Part shown: positions 1-64,000 of the stretch, piece after piece
Layout: every line of letters starts with the position of its first letter
Position numbering within the stretch: position 1 is the stretch's first letter
Source: Lutibacter flavus
GTDB taxonomy: Bacteria > Bacteroidota > Bacteroidia > Flavobacteriales > Flavobacteriaceae
Assembly: GCF_900188355.1 (NCBI RefSeq)
Contig: NZ_FZNX01000003.1
Coordinates: 317,501-381,500, forward strand
Direction of reading: 5' to 3'
Length of the DNA stretch: 64,000 nucleotides
Position numbers and translations under genes: made by a program
The notes under the pieces: model-generated
What the model was told of the DNA's origin: nothing
What the model saw: only the letters and a program-made list of their open reading frames with translations
The model's database searches: none

Positions 1-576
1 ACCTATAGAGGCAATGAAAATTCCAATCCAACTGTTGGAGAAAAAGGGAAATTACACAAAGAAAAAGAAACATTTATAAGCGTAATTTTTGAAAAACATA
101 AAGAGCAACAAATATTGGCTGCTCTTTTTCAAGCGCATCCTTACGAAGAAGTTGCATATGATATTGTTCCTTTAGATAATATTAATCAAGAAATAGGTAT
201 TGGTATGATTGGTGAATTATCTGAAGAAAAAAATGAACAAGAATTTCTAAATTTTCTTAAAAAAAGAATGAATGCTAAAGGATTAAGGCATTCTAAATTA
301 TTAAACAAAAAAATTAAAAAAGTAGCAGTTCTAGGAGGATCAGGAAGCTTTGCAATTGAAAATGCAATTAGGGCTAACGCAGATATTTATGTAACTTCAG
401 ATATAAAATATCACGAATTTTACAAGGCAGAAAATAAAATAATTATTGCAGATATTGGACATTATGAAAGTGAACAATTCACAAAAAATCTTTTAGTTGA
501 TATTCTTACAAAAAAATTCCCTAATTTTGCAATCATTTTATCACAAAAAAACACAAATCCAATTTATTACTTATAA
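1..576 (+). CDS. Nif3-like dinuclear metal centre protein (5' partial)
   Basis: The reading frame is open from base 1, so the gene starts before the window and only about 191 C-terminal residues are seen. The motif HPYEEVAYDI and the C-terminal LGGSGSF and YVTSDIKYHEF blocks are characteristic of the Nif3/YqfO (DUF34) family. Members form toroidal hexamers with a two-metal site; their physiological role is still debated, with GTP cyclohydrolase-like activity reported for some. The visible HPYEE segment belongs to the PII-like insert, followed by the second half of the Nif3 fold with IADIGHYESE supplying likely metal ligands. The stop lies one base before the ATG of the downstream coiled-coil gene, so the two are probably co-transcribed. 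Family assignment is strong; function is not known. Confidence 0.88.
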   Translation, partial: TYRGNENSNPTVGEKGKLHKEKETFISVIFEKHKEQQILAALFQAHPYEEVAYDIVPLDNINQEIGIGMIGELSEEKNEQEFLNFLKKRMNAKGLRHSKLLNKKIKKVAVLGGSGSFAIENAIRANADIYVTSDIKYHEFYKAENKIIIADIGHYESEQFTKNLLVDILTKKFPNFAIILSQKNTNPIYYL

Positions 577-577
577 T

Positions 578-1351
578 ATGGCTAAAAAGAAAGAAGTAAC
601 TGTTGAAGAGAAATTAAGAGCCCTTTACGACTTACAATTAATTGATTCGAGAGTTGATGAAATTAAAAATGTAAGAGGTGAATTACCTTTAGAAATTGAA
701 GATTTAGAAGATGAAATTGTTGGTTTAAATAAAAGACTTGCTAATTTTGATAATGAAGTAGCTACTTTAAAAAGTGAAATTTCAGCTAAAAAGCTAGTAA
801 TTGAAGAAGCTAAAAATTTAGTAAAAAAATATGCTGAACAACAGAAAAAAGTTCGTAATAATAGAGAATTCAATTCTATTACTAAAGAAACTGAATACCA
901 AGAACTTGAAATTGAATTAGCTGAAAAAAGGATTAAAGAGTTTAAAGCTAAAATTGAGCAAAAAAACGAAGTAATTCTTGGAACTAAAGAAACGATAGCA
1001 AAACAAGAAGAATTATTAAAACATAAATCAGCCGAATTAAATGATATCATGGGTGATACCATTAAAGAGGAAGAATTATTACTTAAAAAATCTAAAGAAT
1101 ACGGAGAATTAATTGACGACCACTTATTAAAAGCTTACAATAGAATTAGATCTACAGTTAAAAATGGTTTAGCCGTAGTATCTATTGAAAGAGGAGCTTC
1201 TGGAGGTTCATTCTTTACAATTCCACCACAAAGACAAGTTGAAATTGCGAGTCGTAAAAAAATTATTACTGATGAATATAGCGGTAGAATTTTAGTTGAT
1301 GGTGCTTTAGCCGAAGAAGAAAAAGAAAAAATTGACAAATTATTAAAATAA
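578..1351 (+). CDS. Coiled-coil protein of the C4-type zinc-ribbon (DUF164) family, cysteines lost
   Basis: This is a 257-residue protein. I start it at ATG 578, just after the Nif3 stop; a longer frame from 497 would overlap that gene and begin at a poor codon. Residues 10-190 are a long charged coiled coil (heptads rich in E, K and L), as in the CT398/DUF164 family. The C-terminal domain keeps the family landmarks IPPQ and SGRILVDG. The four zinc cysteines expected there (CGGC and CxxCGRI) are replaced (GASGGSF and DEYSGRI), so zinc binding as in relatives is unlikely. The gene is followed by a strong terminator. The adjacency to a Nif3-like gene is common in Bacteroidota. Cellular role is unknown. 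Confidence 0.85.
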   Translation: MAKKKEVTVEEKLRALYDLQLIDSRVDEIKNVRGELPLEIEDLEDEIVGLNKRLANFDNEVATLKSEISAKKLVIEEAKNLVKKYAEQQKKVRNNREFNSITKETEYQELEIELAEKRIKEFKAKIEQKNEVILGTKETIAKQEELLKHKSAELNDIMGDTIKEEELLLKKSKEYGELIDDHLLKAYNRIRSTVKNGLAVVSIERGASGGSFFTIPPQRQVEIASRKKIITDEYSGRILVDGALAEEEKEKIDKLLK

Positions 1352-1377
1352 TAATTTCTTAATATTACATAAAAAAA

Positions 1378-1400
1378 GCCTCCATACGGAGGCTTTTTTA
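1378..1400. terminator. Bidirectional rho-independent terminator
   Basis: A perfect 6-bp stem GCCTCC/GGAGGC with the loop ATAC is flanked by an A-tract on the left and a T-tract on the right. It sits between the convergent zinc-ribbon-family gene and the methyltransferase gene and can serve both. Confidence 0.85.
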
Positions 1401-2207
1401 TTTTTTAGTTGCCTTTATTGAATATAAAAGTGGAAATAATTTTGCCTCATCTTTTAGAGTAAACATTCTATCGCTGGTTTTTATCAATTCCGGAAAAACA
1501 TTGTATGGGGATTTTTCAAATTCATGCAAAAACTCAATATGTAACCCTGCACCTGTTAATGCTGAAATTACTTCTCCCAAACCGTGATTCCAACCATACT
1601 CTTTACTAATTATTTCTGCTTCATTGTTTGTATAGGTTCCTTTATATTCCTCATAAATAGCTTCACTATTTTGATAAGGATATGATAGTTCTGGAGGTGT
1701 TTTTAAATAATCAAACATCCAAACAATAGGATGAAATTCAATTAGATAAAACACCCCTCCTTTTTTAAGTTTATTTGCTATAATTTCACCCCAAGTTTTT
1801 AAATCAGGAAGCCAACCAATTACACCATACGAAGTAAAAACAATGTCAAATTTACCTTTAACATTTTTAGGCACATCATATAAATTACTTTCAACAAATG
1901 TAGCATCCAAACCTAATTCATCATTTAATTTTTTCGCTTTCTTTATTCCTTCATCAGACAGGTCAATACCCGTGCATTTGGCTCCTAACCTACTCCAACT
2001 TAATGTATCCTGACCAAAATGACACTGTAAATGCAATAAAGATTTACCCGAAACATCTCCTACTTCTTCAAGTTCAAAAGCATTTAATGAAGTTTTACCA
2101 TTTTTAAATCCTTCAATATCGTAAAATTCAGATTTTGAATGAATACCTACTTTTTTATTCCAAGTATCCTTATTTACTTCAAAGTATTTCTTGTATTTAT
2201 TTTCCAT
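1398..2207 (-). CDS. Class I SAM-dependent methyltransferase
   Basis: This protein of about 269 residues has the class I methyltransferase fold. Motif I is LLHLQCHFGQDTLSWSRLGA (an unusual HLQCHFGQD version of the glycine-rich loop), followed by the acidic GIDLSDEGI that would bind the SAM ribose, then FDIVFTSYGVIGWLPDL (motif IV). The HLQCHFGQDT pattern recurs in a Bacteroidota group annotated only as methyltransferases, so no substrate can be assigned. I chose ATG 2207 because the longer open frame, up to 2315, would overlap the UbiA-like gene upstream and carries a non-conserved leader. The gene lies 14 bases after the UbiA-like stop, suggesting co-transcription. Confidence 0.82.
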   Translation of the reverse strand: MENKYKKYFEVNKDTWNKKVGIHSKSEFYDIEGFKNGKTSLNAFELEEVGDVSGKSLLHLQCHFGQDTLSWSRLGAKCTGIDLSDEGIKKAKKLNDELGLDATFVESNLYDVPKNVKGKFDIVFTSYGVIGWLPDLKTWGEIIANKLKKGGVFYLIEFHPIVWMFDYLKTPPELSYPYQNSEAIYEEYKGTYTNNEAEIISKEYGWNHGLGEVISALTGAGLHIEFLHEFEKSPYNVFPELIKTSDRMFTLKDEAKLFPLLYSIKATKK

Positions 2208-2221
2208 TTTAAATTTTTTAA

Positions 2222-3046
2222 TCATAATAAAATTGTAATAATCAACCATATTATTGGGATTGATTCCACCCAAAAACTTGTGTAATATTTCGATTTTTTG
2301 TCTGATGTAAACCAAAGAAAAAATCCTGTAATTAATGCTATTCTTAAATCGGAAATTAAATAATCATTATTTAAAAGACTAAAACCTAAAAATAAACCTA
2401 ATAAAACTGTTCCAACTATTTTTGACTTTTCTATTCCAATTAATTGAGGTATTGTTTTTAATGATTTAAAATCTGAATTTACATCTCTAATATCAAAAGG
2501 AATTGTAATTGCTATCAAAATTAATACGCGCTGAATAAATTCAAAATAAACAATAGAATTAATTGTTACTTCAGCTTCATATAAAGGAAAAAAAACTGAA
2601 ATACCCGCCCAGGCAATAGCAATACTAAATATTTTTATCGCAGGAAAATATCGAAATGAAAATTCAATTCCTTTTAATTTAAATAAAGGTACCACATAAA
2701 AAACGGTCATTAGTGCAAAAGGAAAAAGTATAATTAATGAATTTCGATTAAAATCAGTAAAAAAAGTAATATAAATAACAACAGAAATTGAAATAATAGA
2801 TAAACTTAAAATCAATAATTTATTTCTATAAAACCAGCTTTTAAACCAGCTTAACCTCTTTTTTTTAATTTCATAAAATCTAATGAAATTATAAGATGCA
2901 ATTATAGAAAGCCCAACAAAAGAAGGCACTAAATTAGAATTTATACCAAATTTTAGTAATGATAATTTAGTAATGCAAAAGCCAGCTAAAGCAACATGAA
3001 TATTACTAAAAACATAAAAATCAAATATTCTTTTTAAAAAAGGCAT
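2222..3046 (-). CDS. UbiA-like polytopic membrane protein
   Basis: A 274-residue protein with about eight hydrophobic segments. The segment PFDIRDVNSDFKSLKTIP resembles the second Asp-rich motif (DxxxDxxxD) of UbiA prenyltransferases and is placed correctly after the fifth membrane span. The first motif, normally NDxxDxxxD near residue 60, is here SYNFIRFYEIKKKR and contains no aspartate. Either the protein is a divergent UbiA homologue with altered chemistry or it is not an active prenyltransferase. It precedes the methyltransferase gene on the same strand and diverges from gcvP. A lipid or quinone pathway for the pair would be a guess. Confidence 0.6.
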   Translation of the reverse strand: MPFLKRIFDFYVFSNIHVALAGFCITKLSLLKFGINSNLVPSFVGLSIIASYNFIRFYEIKKKRLSWFKSWFYRNKLLILSLSIISISVVIYITFFTDFNRNSLIILFPFALMTVFYVVPLFKLKGIEFSFRYFPAIKIFSIAIAWAGISVFFPLYEAEVTINSIVYFEFIQRVLILIAITIPFDIRDVNSDFKSLKTIPQLIGIEKSKIVGTVLLGLFLGFSLLNNDYLISDLRIALITGFFLWFTSDKKSKYYTSFWVESIPIIWLIITILL

Positions 3047-3121
3047 CTGTCAAATTTACAATTTGTTAAAATAACAAAATCTTGGTTAACAAAATATTAT
3101 AATTAAGTAAATCTGAGCTAT

Positions 3122-3149
3122 TTTGATTGTAGTATTTTCATTAATTTTG
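3122..3149 (+). promoter_or_regulatory. Bacteroidota-type promoter for gcvP
   Basis: TTTG at 3122-3125 is followed after 16 bases by TAATTTTG (3142-3149), matching the TAnnTTTG -7 consensus. The start codon of gcvP is 32 bases further on. The spacer is slightly short. Confidence 0.55.
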
Positions 3150-3181
3150 AACCGCTTATAAATTATATACCATTTTAGTAA

Positions 3182-6031
3182 ATGAAAACAGATTCTTTTG
3201 TTTTAAGACACGTAGGTCCTCGAGAAAACGAGACTAATGAAATGATTAAAACTATTGGAGTTTCTTCAGTAGATGAATTAATTAATAAAACCATTCCAAC
3301 TGATATAAGGCTTGCAAATGAATTAAATTTGCCAACTGCAATGAGTGAATATGAATATATGTCTCATATTCAAGAGCTTTCAAATAAAAACAAATCATTT
3401 AAAAATTACATTGGTTTAGGATATCATCCAACAATTCTTCCAGGAGTAATACAGCGTAATATTTTGGAAAATCCAGGTTGGTATACTGCTTACACTCCTT
3501 ATCAAGCTGAAATCGCTCAAGGTCGCTTAGAAGCTTTACTAAATTACCAAACAATGGTTACTGAGCTAACTGGTATGGAATTGGCAAACGCTTCTTTATT
3601 AGATGAAGGAACTGCGGCTGCAGAAGCAATGATAATGTTATTTAATACTAGATCCAGAGCTCAAAAGAAAATTGATGCACTTCAGTTTTTTGTTTCCGAG
3701 GAAGTTTTACCACAAACTATTGATATTTTAAAAACTAGATCAATTCCATTAGGAATTGAATTAATATTTGGTGATTATTTGAAATTTGAATTTACAGAGA
3801 ATATATATGGTGCTTTACTTCAGTACCCTTCAAAAAATGGACAAGTTCACAATTATAAAAGTTTTGTTGAAAAAGCGAATACTGTTGAAGCAAGAGTAGC
3901 TGTTGCAGCCGATTTATTAAGTTTATCATTATTAACTCCTCCAGGTGAATGGGGCGCTGATATTGTAGTTGGAACAACGCAACGTTTTGGAATTCCAATG
4001 GGATATGGCGGACCACATGCTGCTTATTTTGCTACAAAAGAAGATTATAAGCGCAATATTCCAGGTAGAATTATAGGCGTAACACAAGATAAAAATGGTA
4101 ACCGTGCTTTACGTATGGCATTGCAAACGCGTGAACAACATATTAAACGTGAAAAAGCGACCTCTAATATTTGTACAGCACAAGTTTTATTAGCTGTTAT
4201 GGCAGGAATGTATGGCGTTTATCATGGACCAAAAGGCTTAAAATATATTGCAACTACAATTAAAAATTTAACAGCCACTTTAAATAATGGTATAGTTAAA
4301 TTAGGTTTAAAACAATTAAATTGTACGTATTTTGATACATTAACTATTGAAGTTTCAAATGCTTCAAAATTAAAAGAAATTGCAGAAAACAAACAAATAA
4401 ACTTCTTTTACCCAGCAACAAATCAAGTAAGTATTTCAATAAATGAAACATCTACATTAAATGATATTAATGAAATCTTGTCTGTTTTAGCTGAAGCGGA
4501 AGGAAAAGAAATAGTTAGTTTCAATAAGGTTTCCGAAAATGATTTACCTGAAGAATTAAAACGTACTTCTAATTTTATGACAAATGAGGTTTTTAAAAAA
4601 TACCATTCAGAAACTGAAATGATGCGTTATATTAAAAAATTAGAACGAAAAGATTTATCATTAAACCATTCAATGATTTCTCTTGGTTCTTGTACCATGA
4701 AATTAAATGCTGCTTCAGAAATGTTACCATTAAGCTGGCCTAACTGGGGTGTTATGCATCCTTTTGTTCCAATTGAACAAGCTCAAGGCTATCATGAAGT
4801 TTTTAAAGGTTTAGAAATTGCCTTAAATGAAATCACTGGTTTTTATGCTACTTCTTTACAACCAAATTCTGGAGCACAAGGTGAATATGCAGGTTTAATG
4901 GTTATTAAGGCATATCACGAATCTCGGGAAGACAACCATAGAAATATTTGTTTAATTCCAGCATCTGCTCACGGAACAAATCCGGCATCTGCAGTGATGG
5001 CAGGTATGAAAGTTATTGTTACAAAATCTACCGAAGATGGAAACATCGATGTTGAGGATTTACGTGAAAAAGCTGACCTTCATAAAGATAAATTAGCAGC
5101 ACTAATGGTTACTTACCCATCAACTCACGGGGTTTTTGAAAGTACCATTAAAGAAATTACTGAAATTATTCATAAAAATGGCGGACAAGTTTATATGGAT
5201 GGCGCCAATATGAATGCTCAGGTTGGATTAACAAATCCGGCTACTATTGGAGCTGACGTTTGCCATTTAAACCTTCATAAAACTTTTGCTATCCCACATG
5301 GTGGTGGTGGTCCGGGAGTAGGTCCTATTTGTGTTGTTAAACATTTAGCTCCTTTTTTACCTTCTAATCCAATTATACCAACTGGTGGAGAAACTCCAAT
5401 AACTGCAATTTCATCTGCTCCTTGGGGTTCTTCTTTGGTTTTATTAATTTCCTATGGATACATAAAAATGTTAGGAACTAAAGGCTTAAAAGAAGCAACT
5501 ATAAAAGCAATATTAAATGCAAATTATATTAAAGCCCGATTAGAAAAACAATATAATATTTTATATACTGGTGAAAATGGATTTGCCGCACACGAAATGA
5601 TTGTTGATTTTAGAGAATTTAAAGCAAAAGGAATAGAAGTAACCGATATTGCTAAAAGGTTGATGGATTATGGTTACCACGCTCCTACAGTTTCATTCCC
5701 AGTTGCAGGAACATTAATGATCGAACCTACAGAAAGTGAAAATAAAGCAGAATTAGATCGTTTTTGTGATGCATTAATAAGCATTAAAAGTGAAATAGAT
5801 GCTATGGAAAGTGGAGACACAAATTCACCTCTAAAAAATTCACCGCACACGCAAGAAATGCTAACTAGTGATGAATGGGAGTTCCCATATACAAGACAAA
5901 AAGCTGCTTTTCCTTTACCATATTTAAAGGAAAACAAATTTTGGCCATCAGTTAGAAGAGTTGATGATGCTTATGGTGATCGTAATTTGATTTGCTCTTG
6001 TAATCCTATTGAAGATTACATAGACAATTAA
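3182..6031 (+). CDS. gcvP: Glycine dehydrogenase (decarboxylating), P protein
   Basis: A 949-residue fused P protein of the glycine cleavage system. It decarboxylates glycine with PLP and passes the aminomethyl group to lipoylated GcvH, in the cytoplasm. The N-terminal half begins with FVLRHVGPRENE and contains LDEGTAAAEAM. The C-terminal half has SLGSCTMKLNA and SGAQGEYAGL, and the PLP lysine lies in LNLHKTFAIPHGGGGPG (Lys about 700). Length is normal for the single-chain form found in most Gram-negative bacteria. gcvH and gcvT are not in the window. It is monocistronic, with its own promoter motif upstream and a terminator downstream. I saw no glycine riboswitch in the 135-base leader. Confidence 0.98.
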   Translation: MKTDSFVLRHVGPRENETNEMIKTIGVSSVDELINKTIPTDIRLANELNLPTAMSEYEYMSHIQELSNKNKSFKNYIGLGYHPTILPGVIQRNILENPGWYTAYTPYQAEIAQGRLEALLNYQTMVTELTGMELANASLLDEGTAAAEAMIMLFNTRSRAQKKIDALQFFVSEEVLPQTIDILKTRSIPLGIELIFGDYLKFEFTENIYGALLQYPSKNGQVHNYKSFVEKANTVEARVAVAADLLSLSLLTPPGEWGADIVVGTTQRFGIPMGYGGPHAAYFATKEDYKRNIPGRIIGVTQDKNGNRALRMALQTREQHIKREKATSNICTAQVLLAVMAGMYGVYHGPKGLKYIATTIKNLTATLNNGIVKLGLKQLNCTYFDTLTIEVSNASKLKEIAENKQINFFYPATNQVSISINETSTLNDINEILSVLAEAEGKEIVSFNKVSENDLPEELKRTSNFMTNEVFKKYHSETEMMRYIKKLERKDLSLNHSMISLGSCTMKLNAASEMLPLSWPNWGVMHPFVPIEQAQGYHEVFKGLEIALNEITGFYATSLQPNSGAQGEYAGLMVIKAYHESREDNHRNICLIPASAHGTNPASAVMAGMKVIVTKSTEDGNIDVEDLREKADLHKDKLAALMVTYPSTHGVFESTIKEITEIIHKNGGQVYMDGANMNAQVGLTNPATIGADVCHLNLHKTFAIPHGGGGPGVGPICVVKHLAPFLPSNPIIPTGGETPITAISSAPWGSSLVLLISYGYIKMLGTKGLKEATIKAILNANYIKARLEKQYNILYTGENGFAAHEMIVDFREFKAKGIEVTDIAKRLMDYGYHAPTVSFPVAGTLMIEPTESENKAELDRFCDALISIKSEIDAMESGDTNSPLKNSPHTQEMLTSDEWEFPYTRQKAAFPLPYLKENKFWPSVRRVDDAYGDRNLICSCNPIEDYIDN

Positions 6032-6067
6032 TATAATAGATTAATTTATACCAATATTTAATTAAAA

Positions 6068-6092
6068 GCCTCTGGAATCCTAGAGGCTTTTT
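6068..6092 (+). terminator. Terminator of gcvP
   Basis: Stem GCCTCT/AGAGGC with an 8-base loop and flanking A and T runs, about 35 bases after the gcvP stop. The rest of the 265-base gap up to the next gene holds only the pdhA promoter motif and AT-rich sequence. Confidence 0.75.
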
Positions 6093-6256
6093 CTTTTAAT
6101 AAAATTTCTTTGACATAATAATTATCATTTCAATAAAATTGATAGCTATTTTCTTTAATAGCTTCAAAAAAGAATGATATTATTAATTATTTGGTAGTTC
6201 GAAAACATTATCGTAAAAAATATTTACACTTATTTTTATTCTATTATTCAAAATAG

Positions 6257-6264
6257 TACTTTTG
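6257..6264 (+). promoter_or_regulatory. -7 promoter element for pdhA
   Basis: TACTTTTG fits TAnnTTTG, 32 bases before the pdhA ATG. I do not see a clear TTTG or TTG at the expected upstream distance. Confidence 0.5.
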
Positions 6265-6296
6265 CAATTCGATATAAATTAAATATCTTTTTATAA

Positions 6297-7289
6297 ATGA
6301 AAAAAATAACGAAAGAAACCTATATCAATTGGTATAAAGACATGCTTTTCTGGAGAAAGTTTGAAGACAAATTAGCGGCCTTATATATTCAACAAAAAGT
6401 TAGAGGATTTCTACATTTATATAATGGGCAAGAAGCTGTATTAGCAGGTGCTTTACATGCAATGAATGAAAATGACAAAATGATTACAGCTTACCGTAAC
6501 CATGTTCAACCAATTGGTTTAGGAGAAGACCCAAAAAGAGTTATGGCTGAATTATTAGGTAAAGTAACAGGTACATCTCAGGGTATGGGAGGTTCTATGC
6601 ATATTTTTTCACCTAAACATAATTTTTATGGAGGTCACGGAATTGTTGGAGGTCAAATTCCATTAGGAGCTGGTTTAGCTTTTGCTGACAAGTACTTTGA
6701 AAGAGACGGTGTAACATTAACTTATTTTGGTGATGGTGCTGCTCGTCAAGGTTCTCTTCATGAAACTTTTAATATGGCAATTAACTGGAAACTTCCAGTT
6801 GTTTTTATTTGTGAAAATAATGGGTATGCAATGGGTACTTCTGTTGAACGTACTGCTAATCACGATGATATTTGGAAGTTAGGTTTAGGATATGAAATGC
6901 CTTGCGGACCAGTTGACGGTATGAATCCTGTAAAAGTTGCTGAAGCAATGCACGAAGCAATTGAAAGAGCCAGACGTGGAGATGGACCAACTTTATTAGA
7001 TATTAAAACATATAGATATAGAGGGCACTCAATGAGTGATGCTCAACATTACAGAACTAAAGATGAAGTTGACGAATATAAAAAAATTGACCCTATTTCT
7101 CAAGTTTTAGAGGTTATTTTAGAAAAAAAATACGCTTCAAAAGATGAAGTAAAACAATGGGATAAAGATGTAAAAGATAAAGTTGCAGAATGTCAAAAAT
7201 TTGCAGAAGAATCTCCATTCCCAGACAAACAAGCGTTATACGATATGGTATACGAACAAGAAGATTATCCGTTTTTAAAACATAGATAA
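6297..7289 (+). CDS. pdhA: Pyruvate dehydrogenase E1 component, alpha subunit
   Basis: A 330-residue E1-alpha, which uses thiamine diphosphate to decarboxylate pyruvate. The TPP-binding motif runs from YFGDGAARQGS to the conserved ENNGYAMGTS about 30 residues later (GDG-x(25-30)-NN). The phosphorylation-loop-like stretch YRYRGHSMSDAQHYRTKDE is conserved. Length is standard for the alpha chain of the heterotetrameric E1; the beta subunit gene is not adjacent and must be elsewhere. The stop is 3 bases before the E2 start, so the two form an operon. A branched-chain 2-oxoacid E1-alpha is less likely, given the close match to PdhA motifs such as GTSQGMGGSMH. Confidence 0.93.
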   Translation: MKKITKETYINWYKDMLFWRKFEDKLAALYIQQKVRGFLHLYNGQEAVLAGALHAMNENDKMITAYRNHVQPIGLGEDPKRVMAELLGKVTGTSQGMGGSMHIFSPKHNFYGGHGIVGGQIPLGAGLAFADKYFERDGVTLTYFGDGAARQGSLHETFNMAINWKLPVVFICENNGYAMGTSVERTANHDDIWKLGLGYEMPCGPVDGMNPVKVAEAMHEAIERARRGDGPTLLDIKTYRYRGHSMSDAQHYRTKDEVDEYKKIDPISQVLEVILEKKYASKDEVKQWDKDVKDKVAECQKFAEESPFPDKQALYDMVYEQEDYPFLKHR

Positions 7290-7292
7290 ATA

Positions 7293-8555
7293 ATGGCAGA
7301 AATAATTACAATGCCACGTTTAAGTGATACAATGACAGAAGGAGTTGTAGCACAGTGGTTAAAAAAAGTAGGTGACAAGATTGAAGAAGGCGATATTTTA
7401 GCTGAAATTGAAACAGATAAAGCTACAATGGAATTTGAGTCTTTCAACGAAGGAACTCTTTTATATATTGGCTTAAAGGACGGTGAAAGTGCTCCTGTTG
7501 ATTCATTATTAGCAATAATTGGTGAAGAAGGTGAAGATATAGATGTAATAGTTAAAGGATTTAAAATTGAAGGAGCATCAGAAGCTGCTCCAGCAAAAGA
7601 GGAACCTACATCAGCTCCTGCAACTTCAACTCCAGTAAAAGAAACGGCAACTCCTGCTGCAACTCAAACAGCGGTACAAGTTCCTGTTGTGAACACTGGA
7701 AGAATTGTTGCTTCTCCATTAGCTAAAAAATTAGCAGAAGAAAAAGGGATAAATTTAGCCACTGTTACTGGAACTGGTGAAAATGGTAGAGTTGTAAAAC
7801 GAGATATTGAATATTTCGTGCCTGCAACTATGGCCGCTCCTGCTGCATTAAATCAAACCACTGCATTAGGTGAAGAAAGTTTCGAAGAAACTACTAATTC
7901 TCAAATGCGTAAAACTATTGCTCGCCGATTAGGTGAATCTAAATTTACAGCTCCGCATTATTACCTAATGTTAGAGATTAATATGGATAGTGCAATTGCA
8001 TCACGTAAAGTTATAAATGAAATTCCTGACATTAAGGTTTCATTTAACGATATGGTTGTAAAAGCATGTGCAATGGCTCTTAAAAAACATCCACAAGTAA
8101 ACTCACAATGGTTTGATGATAGAACTCGTGTAAATCACCATGTAAATATTGGTGTTGCCGTTGCTGTTGAAGATGGGCTTTTAGTCCCTGTAATTCCATT
8201 TACAGACCAAAAAAGCTTGACTCAAATTGGTGCAGAAGTAAAAGACAAAGCTATTAAAGCAAAAACAAAAAAGTTAACTCCAGCAGAAATGGAAGGAAGT
8301 ACATTTACTGTTTCTAACTTGGGTATGTTCGGTATTTCAGAATTCACTTCAATTATCAATCAACCAAATTCAGCAATTTTATCAGTTGGAGCAATTGTTG
8401 AAAAACCGGTTGTAAGAAACGGAGAAATTGTAATTGGAAACACAATGAAAGTAACTTTAGCTTGTGACCATAGAACCGTTGATGGTGCTACTGGTGCAGC
8501 TTTTTTACAAACATTAAAACAATTTATTGAAAATCCTGTAACTATGTTAGCTTAA
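7293..8555 (+). CDS. pdhC: Dihydrolipoamide acetyltransferase E2 of pyruvate dehydrogenase
   Basis: A 420-residue E2. One N-terminal lipoyl domain (residues 1-78) carries the lipoylation lysine in EIETDKATMEFES. An Ala/Pro/Thr-rich linker (about 90-130) leads to a peripheral-subunit-binding domain (VASPLAKKLAEEKGINLATV, about 137-175). The catalytic acyltransferase domain ends with the active-site DHRTVDGATGA. Many Bacteroidota E2 proteins have two lipoyl domains and run to about 550 residues, so this is the short single-lipoyl form; the frame is intact and the start is normal. It follows pdhA by 3 bases and is closed by a strong terminator. Confidence 0.94.
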   Translation: MAEIITMPRLSDTMTEGVVAQWLKKVGDKIEEGDILAEIETDKATMEFESFNEGTLLYIGLKDGESAPVDSLLAIIGEEGEDIDVIVKGFKIEGASEAAPAKEEPTSAPATSTPVKETATPAATQTAVQVPVVNTGRIVASPLAKKLAEEKGINLATVTGTGENGRVVKRDIEYFVPATMAAPAALNQTTALGEESFEETTNSQMRKTIARRLGESKFTAPHYYLMLEINMDSAIASRKVINEIPDIKVSFNDMVVKACAMALKKHPQVNSQWFDDRTRVNHHVNIGVAVAVEDGLLVPVIPFTDQKSLTQIGAEVKDKAIKAKTKKLTPAEMEGSTFTVSNLGMFGISEFTSIINQPNSAILSVGAIVEKPVVRNGEIVIGNTMKVTLACDHRTVDGATGAAFLQTLKQFIENPVTMLA

Positions 8556-8582
8556 CATTTCTCAGTATTTATAAAACAAAAA

Positions 8583-8612
8583 ACCCATTACATATGTAAT
8601 GGGTTTTTTGTT
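8583..8612. terminator. Bidirectional terminator between pdhC and the haemoglobin gene
   Basis: The perfect palindrome ACCCATTACA/TGTAATGGGT is flanked by A-rich sequence on the left and TTTTTTG on the right, between convergent genes. Confidence 0.85.
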
Positions 8613-8627
8613 TAAATGGAAATAATT

Positions 8628-9128
8628 TTACAACCCAATTACAGCACCTTTCATAGAGTATAAAATATATAACATATCCTTTTTGGTTTCTTCATCAATG
8701 TTATGCTTACTTAAAGTCATTAAAATATCATCCACAGCACTCAAAAATTCTTTTTCCGTTGTATTCAAACCTTTATGGGCTGAAGGCAAATCCTTTCCTG
8801 TATAAGTTGCATCACCTCCTGTGCCTGCAGATAAAAATTCTTTTACATGCGTTTTGAAACTTTCAAAATGTTCTGGATTTTCTTTTAAAGGTAAAAATAC
8901 ATGGTTAATTACAGGGTTTTCTAAATGAGCTTGAACAATATCATCCACAATAGATGAAATCCCATCTGTCCCCCCTAAACGATCAAATAAGCTTACTTCA
9001 ACCGGTTCTTCATTAACAACAACAGCCAAATTTTCATTTGAAACTTCTTGAGTATTTGGTTTCTTATTTGAACAATTAGAAACAAATACTGCTGCTAATA
9101 CAATAATAATTAATTTAATAGTTTTCAT
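8628..9128 (-). CDS. Group I truncated haemoglobin, exported lipoprotein
   Basis: A 166-residue protein. Residues 1-20 form a lipoprotein signal (hydrophobic IIIVLAAVFVSNC, lipidated Cys at about 20). From about residue 48 the sequence follows truncated haemoglobin group I: LFDRLGGTDGISSIVDDIV, then GTGGDATYTGKDLPSAHKGL, where the His of SAHKGL is the expected proximal haem ligand. The family binds O2 or NO; most bacterial members are cytosolic, so anchoring to the cell envelope is notable. It sits 16 bases downstream of an FAD-linked oxidase gene on the same strand, suggesting co-expression. The physiological ligand and partner are unknown. Confidence 0.85.
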   Translation of the reverse strand: MKTIKLIIIVLAAVFVSNCSNKKPNTQEVSNENLAVVVNEEPVEVSLFDRLGGTDGISSIVDDIVQAHLENPVINHVFLPLKENPEHFESFKTHVKEFLSAGTGGDATYTGKDLPSAHKGLNTTEKEFLSAVDDILMTLSKHNIDEETKKDMLYILYSMKGAVIGL

Positions 9129-9144
9129 ATTTCTCTTGATTTAA

Positions 9145-10542
9145 TTAGTTACTTGGTTTAATATTTTGATTTACGTTAAATAAATTAGCTGGATCATATT
9201 TCTTTTTAATTTCAGTTAAACGGTTGTAATTATGCTTATAACTGGCTTTTACACGCTCCTGGCCTTCATCCATCATAAAATTTGAGTACGCCCCACCTGA
9301 TGAAAATGGATGCAAGGCATCCCAATACTCTTTACACCATTTGGTTATTTTATTTGCATCTTTTGGATTTGGAGATACTCCAACAATTACACCTGCATAT
9401 TTTGCATCACGGTAAGCCCAAGGCGTATCTTCAGCTCCAACCCTACTCGCTGCACCGGTAATTGGATACAAATGCATTTGTGAAAGAGGCGTTGGAATAT
9501 TTGAACCAAATTTTAAATGTTGCGCTCTAACTTCCGAACCTAATTCATTAAAAAAGTCTGCTCTCCAATACCATTGTAATCCATGAGGTAATAAACCATC
9601 AAACAAGGTTTGTATTGATGGATAAGGCATTTCTCCTACATGTTCAAAAATTGGATTTAATTCTTTAACAGTTTTAAACAATTCATTAAATTTATCCTGA
9701 CCCCCAACATAGCACCAAACAATTCCACAAAACTGTTTATTATGTAAATATTCAGGAAAAGGTGGTCCGGGAATAACCATTGTAGCAATAAAACCGTTTA
9801 ATTCATCAGGAGCATTTTGAATAAATTTATGATACCACTCCATAATTTCTTCAGTTCTTTCAATAGGCCATAAAGTTGGACCTCCAATAACGTTTTTAAT
9901 AGAATGCGCTTGAAATTTAAAGGAAGTCACAATTCCAAAATTTCCACCACCACCTCTAATTGCCCAAAATAAATCGGTATTTTGATTAGCATTTACAGTA
10001 ACAAAAGAGCCATCAGCCAAAACCATATCTGCTTCTAATAAATTATCGATTGTTAATCCGTATTTACGAGATAAATGTCCTACTCCACCTCCAAGTGTTA
10101 AGCCCCCAACTCCAGTAGTGGAAATAATTCCTGCAGGAATAGCCAATCCAAAAGGGTGTGTTGCATGGTCTACTTCGCCCCAAAGGTTTCCACCTCCAAC
10201 TCTTACTGTATTATTTGAAGTATCTACACGAACAAATTTTATTCCTGATAAATCAATTACCAATCCATCATCACAAATTCCTAGCCCTCCACCATTGTGT
10301 CCACCACCTCTAACTGCTAATAATAGATTGTTATATCTTCCAAAATTTACAGAAGCCATAACATCTGCAACATCCTCGCACATAGCGAATAATCCTGGAC
10401 GTTTATCTATCATTCCATTATAAACTTTTCTGGTTTCGTTATAATCGACATCTGATGGCCTAACGATGTTTCCTCGCAAATGTGTGGCAAATTCTTCAAT
10501 AATTATAGCGTCTAAATTTTTTACTGAATTTTTCATAATCAT
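9145..10542 (-). CDS. FAD-binding oxidoreductase of the berberine-bridge (BBE-like) family
   Basis: A 465-residue flavoprotein of the PCMH/VAO superfamily. RGGGHNGGG (about residues 79-87) contains the histidine that usually holds FAD covalently. TGVGGLTLGGGVGHLSRKYG lies at the position where bicovalent members have Cys, so monocovalent attachment is expected. The C-terminal BBE domain ends with KYDPANLFNVNQNIKP. There is no signal peptide, so it is presumably cytoplasmic although the next gene encodes a lipoprotein. Substrates in the family range from sugars to alkaloids and cannot be predicted here. Two ATGs lie at the start (MIMKN); either is possible. Confidence 0.88.
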   Translation of the reverse strand: MIMKNSVKNLDAIIIEEFATHLRGNIVRPSDVDYNETRKVYNGMIDKRPGLFAMCEDVADVMASVNFGRYNNLLLAVRGGGHNGGGLGICDDGLVIDLSGIKFVRVDTSNNTVRVGGGNLWGEVDHATHPFGLAIPAGIISTTGVGGLTLGGGVGHLSRKYGLTIDNLLEADMVLADGSFVTVNANQNTDLFWAIRGGGGNFGIVTSFKFQAHSIKNVIGGPTLWPIERTEEIMEWYHKFIQNAPDELNGFIATMVIPGPPFPEYLHNKQFCGIVWCYVGGQDKFNELFKTVKELNPIFEHVGEMPYPSIQTLFDGLLPHGLQWYWRADFFNELGSEVRAQHLKFGSNIPTPLSQMHLYPITGAASRVGAEDTPWAYRDAKYAGVIVGVSPNPKDANKITKWCKEYWDALHPFSSGGAYSNFMMDEGQERVKASYKHNYNRLTEIKKKYDPANLFNVNQNIKPSN

Positions 10543-10684
10543 TAATTTTTTTAAATAGTTAGTAGTTAGAATTCATTATAAATAAAAATGAACTCTACAA
10601 ATTTGTGCTATAAAAAACTTAATCAATGTTAGTTTTAGTTCAAAAAATGATACAATTGATTCATTGTAAATTTGGAAAGAATAA

Positions 10685-10920
10685 TTATTTATTAGAATTT
10701 ATAATGAAAGCTGTTGGAAGCATTCCAAATATTTTTTTTAAAACTCTGATAAAATATATTGGAATGTTAAAACCTAAATAATATCTAGTTTCTGATATGT
10801 TTTATTGTTTTTTTTAATTTCATTAATAGCCTGAAAAAGACGTAGCTCTTATATTAATTTGTTAGGAGCTATTCCTGCTAATGACTTAATATTTCTGTAA
10901 GCTTGTGATTTACTCAGTCG
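10685..10920 (-). pseudogene. Decayed C-terminal part of an AraC-family regulator
   Basis: Translated on the minus strand this gap reads as an AraC helix-turn-helix tail. RLSKSQAYRNIKSLAGIAPN is followed by KLI, an in-frame TAA, and ELRLFQAINEIKKNN. After a frameshift come NISETRYYLGFNIPIYFIR, then VLKKIFGMLPTAF and a stop at 10685. Each block aligns with the tail of the intact regulator just upstream (SKSQLYRKLINLSGKSPNN, NISEIAYDSGFNSPAYFSK, EKYGVLPSKY). The N-terminal part is missing and a stop precedes the first block. It is most simply the relic of a tandem duplicate or of a second regulator. The remaining bases of the 400-base gap (10543-10684) show no gene. Confidence 0.75.
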
Positions 10921-10944
10921 TTAAGGTAAAATAATTAAGAATAT

Positions 10945-12051
10945 TTAAACAATATGTTGTTGAATATATTTAGAAGGAAGGACTCCATATTTTTCTAAAA
11001 AACATTTTGAGAAGTAAGCCGGGCTATTAAAACCAGAATCATATGCTATTTCAGATATATTTCCATGTTGTTTATGAAGTAAATCCAAAGCTCTATGCAA
11101 TCTAAATTCTTTAATGAAGTTATTTGGAGACTTCCCTGATAAATTTATCAATTTACGATATAACTGAGATTTACTATATCCTAAATCTTTACTAAAATTA
11201 GTGATATTAAAATTAGGTTTGTTCCAAATCCCCTCAATATAATCCATCAACTGAGTAAGAAATTTTTCTTCAGCAGGTTTTAGAGTTTTTACTAATTCCG
11301 TATTAATAATTGCATTTCTATTTTCACTTTCATATAATGCTTTTATTTCATTGGAAAAAACTAGTTGCTCTTTTACAACTTCACACATTCTGGTTGCCAA
11401 AACAATTGTTTCTTCAAAAATATTTTCTTTATCAGAAACTGGTACACCTGCATTTAAAGCAATATTAATTTTTCGATTTGATAAATCAAATTTTGGAGTT
11501 ACATATTTAAAATTAGATTTAATTTTTAACACACAATAAACAGCATTACTTACTGATTTAAAGGAAACTAAATAATTTTCATTATCTTTTTTTACAATGC
11601 TTCCTTTAAAATACTTAATTGATTTTGAAACACTATTATGAAATTTCTTCGTAAATAAACTAAGTTGATTTGCCTCTAATCTATTTAAATAATTACTGGT
11701 TTCAATTACCATTATAACCCTAAAAGCAGGATCATTTATTATATTTAATTCCGTATTCAATGCTTTTTCAGGATCTTCAATTCTTCCTAAAAAAGATTCA
11801 ACAATTGTTTCATCTACTTCAATAATTCTGTGAGGAATTTCACCATGTGCGTGATTATGCATATCATGAACAGATTGTTTATTTGGTGCTTCAACTAAAC
11901 AAAAAGCAGTTTTTCTTTTATCATCAAACCAATATGTTAAACCTCTACATCCAAATTTATGCTCAATTTTTAAGTCTTCATGATGTAATTGTGCTACGTT
12001 TTCTGCAGTAACTGTTTCAGAAACATCATGACGATCCATGTATATTGGCAT
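10945..12051 (-). CDS. Multidomain regulator: DUF4242, cyclase-like domain and AraC HTH
   Basis: A 368-residue protein in three parts. Residues 1-90 match the DUF4242 (SCO4226-type, nickel-binding) domain: MPIYMDRHDV, TYWFDDKRKTAFCLVEAP and HAHGEIPHRIIEVD. Residues about 110-250 resemble a class III adenylate/guanylate cyclase domain, with INIALNAGVPVSDKENIFEE and TIVLATRMCEVVKEQLVFS matching the C-terminal half of that fold. The catalytic FTDIVGST-type motif is degenerate (VIMVIETSNYLNRL, no metal-binding Asp), so it is probably not an active cyclase. Residues about 265-365 are an AraC HTH pair (SKSQLYRKLINLSGKSPNN and SGFNSPAYFSKCFLEKYG). It lies upstream of the flavoprotein and haemoglobin genes and may control them; that link is inferred from position only. 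Confidence 0.8.
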   Translation of the reverse strand: MPIYMDRHDVSETVTAENVAQLHHEDLKIEHKFGCRGLTYWFDDKRKTAFCLVEAPNKQSVHDMHNHAHGEIPHRIIEVDETIVESFLGRIEDPEKALNTELNIINDPAFRVIMVIETSNYLNRLEANQLSLFTKKFHNSVSKSIKYFKGSIVKKDNENYLVSFKSVSNAVYCVLKIKSNFKYVTPKFDLSNRKINIALNAGVPVSDKENIFEETIVLATRMCEVVKEQLVFSNEIKALYESENRNAIINTELVKTLKPAEEKFLTQLMDYIEGIWNKPNFNITNFSKDLGYSKSQLYRKLINLSGKSPNNFIKEFRLHRALDLLHKQHGNISEIAYDSGFNSPAYFSKCFLEKYGVLPSKYIQQHIV

Positions 12052-12127
12052 AGTAAGTTTTTTTCTACAAGATAAACTTTTTTTATGAAATCAGTTTAAT
12101 CTGTTAAAAACGAACTATATATAAACA

Positions 12128-12157
12128 AAAAATCCCCAACTTTCGTTGAGGATTTTA
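12128..12157 (-). terminator. Terminator of rpmE2
   Basis: Hairpin AAAATCC-C-CAAC/GTTGAGGATTTT with the loop TTTC, just after the rpmE2 stop on the minus strand. The A-run at 12127-12132 reads as T on the minus strand. Confidence 0.7.
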
Positions 12158-12180
12158 AAATATTTTTAATTCTAATCTGC

Positions 12181-12432
12181 TTATTTTTTAAATTTAGCAT
12201 ATTTAGATTTGAACTTATCAATACGTCCTGCAGTATCTATTAATTTAGATTTACCTGTATAAAAAGGATGTGATGTTCTTGAGATCTCTAATTTTACTAA
12301 TGGATATTCCACACCATCTACATCTAGAGTCTCCTTCGTGTTTACTGTTGAACGGGTTAAAAACACATCTTCATTTGACATATCTTTAAATGCTACCATT
12401 CTATAATTTTCTGGATGTATACCTTTTCTCAT
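12181..12432 (-). CDS. rpmE2: Ribosomal protein bL31, type B
   Basis: An 83-residue protein of the 50S subunit. [17 protein letters not shown] at the start, [20 protein letters not shown] in the middle and the basic C-terminus are diagnostic of L31 type B, the longer form without the zinc-binding CxxC pairs. It is a single gene with its own promoter and terminator, divergent from the glutaminyl cyclase gene. In bacteria with both forms the type B protein is induced by zinc limitation; nothing Zur-like was recognised here, so it is more likely the constitutive copy. Confidence 0.96.
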
Positions 12433-12471
12433 CGTGAACTCGTTTTAATTCTATTTTTATTTTTCAGACTG

Positions 12472-12501
12472 CAAATTTAACTATATTTTTGAAACTTCAA
12501 A
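12472..12501 (-). promoter_or_regulatory. Promoter of rpmE2
   Basis: On the minus strand TTTG (12501-12498) is followed after 18 bases by TAAATTTG (12479-12472), an almost ideal Bacteroidota promoter, about 40 bases before the rpmE2 start. Confidence 0.7.
12484..12491 (+). promoter_or_regulatory. -7 element for the glutaminyl cyclase operon
   Basis: TATTTTTG matches TAnnTTTG on the plus strand, about 60 bases before the ATG at 12553. It overlaps the spacer of the divergent rpmE2 promoter, so the two may compete. No clear upstream TTTG is seen. Confidence 0.4.
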
Positions 12502-12552
12502 CAAATAATTTATTTTATTTACATAAATATTAATAAAAAGCTATTTTAAGTT

Positions 12553-13587
12553 ATGTTGAACAAATCTTTTTTAGGTCTAATTCTGTTAATTTCATTGATT
12601 TCTTGTAAAAGTGAATATAAATTTATATTAAATACTCCAAGTAAAATTCAATCAAACCAAGAGTTATCTGTCTCAATTTCTGAGAAAAATAATTTACCTA
12701 TCGATTCTGTACAATTTTCTATTGATGCTGTAAAAATAAGCAGCATTCAAAATACTGCTTCAATAAAAATTAATGATTATAAATTGGGTAAGCATACACT
12801 AACCGCAATTATTTTTTATCAAAATAAAACCAAGAAAGTAACCAAACCAGTTTACTTTATGGCTGATACAGCGCCTGAATTATATACATATAAAATTATA
12901 AATACGTATCCACATGATAAAGAAGCTTACACACAAGGTTTAGAATTTCACAACGGCTATTTATATGAAGGAACCGGAAGAAAAGGAACTTCTTTTATTA
13001 GAAAGGTAGAATTAAATTCTGGTAAAGTGCTTCAGCAAAAAGATTTAGACGCTCAATATTTTGGTGAAGGAATTACAATATTTAATAACAAAATATACCA
13101 ACTTACCTGGCAAAGTGGAATTGGAATTGTTTACAATTTAGAAACATTTGAAAAAGAAAAAGAATTTAAATATACCAAAAGTCTTGAAGGTTGGGGATTG
13201 ACAAATGATGGTGAAAAAATTATTAAATCTGATGGAACTGAACGCATTTGGTTTTTAAACCCAGAAACATTAATTGAAGAAAGCTATATTGAGGCGTACA
13301 CAAATAAACAAAAAGTTGAAAAATTAAATGAGCTTGAGTATATTAATGGTAAAATATATGCAAACATTTGGCAAAAAAACTCTATACTTATTGTAAATCC
13401 ATTAACAGGAAAAGTTGAAGGTGTTGCGGATTTAATTAGCCTAAAGGCTAAAATTCAACAAGAACAAAATTTAACTGAAGATGATGACGTTTTAAATGGG
13501 ATTGCTTTCGACAAAGAAAATAATAGAATTTTTGTTACAGGAAAACATTGGAATAAACTTTATGAAATTGAATTGATTAAAAAATAA
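12553..13587 (+). CDS. Glutaminyl-peptide cyclotransferase (plant-type), lipoprotein
   Basis: A 344-residue protein with a lipoprotein signal (LLISLISC, Cys at 19). Residues about 125-344 are the five-bladed beta-propeller of plant-type glutaminyl cyclases: INTYPHDKEAYTQGLEF, LYEGTGRKGTS, FGEGITIFNNKIYQLTW and NGIAFDKENNRIFVTGKHW are all family hallmarks. The enzyme converts N-terminal Gln of exported proteins to pyroglutamate, which in Bacteroidota matters because many periplasmic proteins have Q after signal cleavage. The N-terminal 100 residues form an Ig-like extension. It is the first of six closely spaced plus-strand genes. Confidence 0.9.
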   Translation: MLNKSFLGLILLISLISCKSEYKFILNTPSKIQSNQELSVSISEKNNLPIDSVQFSIDAVKISSIQNTASIKINDYKLGKHTLTAIIFYQNKTKKVTKPVYFMADTAPELYTYKIINTYPHDKEAYTQGLEFHNGYLYEGTGRKGTSFIRKVELNSGKVLQQKDLDAQYFGEGITIFNNKIYQLTWQSGIGIVYNLETFEKEKEFKYTKSLEGWGLTNDGEKIIKSDGTERIWFLNPETLIEESYIEAYTNKQKVEKLNELEYINGKIYANIWQKNSILIVNPLTGKVEGVADLISLKAKIQQEQNLTEDDDVLNGIAFDKENNRIFVTGKHWNKLYEIELIKK

Positions 13588-13627
13588 TTTTCTATAAATT
13601 ATTTTTACATTTACAAAAACAACCTTA

Positions 13628-15148
13628 ATGCGCTATTATTTAATCATTTTAATAGTAATTAGCTTAGTAATTGTGTCTTCATGCAGAAAAGACTTTAGCG
13701 CTGAGTTAAGTACCGGAAATTTATCCTTTTCAAAAGATACGGTGTATTTAGATACTGTTTTTACAAATATTGGGTCTAGTACCTATAATTTAAAAGTTTA
13801 CAACAAAAGTAATAATGCCATTTCAATACCTTCTATAAAGTTAGGACGCCAGGAAAATTCAAAATACCGATTAAATGTTGATGGAATTGCGGGTAAAAGT
13901 TTTGAAGATGTTGAAATTTTAGCAAATGATAGCATTTATATTTTTGTTGAAACTACCATTAATTATAACGAAGTTACCAATCCTATCTACCTAGATTCCA
14001 TTGTTTTTGATAATGGAGAGCAGGAGCAAAATGTAAAGTTAATAACGTTGGTTAAAGATGCCCATTTTTTATATCCCTCAAAAGACTTAAACGGGCTTGT
14101 ATCTTCTATTAATATTGGTATCGATGAAGATGGAGATGCAATTAAAATTAATGGATTTTATCTTGATAACAATACAACTTTTACCAATGAAAAACCGTAT
14201 GTAATTTATGGTTATTGCGCCGTACCGTCAAACAAGACACTTACAATTGAAGCAGGGGCAAGTATTTATTTTCACGCTAACTCTGGAATAATTGTTGATA
14301 AAAACGCAACCTTAATTGCTCAAGGAGAATTAGATAAAAAAGTACTTTTTGAAGGTGACAGATTAGAACCATCCTTTAGTGATATTCCCGGTCAATGGGG
14401 TGCAATTTGGTTAAGAGCTGGAAGTAAAAATAACTCAATAAATAATACAATTATTAAAAATGCCACTGTTGGTATTATAATGGATTCTATTGGAAGTCAT
14501 TCTACACCTACATTATCAATTAAAAATACAGAAATTTATAATAGCGCTAACTTTGGATTGTTAGGCAGAGAAACAAATATTAAAGGTGAAAATTTGGTGG
14601 TAAACAATAGCGGACAAGCATCTTTAGCCTGTATTATTGGAGGAACTTATAACTTTACACATTCAACATTTACAAATTTTTGGAACAATAGTTTAAGAGA
14701 GTACCCAAGTGTATTAATTAATAACTATTTTACTTATAGTAATGGAACTACGCAAGTTGCAGAAATACGTGATTTACATGCTGCTAATTTTACAAATTGT
14801 ATTATAGATGGAAATTCAAATATTGAATTGGTTATTGATAAAGTTGAAGGGTCAATTTTTAATTATTCATTTAATAATAACCTTGTAAAATTCAACGATT
14901 ATAATACAAGTTATACAAACATTCCTGAATACAATTTTGAAGATTCCAATCACTATTTTAACAATATTTTTAATGGAGAACCTGATTTTAAATCACCATT
15001 AACCAATCAATTAATTATTGGAGAAAATTCTGATAGTAATCAAAAAGCAAACCTACAAGGAAGTTCATTAGTTCCTTATGACATTTTAGGAACACTTAGA
15101 ACTTCACCTGCCGATATTGGAGCTTATCAACATATAATTTTTAATTAA
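13628..15148 (+). CDS. Lipoprotein with parallel beta-helix repeats
   Basis: A 506-residue protein with a lipoprotein signal (VISLVIVSSC, Cys at about 19). Residues 25-145 look like an Ig-like/choice-of-anchor domain (TVFTNIGSSTYNLKVYNKS). Residues 180-430 contain repeated short strands of right-handed beta-helix type (GIIVDKNATLIAQGELDKKV, QWGAIWLRAGSKNNSINNT, NTEIYNSANFGLLGRETN), ending in LRTSPADIGAYQHI, a common end of such proteins. No catalytic residues of a polysaccharide lyase are recognisable. It is likely an envelope protein of unknown function, often found upstream of an SDR gene in this family. The next gene starts 3 bases after the stop. Confidence 0.75.
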   Translation: MRYYLIILIVISLVIVSSCRKDFSAELSTGNLSFSKDTVYLDTVFTNIGSSTYNLKVYNKSNNAISIPSIKLGRQENSKYRLNVDGIAGKSFEDVEILANDSIYIFVETTINYNEVTNPIYLDSIVFDNGEQEQNVKLITLVKDAHFLYPSKDLNGLVSSINIGIDEDGDAIKINGFYLDNNTTFTNEKPYVIYGYCAVPSNKTLTIEAGASIYFHANSGIIVDKNATLIAQGELDKKVLFEGDRLEPSFSDIPGQWGAIWLRAGSKNNSINNTIIKNATVGIIMDSIGSHSTPTLSIKNTEIYNSANFGLLGRETNIKGENLVVNNSGQASLACIIGGTYNFTHSTFTNFWNNSLREYPSVLINNYFTYSNGTTQVAEIRDLHAANFTNCIIDGNSNIELVIDKVEGSIFNYSFNNNLVKFNDYNTSYTNIPEYNFEDSNHYFNNIFNGEPDFKSPLTNQLIIGENSDSNQKANLQGSSLVPYDILGTLRTSPADIGAYQHIIFN

Positions 15149-15151
15149 ACT

Positions 15152-15832
15152 ATGAAAAACGTAATTATTACAGGAACCAGCAGAGGAATTGGTTTTGAAT
15201 TGGCACAGCTATTTGCTAAAAACAATTACCAAGTTTTGGCTTTATCAAGAAATTCTAAACCATTAAATAAACTCAACCTTAAAAATATCTCAACAATATC
15301 AGTTGATCTTTTATCGGAGGAAGATTTAAAAAAAGTAACATCTTTTGTTTCTGAAAATTGGAAAAGTGTAGATATTTTAATTAATAATGCTGGTAAATTA
15401 ATTAGCAAACCATTTAATAAACTTTCAACCAAAGATTTTTTGGAAGTGTACCAAGTAAATGTATTTGCAGTTGCCGAATTAACAAATAAAATACTTCCAT
15501 TTTTATCAAAACGAAGTCACGTTGTAAATATTAGCAGCATTGGAGGTATTCAAGGAAGTATGAAATTTCCAGGATTGGCAGCTTATAGCTCCTCAAAAGG
15601 TGCCTTATTAACATTAACAGAAGTATTAGCTGAAGAATATAAAGATGAACAAATTTCTTTTAATGCCTTAGCTTTAGGTGCTGTACAAACCGAAATGTTA
15701 GAAGAGGCTTTTCCAGGTTATAAAGCTCCAGTTTCAGCTAAAGAAATGGCGAGTTATATTTATAATTTTGCTATAAATGGGCATAAATTTCAAAATGGAA
15801 AAATAATTCAGGTTTCTTCAACAACCCCTTAA
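15152..15832 (+). CDS. Short-chain dehydrogenase/reductase (SDR)
   Basis: A 226-residue classical SDR. The cofactor motif is TGTSRGIGFEL (TGxxxGIG, residues 8-18), with NNAG at about 79-82, the catalytic Ser in VVNISSIGG and the catalytic pair in AAYSSSKGAL (YxxxK). Basic residues after strand 2 (SRNSK) suggest NADPH. The substrate is not predictable. It lies between the beta-helix lipoprotein and the SprT-like gene with gaps of 3 and 4 bases. Confidence 0.88.
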   Translation: MKNVIITGTSRGIGFELAQLFAKNNYQVLALSRNSKPLNKLNLKNISTISVDLLSEEDLKKVTSFVSENWKSVDILINNAGKLISKPFNKLSTKDFLEVYQVNVFAVAELTNKILPFLSKRSHVVNISSIGGIQGSMKFPGLAAYSSSKGALLTLTEVLAEEYKDEQISFNALALGAVQTEMLEEAFPGYKAPVSAKEMASYIYNFAINGHKFQNGKIIQVSSTTP

Positions 15833-15836
15833 TTTT

Positions 15837-16424
15837 ATGATTAAAAAGCTTGCCAAATACCTCCCGGAAAATGCGGTTGAATATGTTGATGAAATTATTA
15901 CAGAACATCCTTTAGAAATAAAAATTGTTAATGAACGAAGCACAAAACACGGAGACTTTAAAAGAACTACAAATCGTAGATTTCAAATTACTATTAATAA
16001 TAATCTGAATCAATATCAGTTTTTATTAACTCTAATTCATGAAATTGCACATTTTGTTACTTTTAAGCAAAATAACCGAGTTAAACCACATGGTATTGAA
16101 TGGAAAAGAAACTTTCAACATTTGATGTTGCCTTTTATAAATCCTACTATTTATCCTGAAAATATATTACCTTTATTAGCAAATTATCTTAAAAATCCAA
16201 AAGCAAGCACCGGATCAGATGTATCACTCACCTATGCTTTAAAGCAATTCGACGAAAATTCAGAAAAGAGTTTTATCTTTGAGATAGCTTGCGGGAGTAA
16301 TTTTATATTTAAAAATAAAATTTACAAAAAAGGAAATTTAAGAAGAACAAGATTTGAGTGCATTGAATTAAGTAGTAAACGAACCTATTTATTCAATCAA
16401 AACGCTGAAATTGATAAATTATAG
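15837..16424 (+). CDS. SprT-like zinc metalloprotease domain protein
   Basis: A 195-residue protein with the SprT-type zinc site: LTLIHEIAHFVTF (HExxH, about residues 65-77) and a downstream histidine in KPHGIEWKRNFQHLM. The C-terminal third has two cysteines (EIACGSNF, RFECIEL) but not a full four-cysteine ribbon. Relatives include SprT and the eukaryotic Spartan protease acting on DNA-protein crosslinks; whether this small bacterial form is a protease is unproven. It is co-transcribed with its neighbours. Confidence 0.82.
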   Translation: MIKKLAKYLPENAVEYVDEIITEHPLEIKIVNERSTKHGDFKRTTNRRFQITINNNLNQYQFLLTLIHEIAHFVTFKQNNRVKPHGIEWKRNFQHLMLPFINPTIYPENILPLLANYLKNPKASTGSDVSLTYALKQFDENSEKSFIFEIACGSNFIFKNKIYKKGNLRRTRFECIELSSKRTYLFNQNAEIDKL

Positions 16425-16428
16425 TATT

Positions 16429-17505
16429 ATGAATAAAAATTATTACGCAGTTATAATGGCTGGAGGAATAGGATCTAGGTTTTGGCCAATAAGTACGCGT
16501 AAATTCCCAAAGCAATTTCATGATATGTTGGGTACTGGAGAAACGTTAATTCAACAAACTTTTAATAGGTTTGAAAACTTAATCCCTTCAAAAAATATAC
16601 TTATTGCAACTAATAAGGAATACGAAGCATTGGTTTTGGAACAGCTTCCAAAAGCTTCATCTAAACAATTGCTATTAGAACCTGCAATGCGAAATACAGC
16701 ACCTTGCATTTTATATAGCGCTTTAAAAATTTTTAACGAAAACCCAAATGGAATAATGATAGTTGCTCCATCGGATCATTTTATTGAAAATGAAACAGAA
16801 TTTTTAAATAACGTTCAAACTTCTTTTGATTTTTGTGAAGATAAAGATGCATTAATGACCCTTGGGATAAAACCAACGGAACCAAATACTGGATTTGGCT
16901 ATATTCAATATAAAAACTCTGAAGATACTATCAAAAAAGTAGCAAGTTTTAAAGAAAAACCAAATTTAGAAACTGCGAAAGAATTTATTAAAAGCGGCGA
17001 TTACCTTTGGAACGCGGGCATTTTTGTATGGAGTGTAAAAAGCATTCTAAAGGCATTTAAAAATCATTTACCAGAAATGTTTGAACTTTTTTCAAAAGGC
17101 GAAAAAGATTATAACACTCCTAAAGAAGTTAATTTTATAGAAAATAATTATGCCTCATCACAAAATATCTCCATAGATTTTGGAATCATGGAAAAAGTAG
17201 CTAATGTATTTGTTTTGCCAGTTGATTTTGGATGGAATGATCTTGGCACTTGGGGATCTCTTTATAATAAATTAAATAAAGATGAAAATGAAAATGCAAC
17301 TGTTAGTGGGAATGTTATTTTTAGAGATGCAGCAAATAATATTATTAGAACTCAAAGCGGAAAAAGAGTTGTAATACAAGGGTTAAGCAATTTTATTATT
17401 ATTGAAAAAGAAGATGTATTACTTATTTGTCCAAAAGATAAAGAGCAAGAAATAAAACAAATAACCGAAGATGTTAAATTAAAATTTGGAAATGAATTTG
17501 TTTAA
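16429..17505 (+). CDS. manC: Mannose-1-phosphate guanylyltransferase
   Basis: A 358-residue nucleotidyltransferase that makes GDP-mannose from mannose-1-phosphate and GTP. The signature is GGIGSRFWPISTRKFPKQF near the N-terminus, with EPAMRNTAPCI, VAPSDHFI, GFGYIQY and FKEKPN as further family blocks. It lacks the C-terminal isomerase domain of bifunctional ManC/AlgA, so it is the short form. I start it at ATG 16429, 4 bases after the SprT-like stop; an upstream in-frame TTG is unlikely. The product feeds O-antigen, glycoprotein or fucose synthesis. Confidence 0.92.
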   Translation: MNKNYYAVIMAGGIGSRFWPISTRKFPKQFHDMLGTGETLIQQTFNRFENLIPSKNILIATNKEYEALVLEQLPKASSKQLLLEPAMRNTAPCILYSALKIFNENPNGIMIVAPSDHFIENETEFLNNVQTSFDFCEDKDALMTLGIKPTEPNTGFGYIQYKNSEDTIKKVASFKEKPNLETAKEFIKSGDYLWNAGIFVWSVKSILKAFKNHLPEMFELFSKGEKDYNTPKEVNFIENNYASSQNISIDFGIMEKVANVFVLPVDFGWNDLGTWGSLYNKLNKDENENATVSGNVIFRDAANNIIRTQSGKRVVIQGLSNFIIIEKEDVLLICPKDKEQEIKQITEDVKLKFGNEFV

Positions 17506-17513
17506 AAAATTAA

Positions 17514-18947
17514 ATGATGGAAACTGAAAATACAAATCAAGAAACTGAATTTACAAACCCAGAAAAGTCTACTGTTAATGACTTTAAAGGTGTTTGGCAA
17601 AGTATCAGACAATTTATTATTGAATTACTTGATATTAGAAAAGATACAGATAAAAAAGGTACTATTGAAGATATAAAAGAAAACATTTCTATGAAAGGCC
17701 ATACGGCCTGGGTATTGGTTTTTTCAATTTTAATTGCCTCGATAGGATTAAATGTAAGTTCAACTGCAGTAGTTATTGGAGCAATGCTAATATCACCTTT
17801 AATGGGACCCATTTTAGGTGTTGGATTATCTATTGGTATTAATGATATTGATACGTTAAGACGATCTCTTATTAACTTAGGAGTTATGGTTGGTTTAAGT
17901 TTAGCCACTTCATTTTTCTTCTTTTTAATTCCAATTTTTAGAAATGAAACTCCTGAATTATTGGCTAGAACAGCTCCTGATGTTCGAGATGTTTTTATTG
18001 CAATTGCTGGTGGTTTAGCGTTAATAATTGCACTTAGCAGACGAAGTAAACAAACTAATACTATTGCAGGTGTTGCAATTGCAACTGCATTAATGCCTCC
18101 TCTATGTACAGCAGGTTATGGGCTTGCAACTTGGAATTTAAGTTATTTTGGCGGAGCAATGTTTTTGTTTACAATTAACACCATTTTTATTGCGTTGGCA
18201 ACCTTTGTAATTGTAAAGTTTTTACGATTTCCTATGCTTAAATATATTAATTCAACTAAAAGAAAACGAATTGCCAGAACAGCTTCTTTTGTTGCCCTTT
18301 TAGTGTTTTCTGGCAGTATTTATATGTTTTTTAATCTGTTACAAGAAAATCAATATAGACAATCCGCTCAAAATTTAATTGATGATATTAAAGAAAGTGG
18401 AATTAGTATTATTGATGAAGAGGCTGATAATATTAATTATGATAATAAAACTATAAATATTGTTGTTTATGGAAACAAGCTTTCTACTGAAGATCTAGCT
18501 AAATGGAATGCTAAACTTCCTGAATATGGTTTGCAAACTACTAAATTAATTGTTCATCAAGGAGCTGACGATTCTGACTTAAGAAGCGAAGTAAAAAACC
18601 TATCCGATTTATACGTTCAAAATCAAAAAATAATTTCTTCAAGAGATGAAACTGTAAAAGAAAAAGAGGATAAAATTAAATTATTAACAACTCAATTATC
18701 AAAATATGAAAAAAACCAAATTCCTTTTGTTCAAATAAGTAAAGAGGCCCAAATAAACTATAATGGATTGGCTAATTTAAGTTATGCAAAACTAGTACGT
18801 ACTAATTTTAATACAGTAGATACAATCACCGTTTTTAATGCCAAATGGCACGATACTGTTCCAAATATAACTAATCAACAGTTATTATTGCAAAAGTGGC
18901 TTAAAACTCGTTTAAATCTTGACACGCTCCAGTTAAATAACAACTAA
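17514..18947 (+). CDS. DUF389 family integral membrane protein
   Basis: A 477-residue protein. Residues 60-300 form the DUF389 membrane domain with about six spans. The conserved stretch ASIGLNVSSTAVVIGAMLIS, then PLMGPILGVGLSIG and IATALMPPLCTAGYGLA, is diagnostic. The C-terminal 180 residues are soluble and contain a coiled coil (SSRDETVKEKEDKIKLLTTQ). The family's function is unknown; some relatives are discussed as transporters. It is the last gene of the six-gene run and its stop overlaps that of the convergent receptor gene by a few bases. Confidence 0.9.
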   Translation: MMETENTNQETEFTNPEKSTVNDFKGVWQSIRQFIIELLDIRKDTDKKGTIEDIKENISMKGHTAWVLVFSILIASIGLNVSSTAVVIGAMLISPLMGPILGVGLSIGINDIDTLRRSLINLGVMVGLSLATSFFFFLIPIFRNETPELLARTAPDVRDVFIAIAGGLALIIALSRRSKQTNTIAGVAIATALMPPLCTAGYGLATWNLSYFGGAMFLFTINTIFIALATFVIVKFLRFPMLKYINSTKRKRIARTASFVALLVFSGSIYMFFNLLQENQYRQSAQNLIDDIKESGISIIDEEADNINYDNKTINIVVYGNKLSTEDLAKWNAKLPEYGLQTTKLIVHQGADDSDLRSEVKNLSDLYVQNQKIISSRDETVKEKEDKIKLLTTQLSKYEKNQIPFVQISKEAQINYNGLANLSYAKLVRTNFNTVDTITVFNAKWHDTVPNITNQQLLLQKWLKTRLNLDTLQLNNN

Positions 18948-21355
18948 AAGTCTAAAATTACACCAAATCTCGGAAACATATTTCCTGAAGAATTTTCTAT
19001 TTCTTCAAGGTTATATTTTGTAGCGTCTGATTGATTTATCGTGTTATTTCCATTTTCATCTTGTAAAGGAATTAAATACGATTGTGATGTAAACTCACTT
19101 TTATATAAGTTTTGAATATCTACATAAAAATTAAATGAAAGCTTTTCCCAGTACCAAGTTTTATCAATACGAATATCTAATTGATGGTAAGTTTTAAAAC
19201 GTTCTGTATTTAGTTTATCATAATTTAGTATTCCGCTGTTTGAAACATCATAATTTGCAATTATTGAAGACGCTTCAAAATCATATGGCGTATAAGGTTG
19301 TCCACCAACAAGTCTAAACTTACCTCCTATTTCCCAGTTTTTTTTCAATTTTTTACCACCTGTTATAGATAATAAATGACGATTATCCCAAGAAGAAGAA
19401 ATGTAGTTCTCTTGTTTGTCTTTAAATTCACTTTTAACATACGTATAAGAAAGGATTCCATACAAACCATTGTAAGATTTCTTTTGCGCTAACAACTCAA
19501 TTCCATAAGACCTTCCTTTAGATGTAGATGTTACCTCCTCGTTACCAATAACTCCAAAATCGGAACCTAAATTTGCCAAACTAATTTGATCTCTTACCGA
19601 AAAAGGATAGTTTTTGTATGTTTTATAAAAACCTTCCAATGAAATTTTTGAAGTAGCATTTGGATTCATTTCAAAACCAGAAACATAATGAGTAGCTTCA
19701 ATAAATTTTAATCCGTTATTTCTATTTACCAATTCATTTAAATTATTTCTATACCCCAAAATTGTATATGCTGGTAGTTGATTATAAATACCTGTTGAAG
19801 CATTTAAACTTATTTTTTCGCTTAATTTATAAGACAAAGAAACTCTTGGAGAAAATTGATTTAAAGGATTTTTCATTTCACTATTATAATCCAAAGCATC
19901 AAATCTAACCCCAATAGAAATGCCTAAGTTAGCATTCAAATATTTTTTAGAAATTTGTCCAAATAAATTATATTTCAACATAGATAATTTTGAGGAAAAA
20001 TCTATTTCCTGTACTCCATCTGAAATTGCCAACTGCTGAAAAGTACTATTTGTATACGTTGCATTTTCCAAACCTATCCCAACATTTAACTTATAATTAT
20101 TTTTTAATGTCGAAGTGTTTTCAAAACGCAATTTATTTTCTATTTCTTTTGAAGAGTAATCCAATAATAAATCGTTTGGACTGTTTGTATTATTAAAATA
20201 TTTTTTCGCATTATTATTCCAAACATTTCTACTTAAAATAATTTCTTTCATACTATTTTCTCCGAAATGTCTGTAAACCGCTCCAACGGTATAATTCCAT
20301 TGCTCTTGAATAGGAATATTACTTAAAGCATATCTATTTCTTTTCAAAGTTTCTTCATCAGTAATATTATCATTTACCTCTTCATTTAATTCAAAATTAT
20401 CAATAGCTCCCAAACCTATTAAAGAAATCTCACTGTTTGATGTTAGTTGATGTTTTACTTTAAATTGAAAATCGTTGTAAGTTGGTAAAAAAGGCAATTT
20501 TATTAACTTGAATAAAAACTGTAAGTAAGATTGACGTACAGAAGCAATAAAAGTAGTTTTTGAACCCAATGGACCATCAAAGGTTATTCCGGCATCAGAA
20601 GTACCCAAAGTAACTCTAGTATTTAACTTTTCCGGGTTTCCATCCTTCTGTGTAAACTCAATAATAGAACTTAAAGCATTTCCTTCACTTGCTGAAAAAG
20701 CACTTGTAAAAAAATCTACTTTTCTAATTAAATCTGCATTAATAATACCAACCGGACCACCAGAAGAGCCTTGCGTTTGAAAATGATTTATTACTGGTAC
20801 TTCTACACCATCTAAATAAAATTTATTTTCTGAAGGCGCACCACCTCTAATAATAATATCGTTTCTAAAACTTGGGTTTGAAGCAACACCTGGCAACGAT
20901 TGCAATACTTTTAAAATATCTCTATTTCCTCCAGGGTTTTTTTCTATTTCTGCAATACCTAAAGATTGAACTGATACCGGACTTTCAATTGATTTCTTAA
21001 ATAATTTGCTTTGTACAACAATTTCATCCAATTGTTCATTACTTTGAGATAACGCTATTAAAATAAAGGGCGTTTTGTCAATTGTAACCAAATAATCGTC
21101 TGAAAGCACTGTTTGATATCCTAAAAATGAAACAGCTACTTTAACATAACCCAACGGTACATTTTTAATTGTAAACTCACCATTTTCCTCAGAACTGTTG
21201 CCTATTGCAGTTCCCTCTACAATAATACTTACAAAAGGTAAACTTTCCCTTGTTTGCGCATCAATTACTTTCCCTTTAATAGTTCCTATATTTTGTGAGA
21301 ATACTACTATTATATTTAAAAAAAGAAGGAGCAGTGCAGTTATTAATTTTTTCAT
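18944..21355 (-). CDS. TonB-dependent outer-membrane receptor with carboxypeptidase-like N-domain
   Basis: An 803-residue outer-membrane protein with a signal peptide ending VVFSQ. Residues 22-105 form a CarboxypepD_reg-like beta-sandwich (GTIKGKVIDAQTRESLPFVS). The plug follows with LDEIVVQSKLFKK, LKVLQSLPGV and IIIRGGAPSENKFYLDGVEV, then a 22-strand barrel ending in FPRFGVILDF (terminal aromatic F). It belongs to the group without an adjacent SusD. No substrate is indicated by the neighbours (convergent DUF389, tRNA genes upstream). Confidence 0.9.
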   Translation of the reverse strand: MKKLITALLLLFLNIIVVFSQNIGTIKGKVIDAQTRESLPFVSIIVEGTAIGNSSEENGEFTIKNVPLGYVKVAVSFLGYQTVLSDDYLVTIDKTPFILIALSQSNEQLDEIVVQSKLFKKSIESPVSVQSLGIAEIEKNPGGNRDILKVLQSLPGVASNPSFRNDIIIRGGAPSENKFYLDGVEVPVINHFQTQGSSGGPVGIINADLIRKVDFFTSAFSASEGNALSSIIEFTQKDGNPEKLNTRVTLGTSDAGITFDGPLGSKTTFIASVRQSYLQFLFKLIKLPFLPTYNDFQFKVKHQLTSNSEISLIGLGAIDNFELNEEVNDNITDEETLKRNRYALSNIPIQEQWNYTVGAVYRHFGENSMKEIILSRNVWNNNAKKYFNNTNSPNDLLLDYSSKEIENKLRFENTSTLKNNYKLNVGIGLENATYTNSTFQQLAISDGVQEIDFSSKLSMLKYNLFGQISKKYLNANLGISIGVRFDALDYNSEMKNPLNQFSPRVSLSYKLSEKISLNASTGIYNQLPAYTILGYRNNLNELVNRNNGLKFIEATHYVSGFEMNPNATSKISLEGFYKTYKNYPFSVRDQISLANLGSDFGVIGNEEVTSTSKGRSYGIELLAQKKSYNGLYGILSYTYVKSEFKDKQENYISSSWDNRHLLSITGGKKLKKNWEIGGKFRLVGGQPYTPYDFEASSIIANYDVSNSGILNYDKLNTERFKTYHQLDIRIDKTWYWEKLSFNFYVDIQNLYKSEFTSQSYLIPLQDENGNNTINQSDATKYNLEEIENSSGNMFPRFGVILDF

Positions 21356-21438
21356 TTCTAGAAATTATTTAGCAAATATACTATTTTTGTTTAATTATTT
21401 ATTGTTTTCATTAAACATTTTGAATTGCTCAAAAAAAA

Positions 21439-21465
21439 ACCTCAAACTTTTGTTTGAGGTTTTTG
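21439..21465 (-). terminator. Terminator of the tRNA operon
   Basis: Nine-base-pair perfect stem ACCTCAAAC/GTTTGAGGT with loop TTTT, followed on the minus strand by a run of T (A-tract 21431-21439), directly after tRNA-Tyr. Confidence 0.8.
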
Positions 21466-21546
<81 letters not shown>

Positions 21547-21588
21547 AAAATTTAAATAAAAAACTTCCCAATAACGAGAAGCTTTTTG

Positions 21589-21661
21589 TGACCTGGCTGG
21601 GGCTCGAACCCAGGACCACCTCCTTAAAAGGGAGGTGCTCTACCAACTGAGCTACCAGGTC
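21589..21661 (-). tRNA. tRNA-Lys (TTT)
   Basis: On the minus strand the acceptor stem is GACCTGG/CCAGGTC, with D-loop AGCTCAGTTGGTAGAGC, anticodon loop CTTTTAA (anticodon TTT) and T-loop GGTTCGAGCCC. Length is 73 bases and CCA is not encoded. It is co-transcribed with tRNA-Tyr, 42 bases downstream. Confidence 0.94.
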
Positions 21662-21684
21662 GCTTTTTTCCTTTTTAGCGGGTG

Positions 21685-21715
21685 CAAATATAAAGGTATA
21701 TTTTAAAAAAACAAA
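21685..21715 (-). promoter_or_regulatory. Promoter of the tRNA-Lys/tRNA-Tyr operon
   Basis: On the minus strand TTTG (21715-21712), a 19-base spacer and TATATTTG (21692-21685) form a full Bacteroidota promoter about 24 bases before the tRNA-Lys 5-prime end. Confidence 0.75.
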
Positions 21716-21723
21716 CTTCTTTT

Positions 21724-22491
21724 TTATTTTGTTTCATTTAAATATGCTTCTCTGACTTTCTTAAATAAATTAGAAGAATAAACAAAATTCACAATTGCCT
21801 CATTTTCAGTTTTAAATATCTCTTTATTCGATCCTTCCCACGCTTTTACACCGTCTTTTAAAAAAACTATTTTTTCTCCAATTTCCATTACCGAATTCAT
21901 ATCGTGGGAGTTTATTACGGTAATCATTTGATATTCTTTTGTTATTTCCTGAATTAAATTATCAATTACAGTTGCAGTATTTGGATCTAATCCTGAATTA
22001 GGTTCATCGCAAAAAAGATATTTTGGATTCATTACAATTGCTCTGGCAATTGAAACTCTTTTTTGCATTCCTCCTGATATCTCTGCAGGAAATTTTTTAT
22101 TTGCATTAACTAAATTAACTCTATCCAATACAAAATTTACTCGTTTTAACATATCTGAATAAGAATCCCTAGTAAACATTTTTAAAGGAAACATTATATT
22201 TTCTTCAACTGTTAAAGAATCATACAATGCACCTCCTTGAAATACCATTCCAATTTCTTTTCTCAATTGCCTACGCTGCTTTATATCCAGTTCGGTATGT
22301 TTTCTTCCATCAAAACAAATTAATCCGCTTTCTGGCACATGCAAACCAACTAAACATTTTAAAAATACTGTTTTACCGGATCCACTCTGACCAATAATCA
22401 TACTGGTTTTCCCTTTTTCAAAAGTTGTTGAAATACCTTTCAAAACAGGAACACCATTAAATTCTTTATATAAATCTTTTACTTCAATCAT
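21724..22491 (-). CDS. mlaF: ABC transporter ATP-binding protein, MlaF-like
   Basis: A 255-residue ATPase. Walker A is IIGQSGSGKTVFLKCLVGLH, signature SGGMQKRVSIARAI, Walker B KYLFCDEPNSGLDPN, and the switch histidine lies in INSHDM. The FQGGALYDSLTVEENI stretch (Q-loop followed by ALFDS-like residues) is typical of MlaF. MlaF with MlaE moves phospholipids between inner and outer membranes. I start it at ATG 22491 (MIEVKDLYKEF), which overlaps the MlaE stop by one base (TAATG); the longer frame runs into MlaE. Confidence 0.92.
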   Translation of the reverse strand: MIEVKDLYKEFNGVPVLKGISTTFEKGKTSMIIGQSGSGKTVFLKCLVGLHVPESGLICFDGRKHTELDIKQRRQLRKEIGMVFQGGALYDSLTVEENIMFPLKMFTRDSYSDMLKRVNFVLDRVNLVNANKKFPAEISGGMQKRVSIARAIVMNPKYLFCDEPNSGLDPNTATVIDNLIQEITKEYQMITVINSHDMNSVMEIGEKIVFLKDGVKAWEGSNKEIFKTENEAIVNFVYSSNLFKKVREAYLNETK

Positions 22492-23231
22492 TAACCTAAA
22501 AGCATTTGAGTTAAGAAATAATTCAATAAAATTATCACAACACTTGTCCAAACAACAGCCTGTGTACTTGCCCTTCCCACCTCTAAAGAGCCTCCTTTAA
22601 CATAATAACCATGATAAGCAGGTATGGTTGCAATTACAAATGCAAAAACAAGCGTTTTTATTAAGGCGTATTTAACAAAGTAAGGATCAAAGTCTAATTG
22701 AACACCATAAATATAATCTTCACTAAAAAACTTACCTGTTAATAATCCAGCAACATAACCTCCATATATCCCTAAAAACATAGCTAATATTATTAACAAT
22801 GGATAAAATAATAAGGTCGCCATTATTTTAGGCAAAACCAAGTAATTTAAGGAATTAATACCCATTACCTCTAATGCATCTATTTGTTCAGTAACACGCA
22901 TTGTACCTATACTTGAAGATATATATGAGCCTACTTTTCCTGCTAAAATAACTGACATAAAAGTTGGTGCAAATTCTAAAATTACAGATCGTTTTGTTGC
23001 AAAACCAATTAAGTATTTTGGAATAAATGGGCTATCAACATTTAAAGCTGTTTGGATAGCTACAACACCTCCAACAAAAAAGGAAATAAATGCAATTATC
23101 CCTAAGGATTTCAAACCTAAATCTTCAATTTCTCTAAAAAACATTTCTCTAAAAACAGACCACTTCTGTGGTTTTTTAAAAACTTGTTTTAGCATAATAA
23201 AATACTTTCCTATATGCTTTAAGTAATTCAT
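22491..23231 (-). CDS. mlaE: ABC transporter permease, MlaE-like
   Basis: A 246-residue permease with the MlaE/DUF140 signature: FFVGGVVAIQTALNV, KRSVILEFAPTFMSVILAGK, GSYISSSIGTMRVTEQIDAL, EVMGINSLNYLVLPKIMA. About five membrane spans are visible. It is the inner-membrane partner of the overlapping mlaF. The MCE-domain (MlaD) gene usually found next to these genes is not here. Confidence 0.93.
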   Translation of the reverse strand: MNYLKHIGKYFIMLKQVFKKPQKWSVFREMFFREIEDLGLKSLGIIAFISFFVGGVVAIQTALNVDSPFIPKYLIGFATKRSVILEFAPTFMSVILAGKVGSYISSSIGTMRVTEQIDALEVMGINSLNYLVLPKIMATLLFYPLLIILAMFLGIYGGYVAGLLTGKFFSEDYIYGVQLDFDPYFVKYALIKTLVFAFVIATIPAYHGYYVKGGSLEVGRASTQAVVWTSVVIILLNYFLTQMLLG

Positions 23232-23318
23232 TTAATTTTCTTTTTGCTAAAATATTAAATTAAAACTACGATTAATCTATTTGTAACATAAAATTCATAT
23301 GGCCGAATAAAAAATTAG

Positions 23319-23326
23319 TATTTTTG
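23319..23326 (+). promoter_or_regulatory. -7 promoter element of the phosphatase gene
   Basis: TATTTTTG matches TAnnTTTG, 32 bases before the ATG at 23359. The upstream element is unclear. Confidence 0.5.
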
Positions 23327-23358
23327 GAACATCTTATTTATTACAAAAAATATTTAAA

Positions 23359-25044
23359 ATGAAAAAATTATTTATAATCCTGTTAGTTAGTTTTACTTTA
23401 ACGCAATGCATAGCTATAAAAGCCGAATCAACTACAAGTACACCTATTGAAAGCTCAACAAAAACCTTTCAATCAAAACTTCAAAAAAATCCAAAATTAA
23501 TTGTAGGTATTGTGGTAGATCAAATGCGATACGATTATTTAATCAAATTTTACAACAAATACGGTGAAGGTGGTTTTAAAAAGTTAATGAATGAAGGTTA
23601 TAATTTAAAAAATGTTCATTATAATTACATACCAACTTATACGGCAGTTGGACATACTTCAATTTATACTGGAACAACTCCAGTTAATCACGGAATTATA
23701 TCAAATAATTGGTACGATAAATACGAAAAAAAATCAATTTACTGTGTAGATGATGCCAATTACGAAACTATTGGAGCTCAAACTGGAGGGAAAAAATCTC
23801 CTCATAAAATGCTAACAACAACTGTAACCGATCAGTTAAAATTAGCTCAAAATATGCAGGGAAAATCTATTGGTATTGCCATAAAAGATAGATCAGCCAT
23901 TTTACCTGCGGGGCATACTGCAGATGCCGCTTACTGGTTTGAAGGTGGAGATGAAGGGAAATTTATTTCAAGTACTTTTTATATGAATGAATTACCGAAT
24001 TGGGTGAATGATTTTAACAATTCTGGAAAAGCAAATGGCTATTTAAATGAAACTTGGAATACCTACTATAATATTTCAACATATACCGAAACTTTGCCAG
24101 ACAACAACAAATTTGAAGGTTTATTTGAAGGAAAAACCACGCCAACTTTTCCATATAATTTAGCTGAATTACGAAAACTAAATGGAAATTACAGTCTTTT
24201 AAAAGCAGTTCCATCGGGTAATACAATTACAACCGATTTTGTTGAAGCAGCTATAAAAGGCGAAAATCTGGGAAAAGGAAATTTTACCGATTTTTTAGCA
24301 ATTAGTTATTCCAGTACCGACTATGTAGGTCATCAATTTGGTGTTAATGCTAAAGAGTTAGAAGATACTTATATTAGATTAGATAAAGATTTAGAACGTT
24401 TATTAAATTATTTAGATGCTGAAGTTGGAGAAAATAATTACACTATTTTCTTAACAGCCGATCACGCTGCAGTTCAGGTACCATCTTATTTAAACTCCTT
24501 AAAAATTCCAGGAGGGTATTTTGATAATGATAAATTTGAAGAATTTGTAAATAACATTACTTTGGAATATTTTAATTCTAAAGAGTTAATTGAAGATATA
24601 TCTAACTACCAAATTTTCTTGAATAAGGAAAAAATTAAGCAATTAAATCTTGACATTCATAAAGTATCTCAAACCATTGCTGATGAAATTATTTCTTTTG
24701 AGAATGTTTATAAAACCGTAACAGCTCATACTTTACAAACCACTAGTTTTACTTCTGGTATATTGGAAACACTTCAAAATGGGTATAACCAAAAATTATC
24801 TGGAGATATATTATTTGTCCCAAATCCATCAACTATCTCTTATTCAAAAACCGGATCCACACATGGATCAGGTTATGCATATGATACCCACGTTCCTTTA
24901 ATTTTTTATGGTGCAAACATTGATTTCGGTAGCTCAAATAAATACTATCCAATTATTGATATTACACCAACCATATCAAACTTTTTAAATATAACAGAAC
25001 CTAATGGTTCTACAGGAAAAGCAATACTTGAAGTATTAAAATAA
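23359..25044 (+). CDS. PafA-type alkaline phosphatase
   Basis: A 561-residue periplasmic phosphomonoesterase of the alkaline phosphatase superfamily. It has a signal with FTLTQC (possibly a lipoprotein). The metal ligand lies in GIVVDQMRYDYL, the nucleophile Thr in PTYTAVGHTSIYTG, the Asn in PVNHGII, and the PafA-specific Lys/Arg pair in IKDRSAILPAGH. Zinc ligands are in SSTDYVGHQFG, LTADHAAVQVP and SKTGSTHGSGY. The last 83 bases (24962-25044, encoding TPTISNFLNITEPNGSTGKA and the end) are repeated exactly at 29009-29091. The protein itself is intact. Confidence 0.92.
   Translation: MKKLFIILLVSFTLTQCIAIKAESTTSTPIESSTKTFQSKLQKNPKLIVGIVVDQMRYDYLIKFYNKYGEGGFKKLMNEGYNLKNVHYNYIPTYTAVGHTSIYTGTTPVNHGIISNNWYDKYEKKSIYCVDDANYETIGAQTGGKKSPHKMLTTTVTDQLKLAQNMQGKSIGIAIKDRSAILPAGHTADAAYWFEGGDEGKFISSTFYMNELPNWVNDFNNSGKANGYLNETWNTYYNISTYTETLPDNNKFEGLFEGKTTPTFPYNLAELRKLNGNYSLLKAVPSGNTITTDFVEAAIKGENLGKGNFTDFLAISYSSTDYVGHQFGVNAKELEDTYIRLDKDLERLLNYLDAEVGENNYTIFLTADHAAVQVPSYLNSLKIPGGYFDNDKFEEFVNNITLEYFNSKELIEDISNYQIFLNKEKIKQLNLDIHKVSQTIADEIISFENVYKTVTAHTLQTTSFTSGILETLQNGYNQKLSGDILFVPNPSTISYSKTGSTHGSGYAYDTHVPLIFYGANIDFGSSNKYYPIIDITPTISNFLNITEPNGSTGKAILEVLK
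24962..25044 (+). repeat. 83-bp direct repeat, copy 1 (phosphatase 3' end)
   Basis: Identical base for base to 29009-29091. It covers the last 27 codons and stop of the intact phosphatase gene. With the three bases before the A/T mismatch at 24961 the similarity extends slightly (GAT). It marks the left border of a 3,964-bp insert (25045-29008). Confidence 0.95.
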
Positions 25045-25076
25045 TTAGAAGCTATTTAAAAAGTAAAATTTTTGAC

Positions 25077-25206
25077 AACCTGTTTTTCAACTCTGCATCC
25101 AGTTATTGAGCTCAGTAGAAATACAGGTTCTCATCATAATTATTGATTATCCGTGAGATGAGATTCTTAAATCGAAGATTCACGAATTCCTTACTCTTAA
25201 GTAAGG
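25077..25206. repeat. Inverted repeats in the left non-coding end of the insert
   Basis: AACCTGTTTTTC (25077-25088) and GAAATACAGGTT (25118-25129) pair at 11 of 12 positions. A second hairpin, CCTTACT/AGTAAGG with loop CTTA, lies at 25189-25206. On the minus strand both fall just after the receptor stop and could end its transcript, though no T-run follows. No gene is seen in the 249 bases 25045-25293. Confidence 0.5.
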
Positions 25207-25293
25207 AAAAGATGAGTAAATAAATACAGAATGAGTGACTTTTAAAAATTTCATCAAAATCTTTAATTATTACTTTTTGAAAGTTAATTGACT

Positions 25294-27939
25294 TTAAAAT
25301 GAAAATTTAATACTTGCTAAAACCTGAGAAGGTCTTAGTTTGTAGCTATTTTCTACATACGTAAACTCGTTGGTATAAACATTTACAAATTCATTTGTAT
25401 TTAAAACATTGTTCCAACTTAAATTTAAATCAATATTTGATTGTTTAAAAGTGTATTGATAACTAAAATTTAAAAAATAATTAGAAGAATTTTTTTCTGA
25501 AAGAGAATTACGATAATACTCATTAGTACACTTTAAATATTGATTATCTGTTAAGTAAAAGAATAAATTTAAAACATGTTTATTCGTTTCTACCTGTCTC
25601 AACTGAACTTCATCAAAAGATGATTTATAAATTGAAATTGCAGCAACATATTGTAAGCTTAACCAACTAAAAATTTCTGTATCTAAATTTGCATCCATAT
25701 GGATATTGTTCTTTTCTACATTTGTAAAAGTATCATTTAGAAGTTGCTCTTGATTTGATTGATTGTATCTAGCATTTAGTTTAATTGTGGTTTTTATTTT
25801 TTTAAAGTATTTACTTCCTCCCAAGCTATAATTATTATAATTTATAAAATTATCATTTTCTATTGCCTCTAAAATAATAGCACCATTTTCGTCTATTTCA
25901 TTTTTATACAGCAAGTTGTTTTTAGTACGAGAAAAAGAATATGCTCCATTAATAAAAATTTGTTTTATAGGGTTTCTATAGGATACAGCTCCTCTATAAA
26001 TCTGATTAACTTGTTGTGAAATTGGAGCATTGTAACGATTTAAATTCCTGTAATTCGTTAACATAAAACCAGAATACAAACGACTAACGTCACCATAATT
26101 ATAGTTTAATCCAGCAGTAAAACTAGTTTCCCAAAAAGCAGTTAATTTCTTTTTTAAATAGAAATTGGGTTCAAAAACCAATCGATTTAAAGCTCGGTTA
26201 TTTGAATAGTTTTGATCTTCTAATTTAATATGTAGCATTGAAATTGGCATTTTTAATCTCAACTTCCAAAAATCATCCTTGCTTTTAAATTGTATTACGT
26301 TTTCAAAATAGCCTTTTGAAGTTGTAAAATCAAGCCGATTTAAAAAATCCAGGTCTGTATTTTGTTTATTTTCAAACACTTCTAAATCACTATTTAATTG
26401 CTGGTTTTGAATGGAAAACCCAATTTTTGATGCAATTGTAAATTGTTTTAATGCCTTTGTTAAACTTGCTGAATTATCGGCAAATAAACGAGTAGATTCT
26501 AATAATTGGTTAATTTTAGAATATGGTTTTCCATTATTTAATAAATTTAAAAATTGACCTGGGGTTACTTCTAAATCTTGATTGGTTTTGGTATATCCTA
26601 TATTAGATTGAAAATCTATTAGTTGCTTACCAAGAGTTGTAATTAGTTGTAATTTGTTACGAATAGCAATAAATGGATTGCTTAAATTTTGTTCTAAACT
26701 AGTTTCTGTCAATTGTGTTATTCCTCTTTTTGAATTCCAATACTTGTTAACTTCAAAATTATTTTTAATATAATTACTTTTCGTATTCTTTTCAATTATT
26801 AGTTTACTCTGAAGGTTACTAGTGAATAGCTTATTCTGATTGTTTTCTAGTAAATTAATGGTATCGGTAGGTGTAAAAAAACGGGTGTTGGAATTTCCAC
26901 TTTGCTTTTGAAAATCATTTAAATAGGAAACATTTAGTTTTAGAATAACATCCTTTTTAATTTGTTGTAAAACATTTACAGAAGCTAAATGCACATTATT
27001 ATCTAACCAAAGTTCTTGTAGAAATGGCGGTTTAGAAAGTTGGGTAATAGATAACCAATTTGTTTTTTCTATGCTGATATTATTACCTGTGTTTTCACTT
27101 GAAAAATTATAAATTTGACGTGAAATATCGGTGCCGGTATTGTTACTCTGATAGGTTACTATAGCTTGCCGTTTTTTGGAAAACAACATTGGCGTAAATT
27201 TAGCCTTCCAAAGTAGTGGTGAGAATCCTGCTCCAAGCTCTGCATTTCCACTAATTGTTAATTTTTTTTTCAATTTAATATTTAGAGAAGATCGCTCTGA
27301 AAAAACTAAACTATCAAGAATTTTTAAAGGTTGGTGGTTTTCCAAGATTTGTACTTTAGATACATCATCTGCAGAAATATTTTCATTAGCCAAATTATAA
27401 CGCCCTTCCATCAAATCCAAACCTTCTATATAATATTTCTGAATAGGTTTTCCTTGATATAATATTGCTCCACTAGGCATAATTTCTATACCAGGCATTT
27501 TTTTTATCACATCAGCAATCACACGATCTTTTTGATCTTTAAAAGCAGCTACTGAAAAACTGAGTGTATCTCCATGTTGTTCAATAATTTTTCTTTCTAC
27601 AAATACTTCTTTTAGATTTTCCGTTGAAGGAAATAATTGAACCAAAAGTTGCTGCTTTTTATTATAAATATTTTTAATCCATGTAGTATAACCTAGATAA
27701 GAAACTTTAAATATTAATGAGCCAGTTATATCTTTTACATTAGTTTTAAACTTTCCTTGAGTGTCTGATATGTCATATGCCAAAATAGAAGTACTGGTCT
27801 TTTTACTAATAATTACAGTTGCTCCACTTAATGGTTGTCCTTTTTCATCATTAATTACCCCCGAAATTACAGATTGTGAATAGTTTTTAAAAAAAACTAA
27901 AGAAAACATCAAAAAAATATAAGTTTTAAAACTCCTCAT
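25294..27939 (-). CDS. TonB-dependent receptor-like barrel, partner of GLPGLI protein
   Basis: An 881-residue outer-membrane protein with a signal peptide (FLMFSLVFFKNYSQS). The N-terminal carboxypeptidase-like domain is VISGVINDEKGQPLSGATVI. The plug-like segment reads LKEVFVERKI, then GDTLSFSVAAFKDQKDRVIA, DVIKKMPGIEIMPSGAILYQ and GKPIQKYYIEGLDLMEGRYN, a pattern specific to the receptors that accompany GLPGLI proteins rather than to siderophore receptors. A barrel of about 600 residues follows, ending SIKFSF. No TonB box is obvious. It starts one base after the GLPGLI stop. The ligand is unknown. It lies wholly within the putative insert. Confidence 0.85.
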   Translation of the reverse strand: MRSFKTYIFLMFSLVFFKNYSQSVISGVINDEKGQPLSGATVIISKKTSTSILAYDISDTQGKFKTNVKDITGSLIFKVSYLGYTTWIKNIYNKKQQLLVQLFPSTENLKEVFVERKIIEQHGDTLSFSVAAFKDQKDRVIADVIKKMPGIEIMPSGAILYQGKPIQKYYIEGLDLMEGRYNLANENISADDVSKVQILENHQPLKILDSLVFSERSSLNIKLKKKLTISGNAELGAGFSPLLWKAKFTPMLFSKKRQAIVTYQSNNTGTDISRQIYNFSSENTGNNISIEKTNWLSITQLSKPPFLQELWLDNNVHLASVNVLQQIKKDVILKLNVSYLNDFQKQSGNSNTRFFTPTDTINLLENNQNKLFTSNLQSKLIIEKNTKSNYIKNNFEVNKYWNSKRGITQLTETSLEQNLSNPFIAIRNKLQLITTLGKQLIDFQSNIGYTKTNQDLEVTPGQFLNLLNNGKPYSKINQLLESTRLFADNSASLTKALKQFTIASKIGFSIQNQQLNSDLEVFENKQNTDLDFLNRLDFTTSKGYFENVIQFKSKDDFWKLRLKMPISMLHIKLEDQNYSNNRALNRLVFEPNFYLKKKLTAFWETSFTAGLNYNYGDVSRLYSGFMLTNYRNLNRYNAPISQQVNQIYRGAVSYRNPIKQIFINGAYSFSRTKNNLLYKNEIDENGAIILEAIENDNFINYNNYSLGGSKYFKKIKTTIKLNARYNQSNQEQLLNDTFTNVEKNNIHMDANLDTEIFSWLSLQYVAAISIYKSSFDEVQLRQVETNKHVLNLFFYLTDNQYLKCTNEYYRNSLSEKNSSNYFLNFSYQYTFKQSNIDLNLSWNNVLNTNEFVNVYTNEFTYVENSYKLRPSQVLASIKFSF

Positions 27940-27940
27940 A

Positions 27941-28744
27941 TTATTTTAGTTCGAGAGGGTTATTTTCTTTGTTTAACATTTCCGTCCAATACTTCAAGTA
28001 TTTTTTATGATTTTCGGGAGAAATTTTCATATTGGGGTTATTAGCATAAGTAAAAGGATCGCTTCGATATCTATGCCAGAGATCTAACAATTCTTCTTTT
28101 TCTGTTTTTACATATTGTTTCAGATTGATTTTATATGGAAGTTTAGGAGTAATTTTTTCGAGCCCAATAAACTCGAACACATAATCGTTATCTGTATCGG
28201 AGATTTCTAGGATTAGACCTGGTAGTCCATTAAACTTGTAAGGACCTTCAGCAATAGGAATTTCAGGGCTGAACCAGGCGATGTAATCTCTCTCTGCAAA
28301 TGAGGTAGTGGCTTTTTGAACTTTATATCCTTTAATAATTTTTGTTTCTTCTGATATTTTCCAATTAAATAGACCTTTATCTTGTATATAATAAAATTGG
28401 TCCTGCATCTTTGGAATTTGTAGTGTGTAATACAATTTATCGGTTCGATTATCCTTTAGAATTTCATAATGAAATTTGGTTAGTGCAAATCTAGAGGTGT
28501 GCCCGGAATTACCTCTAATCACTATAGGATTCGCCAATGTTTTTGCTCGACTTGAAAATATAGAAAGATTATCTCCAAGATAGAGAATCATTAATTCCGA
28601 TTTTGGTTTATCTAAACTAGTAGAATCTAGCTTATAAGTTAAATTATAAGTAATTTTGTAATTGAATTCATCTTTCAATTTGTTTTGTGAAAAACCAATG
28701 AAATTGATTGATGTAAAGAATAAAAATAAATAAAGAGTTTTCAT
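27941..28744 (-). CDS. GLPGLI family exported protein
   Basis: A protein of about 267 residues with a signal peptide (TLYLFLFFTSINFIGFSQ). It contains the defining motif FNGLPGLILEISDTDN near residue 185, preceded by DYIAWFSPEIPIAEGPYKF, both typical of the family. I start it at ATG 28744; an upstream ATG at 28780 would add 12 residues before the signal peptide. The family is restricted to Bacteroidota and functionally uncharacterised; members are usually paired, as here, with a downstream receptor-like barrel. The gap of one base implies translational coupling. Confidence 0.88.
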   Translation of the reverse strand: MKTLYLFLFFTSINFIGFSQNKLKDEFNYKITYNLTYKLDSTSLDKPKSELMILYLGDNLSIFSSRAKTLANPIVIRGNSGHTSRFALTKFHYEILKDNRTDKLYYTLQIPKMQDQFYYIQDKGLFNWKISEETKIIKGYKVQKATTSFAERDYIAWFSPEIPIAEGPYKFNGLPGLILEISDTDNDYVFEFIGLEKITPKLPYKINLKQYVKTEKEELLDLWHRYRSDPFTYANNPNMKISPENHKKYLKYWTEMLNKENNPLELK

Positions 28745-28865
28745 AGTTTCTTTTTTAAAATAAAGTTTATTAATCATCAAATATTATTCCATAACTATAT
28801 AATGAATTTATACATTATAATATAATTATAAGATTTTCAGAGCAATTAAAGCTAAAACCCGACAA

Positions 28866-28886
28866 CGAAGATTTACAAATTCTTTA
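28866..28886 (+). repeat. Short imperfect direct repeat near the right end of the insert
   Basis: CGAAGATTTACAAATTCTTTA matches 25173-25193 (near the left end) at 18 of 21 positions in the same orientation. Both copies read RRFTNSL in the plus frame; the right one sits in a short frame KTRQRRFTNSLKKYIGINL followed by a stop. These may be remnants of a gene end, of unknown identity. The gap 28781-29008 otherwise shows only AT-rich sequence. Confidence 0.4.
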
Positions 28887-29008
28887 AAGAAATACATTGG
28901 AATTAATTTATAAATTAAGGTTGATGAAAATTCCACTTTTCAGAGCACCACTAAATATATTTTTAATTTTAGTGTATCTAAAATTTAAATTCAAATCTTC
29001 AAGTGATT

Positions 29009-29091
29009 TTACACCAACCATATCAAACTTTTTAAATATAACAGAACCTAATGGTTCTACAGGAAAAGCAATACTTGAAGTATTAAAATAA
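29009..29091 (+). pseudogene. Displaced phosphatase 3' end (83-bp direct repeat, copy 2)
   Basis: An exact copy of the last 83 bases of the phosphatase gene, with no phosphatase sequence before it. It retains the stop codon and runs directly into the terminator, so it is most simply the original chromosomal gene end left behind by the insertion. A 64-codon open frame (28897-29091) passes through it but has a non-coding-like first half and is not a credible gene. Confidence 0.85.
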
Positions 29092-29120
29092 AAAAAGCCC
29101 TCAATTGAGGGCTTTTTTTA
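29092..29120. terminator. Bidirectional terminator
   Basis: Perfect palindrome GCCCTCAATTGAGGGC (29097-29112) with an A-run before and seven T after. It stands between the displaced phosphatase tail and the convergent KAS III gene and probably served the phosphatase before the insertion. Confidence 0.9.
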
Positions 29121-29135
29121 TTTTAAGAATTATTT

Positions 29136-30203
29136 TTAATACCTATAAACAATAGCATTAATATTCATTCCCGCTCCAACTGAAGCAAAAATAACAACAT
29201 CTCCTTTATTAATTTCTTGGTTTTCTAGTTTACCTCTTTTAACTAAATCAAGTAAAGTTGGAACCGTGGCTACAGAACTATTTCCTAATTTATATATACT
29301 CATAGGCATAACATCTTTAGGCACTTTAGATTTATATAAACGATAAAAGCGTTTAATAATGGCTTCATCCATTTTTTCATTTGCCTGATGAAGAAATACT
29401 TTTTTAACTTCTGAAATATCTATTCCGCTTTTATCAAGTGCCGATTTCATTGCTAAAGGCACATGATTTAAACCATATTCATAAATTTTACGTCCAAGCA
29501 TTTTAATATAGCCAACATCTTGATTTTCTTTTTTATTATATGATTTTCCGAAATATAAATAATAGCACTCGTCTACAGTATTTGTTTGGGCAGCATGACT
29601 TAAAATACCTTCAAATCCATTTTCAACAGCTTCAACAATACAAGCACCTGCTCCGTCAGAAAAAATCATTGAATCCCTATCAAATGGATCAATAACTCTT
29701 GATAGTGTTTCTGTTCCAATAACCAAGCATTTTTTTGCTATACCCGATTTTATAAAAGCTTCGGCTTGAATAACTCCTTGTATCCAACCTGGACAACCAA
29801 AAAGTATGTCGTATGCAACGCAATTTGGATTTTCAATACCAAGCCTAAATTTAACTCTTGAGGCTAAACTCGGCAACATATCACTTTGAATAGAATTACT
29901 CTTTACATCTCCAAAATTATGAGCTAAAATAATGTAATCTATATCTTCTTTATTAATTTTAGCATCTTCAATCGCTTGTTTAGCAGCAAAATAGCCTAAA
30001 TCTGATGAATTTAGATCGTCTGATGCATATCTCCTTTCCTCTATTCCCGTTATCGCCTTAAACTTTTCTATTACAACTTCATTTTCGTATTCAAAAGGGG
30101 TTCCATCTTCGTTTAAAAAAACACTATTTTTAAAATCTGAATTCTTTTTTACTACACTAGGAATATAGCTTCCAACTCCTGTAATTACTGATTGTATTTT
30201 CAT
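29136..30203 (-). CDS. 3-oxoacyl-ACP synthase III family protein
   Basis: A 355-residue thiolase-fold enzyme of the KAS III type. The catalytic triad is visible: Cys in ILFGCPGWIQGVIQAE, His in VFLHQANEKMDEAI, and Asn in YKLGNSSVATVP. It shares the FabH layout but is longer than housekeeping FabH (about 320 residues) and has divergent sequence around the Cys (FGCPGW rather than AACAGF), so it may condense an unusual primer and belong to lipid or secondary metabolism. It is the last gene of a minus-strand run from porU. Confidence 0.85.
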   Translation of the reverse strand: MKIQSVITGVGSYIPSVVKKNSDFKNSVFLNEDGTPFEYENEVVIEKFKAITGIEERRYASDDLNSSDLGYFAAKQAIEDAKINKEDIDYIILAHNFGDVKSNSIQSDMLPSLASRVKFRLGIENPNCVAYDILFGCPGWIQGVIQAEAFIKSGIAKKCLVIGTETLSRVIDPFDRDSMIFSDGAGACIVEAVENGFEGILSHAAQTNTVDECYYLYFGKSYNKKENQDVGYIKMLGRKIYEYGLNHVPLAMKSALDKSGIDISEVKKVFLHQANEKMDEAIIKRFYRLYKSKVPKDVMPMSIYKLGNSSVATVPTLLDLVKRGKLENQEINKGDVVIFASVGAGMNINAIVYRY

Positions 30204-30235
30204 TATAAAATTTTATACAACAAATTTAAAATGTA

Positions 30236-30619
30236 TTAAGAATTCTGCTCTGAAATTTTAATTTCCATTACGATGGCTATCGACTGAGCTCGTGACTTTA
30301 TCGCATGTGAATTTTCACCTTCAAAAAACTCATCTACTGTAGAGCTAAAGCTTGATAACCAGCACTTAAAGTGTTCTGCCTTGAATGGTTTTCTTTGATG
30401 TAATTTTAGATGAGGAGCCATTGAATTTTTACGATACCCACCAGTGTAAAACAGAATGTTTTCCCAAAAATCGACAAGTGTTTGTAAATGTTCTTCTAAG
30501 AGCTCTGGTTGAGTAAAATCTATAAAAAAATGACGCATCATTTCGTCATTCATTAACTTTACATAAAACTCTTTAACCAATAAATAAATATCAGCTCTAT
30601 CTTCTATGTCCTTTTTCAT
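30236..30619 (-). CDS. Group III truncated haemoglobin
   Basis: A 127-residue cytosolic globin. FYVKLMNDEMMRHFFIDF, LVDFWENILFYTGGYRKN and HLKLHQRKPFKAEHFKCWLS match the group III (P) truncated haemoglobins; the His of AEHFKCWL is the proximal haem ligand and the Tyr/Phe pair near FFIDF is at the family's B-helix position. Its role in O2, NO or redox chemistry is unknown. It lies 8 bases after cdd and 32 before the KAS III gene. It is unrelated in type to the group I globin at 8.6 kb. Confidence 0.85.
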   Translation of the reverse strand: MKKDIEDRADIYLLVKEFYVKLMNDEMMRHFFIDFTQPELLEEHLQTLVDFWENILFYTGGYRKNSMAPHLKLHQRKPFKAEHFKCWLSSFSSTVDEFFEGENSHAIKSRAQSIAIVMEIKISEQNS

Positions 30620-30627
30620 AAAATAAA

Positions 30628-31110
30628 TTATAGAAAAGATTTGTCAAATGCAATTGGAAGTAAATCTAATACCGAATCTGTTTTAATTATTTTTCCCTCT
30701 TCACCCATAAAATAAACTTCAAACTTTTCCTTCTGATTTAGCTCATATTCAGACAAAGTTTGTCTGCATCCACCACAAGGAGCTATAGGTTCTTTTAATA
30801 TATGAGATGAAGAACTAGCAGAGATTGCCAATTTTAAAATTTTTATATTTGGATAATCTGAAGATGCTTTCCAAATAGCTACTCGCTCTGCACACATACC
30901 AGACGGGTATGCAGCATTTTCCTGATTATTTCCGGTAATTATAAGTCCATTCTCTAAAAGTAATGCCGCACCAACTTTAAACTTTGAATAAGGCGCATAT
31001 GCATTCTTTTTTGCTTCAATTGCTTTTAGCATTAAACCATTAGCTTCTTCTGGTAGCTCAGCAATAGAATCATAAACTGAAATTCTAGTTGTAAGTTCAA
31101 CTTTTTTCAT
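30628..31110 (-). CDS. cdd: Cytidine deaminase
   Basis: A 160-residue zinc enzyme that deaminates cytidine and deoxycytidine for pyrimidine salvage. Zinc and catalytic motifs are AYPSGMCAERVAI (CAE) and PCGGCRQTLSE (PCxxC); the substrate-binding APYSKFKVGAALL is also present. Length is slightly above the 130-residue tetrameric type because of N- and C-terminal extensions. It lies 21 bases after porV, a gene order seen in other Flavobacteriaceae. Confidence 0.95.
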   Translation of the reverse strand: MKKVELTTRISVYDSIAELPEEANGLMLKAIEAKKNAYAPYSKFKVGAALLLENGLIITGNNQENAAYPSGMCAERVAIWKASSDYPNIKILKLAISASSSSHILKEPIAPCGGCRQTLSEYELNQKEKFEVYFMGEEGKIIKTDSVLDLLPIAFDKSFL

Positions 31111-31131
31111 TAAAATATTTCTAATTAACTA

Positions 31132-32268
31132 TTAATTTACTTCAAAAATATCCCCAAAATCAAAAGACAATGAGAATCGAAGTGTATTTTCTAAAGGGTT
31201 ATTGATATCTGAAGCATTAAATAAATATGAAATATCTAATTTAGAACTTTTAAAGTTAAATCCAGATCCGATTGTAAAGTACTTTCGTGCACCTTTTATA
31301 TCACTCTCATTAAAATACCCTGCTCTAATGGCAAATGAATTGTCATATAAATATTCAGCTCCTAATCCCCAAGTAAACTCTTTAAGCTCTTCGCTAAAAC
31401 CACCTGGAGCATCTCCAAATGAAGAAAATATTCCATTAAAAAAGCTTACATCATCTTGAGAATATGGAGGTTCTCCATCATCTGATATACTTGGTGTTGG
31501 AACCAATAACTTATTAAGCTCTAAATTTAAACTTACTTTATTATAATTGTCTAAAATAAAATCAAATCCTCCTCCAACTTTCATATTAGTTGGAATAAAA
31601 TTATCCTGTCCATCATCCGAATAAGATACTTTTGGTCCTATGTTAGAAACATTAAATCCACCTCGCCAAACACCGTTAAAATCACCGTAATTTTTTTCAT
31701 CAGATTGAAAATAACCAGAAATATCAACAGCAAAAGAATTTACAGGGTTTATTGTGGAGTTAGCCGATTCTATTCCTAAATCTGATCGAATATAACGCAA
31801 AGTTACACCCATTGAATACGTTTCACTTAATTTTATTGAATAAGAGCCATCTACCGAAAATTCATTCAGTTTTTCAGTTCCTTCAGGAGCTCCATTTATA
31901 TCGGTTAAATCAATTTGACCAAGGTTAAAATACTTTAAACTTGCAGCCCAAGCGCTTCTTTCATCAATTCTGTTAGCAAAAGTAAAACCACCTAAAAACA
32001 CGTCATTTGTAAGTTCTCTTAACCAAGGAGTGTAAATAATGCCAACCGTAAATTGCGATTTCATAAAAGCATATTTAGAGGCATTCCAATGTTGAGAGTT
32101 TGAATCTGGAGAAGTTGCAACTCCAACATCTCCCATTCCTCCTGCTCTTGCATCTGGAGCAATTAAAAGAAACGGTGCTGCTGTAGTTATTGGATTTGGT
32201 ATTTCTTGGGCGTTACTATTTGAAAATGCAAATAAAACAGTTAGGGAAACTAAAATTATTTTTTTCAT
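31132..32268 (-). CDS. porV: Type IX secretion system outer-membrane protein PorV
   Basis: A 378-residue outer-membrane beta-barrel of the FadL-like fold. The signal peptide ends SNSNAQ. The hallmark AAPFLLIAPDARAGGMGDVG is followed by VATSPDSNSQHWNASKYAF, which is characteristic of PorV/LptO. PorV shuttles T9SS cargo to the PorU sortase at the cell surface, consistent with its position 38 bases after porU. The C-terminus ends RFSLSFDFGDIFEVN. Confidence 0.95.
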   Translation of the reverse strand: MKKIILVSLTVLFAFSNSNAQEIPNPITTAAPFLLIAPDARAGGMGDVGVATSPDSNSQHWNASKYAFMKSQFTVGIIYTPWLRELTNDVFLGGFTFANRIDERSAWAASLKYFNLGQIDLTDINGAPEGTEKLNEFSVDGSYSIKLSETYSMGVTLRYIRSDLGIESANSTINPVNSFAVDISGYFQSDEKNYGDFNGVWRGGFNVSNIGPKVSYSDDGQDNFIPTNMKVGGGFDFILDNYNKVSLNLELNKLLVPTPSISDDGEPPYSQDDVSFFNGIFSSFGDAPGGFSEELKEFTWGLGAEYLYDNSFAIRAGYFNESDIKGARKYFTIGSGFNFKSSKLDISYLFNASDINNPLENTLRFSLSFDFGDIFEVN

Positions 32269-32306
32269 TTAAGGGATTTTAATTAATTTAATTAATTATT
32301 AAATTC

Positions 32307-35300
32307 TTATTGCAATATTACTAATTTTTCAATTTTTTGAGCTGAAGTATTAGAATTATTTGATTTTACTTTAATTTTATATACATAAACTCCTTTTCCT
32401 ATTTTTGCTCCAAAATCATCTAAACCATTCCAAACAATCGTTCTGCTCAAATTTCCGTCCGATTGAATTGTTTCATTAATAGTTTTTACTAATTTTCCTG
32501 AAACAGTAAAAATTTGAACCTGAACATTTAATATTTCATTAGGTTTGTTATGATTAAACCAAAACTCGGTATAATTAACAAATGGATTTGGATAATTTAA
32601 TACATTAGTCAACTCTAAATCACTATTATCCTCTACAAAAAAAGAAAACGAAGATTCTGTTAAATTATTGTAAGTATCCCATACTTTTAAAGAAATTGTG
32701 TGAAAACCTATTGTAAGATCTCTAAATTGATAATTTAATTTCCCCTTTTTGTAATCATTTAAATCTGTTTGATAAAAATCATTTAGAATTATTGGATTGG
32801 TTTGATCGTTATCTAAAATTGCAACAATGTCATGATCAACTGCAGTTATTGATGTATTTATTCCATTTTCATCTTCTAACAAAACAATAAAATTTGGAGA
32901 ACTGCCAACAGTTCCACCATCAATAAAATTTAAATCATTCATAAACAATTGTACAACAGGCCCCGTATTATCCTCAGGTGCATTGCTATTAATTCCACCA
33001 ATAGTAACATCAAAACTATAACCAGCTTTGTCAATTATTTTATTTGATGCATAAAAACTAAGTTTACCTTTTCCAAAGGCAACTCTTAAATCTTTAGGGG
33101 CTACAAAATCAAATGAAAAACTTCCGTTTTCTACCATTGATCTTCCTGTAAAAACTTTGCTGTTAATTTCTTCAAAATCCATAACAAAATTTCTATTATC
33201 ATTATCAAGAGTTGATTTAATAATTTCCTTATCAAAAACCGAAATATCTATCTCTCCATTATAATCATTTAAAAAATTACCTTCTTGATCTACAATATCA
33301 CCTTCAAATTGAACATAGGACAAGGCTTTAATAGTATCTAACGATTGAGAAACATCCTTACCATTCATAGTTTTTAACTTAACAGAAGGGCCTGGAACAC
33401 TCAAGTGCATTGCAGGATCTCCAAAACTATAAATAAAGAATCTTTGAGTTGTAGAAAATTGATTTTTAACCATCATTAATGATTCTGCAATGGTTAAATT
33501 TTCATTATTAAATTTTAAAAGTAGCTTAATCAAACGTTCATTCAACGCCTGCCCTACGCTAATATAAATTTCTCTAGTTGTTGAAATTAATGAACCTGCT
33601 CCATAACTAGGTTTCCAAAATAAATACTCTCCAGCAGTTTTTCTTAAAGGATTATCAAATCGAGAAAACTCGCAAGTAACTGTAATAAATAAAGGTAATT
33701 TGTATTGATTTTTTAAACTTTGTATTTCTGGCAATCGAAAAATACCTTCGCCAGCCCAACCATCTTCACCTCCATGTCCAAAATAATCAACTAACAAAGT
33801 TCCTTTATCAATTTGATTTACAATATCTAAATTAACAGTAGGATATCTACTCCCAGATGATCCAGACTCCTGGTTATAAGCGTCTAGATATATTTTTTTT
33901 AAATTAAAAACAGGTTTATTTTTTGAAATAGAATCTGCAATTTTTTCCATATTCAATTCCAAAATTTCTTCACCAGACCTATCAATGTCATCAGCTATTA
34001 AAGTAATTTTAGAGCGCCAATCTCCAAATGAATTTTCATGATAATAATCCAAGATTTTATCAACAACTTGCTCGGCCTGAATCACATCCGAAACTGGAAT
34101 TCTCCCAGTAACAACGTCTTGTCTATCAAATGAATTTAACTCACCTTCATTTGCATCCATCATACCATAAAAATCATCTGTAACAAATGAAGCTGCCAAA
34201 TTAAAACTATTAAAAGCTTCAAAAACAGGAACAATATTATTATTGCCTTCTATTCTATCTTTATAATCATAAGAAGCATCTCCAAATAAACAGACATATT
34301 TAATTTGGTTTGTAGTTGCATTATCATAAAAATGTTTTACAAAATCTCTAATTGCTGTAATATCTTGTGAACCAGAAGAGAATTCATTGTATATCTCATC
34401 TAAATGAACAACCTTTGTAATTAGCCCAGAATTTTCGGAATGGTAATCTGCCAATTTCTGAGCCTGATTAGTTAAAAAATCTTGAGTAATTATTAAATAA
34501 TCAACATTTTGTAAACTATGTAAATTTTGATTTTCAACAGAACTTATTTCAAGTAATTTCGGTTCTAAAAAATCATCTTCTGGAATAACAATATATTCTA
34601 ATAACTGACCTCCATTTACTTTGAAAGTAAAATTAGAATTTGAAGATTGATTTTCTATAATTTGTGGACTTATTGGGTTGGTAATATCCCAAATCCAATT
34701 TATTTTAGAAGCATTTTCAATTTGATATTCAAATACTCCATTTATATTTAATAGATTAAAATTTCTAAATGCAAATTGAAAATCTTTGGCAATTAATTTC
34801 CTTTTTCCCAAAACTTCTATATAGTCTAAAAAAGCTTTTGCTCCGGGGTTTCCATTATTATTAAAAGAAATTTCAACATCAACTGAATTTCCTGTTAGAT
34901 TAATACTCCCAGCATTTTCGTTAGCAACTGCATGTGTTAACCCACTTATAGCAATGTAACTTATGTTAAATAAATTTTGATTATTAACACTAATATCCAT
35001 TTGAGAAGATTGCAATGATTCCGCAACCCCTCTAACTCTTACTAAAACAGGTTCATTTTCATCTATTTCTTCAAAAGGAATTGTATAAGAACGTACATTT
35101 TCTATGCTAAACCCATCCCCAAACCATTGCTGTCCAACAGCAAATAAATTAATCTCATCTTCTTCGAAAAAAGTAAAATCATCGAAATTATTAATTGTTG
35201 AATTACTTTGAGTAGTTATTGGTGTTTGGGTAGAAATTCTTTTGCCTTCTGAATCACCAATAGTTAAAAAGTAAAAAGATTCATCTGAAAAAATATTGAA

Positions 35301-36110
35301 TTTATGCCCAGTACTATTTAAACTTGGATTGGAACCAAAATCCCAAGAATGAGGCCCTTTTGCATAAAAAAGAATATAATCTTCATTATCAAAATTATTA
35401 TCATTTTCTCCTGTTACAATAATTGAATTTTCTTGCAAACCATCATACCTGAATTCACTGTTTTTGAAAGGAAGCATTGATCCTCCATTTCCATAAATTT
35501 TAATATTTTTTGGGTTTATAGCGTTCACATTTACCCCTAAATCTTTTAAAAACTCTTTATCAATTTTGTACACTCCTGTTTCAGATATGGAAAACTTAAA
35601 CCATTCTCCAGTTGCTAGAACTGAATTTTTTACTGAAGAGTATTTTGCTGTTTTTTTATTTGAACTTGAAGTAGTATATTCTAAATCAAAGGAAATTACT
35701 CTTTTAATTTGACTGTCTTTTTTAATTAATGGGACTAAATTTAAAACTGCATAAGATCCATTTCTTGAATTAGTAATATTAAAATCTATATCGATTTCCG
35801 ATGGAATAAAATCAATATTATATTTTTTACGTGAATTAGAAACTGTTTGATAAACAATGTTCTTAATATTAAATTCAACTACTTCATCACTTGAAGATAC
35901 TTTCCAAATTGAATTATAAGTTGGATTTAAATTTTCGTCTAAAAAATTATCTTCAATTAAATCTGTACTAATTTTAGTATTCTTGTTTACAACAAACGAA
36001 GTATCGTCTATCCAATTTAAATTAAATGATTTTAAATTATTTTGCTGCGCATAAAGAACGTTTCCAAAAGCAATTAAAAGTAGAATTATTATTTTTTGAT
36101 ATTGCTTCAT
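32307..36110 (-). CDS. porU: Type IX secretion system sortase PorU
   Basis: A 1267-residue surface sortase that removes the C-terminal signal of T9SS cargo. The gingipain-like C25 peptidase domain carries the catalytic His in LVDYFGHGGEDGW (about residue 778) and Cys in FITVTCEFSRFDNP (about 813). PSYGAGSLISTTREIYI and FGDPAMHLSVPG are conserved. The protein itself ends with a T9SS-type C-terminal domain (YPNPFVNYTEFWF, then GKGVYVYKIKVKS, LVILQ), which PorU is known to keep. It is the first gene of the porU-porV-cdd run and diverges from gldJ. Confidence 0.95.
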   Translation of the reverse strand: MKQYQKIIILLLIAFGNVLYAQQNNLKSFNLNWIDDTSFVVNKNTKISTDLIEDNFLDENLNPTYNSIWKVSSSDEVVEFNIKNIVYQTVSNSRKKYNIDFIPSEIDIDFNITNSRNGSYAVLNLVPLIKKDSQIKRVISFDLEYTTSSSNKKTAKYSSVKNSVLATGEWFKFSISETGVYKIDKEFLKDLGVNVNAINPKNIKIYGNGGSMLPFKNSEFRYDGLQENSIIVTGENDNNFDNEDYILFYAKGPHSWDFGSNPSLNSTGHKFNIFSDESFYFLTIGDSEGKRISTQTPITTQSNSTINNFDDFTFFEEDEINLFAVGQQWFGDGFSIENVRSYTIPFEEIDENEPVLVRVRGVAESLQSSQMDISVNNQNLFNISYIAISGLTHAVANENAGSINLTGNSVDVEISFNNNGNPGAKAFLDYIEVLGKRKLIAKDFQFAFRNFNLLNINGVFEYQIENASKINWIWDITNPISPQIIENQSSNSNFTFKVNGGQLLEYIVIPEDDFLEPKLLEISSVENQNLHSLQNVDYLIITQDFLTNQAQKLADYHSENSGLITKVVHLDEIYNEFSSGSQDITAIRDFVKHFYDNATTNQIKYVCLFGDASYDYKDRIEGNNNIVPVFEAFNSFNLAASFVTDDFYGMMDANEGELNSFDRQDVVTGRIPVSDVIQAEQVVDKILDYYHENSFGDWRSKITLIADDIDRSGEEILELNMEKIADSISKNKPVFNLKKIYLDAYNQESGSSGSRYPTVNLDIVNQIDKGTLLVDYFGHGGEDGWAGEGIFRLPEIQSLKNQYKLPLFITVTCEFSRFDNPLRKTAGEYLFWKPSYGAGSLISTTREIYISVGQALNERLIKLLLKFNNENLTIAESLMMVKNQFSTTQRFFIYSFGDPAMHLSVPGPSVKLKTMNGKDVSQSLDTIKALSYVQFEGDIVDQEGNFLNDYNGEIDISVFDKEIIKSTLDNDNRNFVMDFEEINSKVFTGRSMVENGSFSFDFVAPKDLRVAFGKGKLSFYASNKIIDKAGYSFDVTIGGINSNAPEDNTGPVVQLFMNDLNFIDGGTVGSSPNFIVLLEDENGINTSITAVDHDIVAILDNDQTNPIILNDFYQTDLNDYKKGKLNYQFRDLTIGFHTISLKVWDTYNNLTESSFSFFVEDNSDLELTNVLNYPNPFVNYTEFWFNHNKPNEILNVQVQIFTVSGKLVKTINETIQSDGNLSRTIVWNGLDDFGAKIGKGVYVYKIKVKSNNSNTSAQKIEKLVILQ

Positions 36111-36216
36111 TAAATCGAAAACGTTTAGATATTAGAAGTTATTTTTTAATTTTATACAACATTACATATAATAAAGAACAAAAACAATCGTTAAAAAAAC
36201 ATAATTAAATATTTTC

Positions 36217-36246
36217 TTGTGAAAAAATTAATTTAATGTAAATTGC
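36217..36246 (+). promoter_or_regulatory. Candidate promoter of gldJ
   Basis: TTG at 36217-36219 and TAAATTGC at 36239-36246 are 19 bases apart; the second differs from TAnnTTTG at its end. The gldJ ATG is 28 bases downstream. Confidence 0.4.
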
Positions 36247-36273
36247 AACTCTTAAAACCCTAATAAGTTTACT

Positions 36274-37983
36274 ATGAACTTAAGTCATATTAAAAATATT
36301 ACAAAGGTACTAATAACTATGTTACTAATAGTGTCTCTTGTAAGTTGTCATAACAGAAATCCCAGAAAAATTGTATCCCTTACTGGGTGGAGTGGAAAGG
36401 ACAAAAGCGCAGTTGGATTTTCAGAATCCAAAAATGGATACAGAGGTCAAACAGCTCCTCCCGGAATGGTTTTAGTTGAAGGAGGGACTTTTACAATGGG
36501 ACAAATCCAGGACGATGTGCTTTTTGACTGGAATACAACACCTGTAAAACAACAAGTTCGTTCATTTTATATGGATGAAACGGAAGTAACAAATTCAGAA
36601 TATTTATTTTATTTAGATTGGATGGAGAAAGTTTTCCCTCCTAATAATGTAAATTATGAACACATTTATGAATCTGTGATTCCAGATACTTTAGTTTGGA
36701 GAGATGTTCTTGGGTTTAATGAGTTATTGACTGAAAATTATTTAAGACATCCTGGTTATGCAGATTATCCTGTAATAGGAGTTAGCTGGGTTCAAGCCAC
36801 ACAATATTGTACTTGGAGAACAAATAGAGTAAATGAAAAAATTCTTATGGATAAAGGTGTTCTTAAACCTTTATTTGAATTAGATTCTTTAACAGTTGAA
36901 GGTAAAAACCATTTTGACACAGAAACTTATATTTTAAATCCAACCGCTCTTTTTGATGGTGACTCAACAATTTATAAAAAAGGTTTACCAAGTAACATGC
37001 CTCGTAAAAAAGGAGAGAAAAAGGCAGCGAGAGGATCATTTACCGGGAGACATGTAAAAATATCAGATGGAGTTTTATCTGCAAAATTTAGACTTCCTAC
37101 TGAAGTAGAATGGGAATATGCTGCAAAAGCAGTGGTTGAAGGAAGAGAATATAATAATGTTCGTGGTAGAAAAAAATATGCTTGGAGTGGTAAATATACT
37201 AGAAATAAGAACAAACGTTATATGGGTGACCAACTTGCAAACTTCAAACAAGGAAAAGGAGATTATAGTGGTGTTCCAGGTTGGAGTAATGATGGTGCTG
37301 ATATAACAATTCAGGTAAAATCATATGAGCCAAATGCTTTTGGGCTTTATGATATGTCTGGAAACGTTGCTGAATGGGTTTCTGATGTTTACAGACCAAT
37401 TATTGATAATGATGCCAATGATTTTAATTATTTTAGAGGAAACATTTTTACTAAAAAAATGATTGATGCTGAAGGTAAAGTTGTTGTTGCTGATAATTAT
37501 ACCGTTGATTATGATACATTAGACAATGGCCGCATTGTTCCTAAAGCACTACCTGGAAGTGTAAAGTACACGCCAGTTACAAAGCGAGATGCCTATATGA
37601 GAAATAATTATGAAAAAGCTTATAATGTAGATGCAGAAGATGGTGATTTAGCCTCAACTAAATTTTATAACAAAGAAGAAGATGAGTTAGAATCTAAACC
37701 TCGCATGTATAATTCACCAGTCAAACCAAGAGAGATAGGTGAAAGTGGATTTATAAAGCAACAATATGACACTAAAAAAAGAACTACCTTAATAAGTGAT
37801 AAATCACGTGTATATAAAGGAGGTTCTTGGAAAGATAGAGAATACTGGTTAGATCCTTCACAAAGAAGATATTTACCAGAATATATGGCGACAAATTTTA
37901 TTGGTTTCAGATGTGTTACAGACAGAATTGGTCCAATGACATATAAGAGAAGAATGCCTACAACTACAAAAATAAGATATTAA
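36274..37983 (+). CDS. gldJ: Gliding motility lipoprotein GldJ
   Basis: A 569-residue lipoprotein (signal ending IVSLVSC, Cys near 25) with a formylglycine-generating-enzyme-like (SUMF1) fold: PPGMVLVEGGTFTMGQ, FYMDETEVTNSEYLFYLDW, YPVIGVSWVQATQYCTWRTN, FRLPTEVEWEYAAK, GLYDMSGNVAEWVSD and VYKGGSWKDREYWLDPSQRR. GldJ is required for gliding and T9SS function, stabilising GldK. Adjacent porU and porV agree with the order known from Flavobacterium. It is followed by a strong terminator. Confidence 0.95.
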   Translation: MNLSHIKNITKVLITMLLIVSLVSCHNRNPRKIVSLTGWSGKDKSAVGFSESKNGYRGQTAPPGMVLVEGGTFTMGQIQDDVLFDWNTTPVKQQVRSFYMDETEVTNSEYLFYLDWMEKVFPPNNVNYEHIYESVIPDTLVWRDVLGFNELLTENYLRHPGYADYPVIGVSWVQATQYCTWRTNRVNEKILMDKGVLKPLFELDSLTVEGKNHFDTETYILNPTALFDGDSTIYKKGLPSNMPRKKGEKKAARGSFTGRHVKISDGVLSAKFRLPTEVEWEYAAKAVVEGREYNNVRGRKKYAWSGKYTRNKNKRYMGDQLANFKQGKGDYSGVPGWSNDGADITIQVKSYEPNAFGLYDMSGNVAEWVSDVYRPIIDNDANDFNYFRGNIFTKKMIDAEGKVVVADNYTVDYDTLDNGRIVPKALPGSVKYTPVTKRDAYMRNNYEKAYNVDAEDGDLASTKFYNKEEDELESKPRMYNSPVKPREIGESGFIKQQYDTKKRTTLISDKSRVYKGGSWKDREYWLDPSQRRYLPEYMATNFIGFRCVTDRIGPMTYKRRMPTTTKIRY

Positions 37984-38004
37984 AATATTTTAATTGAAAT
38001 TTAA

Positions 38005-38036
38005 ACCTCATTGAAAATTCAATGAGGTTTTTTTTA
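38005..38036 (+). terminator. Terminator of gldJ
   Basis: Stem ACCTCATTGA/TCAATGAGGT with loop AAAT, followed by eight or more T. It lies 22 bases after the gldJ stop and just before murF. Confidence 0.85.
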
Positions 38037-38046
38037 TCTTTAAATT

Positions 38047-39306
38047 ATGAAAATCGAACAATTATATACATTATTTAAACAAAATTATTTAGTAGATACT
38101 GACACCCGAAAAATAAGAAATGGGAGTTTGTTTTTTGCTCTAAAAGGAGATAATTTTAACGGAAATAAATTTGCAAAAGAGGCTTTAAGTAAAGGTGCAC
38201 GTTTTGCTATAATTGATGAGGAAATTTATAATACGGAACCAAATACAATTTTAGTTAAAGATGTTTTAACTACACTTCAAAAATTAGCAAATTATAACAG
38301 GAGGCAACTTAATATTCCAATAATTTCATTAACTGGAAGCAACGGAAAAACAACTACAAAAGAATTAATTAATGCTGTGCTCTCAAAAAAGTATAAAACT
38401 ACGGCTACTTTTGGAAATTTAAACAACGAAATTGGTGTACCGCTTACGTTACTTTCAATGACACCAAAAACAGAAATTGGAATTGTAGAAATGGGAGCCA
38501 ATCATTTAAAAGAGATTGAGCTTTTATGTACTATTACTGAACCAAATTATGGCTTAATAACAAATTTTGGAAAAGCTCATTTGGAGGGCTTTGGAGGTTT
38601 TGAAGGAGTTATTAAGGGAAAGTCAGAGTTGTATCAATTCCTTAGAAATAACCATGGTAAAGCCTTTATTAATTCGGATGATGAGCTTCAATTAAAACAG
38701 TCTATTGGAATAGATTCTATAGAGTTCAATAGAAATAAAATAAAATTTATTGATGCAAATCCTTTTGTCTCTGTTGAATTCAATAAAACACAAATTTCCA
38801 GTAATTTAATTGGAAAATACAATTACAGCAATATCGCAGCAGCGATTGCAATTGGTAATTATTTTAAAGTTTCAGAAGAGCATATTAAGACTGCTATTGA
38901 AACTTATATTCCAACTAATAATAGGTCTCAAATAATTGAAAAGGGTGATTTAAAAATAATATTAGATGCTTACAACGCAAACCCAAGTAGTATGCAGGCA
39001 GCTTTGGAAAACTTTAATCAATTAAAAGATAAGAACAAAATTGTTTTTTTAGGAGATATGTTTGAGCTAGGAAATACAAGTGCAATTGAACATCAGAAAA
39101 TTGCTGAATTAGCGACGTCTTTTAATTTTGACAACGTATTTTTAATAGGAAAAGCATTTTCTACAACTAGTGTAAAAAATGCTTTTATTTATTCTAATTT
39201 TGAAGATTTTAAATCTTCAAACAAAAATTTAATTTTAAATAATTCCACAATTTTAATTAAAGGATCTCGTGGAATGGCTTTAGAAAGAATTTTAGACTTG
39301 TTCTAA
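38047..39306 (+). CDS. murF: UDP-N-acetylmuramoyl-tripeptide--D-Ala-D-Ala ligase
   Basis: A 419-residue Mur ligase that adds D-Ala-D-Ala to UDP-MurNAc-tripeptide in peptidoglycan synthesis. The N-terminal binding domain has DTRKIRNGSLFFALKGDNFN. The ATP loop is SLTGSNGKTTTKEL, followed by TFGNLNNEIGVPLTLL and EMGANHLKEIE. The C-terminal domain has LDAYNANPSSM and FLGDMFELG. It overlaps the convergent kinase gene by 15 bases at the 3-prime end. Confidence 0.95.
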   Translation: MKIEQLYTLFKQNYLVDTDTRKIRNGSLFFALKGDNFNGNKFAKEALSKGARFAIIDEEIYNTEPNTILVKDVLTTLQKLANYNRRQLNIPIISLTGSNGKTTTKELINAVLSKKYKTTATFGNLNNEIGVPLTLLSMTPKTEIGIVEMGANHLKEIELLCTITEPNYGLITNFGKAHLEGFGGFEGVIKGKSELYQFLRNNHGKAFINSDDELQLKQSIGIDSIEFNRNKIKFIDANPFVSVEFNKTQISSNLIGKYNYSNIAAAIAIGNYFKVSEEHIKTAIETYIPTNNRSQIIEKGDLKIILDAYNANPSSMQAALENFNQLKDKNKIVFLGDMFELGNTSAIEHQKIAELATSFNFDNVFLIGKAFSTTSVKNAFIYSNFEDFKSSNKNLILNNSTILIKGSRGMALERILDLF

Positions 39307-40152
39307 TTTTAATTTTTCTCTATGATACTCAATTAAACCATCAATTGGTCTTCTAACAATTTTACCTAATTGTACATTATATTTTTTAGCAACTTTCTCA
39401 ATAATATCTTTAGCAAAAAAAGCGATTGAACCTACAAAATGTACAGGTACAGTTTTAACTTCTTTATAAGTCAATATTCTAGTTTTAAAAAATACATTTA
39501 TTCCTTTTTCCAGAACCTTATCAGAATATGAATTTCTTTCGTTTCTAAAAATAAATTCAGCAAAATTGGCCAAATATGTATTAGGGTTGTTCTCTTTATA
39601 AATATTTCTTTTAATAGTATCAGCCTCTAAGTCAAACTGAGTTTCAAACTTCTTTGCACTCTTTTTCGGCATTCTCTTATAGTAATAATCTCTAATTAAT
39701 CTTTTACCAAAATAATTACCACTTGCTTCATCCATTAAAATAAAACCTAATGAAGGAACTCCATTAATTACATCTGTTCCATCAAAATAACTACTGTTAG
39801 ATCCAGTTCCCAAAATACATACAATTCCAGGTTCAGTAGTTACCGCATAAGTTGCAGCATATGTATCTTCCTTAACTTCAACTAATGCATTAATAAAAAA
39901 TGATTCAAATACTGATTTTAAAAGCAACGTAGGTTTTTCGGTACCACATCCTGCACCATAAAAATAAACATTTGTAATTTTATCTTTATATTTGGATAAG
40001 TCCTCATTCTCCTGAATGCGTTTTAACATTAAATCCTCACTAGAAACAGCTGGATTTAACCCTCCAGTTCTAGTTTTAAGCAATTGTTCACCCGATTTAT
40101 CAAGTAAAATCCAATCTGCTTTTGTGGAACCTCCATCAGCTATTAGAATCAT
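39292..40152 (-). CDS. BadF/BadG-type ATPase, N-acetylglucosamine kinase-like
   Basis: A 286-residue ASKHA-fold protein. The N-terminal phosphate loop is ILIADGGSTKADWILLD, the second ILGTGSNSSYFDG, and the segment GFILMDEASGNYFGKRLIRD is typical of the bacterial N-acetylglucosamine kinase-like BadF family. Probably it phosphorylates an amino sugar or glucose; the substrate is not proven. It lies 29 bases after gapA in a pfkA-gapA run, which supports a sugar-kinase role. Confidence 0.8.
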   Translation of the reverse strand: MILIADGGSTKADWILLDKSGEQLLKTRTGGLNPAVSSEDLMLKRIQENEDLSKYKDKITNVYFYGAGCGTEKPTLLLKSVFESFFINALVEVKEDTYAATYAVTTEPGIVCILGTGSNSSYFDGTDVINGVPSLGFILMDEASGNYFGKRLIRDYYYKRMPKKSAKKFETQFDLEADTIKRNIYKENNPNTYLANFAEFIFRNERNSYSDKVLEKGINVFFKTRILTYKEVKTVPVHFVGSIAFFAKDIIEKVAKKYNVQLGKIVRRPIDGLIEYHREKLKLEQV

Positions 40153-40181
40153 TTTTTATTGTGTTTTTCTTGAATAATAAA

Positions 40182-41201
<1,020 letters not shown>

Positions 41202-41215
41202 CTATTAATCTATTT

Positions 41216-42202
41216 TTACACTGAAGTTATTTCAGCTACTTTAAGTAATTCTTTATCTATATCGTTATTCATCTTAATCGCCTTGTTAAGACCAACAGTT
41301 GTCACTTGATTGTTTGTAATACCAACCATAACTCCAGATGATCTATCTAACAAGTGCTCAACAGCTGCAACTCCTAATCTACTTGCTAAAACTCTATCTG
41401 AACAACTTGGTGATCCTCCTCTTTGCATATGCCCTAAAACAGAAACTCTAATATCATAATCTGGAAATATTTCCTTAATATGGTCTCCTAGTTCAAAAAC
41501 ATTTTTACCAATTTTATCTCCTTCAGATACAACAACTATACTAGAAGTTTTTCCTTTTTCTTTGCTTATTTTAAGAGATTCAACTAATCTCTCTAATCCT
41601 AAGTCTTTCTCTGGAATTAATATTTCTTCAGCTCCTGCACCAATTCCAGCATTTAAAGCAATAAATCCTGCATCACGTCCCATTACTTCAATAAAAAATA
41701 ATCTATTATGAGAACTGGCAGTATCACGAATTTTATCAATTACTTCAACAACCGTATTTAGGGCTGTATCATAACCAATAGTTCTGTCTGTACCATAAAT
41801 ATCATTATCAATTGTTCCAGGAATACCAATTACAGGAAAATTAAATTCCTGAATAAATTTTAGCCCTCCGGTAAAAGTTCCATCACCACCAATTATAACC
41901 AAAGCTCCAACGCCTTTCTCTTTTAAATTGTTGTATGCCTTTTCTCTGCCTTCTTCAGTAAAAAAATCTTTGGATCTAGCCGATTTTAAAATCGTTCCTC
42001 CTTTATTTATAATATTGCTTACATGTCTTGCTGAAAGATCTTTAAAATCTCCTTCTATTAATCCTTGGTATCCTCTATAGACACCAACGCAATCAACTCT
42101 GTAATATGTACAAGCTCTAACAACTGCGCGTATTGCTGCATTCATTCCTGGAGCATCTCCTCCAGAAGTTAAAACTGCTATCTTTGATATTGGTTCATTC
42201 AT
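41216..42202 (-). CDS. pfkA: ATP-dependent 6-phosphofructokinase
   Basis: A 328-residue PfkA that phosphorylates fructose-6-phosphate. Motifs are AVLTSGGDAPGMNAAIRAVV, IGGDGTFTGGLKF, GIPGTIDNDIYGTDRTIGYD, EVMGRDAGFIALNAGI and LGHMQRGGSPSCSDR. The glycine after GGDG and the overall length fit the ATP-dependent bacterial type rather than the PPi type. It is first in the operon with gapA and the kinase-like gene. Confidence 0.96.
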   Translation of the reverse strand: MNEPISKIAVLTSGGDAPGMNAAIRAVVRACTYYRVDCVGVYRGYQGLIEGDFKDLSARHVSNIINKGGTILKSARSKDFFTEEGREKAYNNLKEKGVGALVIIGGDGTFTGGLKFIQEFNFPVIGIPGTIDNDIYGTDRTIGYDTALNTVVEVIDKIRDTASSHNRLFFIEVMGRDAGFIALNAGIGAGAEEILIPEKDLGLERLVESLKISKEKGKTSSIVVVSEGDKIGKNVFELGDHIKEIFPDYDIRVSVLGHMQRGGSPSCSDRVLASRLGVAAVEHLLDRSSGVMVGITNNQVTTVGLNKAIKMNNDIDKELLKVAEITSV

Positions 42203-42220
42203 AGGTTAAAATTAATTATT

Positions 42221-42255
42221 CAAAGGTACTTTGTAATGCTATTTCATCCTACAAA
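42221..42255 (-). promoter_or_regulatory. Promoter of the pfkA operon
   Basis: On the minus strand TTTG (42255-42252), a 23-base spacer and TACCTTTG (42228-42221) resemble the Bacteroidota consensus, about 19 bases before the pfkA start. The spacer is at the long end. Confidence 0.5.
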
Positions 42256-42289
42256 TCTACACAATTTTAACTAAAACGATTTCGCTCTT

Positions 42290-42321
42290 AAACCTCTAAA
42301 AACAAGTGCTTTTAGAGGTTT
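42290..42321 (-). terminator. Hairpin at the end of the alpha-glucan operon
   Basis: A perfect 12-bp stem AAACCTCTAAAA/TTTTAGAGGTTT with an 8-base loop lies 46 bases after the stop of the last alpha-amylase gene. The following T-run on the minus strand is short, so it may be partial or serve as an mRNA 3-prime protector. Confidence 0.6.
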
Positions 42322-42366
42322 AAAAAATCCGAATAGAAAACTAACTTTCAGTTATTTACGATAAAT

Positions 42367-43725
42367 TTAATCAAAAAATATTTTATACTCCCAAGCTTTC
42401 AAAAATATTTTTTTATCTTTCAAAAAGTTAATTTTTTCATTTGTAAAAAAATCGACAGATTCTCCTTCTTTTTCTGAAGTAAATTCCACATCATTTTTAG
42501 ATAAGTTTGCCATAAAAGTAATTTTATCACCTTCTTTTTCTCTTGAAAAAATTAAAATATTTTCATTATCTGAAGACTGAATTTTAGAATATGAAGCTGC
42601 ATTTTTCCCTCCATTTAATGCTTTATTATTTTTCTTTAATTCTGCTAATTTTTGCATTAAAGGCCAAACTTTTCCTTTTTGTTTATTGATAGTATCTTTT
42701 TCAAAAAACAATAATCTTTTATTCATATCATATTCTTGACCACTATAAATTAAAGGCATTCCTGGTGCACAATACGATAAAGCCAACATTGCTTCTGAAG
42801 CATCTCCCATACGCTCTTTTACAGTCCCATTCCAAGAGTTTTCATCGTGATTAGTAACAAAGTTCATTAAAATATCATCATCTGCATATAAAGTGTCTAT
42901 TTGCGCCATTCTTGCGTCCCAATTTTTTACATTTTCTTCGCCTTTAGCAATATGATTCATCCTATGGTGCGTGTCCCATCCATAATTCATATCAAAAGCA
43001 TTTTCTAATAAATTTGATTCCCAAGCTTCTGCCAACATAAAAACAGGTTTAATTTTTTTAAGTTCTGCAACTGTATGCTCCCAAAAATCAACTGGAACCA
43101 TTCCTGCAACATCACATCTAAACCCATCTACATCTACTTCATTTACCCAATACTTCATGTCCTCCAACATTTCTGCACGCATTTCCTGGTTATCATAATT
43201 TAAATCTGCAACATCTGTCCAATCAGTTCCAACAGTATGTGTAATTTCTCCAGCCTCATTTTTTGTATAATATTCCGGATGTTCTTTTAACCAAACATGA
43301 TTCCAACCTGTATGATTTGCAACCCAGTCTAAAATTACAAACATTCCATTTTCATGTGCCGTTTTTACCAATGCTTTTACATCCTCTAAATTTCCAAATT
43401 CAGGATTTACTTTTGTGTAATCTGAAATAGCATAATAACTTCCTAATGTCCCTTTACTTTTTGTTGTAGAAATTGGGTAAATAGGCATTACCCATATTAT
43501 TTTCACACCTAATTCCTTTAATTGAGGAATGTCTTTAGTAAATTCATTAAAAGTTCCTTCAACTGAATATTGACGGATATTTGCTTCATAAATTATTGCT
43601 GTCTCCAAATCTTCATCAGATATTGATGCTACTGTTTTGATTTCTTCTTTCATGTTCTCTTTCTTTTCTGTTTTACAAGAAATTAAAACGATTATAACTA
43701 CTAATAAATAGATTAATTTTTTCAT
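42367..43725 (-). CDS. GH13 alpha-amylase family lipoprotein
   Basis: A 452-residue lipoprotein (LLVVIIVLISC, Cys at 17) with a compact GH13 TIM barrel. The conserved regions are LDWVANHTGW, VDGFRCDVAGMVP (nucleophile Asp), FMLAEAW (acid/base Glu) and NFVTNHDENSWNG (third Asp). The enzyme should act on alpha-1,4-glucans or short malto-oligosaccharides at the envelope; exact specificity is not readable. It is the last of nine co-directional genes and follows the GH97 gene by 9 bases. Confidence 0.9.
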   Translation of the reverse strand: MKKLIYLLVVIIVLISCKTEKKENMKEEIKTVASISDEDLETAIIYEANIRQYSVEGTFNEFTKDIPQLKELGVKIIWVMPIYPISTTKSKGTLGSYYAISDYTKVNPEFGNLEDVKALVKTAHENGMFVILDWVANHTGWNHVWLKEHPEYYTKNEAGEITHTVGTDWTDVADLNYDNQEMRAEMLEDMKYWVNEVDVDGFRCDVAGMVPVDFWEHTVAELKKIKPVFMLAEAWESNLLENAFDMNYGWDTHHRMNHIAKGEENVKNWDARMAQIDTLYADDDILMNFVTNHDENSWNGTVKERMGDASEAMLALSYCAPGMPLIYSGQEYDMNKRLLFFEKDTINKQKGKVWPLMQKLAELKKNNKALNGGKNAASYSKIQSSDNENILIFSREKEGDKITFMANLSKNDVEFTSEKEGESVDFFTNEKINFLKDKKIFLKAWEYKIFFD

Positions 43726-43734
43726 TATTTTATT

Positions 43735-45855
43735 TTATTTTGTTGGTTTTAAACTTATTGCGAAACCTCCTCCAGCGGCTAATTTCATAATTAGTTTTGA
43801 TTGATTTGTAAGTTCTATTTTTCTGATATTTATTGCTGTTGGATTGTTATCCCAATGGGCATTTTCTCCGTCTTCATAAATTACAGCTTTATAAGTTGTA
43901 TTTGGAGATAAAAAATCAAAATTTATTTCCATTTCTCTTGCTTCCTCATCTGTAATTCCTCCAACAAACCAATTTTCTGAATTTTTCTCTTTTCTGGCTA
44001 TAGTTACAAAATCTCCTATTTCACCATTTAATACTTTAGATTGTTCCCAATCTACACCAACATCTTTTATAAACTGAAGTGCAGGATTTCCTTCGTAATT
44101 TTCAACCAAATCAGCCGCCATTTGTACAGGGCTATATATAACTACATAAAGCGCTAATTGCTGAGCAATAGTTGTATTTACCTGATTGTCTTTTTTCCAT
44201 TTATCAAATTTTATATCAAAAATTCCAGGTGTAAAATCTATTGGGCCTGCCAACATTCTTGTAAACGCTACAATAGGTAAATGCTCTGGAGGATTTCCTC
44301 CATCACTTGCCCAAGCATTAAATTCTTGTCCGCGTAATCCTTCTCTTGAAATTGTATTAGGATATGTTCTACGCAATCCTGTTGCTTTAATTGGCTCGTG
44401 AGCATTAATTGCTACTTCATACTTAGCAGCTTTAATTACGGCGTTGTTGTAATGATTTACCATATATTGCCCATGGTGAAATTCTCCTTTTGGTAATATT
44501 TTACCAACATACCCAGTTTTTACAGCGTGAATTCCTAAACTTTGCATTAAAGAATAAGCTGTATCTTGTTGTTTTTCGTAGGTTTCAGTTGCTGCAGAAG
44601 TTTCATGATGCATAATAATCTCCACTCCTTTTTCTCTTCCGTAACGCACTACTTCTTTTAAATCGTAATCTGGATAAGGAGTTACAAAATCAAAAACACC
44701 TTCTCTATCTTCAAAACCTATCCAATGTTCCCAGCCAGTATTCCAACCTTCAACTAAAACTCCTCCAATATTGTTTTTTGCTGAAAAGTCTATAAATGCT
44801 TTTGCATTTTCCGTAGTTGCCCCGTGTTTCCCATGAGGTTTCGCATCTGTTGTAAAAGAAGTCATATCCTGATTCCCACTATAATCCCAAGTAGATTTCC
44901 CTAAATGCATTTCCCACCAAATTCCAGTGTATTTTGTAGGTTTAAACCACGAAATATCACCTAATTTATTCGGCTCATTTAAGTTAACAATCAATTTTGA
45001 TTCAATTAGATCACCTGCTTTTTCACTTATTTGAATTGTTCTCCAAGGTGTTGTAAAAGGAACTGTTCTTTTAACTTTATAATCATTATTATTTGAACCT
45101 ACCAATTCACTAACCATTGATAAATTATCTTTATCAACTTTTAATGTCATGCCTGAATAATCAACCAAAGCGGCTTCGTGAAAACTCAAATACAATCCTT
45201 TATCAGTTTTCATTGTTACTGGCGTATTTACCGCATTTTCAGGAATAGATGTTTGTGCTAAATCATTATGATTTGCTTTTGACTTTGCATCAATTTCTGT
45301 AAATTGAGTTGTACTATATAAATGCTCATAAATATCCCAATCTCCAGGAATCCAAAAAACCTTATGGTCTCCTGTTAAATTAAACTGTGTATTTTCATCA
45401 GTAATAAATACTTCTGAAAGATTTTCTTGTTCAGGAAATTCATATCTAAATCCAATACCGTCATTATAAACTTTAAAAACAATGTTTATTTTTCGCTTTA
45501 AATCACCTGTTTCTTGCAATTCCAATTTAAGCTCATTGTAATTATTTATAACTTCAGATTGTTCTCCCCAAGGCATTTCCCATGTTTCATTAAAACTGCT
45601 AACTGTAGAATTATTTATAAAAAATCCTTCTTTTAATGAAGGTGCATCTTTTAAATCAAATCCTAAGCTAGAAGTATTAATAACATTTTCATTTTTATAG
45701 GTAACTTGATAGGTTGGCTCTCCTTTATCGGTTAAAATAAATTCAACAGCTAGAGAATCATCTGGAGATGTAATTTTTGTTTCCGTCTTATTAGAACTAG
45801 TGCAGGAAAGCACTCCTAAACTCAATAACAGTATGCTAAATTTTAAAAGTTTCAT
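43735..45855 (-). CDS. susB: GH97 alpha-glucosidase (SusB-like) lipoprotein
   Basis: A 706-residue lipoprotein (LLSLGVLSC, Cys at 18). The N-terminal beta-sandwich is typical of GH97 (SPDDSLAVEFILTDKGEPTY), followed by the barrel with GIWWEMHLGKSTWDY, AINAHEPIKATGLRRTYPN and SREGLRGQEFNAW. The glutamates in NAHEPIK and REGLRGQE correspond to the catalytic and calcium-linked residues of inverting SusB. It releases glucose from the non-reducing end of malto-oligosaccharides in the periplasm. It sits between two GH13 genes in the operon. Confidence 0.93.
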   Translation of the reverse strand: MKLLKFSILLLSLGVLSCTSSNKTETKITSPDDSLAVEFILTDKGEPTYQVTYKNENVINTSSLGFDLKDAPSLKEGFFINNSTVSSFNETWEMPWGEQSEVINNYNELKLELQETGDLKRKINIVFKVYNDGIGFRYEFPEQENLSEVFITDENTQFNLTGDHKVFWIPGDWDIYEHLYSTTQFTEIDAKSKANHNDLAQTSIPENAVNTPVTMKTDKGLYLSFHEAALVDYSGMTLKVDKDNLSMVSELVGSNNNDYKVKRTVPFTTPWRTIQISEKAGDLIESKLIVNLNEPNKLGDISWFKPTKYTGIWWEMHLGKSTWDYSGNQDMTSFTTDAKPHGKHGATTENAKAFIDFSAKNNIGGVLVEGWNTGWEHWIGFEDREGVFDFVTPYPDYDLKEVVRYGREKGVEIIMHHETSAATETYEKQQDTAYSLMQSLGIHAVKTGYVGKILPKGEFHHGQYMVNHYNNAVIKAAKYEVAINAHEPIKATGLRRTYPNTISREGLRGQEFNAWASDGGNPPEHLPIVAFTRMLAGPIDFTPGIFDIKFDKWKKDNQVNTTIAQQLALYVVIYSPVQMAADLVENYEGNPALQFIKDVGVDWEQSKVLNGEIGDFVTIARKEKNSENWFVGGITDEEAREMEINFDFLSPNTTYKAVIYEDGENAHWDNNPTAINIRKIELTNQSKLIMKLAAGGGFAISLKPTK

Positions 45856-45867
45856 GTTGATTTATAT

Positions 45868-47535
45868 TTAATTTTTAATTTCTAATAATACAATTGAAAA
45901 TGGTGAATCTATAGTTACAATACCATTTAATACTTTTGCTTCTTTTTGAGAATAAGCATCTGTTAAAATAGCGCCTTCTTCAAATGCATTTTCAATTTTA
46001 AGTTCTTTTTTTCCTTCATTTAAATCCAATCCAATTACAACAGTATCTGAAAAGCTATCTTTAGAATACGTTCTTGTAAAAACATACGGACTTTCACTTA
46101 ACATTTTATGAACTCCAGCACCAATTGAAGGGTGGTTGTTTCTGAATTTTCCTAATTTTTGCCAATGTCCAAGAACGTTTTTTGTTTCTTGATTATTTTC
46201 AATTGCATCCCAGTTCATATTAGAACGTAAGGTTGCGTCACCAACTGTCCCTTCAATAATTAATGTTCTGGCAGATTCATCTCCATAATAAACTTGTGAT
46301 GCTCCCGGACATAATAATAATTTGGTTGCAGATTCATATGGTTTAGTTCTATCTTTATCAAACGGAGAGCCATCATCATGAGAACTTACATAATTTAAAA
46401 CTCCAAACCCTTTTAACTGATCATTTAAGATATTAGAATATCTAGAAAACAATTCTTCATACGTGTTTTGTGCAGCATTCCACTTAAATTCAAAATTGAT
46501 TAAACCATTAAATCCATTTTTAAAATAGTTTACTTTTTTATCTCCAAAATCATAAAATTGACCTCCGCCAATATTATAATTATACACTTCACCAACCATA
46601 TAAAACTTGTTATCGTCCAATATTTTTGTAGGGTTGCTTAATTTCCATTGTTCAAAAGCATACTCACATTCATTTTTAAATTCGCCCCAAATACCTTCTT
46701 CGGTATGTTTAACAGTATCAGCTCTGTAGCCATCAATTCCAAATTCACTGATATAATCTGTCAGCCATTTCATAATATAAAATCGTGGAGCTTTTGGATA
46801 ACCCGTTCTAGCAAAGAATTCATCTAATTCCTTTATTTCTTGATCATATCTGCCTTCAGCCTTCCATTTTTCAATTAATTGCTTTGGAAGTTCAACATTC
46901 TCATTACTTTCTGTTCTAATATCCGGTAAGTTTTTAACTAAGGTACACATTACGGTAGATTCATAATCTTTATATGAACATTGTACATCTGTTCTAACCC
47001 AATCACTTGGCCAAACTGGATCGATCTCTGTCACCGGTCCTGTGTGATTTATAACAGCATCCAACACAATTCTAATTCCGTTTTTATGAGCGATTTCCAC
47101 TAAGTTTTTCAAGTCTTCTTTAGTTCCAAAATTTGGATCTAAAGTTGTCCAATCTTTAGCCCAATATCCGTGAAAACCATAAGTTGCACCTGTTCCTTCA
47201 TCAACATCACCGTGAATTTGTTCCACAATTGGTGTTAACCAAATTGCATTTATTCCTAAATCAGAAAAATAACCTTCCTCAATTTTTTTGGTGATTCCAA
47301 TAATATCTCCACCTTCAAACCCCCTTAGTTTTGAAGTTTCTTTTACTCTATTAAAATTTACATCGTTAGATGAATCTCCATTATTAAATCGATCCGTTAA
47401 TAAAAAATAGATATTTGCATTTTCCCATACAAATGGAACTTCCTTAATTGGTTTTGTTGAAGCCATTTCTTGTTTATTTTCTTTACAACTTGCGACTAAA
47501 ATTACTGCTATAAATATAATTGCGTATTTTTTCAT
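45868..47535 (-). CDS. GH13 alpha-amylase family lipoprotein
   Basis: A 555-residue lipoprotein (FIAVILVASC, Cys at 16). GH13 regions are VLDAVINHTGPV, IDGYRADTVKHTEEG (nucleophile Asp), FYMVGEVYNY (Glu) and NYVSSHDDGSPFD (Asp). A small C-terminal beta domain follows the barrel. Two extra cysteines in VQCSYKDYESTVMCTLVKN may form a disulfide, fitting an exported enzyme. It overlaps the GH31 stop by 4 bases, showing translational coupling. It is the best candidate in the window for a SusG-like surface amylase, but no starch-binding module is visible. Confidence 0.9.
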   Translation of the reverse strand: MKKYAIIFIAVILVASCKENKQEMASTKPIKEVPFVWENANIYFLLTDRFNNGDSSNDVNFNRVKETSKLRGFEGGDIIGITKKIEEGYFSDLGINAIWLTPIVEQIHGDVDEGTGATYGFHGYWAKDWTTLDPNFGTKEDLKNLVEIAHKNGIRIVLDAVINHTGPVTEIDPVWPSDWVRTDVQCSYKDYESTVMCTLVKNLPDIRTESNENVELPKQLIEKWKAEGRYDQEIKELDEFFARTGYPKAPRFYIMKWLTDYISEFGIDGYRADTVKHTEEGIWGEFKNECEYAFEQWKLSNPTKILDDNKFYMVGEVYNYNIGGGQFYDFGDKKVNYFKNGFNGLINFEFKWNAAQNTYEELFSRYSNILNDQLKGFGVLNYVSSHDDGSPFDKDRTKPYESATKLLLCPGASQVYYGDESARTLIIEGTVGDATLRSNMNWDAIENNQETKNVLGHWQKLGKFRNNHPSIGAGVHKMLSESPYVFTRTYSKDSFSDTVVIGLDLNEGKKELKIENAFEEGAILTDAYSQKEAKVLNGIVTIDSPFSIVLLEIKN

Positions 47536-49916
47536 TCTTTAAAGAATTTTATTTTTATTATTTTTTCTGAAGGTTTATTAAGTAAGACCGGAATCTTTAA
47601 CGTGTTATTCTCTGCATTCCATATAAAGTTATGACCTTTTACTTTTCTTGGTTTTTTTGAAATATTGTGAATTATTAAATTGATTTCTTTTGAGTTAAAC
47701 TCAAAATTATCTCCAAGTTCTGTCTCTATTTCAATTTTTAAACAATTCTTTTTAAACTCACTTTCGAATTTAATTAGTTCAAACATTCCTTTTTCAAATG
47801 CATTTGGGGTTTCACCATCATCATTATAAACCGCATCTTCACTTTCTTTAACGGCATTGTCAAAATAAAAATGTAAATCAAAATTATCTAACTTGTATTC
47901 TGCAGTATTTTTAATTTTTGAAAGCATTGGAATAAAAGCACCTCCTCTTACATAGGTTGGAATGCTTTCTGCATTTAACTGAACTATCTTCGTTTGTCCA
48001 CCTTCAATTTTTTCTTCGGTATAAAAATTATACCAATTTGAATTTGGAGGAAATGTAACTTTTTGGTTTTCTATTCCTGATTTCACAACAGGACTTACCA
48101 AAAAATGCTCACCCCATAAATAAGTTTTATCGTTATTTAAAGAATTATTATCAGTTGCATTATCAAAAAACAAAGGTCTCATTAAAGGAGTTCCTTTTTG
48201 ATTATTTTCAAAAACAAGATTATAATTATATGGTAATAATCTGTAACGTAATTCAATTGATTTTTTTGCCAACGCTTTCGTTTTTGGCTCTCTAAAAACT
48301 GGTTCAGAAGGAACTTCCTCCTGTGCATGGGGTCTATAAATTGGTTGAAAAACTCCATATTGTAACCAGCGTGTATATAATTCATCATCTAAATTAGCAC
48401 CTGCAAAACCTCCTAAATCTGAGTGCATATAGCCTAAACCTTGCATTCCCATTTGCAGGGCAATTTCAACTTGCGATTGCAAACCACCCCAAGATCTATT
48501 TACATCTCCAGACCAAGGAATCATTCCATAATGTTGCGAACCAGAATATCCTGCACGCATTAAAATAAACGGACGCTGTTTTGGAAAGTCTTTTTGATAC
48601 CCTTCAAAAATCAGTTTTACCCAATCGTGTCCATAAATATTATGAACCTCATCGGCAGTTCCTGTAGCATGCAATAAATCTGAAGGATGTAATTCCGGCT
48701 CTCCTAAATCTCCCCACCAGCCTGCAACGCCATAATCTGTAAATTTCTTATAAATATTCCAAAACCATTCTTTCCCAAGTGGATTATAGATATCTATAAT
48801 ACCAGTATTTCCAAAATAGAAATCGTATGTATAAGGCTTGCCCTTTTTATTAAAACCTAAAATATTTTTCTCAGCAGCTTCAACCCATTTACTTGATGTT
48901 GTTAAAACAAATGGCTCCGTTATTAAAATAGTTTTAACGCCTTTTTCTTTTAAATCAGCAATCATTTTTTTAGGATCTGGAAATGAATCTTTATCAAATT
49001 CAAAATTCCCCATTGTTCCTTTTATATCTTTTCCGAACCAATATAAATCCAAAATGATTGCATCAACAGGAATTTCTTCCTCTAAAAATTTATCAATAGT
49101 ATTAATTGTTTCCTCTTGTGAATGGTAACCAAATCTACTTGAAAAATTACCTAAAGCCCAACGAGGAATCATCGGTTGCTTTCCAGTTAAACTTGTATAT
49201 TGATTTATTAAATCCAACCAAGAATCACCTGCAACAACCTGATAGGTTTTTCTACCAGAGATAGTTTCATATTGTAAAGAGTTATCTTTTTTACTATCTA
49301 AATCCAAAAAACCAATTGGTGCATTGTCAAAATGAACAGCATATAAATTTGAAGAATATACTAATGGAATTGTAAAATTCATTAATTCCGAATGTGTCTC
49401 GTAACCATAATGAGCTTTATTATATAATTCCAATCTATATCCTCTTCGGTTCATTCCTAAAGCACGTGCACCTCCACCAAATAAAAGTTCCTCTGAAGTT
49501 AAGTTAAAGTCTAAAACTTCATTTTCATCATTTTTAACGTATCCCTTTCTTTCCGAAATCAACGATTTTCCATTATAGAAATAAGATATTTGAAAAGGCG
49601 ATTTTATAATTTCAACTGAAAGTCCTTTTGTTTTTAAACTGATTGAATTTTCATTTTGAGAAATTCTAAAATTTACTGCAACTGGTTTTAAAACAACTGC
49701 GTGAGAACTTGAATTTAAAATTTCTCCATTAGGAATAAAAGAAGTCTCTACTATTTTTTCAGAATAAGGTTTTATTACATATAATCCATCATTGGTTTTT
49801 ACCTCAATATGAGATTCCTTCTCTGAAAAACTAATCAATTGCCTATCACTATTTTGTGCTTTTAATACAAAACTTAAAAATAAAAACAGAATAATATTTA
49901 ACTTTAAAATATTCAT
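47532..49916 (-). CDS. GH31 family alpha-glucosidase
   Basis: A 794-residue enzyme with a signal peptide (LFLFLSFVLKAQ). The GH31 barrel has VDAIILDLYWFGKD, the nucleophile Asp in AGWWGDLGEPELHP and the acid/base Asp in PWSGDVNRSWGGLQ. The N-terminal beta-sandwich and C-terminal sheets have normal length. It hydrolyses terminal alpha-glucosidic bonds, probably in the periplasm, including alpha-1,6 in some relatives. It lies 3 bases after the esterase-like gene. Confidence 0.92.
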   Translation of the reverse strand: MNILKLNIILFLFLSFVLKAQNSDRQLISFSEKESHIEVKTNDGLYVIKPYSEKIVETSFIPNGEILNSSSHAVVLKPVAVNFRISQNENSISLKTKGLSVEIIKSPFQISYFYNGKSLISERKGYVKNDENEVLDFNLTSEELLFGGGARALGMNRRGYRLELYNKAHYGYETHSELMNFTIPLVYSSNLYAVHFDNAPIGFLDLDSKKDNSLQYETISGRKTYQVVAGDSWLDLINQYTSLTGKQPMIPRWALGNFSSRFGYHSQEETINTIDKFLEEEIPVDAIILDLYWFGKDIKGTMGNFEFDKDSFPDPKKMIADLKEKGVKTILITEPFVLTTSSKWVEAAEKNILGFNKKGKPYTYDFYFGNTGIIDIYNPLGKEWFWNIYKKFTDYGVAGWWGDLGEPELHPSDLLHATGTADEVHNIYGHDWVKLIFEGYQKDFPKQRPFILMRAGYSGSQHYGMIPWSGDVNRSWGGLQSQVEIALQMGMQGLGYMHSDLGGFAGANLDDELYTRWLQYGVFQPIYRPHAQEEVPSEPVFREPKTKALAKKSIELRYRLLPYNYNLVFENNQKGTPLMRPLFFDNATDNNSLNNDKTYLWGEHFLVSPVVKSGIENQKVTFPPNSNWYNFYTEEKIEGGQTKIVQLNAESIPTYVRGGAFIPMLSKIKNTAEYKLDNFDLHFYFDNAVKESEDAVYNDDGETPNAFEKGMFELIKFESEFKKNCLKIEIETELGDNFEFNSKEINLIIHNISKKPRKVKGHNFIWNAENNTLKIPVLLNKPSEKIIKIKFFKE

Positions 49917-49919
49917 TTA

Positions 49920-50888
49920 TTATTTTTTTAGTAAAAATTCAACAGGAATTTGAAAGCGTTGGTTCCATGAATTTTCAGAATGATCGTGACCTTCAAATTT
50001 TAAATTTCTAGCCTTAGTTTTATCGTACCCTTTCTTTTTCAATATTTCATCTACTCTATGTTGATACGGTAAATAAAACTTATCCAATGTTTCGGTACCA
50101 TAATCAAAATATATTTTATGTCTTTTTGAAGCAGGTAAAGATTTTTCTAAATACTTAAAAAATGTTTCAGGAACAATTGAATTTTCTTGCGGCATAAAAC
50201 CTGGCCAGTGTGTAGATAAGCAAGCTGCTCCGCCAAATATTTTGGGATATTCACATAATGCATACATTGATATTAATCCACCCATACTAGAACCTGTGAT
50301 AAAAGTGTTTTCCGGATTTTTATAAACAGAAAATGTTGAATCAATAAAAGGTTTAACTTCTTCAACAATAAACTTTAAATAATTATCCGATTGTAACTCT
50401 TTAAAAGATGTACCAAACTGTTTTTGACCTTCAGAAAAAATGGAATCTCTAAATTTTTGTGGTAATAAATTAAATGGTTTTTGTGGGTAATAATCTGAAT
50501 GTCTAATGTCTGAATGATTCCAAATTGCAACTACTATTGTATTTTTTATTTTCCCCTCTGAAATTAAACCACCAACAATCTCATCAACTTTCCATTCTTG
50601 TTTATTCCACGTAGTTTCAGCATCAAATAACATTTGACCATCATGCATATACAAAACTGCATATTTTTGCTTGTCTGAATAATTTTCTGGCAACCAAACA
50701 TCAACAGTTCTTGGACGCACATATTTTGATGGAAAGCTGTCAATTCTTTTGATAATTCCTGAACTTAATTCTCCAGAATAATCTAAAATTTCTATACTAG
50801 TTTCTAAGGTTGCCCCTTGTTGTTTTTCTTTACAAGAAATGAATATTAAAACTAATGTAATAAATATAATACTTTTAAAAGCTTTCAT
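49920..50888 (-). CDS. Alpha/beta-hydrolase, putative esterase lipoprotein
   Basis: A 322-residue lipoprotein (ITLVLIFISC, Cys at 19) of the esterase D/enterochelin-esterase-like fold. The nucleophile Ser lies in FITGSSMGGLISMY, the Asp probably in YFDYGTETLDKF and the His in FEGHDHSENSW. The opening VDVWLPENYSDKQKYAVLYM and HDGQMLFDAETTW are typical. Such proteins recur in alpha-glucan loci of Bacteroidota, where their substrate (acylated sugars, or none) is not established. Confidence 0.85.
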   Translation of the reverse strand: MKAFKSIIFITLVLIFISCKEKQQGATLETSIEILDYSGELSSGIIKRIDSFPSKYVRPRTVDVWLPENYSDKQKYAVLYMHDGQMLFDAETTWNKQEWKVDEIVGGLISEGKIKNTIVVAIWNHSDIRHSDYYPQKPFNLLPQKFRDSIFSEGQKQFGTSFKELQSDNYLKFIVEEVKPFIDSTFSVYKNPENTFITGSSMGGLISMYALCEYPKIFGGAACLSTHWPGFMPQENSIVPETFFKYLEKSLPASKRHKIYFDYGTETLDKFYLPYQHRVDEILKKKGYDKTKARNLKFEGHDHSENSWNQRFQIPVEFLLKK

Positions 50889-50891
50889 TAT

Positions 50892-52757
50892 TTACTTTTT
50901 AGTAGTTATAATTGTAACTCCTTTTTTGTCAATTTTAAAAGAATTTTTCCAAATTAAAGTTTCTTCAGAAATAATATTTTTTACTTGTTTACCCTTCAAG
51001 CCAACTTCCTCAAAACGGTTTAAATCTAAGTTAATTGGCTTGTCATTTTTATTTAAAATAACACAAACAACTTCCTCATTTAAAATTCTAAACAGCACAT
51101 ATACACCTTTATCTGGGGCAAAATGTAACGTTTTTCCAGTATGTATTGCCTCGCTATGTTTACGATAGTTTAGAACTTTCTTTAAATAGGATTGCATGTC
51201 TTTTTGATCTTTTGACAAACCTTGTCCCGTAAAAGCATTAACTTTATCTTTTTCCCAACCTCCTGGGAAATCTGTTCTAATTAACCCGTGGTCTCCTGGT
51301 TTTTCCGCATCACTTATTAAAACTTCAGTTCCATAATATACTTGTGCAATTCTTGGCATTGCTAATAGATAACCCAAAGCCATTTTTGTTTTTACAACAT
51401 CCTCACCTAACTGAGTATAAATTCGGCTCATATCATGATTGTCAGGAAAGATCATAATTTTGTTTGGATGTACATACGAAAAATCATTTGCCAATCCTTC
51501 ATACATTTTTACAAAACCTTTATCCCAACTTTCTTCTTCATTTAAAGCTTCTACAATCGCATTTTGCATTGGAAAATCCATTGAAGAGGTTAAATTTGAT
51601 TTATAACCATCATTATTATTTTTTCCATCTTGCCAATAACCAACCAATAAAGGATTTAAACTCCATTCTTCACCAACTATGCTAAAATTTGGATATTCTT
51701 CCATAATAGCTCCTGCCCAATTAGCCATAAACTCTTTATCTGGATAAGGATAGGTATCTTGTCTAATTCCACCTAAATCAAGTGTTTCCACCCACCAAAT
51801 ACTGTTTTGAATCAAATAATTTGCAAGTAATGGATTGCGCTGATTTAAATCTGGCATTGCAGATACAAACCAACCTTCACTCATTAAAGCTCTATCCTTT
51901 TTAGATGCATAACTATCTTGATTTGTTGTTCTTCTATGGTTTGTGGTAACAATATTTCCTTCCAAAAATTCTTTCTGATAATTTACCCAATCATTAGTTG
52001 GTAAATCTTTCATCCACCAATGTTCAACTCCAATATGGTTTTCAACCATATCCATTATCAACTTAATACCTCTCTCTTTAGATTTTGTTGCTAACTCTAT
52101 ATACTCATCCATAGTCCCAAATCTTGGATCTGGCTGATATAAATCCGTAATAGCATACCCGTGATACGAACTTCTTTTCATATCATTTGTTAAAACCGGA
52201 GTTGACCAAATTGCCGTAAAACCCATTTCATCTATATAATCTAAATGATTTGTAATTCCTTTAATATCACCACCATGACGCGCATAATCTTCTTTTCTAT
52301 TAATTTTAGTTTCACGTAAACCTTTAACTATATCATTTGAAGTATCTGCATTTGAAAAACGATCTGGAGTTATCAAATAAACAACATCAGAACTATTAAA
52401 TCCTTCTCTTAATTCTGAATCTTTTTTTCGCTCTTTTAACTCATAATCTATGCTGAAATTATTTCGTTTCCCTTTTTTTAAGAAATCAATTTTAAAATTA
52501 CCAACTTCAGCTTTTGAAACATCAAGTGTTAAAAAAAGATAATTCTTATTATCAGTTCTTTTTACTTGTTTTAAATCAATTGAATTATTATTAATGGAAG
52601 GTGTATAACTTGAAACATTTTCACCGTGTATTAATAATTCAACCTGATCATGTTTCATACCTATCCACCAGTTTGGTGGCTCAATTTTATCTATTTTTTG
52701 AGCATAATTATTAAATCCTAAAACTAATAGTATAATAAGTATCTGATATTTTTTCAT
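50892..52757 (-). CDS. susA: Neopullulanase/cyclomaltodextrinase-like GH13 enzyme (SusA-like)
   Basis: A 621-residue enzyme with a signal peptide (ILLVLGFNNYAQ). An N-terminal cyclomaltodextrinase domain begins IEPPNWWIGMKHDQVELLIH. The barrel has MDMVENHIGVEHWW, LGGIRQDTYPYPD (nucleophile Asp), FSIVGEEW (Glu) and MIFPDNHDMSRI (Asp). These features match SusA of the starch utilisation system, a periplasmic enzyme degrading imported malto-oligosaccharides and cyclodextrins. It follows GH65 by 52 bases, the largest gap within the operon. Confidence 0.92.
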   Translation of the reverse strand: MKKYQILIILLVLGFNNYAQKIDKIEPPNWWIGMKHDQVELLIHGENVSSYTPSINNNSIDLKQVKRTDNKNYLFLTLDVSKAEVGNFKIDFLKKGKRNNFSIDYELKERKKDSELREGFNSSDVVYLITPDRFSNADTSNDIVKGLRETKINRKEDYARHGGDIKGITNHLDYIDEMGFTAIWSTPVLTNDMKRSSYHGYAITDLYQPDPRFGTMDEYIELATKSKERGIKLIMDMVENHIGVEHWWMKDLPTNDWVNYQKEFLEGNIVTTNHRRTTNQDSYASKKDRALMSEGWFVSAMPDLNQRNPLLANYLIQNSIWWVETLDLGGIRQDTYPYPDKEFMANWAGAIMEEYPNFSIVGEEWSLNPLLVGYWQDGKNNNDGYKSNLTSSMDFPMQNAIVEALNEEESWDKGFVKMYEGLANDFSYVHPNKIMIFPDNHDMSRIYTQLGEDVVKTKMALGYLLAMPRIAQVYYGTEVLISDAEKPGDHGLIRTDFPGGWEKDKVNAFTGQGLSKDQKDMQSYLKKVLNYRKHSEAIHTGKTLHFAPDKGVYVLFRILNEEVVCVILNKNDKPINLDLNRFEEVGLKGKQVKNIISEETLIWKNSFKIDKKGVTIITTKK

Positions 52758-52809
52758 GTTTACTGTATATTTTAAATAAGATTACTTTCTTGGAGGAATG
52801 ACAAATTAA

Positions 52810-55116
52810 TTAAATTGTTACCAACTGATTTGCTGGAATTTTAACTTCTTTATTGTTTACAAACATCTTAACATCTTTCCCAGATTCATTTAAAAATTTA
52901 CATTCGGTCTGACTTTTATAAACTTTTATAGTACTTCCTCTAAAATTGATTGTAAATGAATACGATTTCCATTCTTCGGGTATTTGCGGATTGAAAGACA
53001 AAATTCCATCTTCCCAAACACGCATTCCTCCAAATCCTTGAACAACTGACATCCAGGTTCCTGCCATACTTGTAATATGACAACCTTCGTGCACTTCGTG
53101 ATTGTAATCATCTAAATCTAAACGAGAAGTACGCACGTATTGTTCATATGCTTTTGGCATTCTGTCTATTGAAGCTGCCAAAATTGAATGTACACATGGT
53201 GATAACGATGATTCGTGAACAGTTAAAGGTTCGTAAAAATCGAAATGACGGGCCAATTCTTCTTTAGAAAATCTGTCTTCAAATAAAAACATTCCTTGTA
53301 AAACATCTGCTTGTTTTATATAACAAGATCTTAAAATCCGATCCCAAGACCATTTTTGATTTATCGGTCGTTGTGATTTATCCAATTTATCAACTGGAAT
53401 CAATTCTTTATCTAAAAATCCATCTTGTTGCAAAAACACCTGTTTTTCTTCATCAAATGGAAAATACATGTTATCAGAAATCTTTAACCACTGATACATT
53501 TCTTGTATAGATAAATTAGTTTTATCCATAATACGATCAAAATCTGAAACATAATTATGTTTTACCTTATTAATACACTCAACAGCATATTCTATACACC
53601 ATTTAGCTAAATAGTTCGTATAATAATTGTTATTTACGTTATTTTCATATTCATTTGGACCTGTAACTCCTAAAATTACATATTGACCTTTCGCTTCAGA
53701 AAAATTAGCTCTTTGATGCCAAAAACGTGCAATTGCTATCATAACTTCAAGCCCGTTTTTCACCACATAATCAAAATCTTGAGTATAATTTACATAATTG
53801 TAAATACCATATACCATGGCTCCATTTCTATGAATTTCTTCAAAAGTAATTTCCCATTCGTTATGGCATTCTTCACCGTTCATTGTAACCATTGGATACA
53901 AAGCCGCACCATTTTTAAATCCTAATTTTTGCGCATTTTCTATGGCTTTTCCTAAATGATTGTAGCGGTACAACAATAAGTTTTTAGCAACCGTTGCATC
54001 TTTTGTAGCCATATAAAATGGAATACAATAAGCTTCGGTATCCCAATAAGTGCTTCCTCCATATTTTTCACCGGTAAATCCTTTTGGTCCAATATTTAAA
54101 CGGGAATCGGTTCCCATATACGTTTGGTTCAACTGAAAAATATTAAATCGTATTCCTTGTTGTGCTTTTATATCTCCCTCAATTACAATATCGGCAGTTT
54201 TCCAAATTGCTTCCCAAGACTTTTTTTGAGAATCTAATAATTGTTTAAAACCTAATTCTTTTGCATTTTGAACATTTGAAAGTGAAGCGCTATTTAATTC
54301 TTCAATGTTATAATTTAATGAACTTGTATAGCTTCCATATTTGTAAATAGTAGCTGTATCACCTTCATTAACATTCAATTTATAAGAATATGTTAGTTTT
54401 TTATCTTCAATTGTTGTTTTTTGAGGAACATTTATTTCAGAATTATTTATTGCTAACGAAACCTGCATTGCAGTACTAACATGAAATTCTGTTTTTAGAG
54501 TTTTAGATAAAATGCATCCGCTGTTTTCGCCTTCAACAATTTCCAAAATTTCCCAGAAAAATTCATCGTAGTTTGTGTCTTCATTCATAATACCAGCATC
54601 AACATAAGGAGAATAGGTAATTTCCCCTGAAAAATTTAATGCTTTTATATGATACTCAATTACTCCTGTTTCATTAAATTCAACACTAATAAAACGCTTT
54701 GTTTTAACTTGAATTTGTTCTCCTGAAGTTAATTCTGCCGCAAAAGAACGACTTAACCATCCTTCTTTCATATTTAATTCGCGCTTAAAATTTGAAACTT
54801 TACAAGTATGTAAATCAAATTTAATTCCGTTAATTTCAATATGAATACCAATCCAGTTTGGTGCATTTAAAACTTTTGCAAAATACTCTGGATATCCATT
54901 TTTCCACCATCCAACTCGTGTTTTATCTGGGTAGTAAATACCACCAATATAACTTCCTTGAAATGTAGATCCCGAGTAATCTTCCTCAAAATTTGCACGC
55001 TGCCCCATTGCTCCATTTCCAATACTGAATAAGCTTTCGGAAGCTTCAACATTCTCATTATCAAACCCATCTTCGATAATAGACCATTCGTTTGGAACTA
55101 TATAATTCTTGTTCAT
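52810..55116 (-). CDS. GH65 glycoside phosphorylase (maltose phosphorylase-like)
   Basis: A 768-residue cytoplasmic enzyme without a signal peptide. It opens with EWSIIEDGFDNENVEASESL and FSIGNGAMGQRANFEEDYSG, then has YWDTEAYCIPFY, MNGEECHNEWEITFEEIHRN (catalytic Glu) and the phosphate-site region YNHEVHEGCHITSMAGTWM. GH65 phosphorylases convert maltose (or trehalose, kojibiose) and phosphate to glucose and beta-glucose-1-phosphate. Adjacent pgmB and the maltose-like transporter favour maltose. Confidence 0.92.
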   Translation of the reverse strand: MNKNYIVPNEWSIIEDGFDNENVEASESLFSIGNGAMGQRANFEEDYSGSTFQGSYIGGIYYPDKTRVGWWKNGYPEYFAKVLNAPNWIGIHIEINGIKFDLHTCKVSNFKRELNMKEGWLSRSFAAELTSGEQIQVKTKRFISVEFNETGVIEYHIKALNFSGEITYSPYVDAGIMNEDTNYDEFFWEILEIVEGENSGCILSKTLKTEFHVSTAMQVSLAINNSEINVPQKTTIEDKKLTYSYKLNVNEGDTATIYKYGSYTSSLNYNIEELNSASLSNVQNAKELGFKQLLDSQKKSWEAIWKTADIVIEGDIKAQQGIRFNIFQLNQTYMGTDSRLNIGPKGFTGEKYGGSTYWDTEAYCIPFYMATKDATVAKNLLLYRYNHLGKAIENAQKLGFKNGAALYPMVTMNGEECHNEWEITFEEIHRNGAMVYGIYNYVNYTQDFDYVVKNGLEVMIAIARFWHQRANFSEAKGQYVILGVTGPNEYENNVNNNYYTNYLAKWCIEYAVECINKVKHNYVSDFDRIMDKTNLSIQEMYQWLKISDNMYFPFDEEKQVFLQQDGFLDKELIPVDKLDKSQRPINQKWSWDRILRSCYIKQADVLQGMFLFEDRFSKEELARHFDFYEPLTVHESSLSPCVHSILAASIDRMPKAYEQYVRTSRLDLDDYNHEVHEGCHITSMAGTWMSVVQGFGGMRVWEDGILSFNPQIPEEWKSYSFTINFRGSTIKVYKSQTECKFLNESGKDVKMFVNNKEVKIPANQLVTI

Positions 55117-55119
55117 TTC

Positions 55120-55776
55120 TTAATTCATTATTTTTTTTAAAAACTCAGCTGTAAATCCTGAGGTATCTTTTAACACATGGGTAGCTTCATTTAAAAATTC
55201 AGCATCTCCAATTCCTATACTCACCATATTTGCAGCATTTGCTGCTTCAACACCAGCAATTGCATCTTCAACCACAATACAATTTTCAGGTTTCATATTT
55301 AATTTTTTTGCTCCAATTAAAAACACTTCAGGATCTGGTTTTGCTTTTGAAACATCATTTCCATCAACCAAAGCTGTAAATCTATTTAAAAGTCCAACTT
55401 TTTCTAATATCAACGGAGCATTTTTACTTGCTGAGCCCAATGCATATTTAATGTTATTATCATCTAAATAATTTAACAAGTTATTAATTCCAGGTAAAAT
55501 TTCATCTGAAGTCATTTTGTTAACATACCCCAAATACTCTGTATTTTTTGCAATTAATAAGGTTTCTTTTTCTTCATCCGAAATTGTTACGTTGCCAATA
55601 TTCAATAAAATTTCAAGGGAACGAACTCTACTAACACCTTTTAACAATTCGTTGTGTTCTTCAGTAAATTCAAATCCTAATGACTGAGCTAAATTTCTCC
55701 AAGCCAAAAAGTGATACTTTGCCGTATCGACAATTACGCCATCTAAATCGAATATAAATGCTATTTCTTTTTTCAT
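55120..55776 (-). CDS. pgmB: Beta-phosphoglucomutase
   Basis: A 218-residue HAD-family enzyme that converts beta-glucose-1-phosphate to glucose-6-phosphate. The nucleophile motif is FIFDLDGVIVDTAKYHF (first Asp phosphorylated, second acid/base), with the cap loop residues LLKGVSRVRSLE, then LGSASKNAP and VEDAIAGVEAANAANM. It starts 3 bases from both neighbours, GH65 and the MFS gene, forming the maltose phosphorolysis cassette. Confidence 0.95.
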   Translation of the reverse strand: MKKEIAFIFDLDGVIVDTAKYHFLAWRNLAQSLGFEFTEEHNELLKGVSRVRSLEILLNIGNVTISDEEKETLLIAKNTEYLGYVNKMTSDEILPGINNLLNYLDDNNIKYALGSASKNAPLILEKVGLLNRFTALVDGNDVSKAKPDPEVFLIGAKKLNMKPENCIVVEDAIAGVEAANAANMVSIGIGDAEFLNEATHVLKDTSGFTAEFLKKIMN

Positions 55777-55778
55777 TT

Positions 55779-57125
55779 TTAATTATTTGTAATAATTACT
55801 GTATCATCAACATCTTTTACTTTTGTAACTAAGGCTGCTGCAATTAACAAGGAAACACCACTTAGAATTAAAGCAAATATTGGATTTCCACCATACACAT
55901 ATTTCACAATTGGCCCACCTATTAATGCATTTATTATTTGTGGCAATACTATAAAAAAGTTAAAAATACCCATATAAACACCCATTTTTTTTGCAGGAAT
56001 TGAACCTGCTAAAATGGCATAAGGCATTGCTAAAATACTTGCCCAGGCAATTCCAATTCCGAACATTGATAAGAATAACCAATTTTCGTTTGGCACAAAA
56101 TAAATTGATATAAGACCTAATCCTCCAAAAACTAATCCAATTGCATAGGTCATTTTTCTTCCTAATTTTTTAGCTATTGCAGGTAAAAAGAAAGCATAAA
56201 TTGCTGAAACACCATTGTAAACACCAAATAGAATACCTACCCAATCACCCGCCCTTTGAAAAGCATCTCCGTGATCATCTAACGCTAAACCATAAACATG
56301 ATGTGCAATTGCCGGTGTTGAAAACACCCACATTCCAAATAACCCAAACCAAGAAAAGAATTGAACAGAACTCAATTGTTTCATTGTTAAAGGCATTTTT
56401 CTGAAATCTGAAAAAATATCAAACAGACTTGAAGATTCTTCTTCAATTTCTTCATCAGCTTCACTGAATTGCGCCATTTCTTCTGGCGAATATTCTTTTG
56501 TTGTAAACACAGTAATTAAAATACTGCATACTAGCACTGAAGCACCAATAATAAAAGATAATAGTAAATTGGTAGGAACTTCCCCAGGACCAGATTCGTT
56601 TAATACACCAAACCAATTGGTTAATACATAAGGTAACCAAGATCCAATTACTGCACCAATACCAATTAATACTGTTTGAATACTAAAGCCAAGTGTTCTT
56701 TGATCTGATGGTAATAAATCGGCAACTAAGGCTCTAAAAGGTTCCATTGCCACATTAAAAGAAGCATCCATAATCATTAACATACCAGCTCCAACCCACA
56801 AAGCAGGCATAAAGGCTGTGAACATATCTGCATTTGGCATTAAAATTAATCCCATTGATGCTAATAATGCTCCTGTTAAAAAATAGGGTCTTCTTCTACC
56901 TAACTTTGTCCAGGTTCTATCACTATAATATCCAATAATTGGTTGAACAATTAAACCTGTTAAAGGTGCAACTATCCAAAACCAAGATAATTCATGAACA
57001 TCTGCTCCAAAAATTTGTAATATTCTACTGGCATTGGCATTTTGTAATGCAAAACCCATTTGAATTCCCAGGAATCCGAAACTCATGTTCCAAATATCCC
57101 AGAAACTTAGTTTCCTTTTTTCCAT
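55779..57125 (-). CDS. MFS sugar transporter (SLC45/maltose type)
   Basis: A 448-residue inner-membrane carrier with 12 predicted spans. SFWDIWNMSFGFLGIQMGFA at the start, GYYSDRTWTKLGRRRPYFL after span 2 and a central acidic loop (ADEEIEEESSS) are typical of the bacterial SLC45-like maltose transporters linked to GH65/pgmB genes. I start it at ATG 57125 (MEKRKLSF); the longer frame adds 35 non-conserved residues. It is the first gene of the nine-gene operon. Confidence 0.9.
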   Translation of the reverse strand: MEKRKLSFWDIWNMSFGFLGIQMGFALQNANASRILQIFGADVHELSWFWIVAPLTGLIVQPIIGYYSDRTWTKLGRRRPYFLTGALLASMGLILMPNADMFTAFMPALWVGAGMLMIMDASFNVAMEPFRALVADLLPSDQRTLGFSIQTVLIGIGAVIGSWLPYVLTNWFGVLNESGPGEVPTNLLLSFIIGASVLVCSILITVFTTKEYSPEEMAQFSEADEEIEEESSSLFDIFSDFRKMPLTMKQLSSVQFFSWFGLFGMWVFSTPAIAHHVYGLALDDHGDAFQRAGDWVGILFGVYNGVSAIYAFFLPAIAKKLGRKMTYAIGLVFGGLGLISIYFVPNENWLFLSMFGIGIAWASILAMPYAILAGSIPAKKMGVYMGIFNFFIVLPQIINALIGGPIVKYVYGGNPIFALILSGVSLLIAAALVTKVKDVDDTVIITNN

Positions 57126-57155
57126 AAATGTTAATATTAAATAATAATACAATCC

Positions 57156-57171
57156 AAAGCAAAATTGCTTT
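57156..57171. repeat. Inverted repeat in the leader of the MFS operon
   Basis: AAAGCAA and TTGCTTT, perfect 7-bp arms with a 2-base spacer, between the predicted start of transcription and the MFS ATG. Possible operator or leader structure. Confidence 0.45.
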
Positions 57172-57205
57172 AATTGTGTTTGTGAAGTGTGAAAAAAAAT
57201 AGTAG

Positions 57206-57235
57206 TTGTAAAATTGCTTTTACAAGGCAAATATA
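57206..57235 (-). promoter_or_regulatory. Promoter and overlapping palindrome of the alpha-glucan operon
   Basis: On the minus strand the -7 element is TATATTTG (57235-57228). Immediately downstream, covering the expected transcription start, is the perfect inverted repeat TTGTAAAA-TTGC-TTTTACAA (57206-57225). A dimeric regulator bound there would block transcription. The upstream TTTG is not well placed. Confidence 0.5.
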
Positions 57236-57291
57236 TAATTAATTTTTTTATTTTTTTTAGATTTAAAACAAAAAAAAGTAAGCCAATTAAA

Positions 57292-57320
57292 TTAACTCAC
57301 TACTATAACCTTTGAGTTAA
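57292..57320 (-). terminator. Possible terminator of lacI
   Basis: Perfect 8-bp arms TTAACTCA/TGAGTTAA with a 13-base loop, about 60 bases after the lacI stop on the minus strand. The T-run follows only after about 18 bases, so this is tentative. Apart from this and the MFS promoter, the 255-base gap 57126-57380 has no gene. Confidence 0.35.
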
Positions 57321-57380
57321 ATATTATTTTTTTTATGAAATAATAAAAATAACAATCTATAATCCAATTATTTAACAAAA

Positions 57381-58406
57381 TTAACCATCTATAAAGGTAG
57401 ATTTCCTAATTTTAAGATTGGTTGAAATCACTTCTTTTTGAAAATCCTTTGGAGCTGTATTTTCAATACGGTTAATTAATAATTCAGCTGCTTGTTCACC
57501 CATTAAATAACCATGTTGCTCAACACAAGTTAATGGTGGTGAAGTAAATTCAGAGATGAGCCCACTTGTAAAACCAATGATTGCAATATCGTTTGGAATA
57601 GATAATCCTCTCTCTTTAGCTATAATTAATGCATTAGCAGCATATATTTCATTTACGGCTAAAATTGCATCTGGTGGATTAGGAACATTGATAACTTTTT
57701 CAATTTGTTGATATAAGTTTTTGCTATCATCAATATAATATATTAAACTTTCATCAATTGTAATTCCTTTGTTTTTTAAAGCTTTTAAATAACCTTGCTT
57801 TCTTAATGAACCAACAGTTACATAATCTTCAGTTGTTATAAGGGCAATCCGTTTTGCACCAACTTCCATAAGATGATTTGCCGCTTTATATCCCCCTCCA
57901 ACATCATCAATAACAACTTTATCACAGTTAATTTCATCTATAATTCTATCAAATAATACCAATGGAAATTCGTCTTTTGTCAAAGATTTAAAATGATCGA
58001 ATTTTTGATTTTCTTGTGTTTCTCTTGCAACGGATACAATTAATCCATCAACACTTCCATTAGTTAATACATTAAAATTTAACACTTCTTTTTCGTAAGA
58101 TTCATTTGAAACACAAACCATAACATTATACCCCTTTTGATTTGCATAATGCTCAATACCGTCTATTACTGTTGAAAAAAAATGATGTACAATTTCAGGA
58201 ATAATAACCCCAATAACTGAGGTTTTTTGATTTCTAAGTTGTAAGGCTAAATTGTTTGGTTTGTAGTTATAATAATCTGCATACGCTTGAATTCTTTCAC
58301 GCACTTCTTCACTTATTTCATGGCTTCCTTTTAATGCTTTAGAAACTGTTGAAATAGAGACTCCAAATTCACTTGCTATTTTTTTCAGGGTAATTCTCGG
58401 TTTCAT
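57381..58406 (-). CDS. LacI/GalR-family transcriptional regulator
   Basis: A 341-residue regulator. The N-terminal HTH is ITLKKIASEFGVSISTVSKA with the hinge YNYKPNNLALQLRNQKTSVI, followed by a periplasmic-binding-like sensor domain (VIGVIIPEIVHHFFSTVIDG, LVLFDRIIDEINCDKVVIDD, DIAIIGFTSG). It lies between the two arms of the alpha-glucan locus, so maltose or a malto-oligosaccharide is the likely effector. It takes the place that the transmembrane activator SusR has in Bacteroides thetaiotaomicron. Two palindromes in the susC upstream region are candidate operators. Confidence 0.93.
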   Translation of the reverse strand: MKPRITLKKIASEFGVSISTVSKALKGSHEISEEVRERIQAYADYYNYKPNNLALQLRNQKTSVIGVIIPEIVHHFFSTVIDGIEHYANQKGYNVMVCVSNESYEKEVLNFNVLTNGSVDGLIVSVARETQENQKFDHFKSLTKDEFPLVLFDRIIDEINCDKVVIDDVGGGYKAANHLMEVGAKRIALITTEDYVTVGSLRKQGYLKALKNKGITIDESLIYYIDDSKNLYQQIEKVINVPNPPDAILAVNEIYAANALIIAKERGLSIPNDIAIIGFTSGLISEFTSPPLTCVEQHGYLMGEQAAELLINRIENTAPKDFQKEVISTNLKIRKSTFIDG

Positions 58407-58433
58407 TTATTTATAGGCTGTTTTACTAATTTA

Positions 58434-58441
58434 CAAATATA
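58434..58441 (-). promoter_or_regulatory. -7 promoter elements of lacI
   Basis: On the minus strand TATATTTG (58441-58434) lies about 28 bases before the lacI start. A second match, TACATTTG (58493-58486), lies within the perfect palindrome TTTACA-AA-TGTAAA (58482-58495), offering an alternative upstream start. Confidence 0.5.
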
Positions 58442-58564
58442 AAATTAAATAGATTAGGCAATGTGCTTTATTTTTTATTAATTTACAAATGTAAAAAATA
58501 CGCTTATTAATTATTTTAAACCTAAAACTAGTATGAACAAATTAATTTAGATGAAAAAAATCAG

Positions 58565-58594
58565 ACTAAAAAGGGTAAAACTATCCTTTTTAGT
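58565..58594. repeat. Perfect 10-bp hairpin between lacI and susC
   Basis: ACTAAAAAGG (58565-58574) and CCTTTTTAGT (58585-58594) with a 10-base loop. It is in the middle of the 439-base intergenic region and has no T-run, so it is not an ordinary terminator. A binding site or RNA structure is possible. Confidence 0.5.
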
Positions 58595-58673
58595 AATTAA
58601 TTATGTAATGAATTAACACTTTTTGATAATGATTTACCTTTTTTTTCAATTTTTTAAGGAAAAAAGCCCATCA

Positions 58674-58689
58674 ACTCTAACGTTAGAGT
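58674..58689. promoter_or_regulatory. 16-bp palindrome, LacI-type operator candidate 1
   Basis: ACTCTAACGTTAGAGT is perfectly self-complementary with the central CG typical of LacI/GalR operators. It lies 157 bases before the susC ATG, in the region shared with divergent lacI. Confidence 0.55.
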
Positions 58690-58705
58690 AAAAAAGTTAT
58701 AAACA

Positions 58706-58719
58706 CGAAAACGTTTGCG
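58706..58719. promoter_or_regulatory. LacI-type operator candidate 2
   Basis: CGAAAACGTTTGCG is symmetric at 12 of 14 positions around a central CG. Its centre is 31 bp, about three helical turns, from that of candidate 1, placing both on the same DNA face. Confidence 0.55.
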
Positions 58720-58745
58720 TAGGTGTCAAAGTAACATAAATCGTT

Positions 58746-58783
58746 GTTAAGTAAATGTTAACTTCTTAACTTCACACTGTGAA
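58746..58783. promoter_or_regulatory. Repeats close to the susC promoter region
   Basis: GTTAAG (58746) and GTTAAC (58757) recur at an 11-base spacing, with CTTAAC (58765-58770) inverted to the first. Then comes the 13-base perfect palindrome TTCACACTGTGAA (58771-58783), which resembles a CRP-type half-site pair but with a 1-base centre. No TAnnTTTG element is seen before susC, so an activator may be needed. Confidence 0.4.
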
Positions 58784-58845
58784 ATGTAGTAAAAAATAGT
58801 ACAATTATTTAAAACAAACCTTAATTATTAATTAACTTAAAATAG

Positions 58846-61782
58846 ATGAAAAATTTTAGATTTTATTTGTTTAGTGTCGTACTTCTATTTCCTGTATTAA
58901 TGTTTTCTCAACAAACAATAAAAGGTACAGTTACAGAAGCAACAGGTAATACAGTTTTACCTGGTGTAGGCATTATAATTAAAGGAACTACTAAGGGTGC
59001 AGCTACTGATTTTGACGGAAACTATTCTATAGAGAACGTTAAATCAGGAGATATCTTAGTATTCTCCTATATTGGATTTATTGCACAGGAAATTACTGTT
59101 GGAAACAACAATACTATTAATGTCTCTTTAAAAGAAAGTGCAGAATCTTTAGATGAAATTGTTGTTATCGGTTATGGTACTACAACTATTAAAGATGCAA
59201 CCGGATCCGTTGCTGCCGTTTCTGAAAAAGATTTTAACAAAGGAAATATTGTTACGCCTGCTAGTTTAATTTCTGGTCGTGTTGCTGGTGTTAACATTAC
59301 AACAGATGGTGCTCCAGGTGGAGGTTCTGCTATTAGAATTAGAGGAGGGTCTTCTTTGGGAGCTTCTAACGATCCTTTAATTGTAATTGATGGATTACCT
59401 ATTACTAATTCATCTGCAGATGGATCCAGATCCATTTTAGCGTCGATAAACCCAAATGACATTGAGTCAATGTCAATATTAAAAGATGCATCTTCAACTG
59501 CTATTTATGGTTCAAGAGCATCAAATGGGGTAATTATTATTACTACCAAAAAAGGGAAATCAGGATTTAATATAGATATTAATTTTAAAGCTGGTTACCA
59601 AACTATAGCAAACAAAATAGATGTATTTAGCGGTGACGACTTTAGAAATTTAATTACTGAAAGAGTTGCTGCAGGTCAAGGTGGCATAAGTATTGATCAA
59701 CTTGGAAATGCCAACACAAACTGGCAAGATGAAATTTACGAAGAAAAATTTACGTTTGATCAATCAATTGCAGTAAGTGGAGCTTTATTTAAAAATGTTC
59801 CTGCCAGAGTATCTTGGGGTAATACCAAACAACCTGGTTTAAGAAAAACTTCCAAATTTGAAAGAAACTCTTTAGCATTTAATATTAACCCATCTTTATT
59901 AGAAGATCATTTAAAAATTAGCATTAATGCTAATATTAGTTCTGAAAATAACAGATTTGCGGCTGGCGTTGAAGGTGCTGCTCTTTATTTTGACCCTACA
60001 CAACCTGTGTACGATGCAACATCTCCATTTGGTGGTTTCTTTGAATACCACACAAATGGTATTAGAGACAATGCAGGTAGAAACCCTGTAGCTAATTTAA
60101 TGTTAAGAGATGATACTAGTATTGTTGATAGATTGTATGGGAACGTAAAGTTTGACTACAAAATTCATTCATTACCTGAATTAAGTGCTGTTGTTAACTT
60201 AGGTTACGATAGATCTTATGGTGTTGGATCAAACATACTTTCAGCAGAAAGCATTAATGGTTTTAGATTTGAAGAAGATGGTGTTGTATCTTACATTGGT
60301 GAAGAAACTGAATATACTAGTGAACGGAAAAATGTATTATTAGATGCATACCTTGCTTATAATAAAGAATTAGAAAATTTAAATATAGAAGCTACTGCAG
60401 GTTATTCTTATCAAAAGTTTACTTCTGAAGATTTTAGTACTGGAAATATGAGAGATCCGGAAGCTGAAAGAGATGTAGCTACAGATCCTGATGTTGTTTT
60501 ACTTGGTTTCTTTGCTAGAACTAATTTATCTTTTATGGATAAATATTTATTGACCTTATCTTATAGACGAGATGGAACGTCAAGATTTAATTCAGATAAC
60601 AGATGGGGTAATTTCCCGGCTGCTGCATTAGCCTGGAAAATTAGTGAAGAAGATTTCTTAAAAGATTCTGAAGTAGTTTCAAGTTTAAAATTACGTCTGG
60701 GATGGGGTATTACTGGTCAACAAGATATTCCTGCTTCTTATGCATTCTTAGGAAGACATCAAACTGGAGATAGTTTTTCACAATACATTTTTGGAAACTC
60801 TGCAGTGATAGTTGGTATTCCACAATCTAAATTTGAAGATATTAAATGGGAAGAAACAACCACATACAACATAGGTTTTGATTATGGATTGTTTAATGAT
60901 AAAGTTTCAGGTTCTATTGAAGTTTATTTGAAAGAATCTAATGATCTTTTAGCAAATGTAGCTGTTGCCGATGGTTCTAACTTTAGTAATGCTGGTTGGC
61001 AAAATATTGGTCAGTTTACTTCAAAAGGTTTAGAATTCTCTATAGGTTCTGATATTGTAAGTACAGATGATTTGAATGTGAATGTAAGTTATAATTTAAA
61101 CCTAAACAATACTGTAATTGATGAGCTTGCCTTTGGTCAAGATATTGAAGTTGGTGGTATTGGTGGTGGTACTGGATCTAGAATTCAGGTTCACAGAGAA
61201 GGATTTGCTCCTTATTCCTATTTTGTATATAAACAATTATATGATAACGCTGGTGCTCCTATTGAAGGTGCTTATGCAGATATTAACCAAGATGGGATTA
61301 TTAATACCAGCGACCGTTATATCTACAAAAAACCAAATGCAGATATAAATATGGGGTTCCAAACAGGAATTAATTATAAAGACTTTGATTTCTCTTTTAA
61401 TTTAAGAGCTAGTTTTGGAAATTATATGTATAATAATGTTAACTCATCCAGAGCTCAATATAATTTATTGCAAGATGTAACTGCTTTAGGAAATATTCCA
61501 ACAGCTGTATTAGAAACTAATTTTGTTGAAACATCAAATGTTTTAATTTCAGATTATTTTTTAGAAAATGCATCTTTTCTTAAAATGGACAATTTAAATT
61601 TTGGTTATACATTTAACAATTTCAAAAAGGATATCTCAAGTATTCGTGTTTGGAGTGGTGTGCAAAATGTATTTACCATTACTAATTATAGTGGATTAGA
61701 TCCTGAAATTTTTAGCGGTATTGATAATACAATTTATCCAAGACCAAGAACTTTCTTAATGGGTGCTAATATTAAATTTTAA
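58846..61782 (+). CDS. susC: SusC-family TonB-linked outer-membrane transporter
   Basis: A 978-residue transporter. Signal peptide VVLLFPVLMFSQ, then the carboxypeptidase-like domain (TIKGTVTEATGNTVLPGVGI), the plug with ESLDEIVVIGYGTT, SGRVAGVNITTDGAPGGGSA and IRIRGGSSLGASNDPLIVID, SMSILKDASSTAIYGSRASN (SusC hallmark), and a barrel ending RPRTFLMGANIKF. It imports oligosaccharides caught by SusD using the TonB system. It is divergent from lacI and followed by susD after 11 bases. Confidence 0.95.
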   Translation: MKNFRFYLFSVVLLFPVLMFSQQTIKGTVTEATGNTVLPGVGIIIKGTTKGAATDFDGNYSIENVKSGDILVFSYIGFIAQEITVGNNNTINVSLKESAESLDEIVVIGYGTTTIKDATGSVAAVSEKDFNKGNIVTPASLISGRVAGVNITTDGAPGGGSAIRIRGGSSLGASNDPLIVIDGLPITNSSADGSRSILASINPNDIESMSILKDASSTAIYGSRASNGVIIITTKKGKSGFNIDINFKAGYQTIANKIDVFSGDDFRNLITERVAAGQGGISIDQLGNANTNWQDEIYEEKFTFDQSIAVSGALFKNVPARVSWGNTKQPGLRKTSKFERNSLAFNINPSLLEDHLKISINANISSENNRFAAGVEGAALYFDPTQPVYDATSPFGGFFEYHTNGIRDNAGRNPVANLMLRDDTSIVDRLYGNVKFDYKIHSLPELSAVVNLGYDRSYGVGSNILSAESINGFRFEEDGVVSYIGEETEYTSERKNVLLDAYLAYNKELENLNIEATAGYSYQKFTSEDFSTGNMRDPEAERDVATDPDVVLLGFFARTNLSFMDKYLLTLSYRRDGTSRFNSDNRWGNFPAAALAWKISEEDFLKDSEVVSSLKLRLGWGITGQQDIPASYAFLGRHQTGDSFSQYIFGNSAVIVGIPQSKFEDIKWEETTTYNIGFDYGLFNDKVSGSIEVYLKESNDLLANVAVADGSNFSNAGWQNIGQFTSKGLEFSIGSDIVSTDDLNVNVSYNLNLNNTVIDELAFGQDIEVGGIGGGTGSRIQVHREGFAPYSYFVYKQLYDNAGAPIEGAYADINQDGIINTSDRYIYKKPNADINMGFQTGINYKDFDFSFNLRASFGNYMYNNVNSSRAQYNLLQDVTALGNIPTAVLETNFVETSNVLISDYFLENASFLKMDNLNFGYTFNNFKKDISSIRVWSGVQNVFTITNYSGLDPEIFSGIDNTIYPRPRTFLMGANIKF

Positions 61783-61793
61783 AAAAACAGAAA

Positions 61794-63407
61794 ATGAAAA
61801 CAAAAAATATATTTAAATTATTATTTTTCTTTTTTGGGATCCTAATTTTCTTTAGTGCTTGTACTAATGAATTAGATGTGTCTCCAAAAGATGATGACGA
61901 ATTTTTATCTGAAGATTTTTATAGCAGCTCTGATTCATATAGACAGGCATTAGCTGGAATCTACGGAAACCTTTCGTTAACTGGAACCACAGGACCAGCC
62001 TCTTCTAACTTGCAAGGTATCGACGCAGGTACTAGTCAATATGCAAGAGCATTATGGTACCTAGAAGACTTAGCTGCTGATGAAGTAATTTGGTCTTACG
62101 AAAATGATGAAGGTGGAGCTGTAAAGGCAATTCAAAGAAATACCTGGAGTGCTTCAAACACAATACTTTTAGGATTTTTTAGTAGAGCTATGTTTAGTGT
62201 AGCATTGACAAACGACTTTTTAAGACAATCTTCAGAAGAATCATTAGCTTCTAGAGGTCATTCAGCAATGTCAAGTGAAATTAAAACTTACAGAGCTGAA
62301 GCTCGTTTATTAAGAGCTTTATCATATTATCATTTAATGGATTTATTTGGGAAAGCTGCATTTGTAACAGAAAATGACCCAATTGGTGTTTATCAAGGTC
62401 CTGAATATAACAGAGAACAATTATTTCAATTTATTGAATCAGAATTGTTAGCAATAGAAGGTGATCTTGTTGGATCAAATCAAAATGAATATGCAAGAGC
62501 TGATAAAGCAGTAGCTTGGATGATTTTAGCAAAAATGTATTTAAATGCTGAAGTATATCTTGGTCAGAATAAATATTCTGAGTGTTTAACTTACTGTAAC
62601 AAAATAATTAATGGAGGCTTCTCATTGTCTTCAGATTATTTTTATAATTTCCTTGCTGATAATGATTTTAATGAAGCAGGTCAAAACGAGATTATTTTCC
62701 CATTAGTAGTTGATTCTAAAGTGACTCAAAATTGGGGAGCTACAACTGTTATTATTAATGGTGAAGTTGGTAGTCTTGAAGGAAATGCCGTTCCTCTTGG
62801 TGTAGATAATGGATGGGGAGGTGCATTAAGAGTTAGAGAACAATTTGCAAATAAATTTTTAAATGGAGATGTTCCTTTAACTGACGCTAGAAATACATTA
62901 ATTACAGAAGGGCGCGAAGCTACAATTGAAGATGTTGGAGATAGAGATGCTGGTTATGTAATTACTAAATTCAAAAATATTGGTGTTGATGGAAGTCGTG
63001 GTGGAACTCACTTTGAATTTGTAAATACTGATTTCCCTTTATTTAGACTTGGTGATGTATATTTAATGTATGCAGAAGCAGTTGTTAGAGGTGGTTCTGG
63101 TGGAACTATGAATGAAGCCGTTGATTATGTGAATGCATTAAGAAACAGAGCAAATTCAGCTACAATAACTTCAAACGATTTAACATTAAATTTCTTAATT
63201 GATGAAAGATCGAGAGAATTACATTGGGAAGGACACAGAAGACAGGATTTAATAAGATTTGGTCTTTTTACTGGAGGAAATTATAATTGGGCCTGGAAAG
63301 GTGGAAGCCCAAACGGTATCGCATTATCAAGCCATTTGGATATTTATCCAATGCCAGCAAACAATATGGCTGCCAATCCTAATTTAACTCAAAACCCTGG
63401 TTATTAA
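61794..63407 (+). CDS. susD: SusD-family substrate-binding lipoprotein
   Basis: A 537-residue lipoprotein (FGILIFFSAC, Cys at 23) followed by acidic residues TNELDVSP, suiting surface export. TPR-like helices include YRAEARLLRALSYYHLMDLF (SusD signature) and AVAWMILAKMYLNAEVYLG; the C-terminus has LRLGDVYLMYAEA-like FRLGDVYLMYAEAVVRGG and LIDERSRELHWEGHRRQDLI. It forms the lid of the SusC channel and binds alpha-glucan. It lies between susC and the susE-like gene. Confidence 0.95.
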   Translation: MKTKNIFKLLFFFFGILIFFSACTNELDVSPKDDDEFLSEDFYSSSDSYRQALAGIYGNLSLTGTTGPASSNLQGIDAGTSQYARALWYLEDLAADEVIWSYENDEGGAVKAIQRNTWSASNTILLGFFSRAMFSVALTNDFLRQSSEESLASRGHSAMSSEIKTYRAEARLLRALSYYHLMDLFGKAAFVTENDPIGVYQGPEYNREQLFQFIESELLAIEGDLVGSNQNEYARADKAVAWMILAKMYLNAEVYLGQNKYSECLTYCNKIINGGFSLSSDYFYNFLADNDFNEAGQNEIIFPLVVDSKVTQNWGATTVIINGEVGSLEGNAVPLGVDNGWGGALRVREQFANKFLNGDVPLTDARNTLITEGREATIEDVGDRDAGYVITKFKNIGVDGSRGGTHFEFVNTDFPLFRLGDVYLMYAEAVVRGGSGGTMNEAVDYVNALRNRANSATITSNDLTLNFLIDERSRELHWEGHRRQDLIRFGLFTGGNYNWAWKGGSPNGIALSSHLDIYPMPANNMAANPNLTQNPGY

Positions 63408-63425
63408 CATAAAATCAAATTTAAG

Positions 63426-64000
63426 ATGAAAAACATATTTAAATTTTTGTTCTTGTTAACCTTTGTTGCATTTATATCTTGTGACAATGAAGATCAAGAA
63501 CTCTTAACAATATCGGCGGTGGGAAGCAGTCAAATTACTGCCCCAGCCACAGGAGCTGTTTATGTTCTTAATCCAGAAGAAGAACTAACAAACACAATAA
63601 TTACTTTAACTTGGAACGATGCTGATTATGCTGTTCCAACTGCAGTAAATTATAAGGTTGAATTTGCAAAAGCAGGAACCTCTTTTGCTGAACCATTTTT
63701 AGCAGGAGCAACTTCAAACACTTTCTTATCTTGGAATATAACTGAATTTAACGGCGCAGCTGTGAGTTCTGGTTTAACTCCATTTTTAGAAGAAGGTATG
63801 GACATTAGAGTTACTTCAACAGTAGGCTCTTTAGACAGTACGCCTCAGGTTTCTGAGCCAATTACTGTTTATGTTACTGCATTTACTACAGATTTACCAA
63901 AAATAGCTGTACCAGGAAATCACCAAGGTTGGGATCCTGCATCAGCACCATTATTAGCTGCTTCAGGATTTGGTCAAACAGATTATGTTGGTTATGTATG
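63426..64000 (+). CDS. SusE-like surface glycan-binding lipoprotein (3' partial)
   Basis: The frame opens at ATG 63426, 18 bases after the susD stop, and runs off the window; about 191 residues are seen. The lipoprotein signal is FLFLLTFVAFISC (Cys at about 20) followed by acidic DNEDQE. After that, ITAPATGAVYVLNPEEELTN, ITLTWNDADYAVPTAVNYKV and EFAKAGTSFAEP match the N-terminal Ig-like domain of SusE. PGNHQGWDPASAPLL is the start of a SusE/SusF starch-binding module with its GW aromatic site. It would bind starch at the cell surface. Confidence 0.88.
   Translation, partial: MKNIFKFLFLLTFVAFISCDNEDQELLTISAVGSSQITAPATGAVYVLNPEEELTNTIITLTWNDADYAVPTAVNYKVEFAKAGTSFAEPFLAGATSNTFLSWNITEFNGAAVSSGLTPFLEEGMDIRVTSTVGSLDSTPQVSEPITVYVTAFTTDLPKIAVPGNHQGWDPASAPLLAASGFGQTDYVGYV

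Follow-up and report, generated by a model that had tools for sequence, protein, structure and literature searches.

How can a two-gene cassette come to lie directly behind a conserved gene, with a second copy of that gene's end on its far side and no recognisable recombinase among its genes? The question is raised by a locus in the 64-kb stretch of DNA of a marine Lutibacter analysed here (the window), which belongs to a source genome (G000) of 3.89 Mb in 8 contigs. An intact gene for the alkaline phosphatase PafA is followed there by a gene for a receptor-like protein and a GLPGLI family gene, and these by an orphan copy of the pafA end, a terminator-like hairpin and a convergent beta-ketoacyl-ACP synthase III-like gene, KAS (Table 1). 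A first-pass annotation had described the two 83-bp copies as identical, the one as the end of an intact phosphatase gene and the other as an orphan end abutting the terminator, with only a GLPGLI gene and its receptor gene in between. The identity was confirmed by a direct-repeat listing, the 561-aa ORF and the hairpin agree with the description of the two copies, and ORFs and family matches returned just these two genes from the 3,964 bp.

Table 1. Features of the pafA locus and the place matching the L. litoralis pair site, in window coordinates
Feature	Position	Strand	Basis
Intact alkaline phosphatase PafA gene, 561 aa	23359..25044	+	NF042991 alk_phos_PafA, E 1.5e-241; ORF
Repeat copy 1: pafA end, stop codon included	24962..25044	+	direct repeat
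Inserted segment, 3,964 bp	25045..29008		not in the pafA-KAS interval of 12 congeners with both genes on one stretch
Decayed copy of ~130-bp interspersed hairpin repeat, 2 bp inside left joint	25047..25185	-	nhmmer, E 2.4e-4
881-aa receptor-like protein, CarboxypepD_reg N-terminal domain	25294..27939	-	PF13715, PF13620
GLPGLI family protein, 267 aa	27941..28744	-	TIGR01200, E 2.3e-52
Weak partial hairpin-repeat copy, inverted relative to the left one	28915..28950	+	nhmmer, E 0.21 only
Repeat copy 2: orphan pafA end without gene body	29009..29091	+	direct repeat
Terminator-like hairpin, native pafA downstream sequence	29078..29131		inverted repeat; same hairpin type after pafA in G013
KAS (beta-ketoacyl-ACP synthase III-like gene), native right neighbour, convergent with pafA	29136..30203	-	PF08545, PF08541
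pfkA-amylase gap, the L. litoralis pair site; no pair here	42203..42366		neighbourhood comparison

The inserted segment and the empty site

The repeat lies far beyond chance, because the window holds no other exact direct repeat of at least 24 bp at a spacing of up to 15 kb, and a search of the whole genome with the pafA end returned copy 2 as the only other place. It extends to 88 nt (24957-25044 and 29004-29091) with one mismatch at 24961/29008, where copy 1 has A, as does G013, and copy 2 has T, which could be either a new mutation or part of the joint. Beyond the stop codon there are 0 identical bases before the first mismatch. A profile of congener pafA ends matches copy 2 at 29004-29090 (E 8e-13), and the hairpin comes after this copy. 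The 83-bp stretch differs by 19-37% in 15 congeners; the duplication of the pafA end is therefore either recent or homogenised.

Within the insert, the GLPGLI protein reaches 178 bits against a curated TIGR01200 cut-off of 50, which places it in the family, and is 84% identical to the adjacent copy in L. litoralis (G031), where the 881-aa protein has an 86% identical homologue; no recombinase match was found in the pair (E 0.001). The ~130-bp hairpin repeat has further members elsewhere in the source genome. Transposition by means of its copies was considered and rejected: both end copies look too decayed for a recent event (E 2.4e-4 on the left, 0.21 on the right), the right copy stops 58 bp short of the joint, and the duplicated stretch measures 83-88 bp. 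Likewise, the intact terminal inverted repeats and short target duplication of a composite or MITE-bounded transposon were absent at the insert. A 32-aa frame in the right flank, a candidate for the end of a donor gene, was found to be the interspersed hairpin repeat in translation.

A strong pafA match was found in 18 congeners, and in 12 of them pafA and the convergent KAS lie adjoining on one fetched stretch; G003, G008, G014, G015, G017 and G034, where KAS lies beyond the stretch, do not enter this count. The two genes are less than 200 bp apart in eight of the 12 (G004, G009, G011, G012, G013, G019, G020 and G023) and 744-934 bp apart, with other content, in four (G021, G026, G029 and G035), the GLPGLI/receptor pair being present in this interval in none (0/12). 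Because of these short intervals and the missing pair, the arrangement is an insertion. The pair-bearing segment went in at the stop codon of pafA and the gene was kept whole; the native last 83-88 bp of pafA, with the terminator, now lie beyond the insert. An insertion of this kind had been proposed from the sequence of this locus, together with a search of relatives for the empty site, and the congeners bear it out.

The pair itself is sporadic in distribution: relatives of the 881-aa protein at E 1e-200 or better occur in four of 36 same-genus genomes (G031, G015, G026 and G034), and at E 1e-120 in 12 of 299 genomes of the family, its own genome counted. In L. litoralis, pfkA and an amylase-like gene enclose the pair and a second GLPGLI copy, at a distance of about 12 kb from the KAS of the same neighbourhood. 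The corresponding site in the window lies 13 kb away from the insert, and pfkA has no pair next to it either in the window or in the seven congeners inspected. Decayed copies of the ~130-bp hairpin repeat border both pairs (E <0.01 on three of the four sides), and around the L. litoralis pair, over about 3 kb, there are no exact flanking direct repeats of at least 14 bp. The pair is thus mobile, yet it does not travel together with a gene-end repeat, and since L. litoralis holds it beside pfkA without flanking repeats, gene-end duplication is not the general route of its spread that the first-pass annotation had envisaged. Exact repeats across the pair were sought at 13 of the 20 known loci of the 881-aa protein, with up to 3 kb on each side and shorter flanks for G031, G159, G325 and G355; G015, G026 and G082 (contig ends) and G040, G045, G052 and G053 (short flanks) were left out. 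Besides the window, repeats of 22-49 bp were present in G128, G034 and G217 and of 14 bp in G159 and G093, those of G128 and G034 being, as judged by eye, parts of repeated small genes. A decayed pafA remnant suspected by eye in the mlaE-KAS gap of G031 was discarded, the congener pafA-end profile being silent there up to E 1.

Gene-end scars at other genes

As a control, direct repeats were listed over 1.2 Mb of the same genome, and two further cases of the same anatomy were found. The end of a DUF58 gene (PF01882; 260 bp, 96.5% identity) recurs 10.2 kb downstream, where it borders a convergent gene of the ROK family (PF00480), and that of a btuF-like gene, as we call a gene for a PF01497 periplasmic binding protein, has a second copy (219 bp, 84%) 5.9 kb away, next to the gene for topoisomerase IV subunit A (PF00521; here parC). 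Among 996 ORFs of this genome there were seven C-terminal and no N-terminal orphan gene ends; three of the seven are clear, one is weak (SufS-like, 25 aa, 60%) and three were rejected as spurious, being domain repeats or masked sequence. Another 113 stretches, taken from other genomes around scar sites, gave three C-terminal and no N-terminal orphans. This C-terminal bias does not by itself decide the mechanism, because a duplicated 5' end would separate a gene from its promoter.

Four relatives carry such scars as well, the DUF58 end being orphaned in G031 and G026 and the btuF end in G028 and G034. Across seven cases, identity between the copies is 70-100% over the 30 nt leading up to the stop codon and 17-47% over the 30 nt that follow, with a small contrast (70-73% against 43-47%) in G028 and G034, the most diverged. 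The repeats range from 83 to 262 bp, and the gene-end scar is recurrent. The DUF58 scars of G000, G031 and G026 and the btuF-like scars of G000, G028 and G034 enclose genes other than the GLPGLI/receptor pair, which again speaks against gene-end duplication as a vehicle of that pair in general. At E 0.01, no recombinase was found in nine genes of the G000 DUF58 insert (for one of them the G031 homologue was scanned), in eight of the G031 and one of the G026 DUF58 insert, in three of the G000 btuF insert (the longest over its first 795 residues only) or in the 187-aa genes beside btuF in G028 and G034. No att core common to the gene ends of different hosts or sites was found, as both the genes and the repeat starts differ.

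At the DUF58 site, the DUF58 and ROK genes overlap or abut without an insert in eight of the 18 congeners fetched. The inserts of G000 and G031 have a LytTR regulator, a histidine kinase and HBL-domain proteins in common, with third-position identities of 0.74-0.97 over six genes as compared with 0.60 and 0.67 in the flanks; the cargo being far more alike than the flanks, it has been exchanged between the lineages. The orphans differ in length between genomes (profile start 68, 129 and 201), the differences within the G000 repeat fall in its 5' half while its last 135 nt are identical, and the tails of G000 and G031 are more alike within each genome than between them. The last two of these features in part suit duplication in situ or later gene conversion. 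Two candidate features of the G000 insert were dropped: an old decayed DUF58 tail in its left flank scored 101 against a maximum of 94 in 100 shuffles but had no profile match, and an IS-transposase fragment seen by eye near its right end had no Pfam match at E 0.01.

The copies of the btuF-like gene end in G000 differ at 31 of 72 codons, 21 of these differences being synonymous. When they were polarised with 22 of the 29 fetched relatives (L333, L334, L336, L340, L341, L343 and L345 were left out, and the vote includes G060, which is out of register by one codon), 10 synonymous and three non-synonymous changes fell to the orphan and nine and seven to the intact copy, with seven unclear; for the orphan, P is about 1e-4 against an assumed quarter of synonymous changes. 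Both copies seem to have diverged as working genes, because a dead fragment would not give mostly synonymous changes. A further btuF fragment was seen in G030.

A 187-aa gene adjoins btuF in 10 of 29 congeners, eight without an orphan and two, G028 and G034, with one. Its protein has matches to the cobalamin adenosyltransferase family (PF01923) at E 8e-6 and, narrowly short of the curated cut-off, 7e-5, and the gene is plausibly a partner of btuF, not a random passenger. Eight of the 10 carriers, including G034, fall in one btuF clade (support 0.98), whereas MlaF/MlaE group G034 with G003 and G015. For a comparison along the alignment, the full 388 columns of all 30 rows were set, window by window, against native-type and cargo-linked reference groups. 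The btuF gene of G028 leans to the native type in seven alignment windows and to the cargo-linked type in the last, with a best match of 0.67 against 0.50 in columns 315-345, a modest shift, and G032, which has the 187-aa gene and no orphan, leans in the same way. G034 has a clear lean to the native type in the first alignment window only and later leans mostly to the other type by small margins; G008, itself a cargo-linked reference genome, leans similarly within its own body windows. Outside the reference groups, a cargo-linked lean in the last alignment window was present in all three carriers and exceeded 0.01 in none of eight non-carriers. The six best matches of each orphan tail in G028 and G034 are genomes without the 187-aa gene, and parC adjoins the orphan in G034, the G028 locus ending before parC. 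On this comparison, the G028 gene looks like a native body with a foreign tail, followed by a neighbour gene linked to that tail and then by a native-type orphan tail, an order that fits one homologous crossover in the gene and one non-homologous joint in the native tail.

Weighing the origins of the pafA scar

We favour, tentatively and by analogy with these other loci, the reading that a homology-anchored import left the 83-bp repeat as its scar. Chromosomal DNA of a close relative, carrying a pafA 3' end followed by the cassette, would have entered the cell, and RecA-type recombination inside the pafA end would have joined the resident gene to the donor tail and cargo. The donor's other end would have been linked, with no long stretch of homology, to a point 83-88 bp ahead of the stop codon of the resident pafA, and the native tail would have stayed behind as the orphan; similarity to the pafA end begins abruptly at 29004. 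A single crossover with a partly deleted circle would give the same structure. Since the gene, but not the sequence after it, would be common to donor and recipient, similarity would stop at the stop codon. Recombination of a circular intermediate at a homologous segment had been suggested before; the best-resolved relatives, with their chimeric gene and native tail, point to the homologous step, and the circle is possible.

Besides the empty sites and the return of the scar at two more G000 genes and in four relatives, this import is in keeping with the likeness of copies before and not after the stop codon in seven cases, the mostly synonymous changes of the G000 btuF orphan, the G028 mosaic followed by its neighbour gene and native-type orphan, the DUF58 cargo exchanged between the G000 and G031 lineages, and published precedents (PMC5361080 and PMC3240628, as far as the excerpts of these papers reach). 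Against it, the G028 shift is modest and concerns a gene whose neighbour may be its functional partner, the G008 reference leans in a similar way, and in G000 the two DUF58 tails differ in their 5' half, whereas a single import should give the opposite. At pafA the case rests on the btuF analogy, because identical copies hide any foreign tail; the last 240 PafA columns are closest to G013 throughout, with no switch, and a donor form with pafA and the pair and no scar occurred in none of the genomes in hand. A donor of the same species, a crossover near the stop codon and duplication in situ all fit pafA. In the last of these, a less likely though serious contender, the cassette would have been captured at a staggered break or through a replication template switch, the resident pafA end being recopied over 83-88 bp as a long target duplication. 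Copies that are 100% identical over 83 bp, where 15 congeners differ by 19-37%, agree with this, as do DUF58 tails closer within each genome than between; by itself, it does not explain the drop of similarity at the stop codon in seven cases, the synonymous divergence of the G000 btuF copies or the mixed btuF gene of G028.

The neighbourhood of the L. litoralis pair brings in a local move, in which a pair once standing beside pfkA was shifted by about 13 kb through a tandem duplication, from within pafA to past the pair, and later deletions. The joint of such a duplication would put an orphan pafA end beside the right flank, and the G031 pair lies in the same neighbourhood with the same orientation relative to pfkA. 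Such a move is improbable, given that the flanks of the insert have no match in the pfkA-amylase gap of the source genome or of G013, match G031 solely through the hairpin repeat and the region upstream of GLPGLI, and match G019 and G036 over 22 nt, and that pfkA is without a neighbouring pair here and in seven congeners. The first-pass annotation had also thought of an integrative element with an integrase supplied in trans. Although a restored gene end with a displaced native end is the very anatomy of elements that integrate site-specifically at gene 3' ends, and similarity stops at the stop codon and DUF58 is hit in three genomes, we consider it very improbable: the insert genes scanned gave no recombinase match, the orphan at one and the same gene, DUF58, varies in length between genomes, three unrelated genes are used in one genome, and the L. 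litoralis pair has no flanking repeats. That the repeat is an artefact of assembly is hardly credible: the flanks are unique on a 505-kb contig, conserved neighbours stand on both sides, and the same kind of scar is present in other assemblies.

Meaning and comparison with known systems

The locus and its parallels suggest that ordinary recombination between related bacteria, not an integrase-bearing element, brings in such cassettes. A broader view, which we regard as conceivable rather than probable, is that many accessory cassettes enter Lutibacter genomes as passengers behind conserved genes: recombination at the 3' ends of these genes would import a gene tail plus cargo and leave the native tail as a datable scar, convergent pairs would be preferred because only a 3'-end duplication leaves both genes intact, and the scar repeats would allow precise loss or further exchange, so that cassettes could move without a recombinase of their own. 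If scars do mark imports, orphan C-terminal ends downstream of intact genes would be a simple genome-wide signature, showing recombinase-free cassette insertions with their direction and rough age, and the question of an unknown mechanism would become countable and testable by transformation.

Integrative elements that target the 3' ends of genes or tRNAs restore the host gene and displace its native end. The scars here share this outcome and differ in having no integrase match, no fixed core and a variable repeat length. A limited literature search returned no recognised account of gene-end scars at conserved genes with passenger cargo, or of such scars in Lutibacter.

The published cases that follow are compared on the basis of excerpts from the respective papers. 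Homology-facilitated illegitimate recombination (HFIR) is described in naturally competent bacteria (PMC3240628). In the conjugation experiments with E. coli of the same paper, partial-gene duplications made up most of the integrants studied: a diagnostic PCR product showed lacZ to be partly duplicated in 56 of 60 clones, and 14 sequenced clones had duplications of 109-950 bp, of the same order as the 83-262 bp here. Its authors explain them by one crossover with a circle that had suffered a partial deletion rather than by HFIR proper. As proposed for our scars, HFIR and single-crossover integrations have one homologous anchor and one non-homologous joint; that work differs in being a laboratory plasmid system, while here natural inserts stand at conserved genes whose ends were restored. 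Transformation can also produce tandem duplications, according to the excerpt of PMC3784515. Variable segments of E. coli, attributed to illegitimate recombination (PMC2884548), are likewise insertions without mobile-element genes for which homology-assisted illegitimate joining was proposed, but they are mostly 20-500 bp long, and gene-end scars are not described in the part of that paper seen.

The closest natural analogue found, within the excerpts at hand, is the successive displacement of T6SS modules, in which immunity genes are retained and an HFIR-like step was proposed (PMC5361080). There the displaced part belongs to an effector or immunity gene, whereas at our loci an unrelated conserved gene serves as anchor and a short remnant is left as orphan. 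In T6SS effector/immunity modules and Rhs C-termini (PMC5361080, PMC8125069), as proposed for pafA, a new downstream module is anchored by conserved upstream sequence, and the old 3' part is kept as an orphan further downstream.

A general insertion spot, and putative peptide genes beside GLPGLI/receptor pairs

The junction between the alkaline phosphatase gene pafA and the convergent beta-ketoacyl-ACP synthase III-like gene (KAS) is a general insertion spot, because four congeners (stretches L057, L062, L063 and L073) hold a different insert of 744-934 bp there; across the three of these four inserts that were tested (L057, L062 and L073), no flanking repeats of at least 30 nt were found. The pair of the congener G015 is preceded by a gene that fuses VKOR with thioredoxin and by two genes for short peptides, GG-leader-like as judged by eye, and by the same visual judgement the pairs of the family genome G128 and the congener G034 seemingly also have similar peptides. 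These adjacent genes hint that secreted peptides and GLPGLI/receptor pairs are connected.

Features discussed in this section and their positions
Feature	Genome or stretch	Position
BadF/NagK-like gene (weak PF01869 match)	window	39292-40152
Interspersed element, ~130 bp	window	25047-25185
Interspersed element, further copies	L. flavus (G000), L089, L091, L092, L097, L098	
Tandem GLPGLI genes (two)	L. litoralis, L067	7539-9258
Fusion gene, peptide genes and pair	G015, L068	22-3321
DUF58/ROK cargo	L. flavus, C8	234344-241823
DUF58/ROK cargo	L304	1521-8994
Repeat array	L. flavus, C8 (L243-L245)	703000-757888

Tandem copies, a bordering element and a mosaic neighbourhood

The region upstream of the window's single GLPGLI gene best matches that upstream of the outer copy of the L. 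litoralis tandem (81% over 80 nt; the other copy gives 76% over 54 nt), which suggests that a GLPGLI copy was lost through recombination between tandem copies. The pairs of both L. flavus and L. litoralis are bordered by copies of the interspersed element, which has terminal inverted repeats (GAGGCTGTYTAAAAAGTA) and whose position 3' of genes we read as terminator-like. The BadF/NagK-like gene is 85% identical to its counterpart in L. litoralis but only 71% in the congener G013, whereas the adjoining gap and pfkA are 95-96% identical to both alike; this neighbourhood is a mosaic.

Cargo and a repeat array elsewhere in the genome

Within the DUF58/ROK cargo, proteins matching Bacillus_HBL (PF05791) adjoin a LytTR/histidine kinase pair, two cargo genes are ~99% identical in DNA between the two species, and a GH25 gene (PF01183) lies farther right in L. 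flavus. The repeat array comprises ~18 irregularly spaced copies of a ~125-bp repeat, often 0.6-2.5 kb apart and surrounded by small, mostly minus-strand genes; it resembles the cassette array of a chromosomal integron, and the repeats are candidate attC sites by likeness only.
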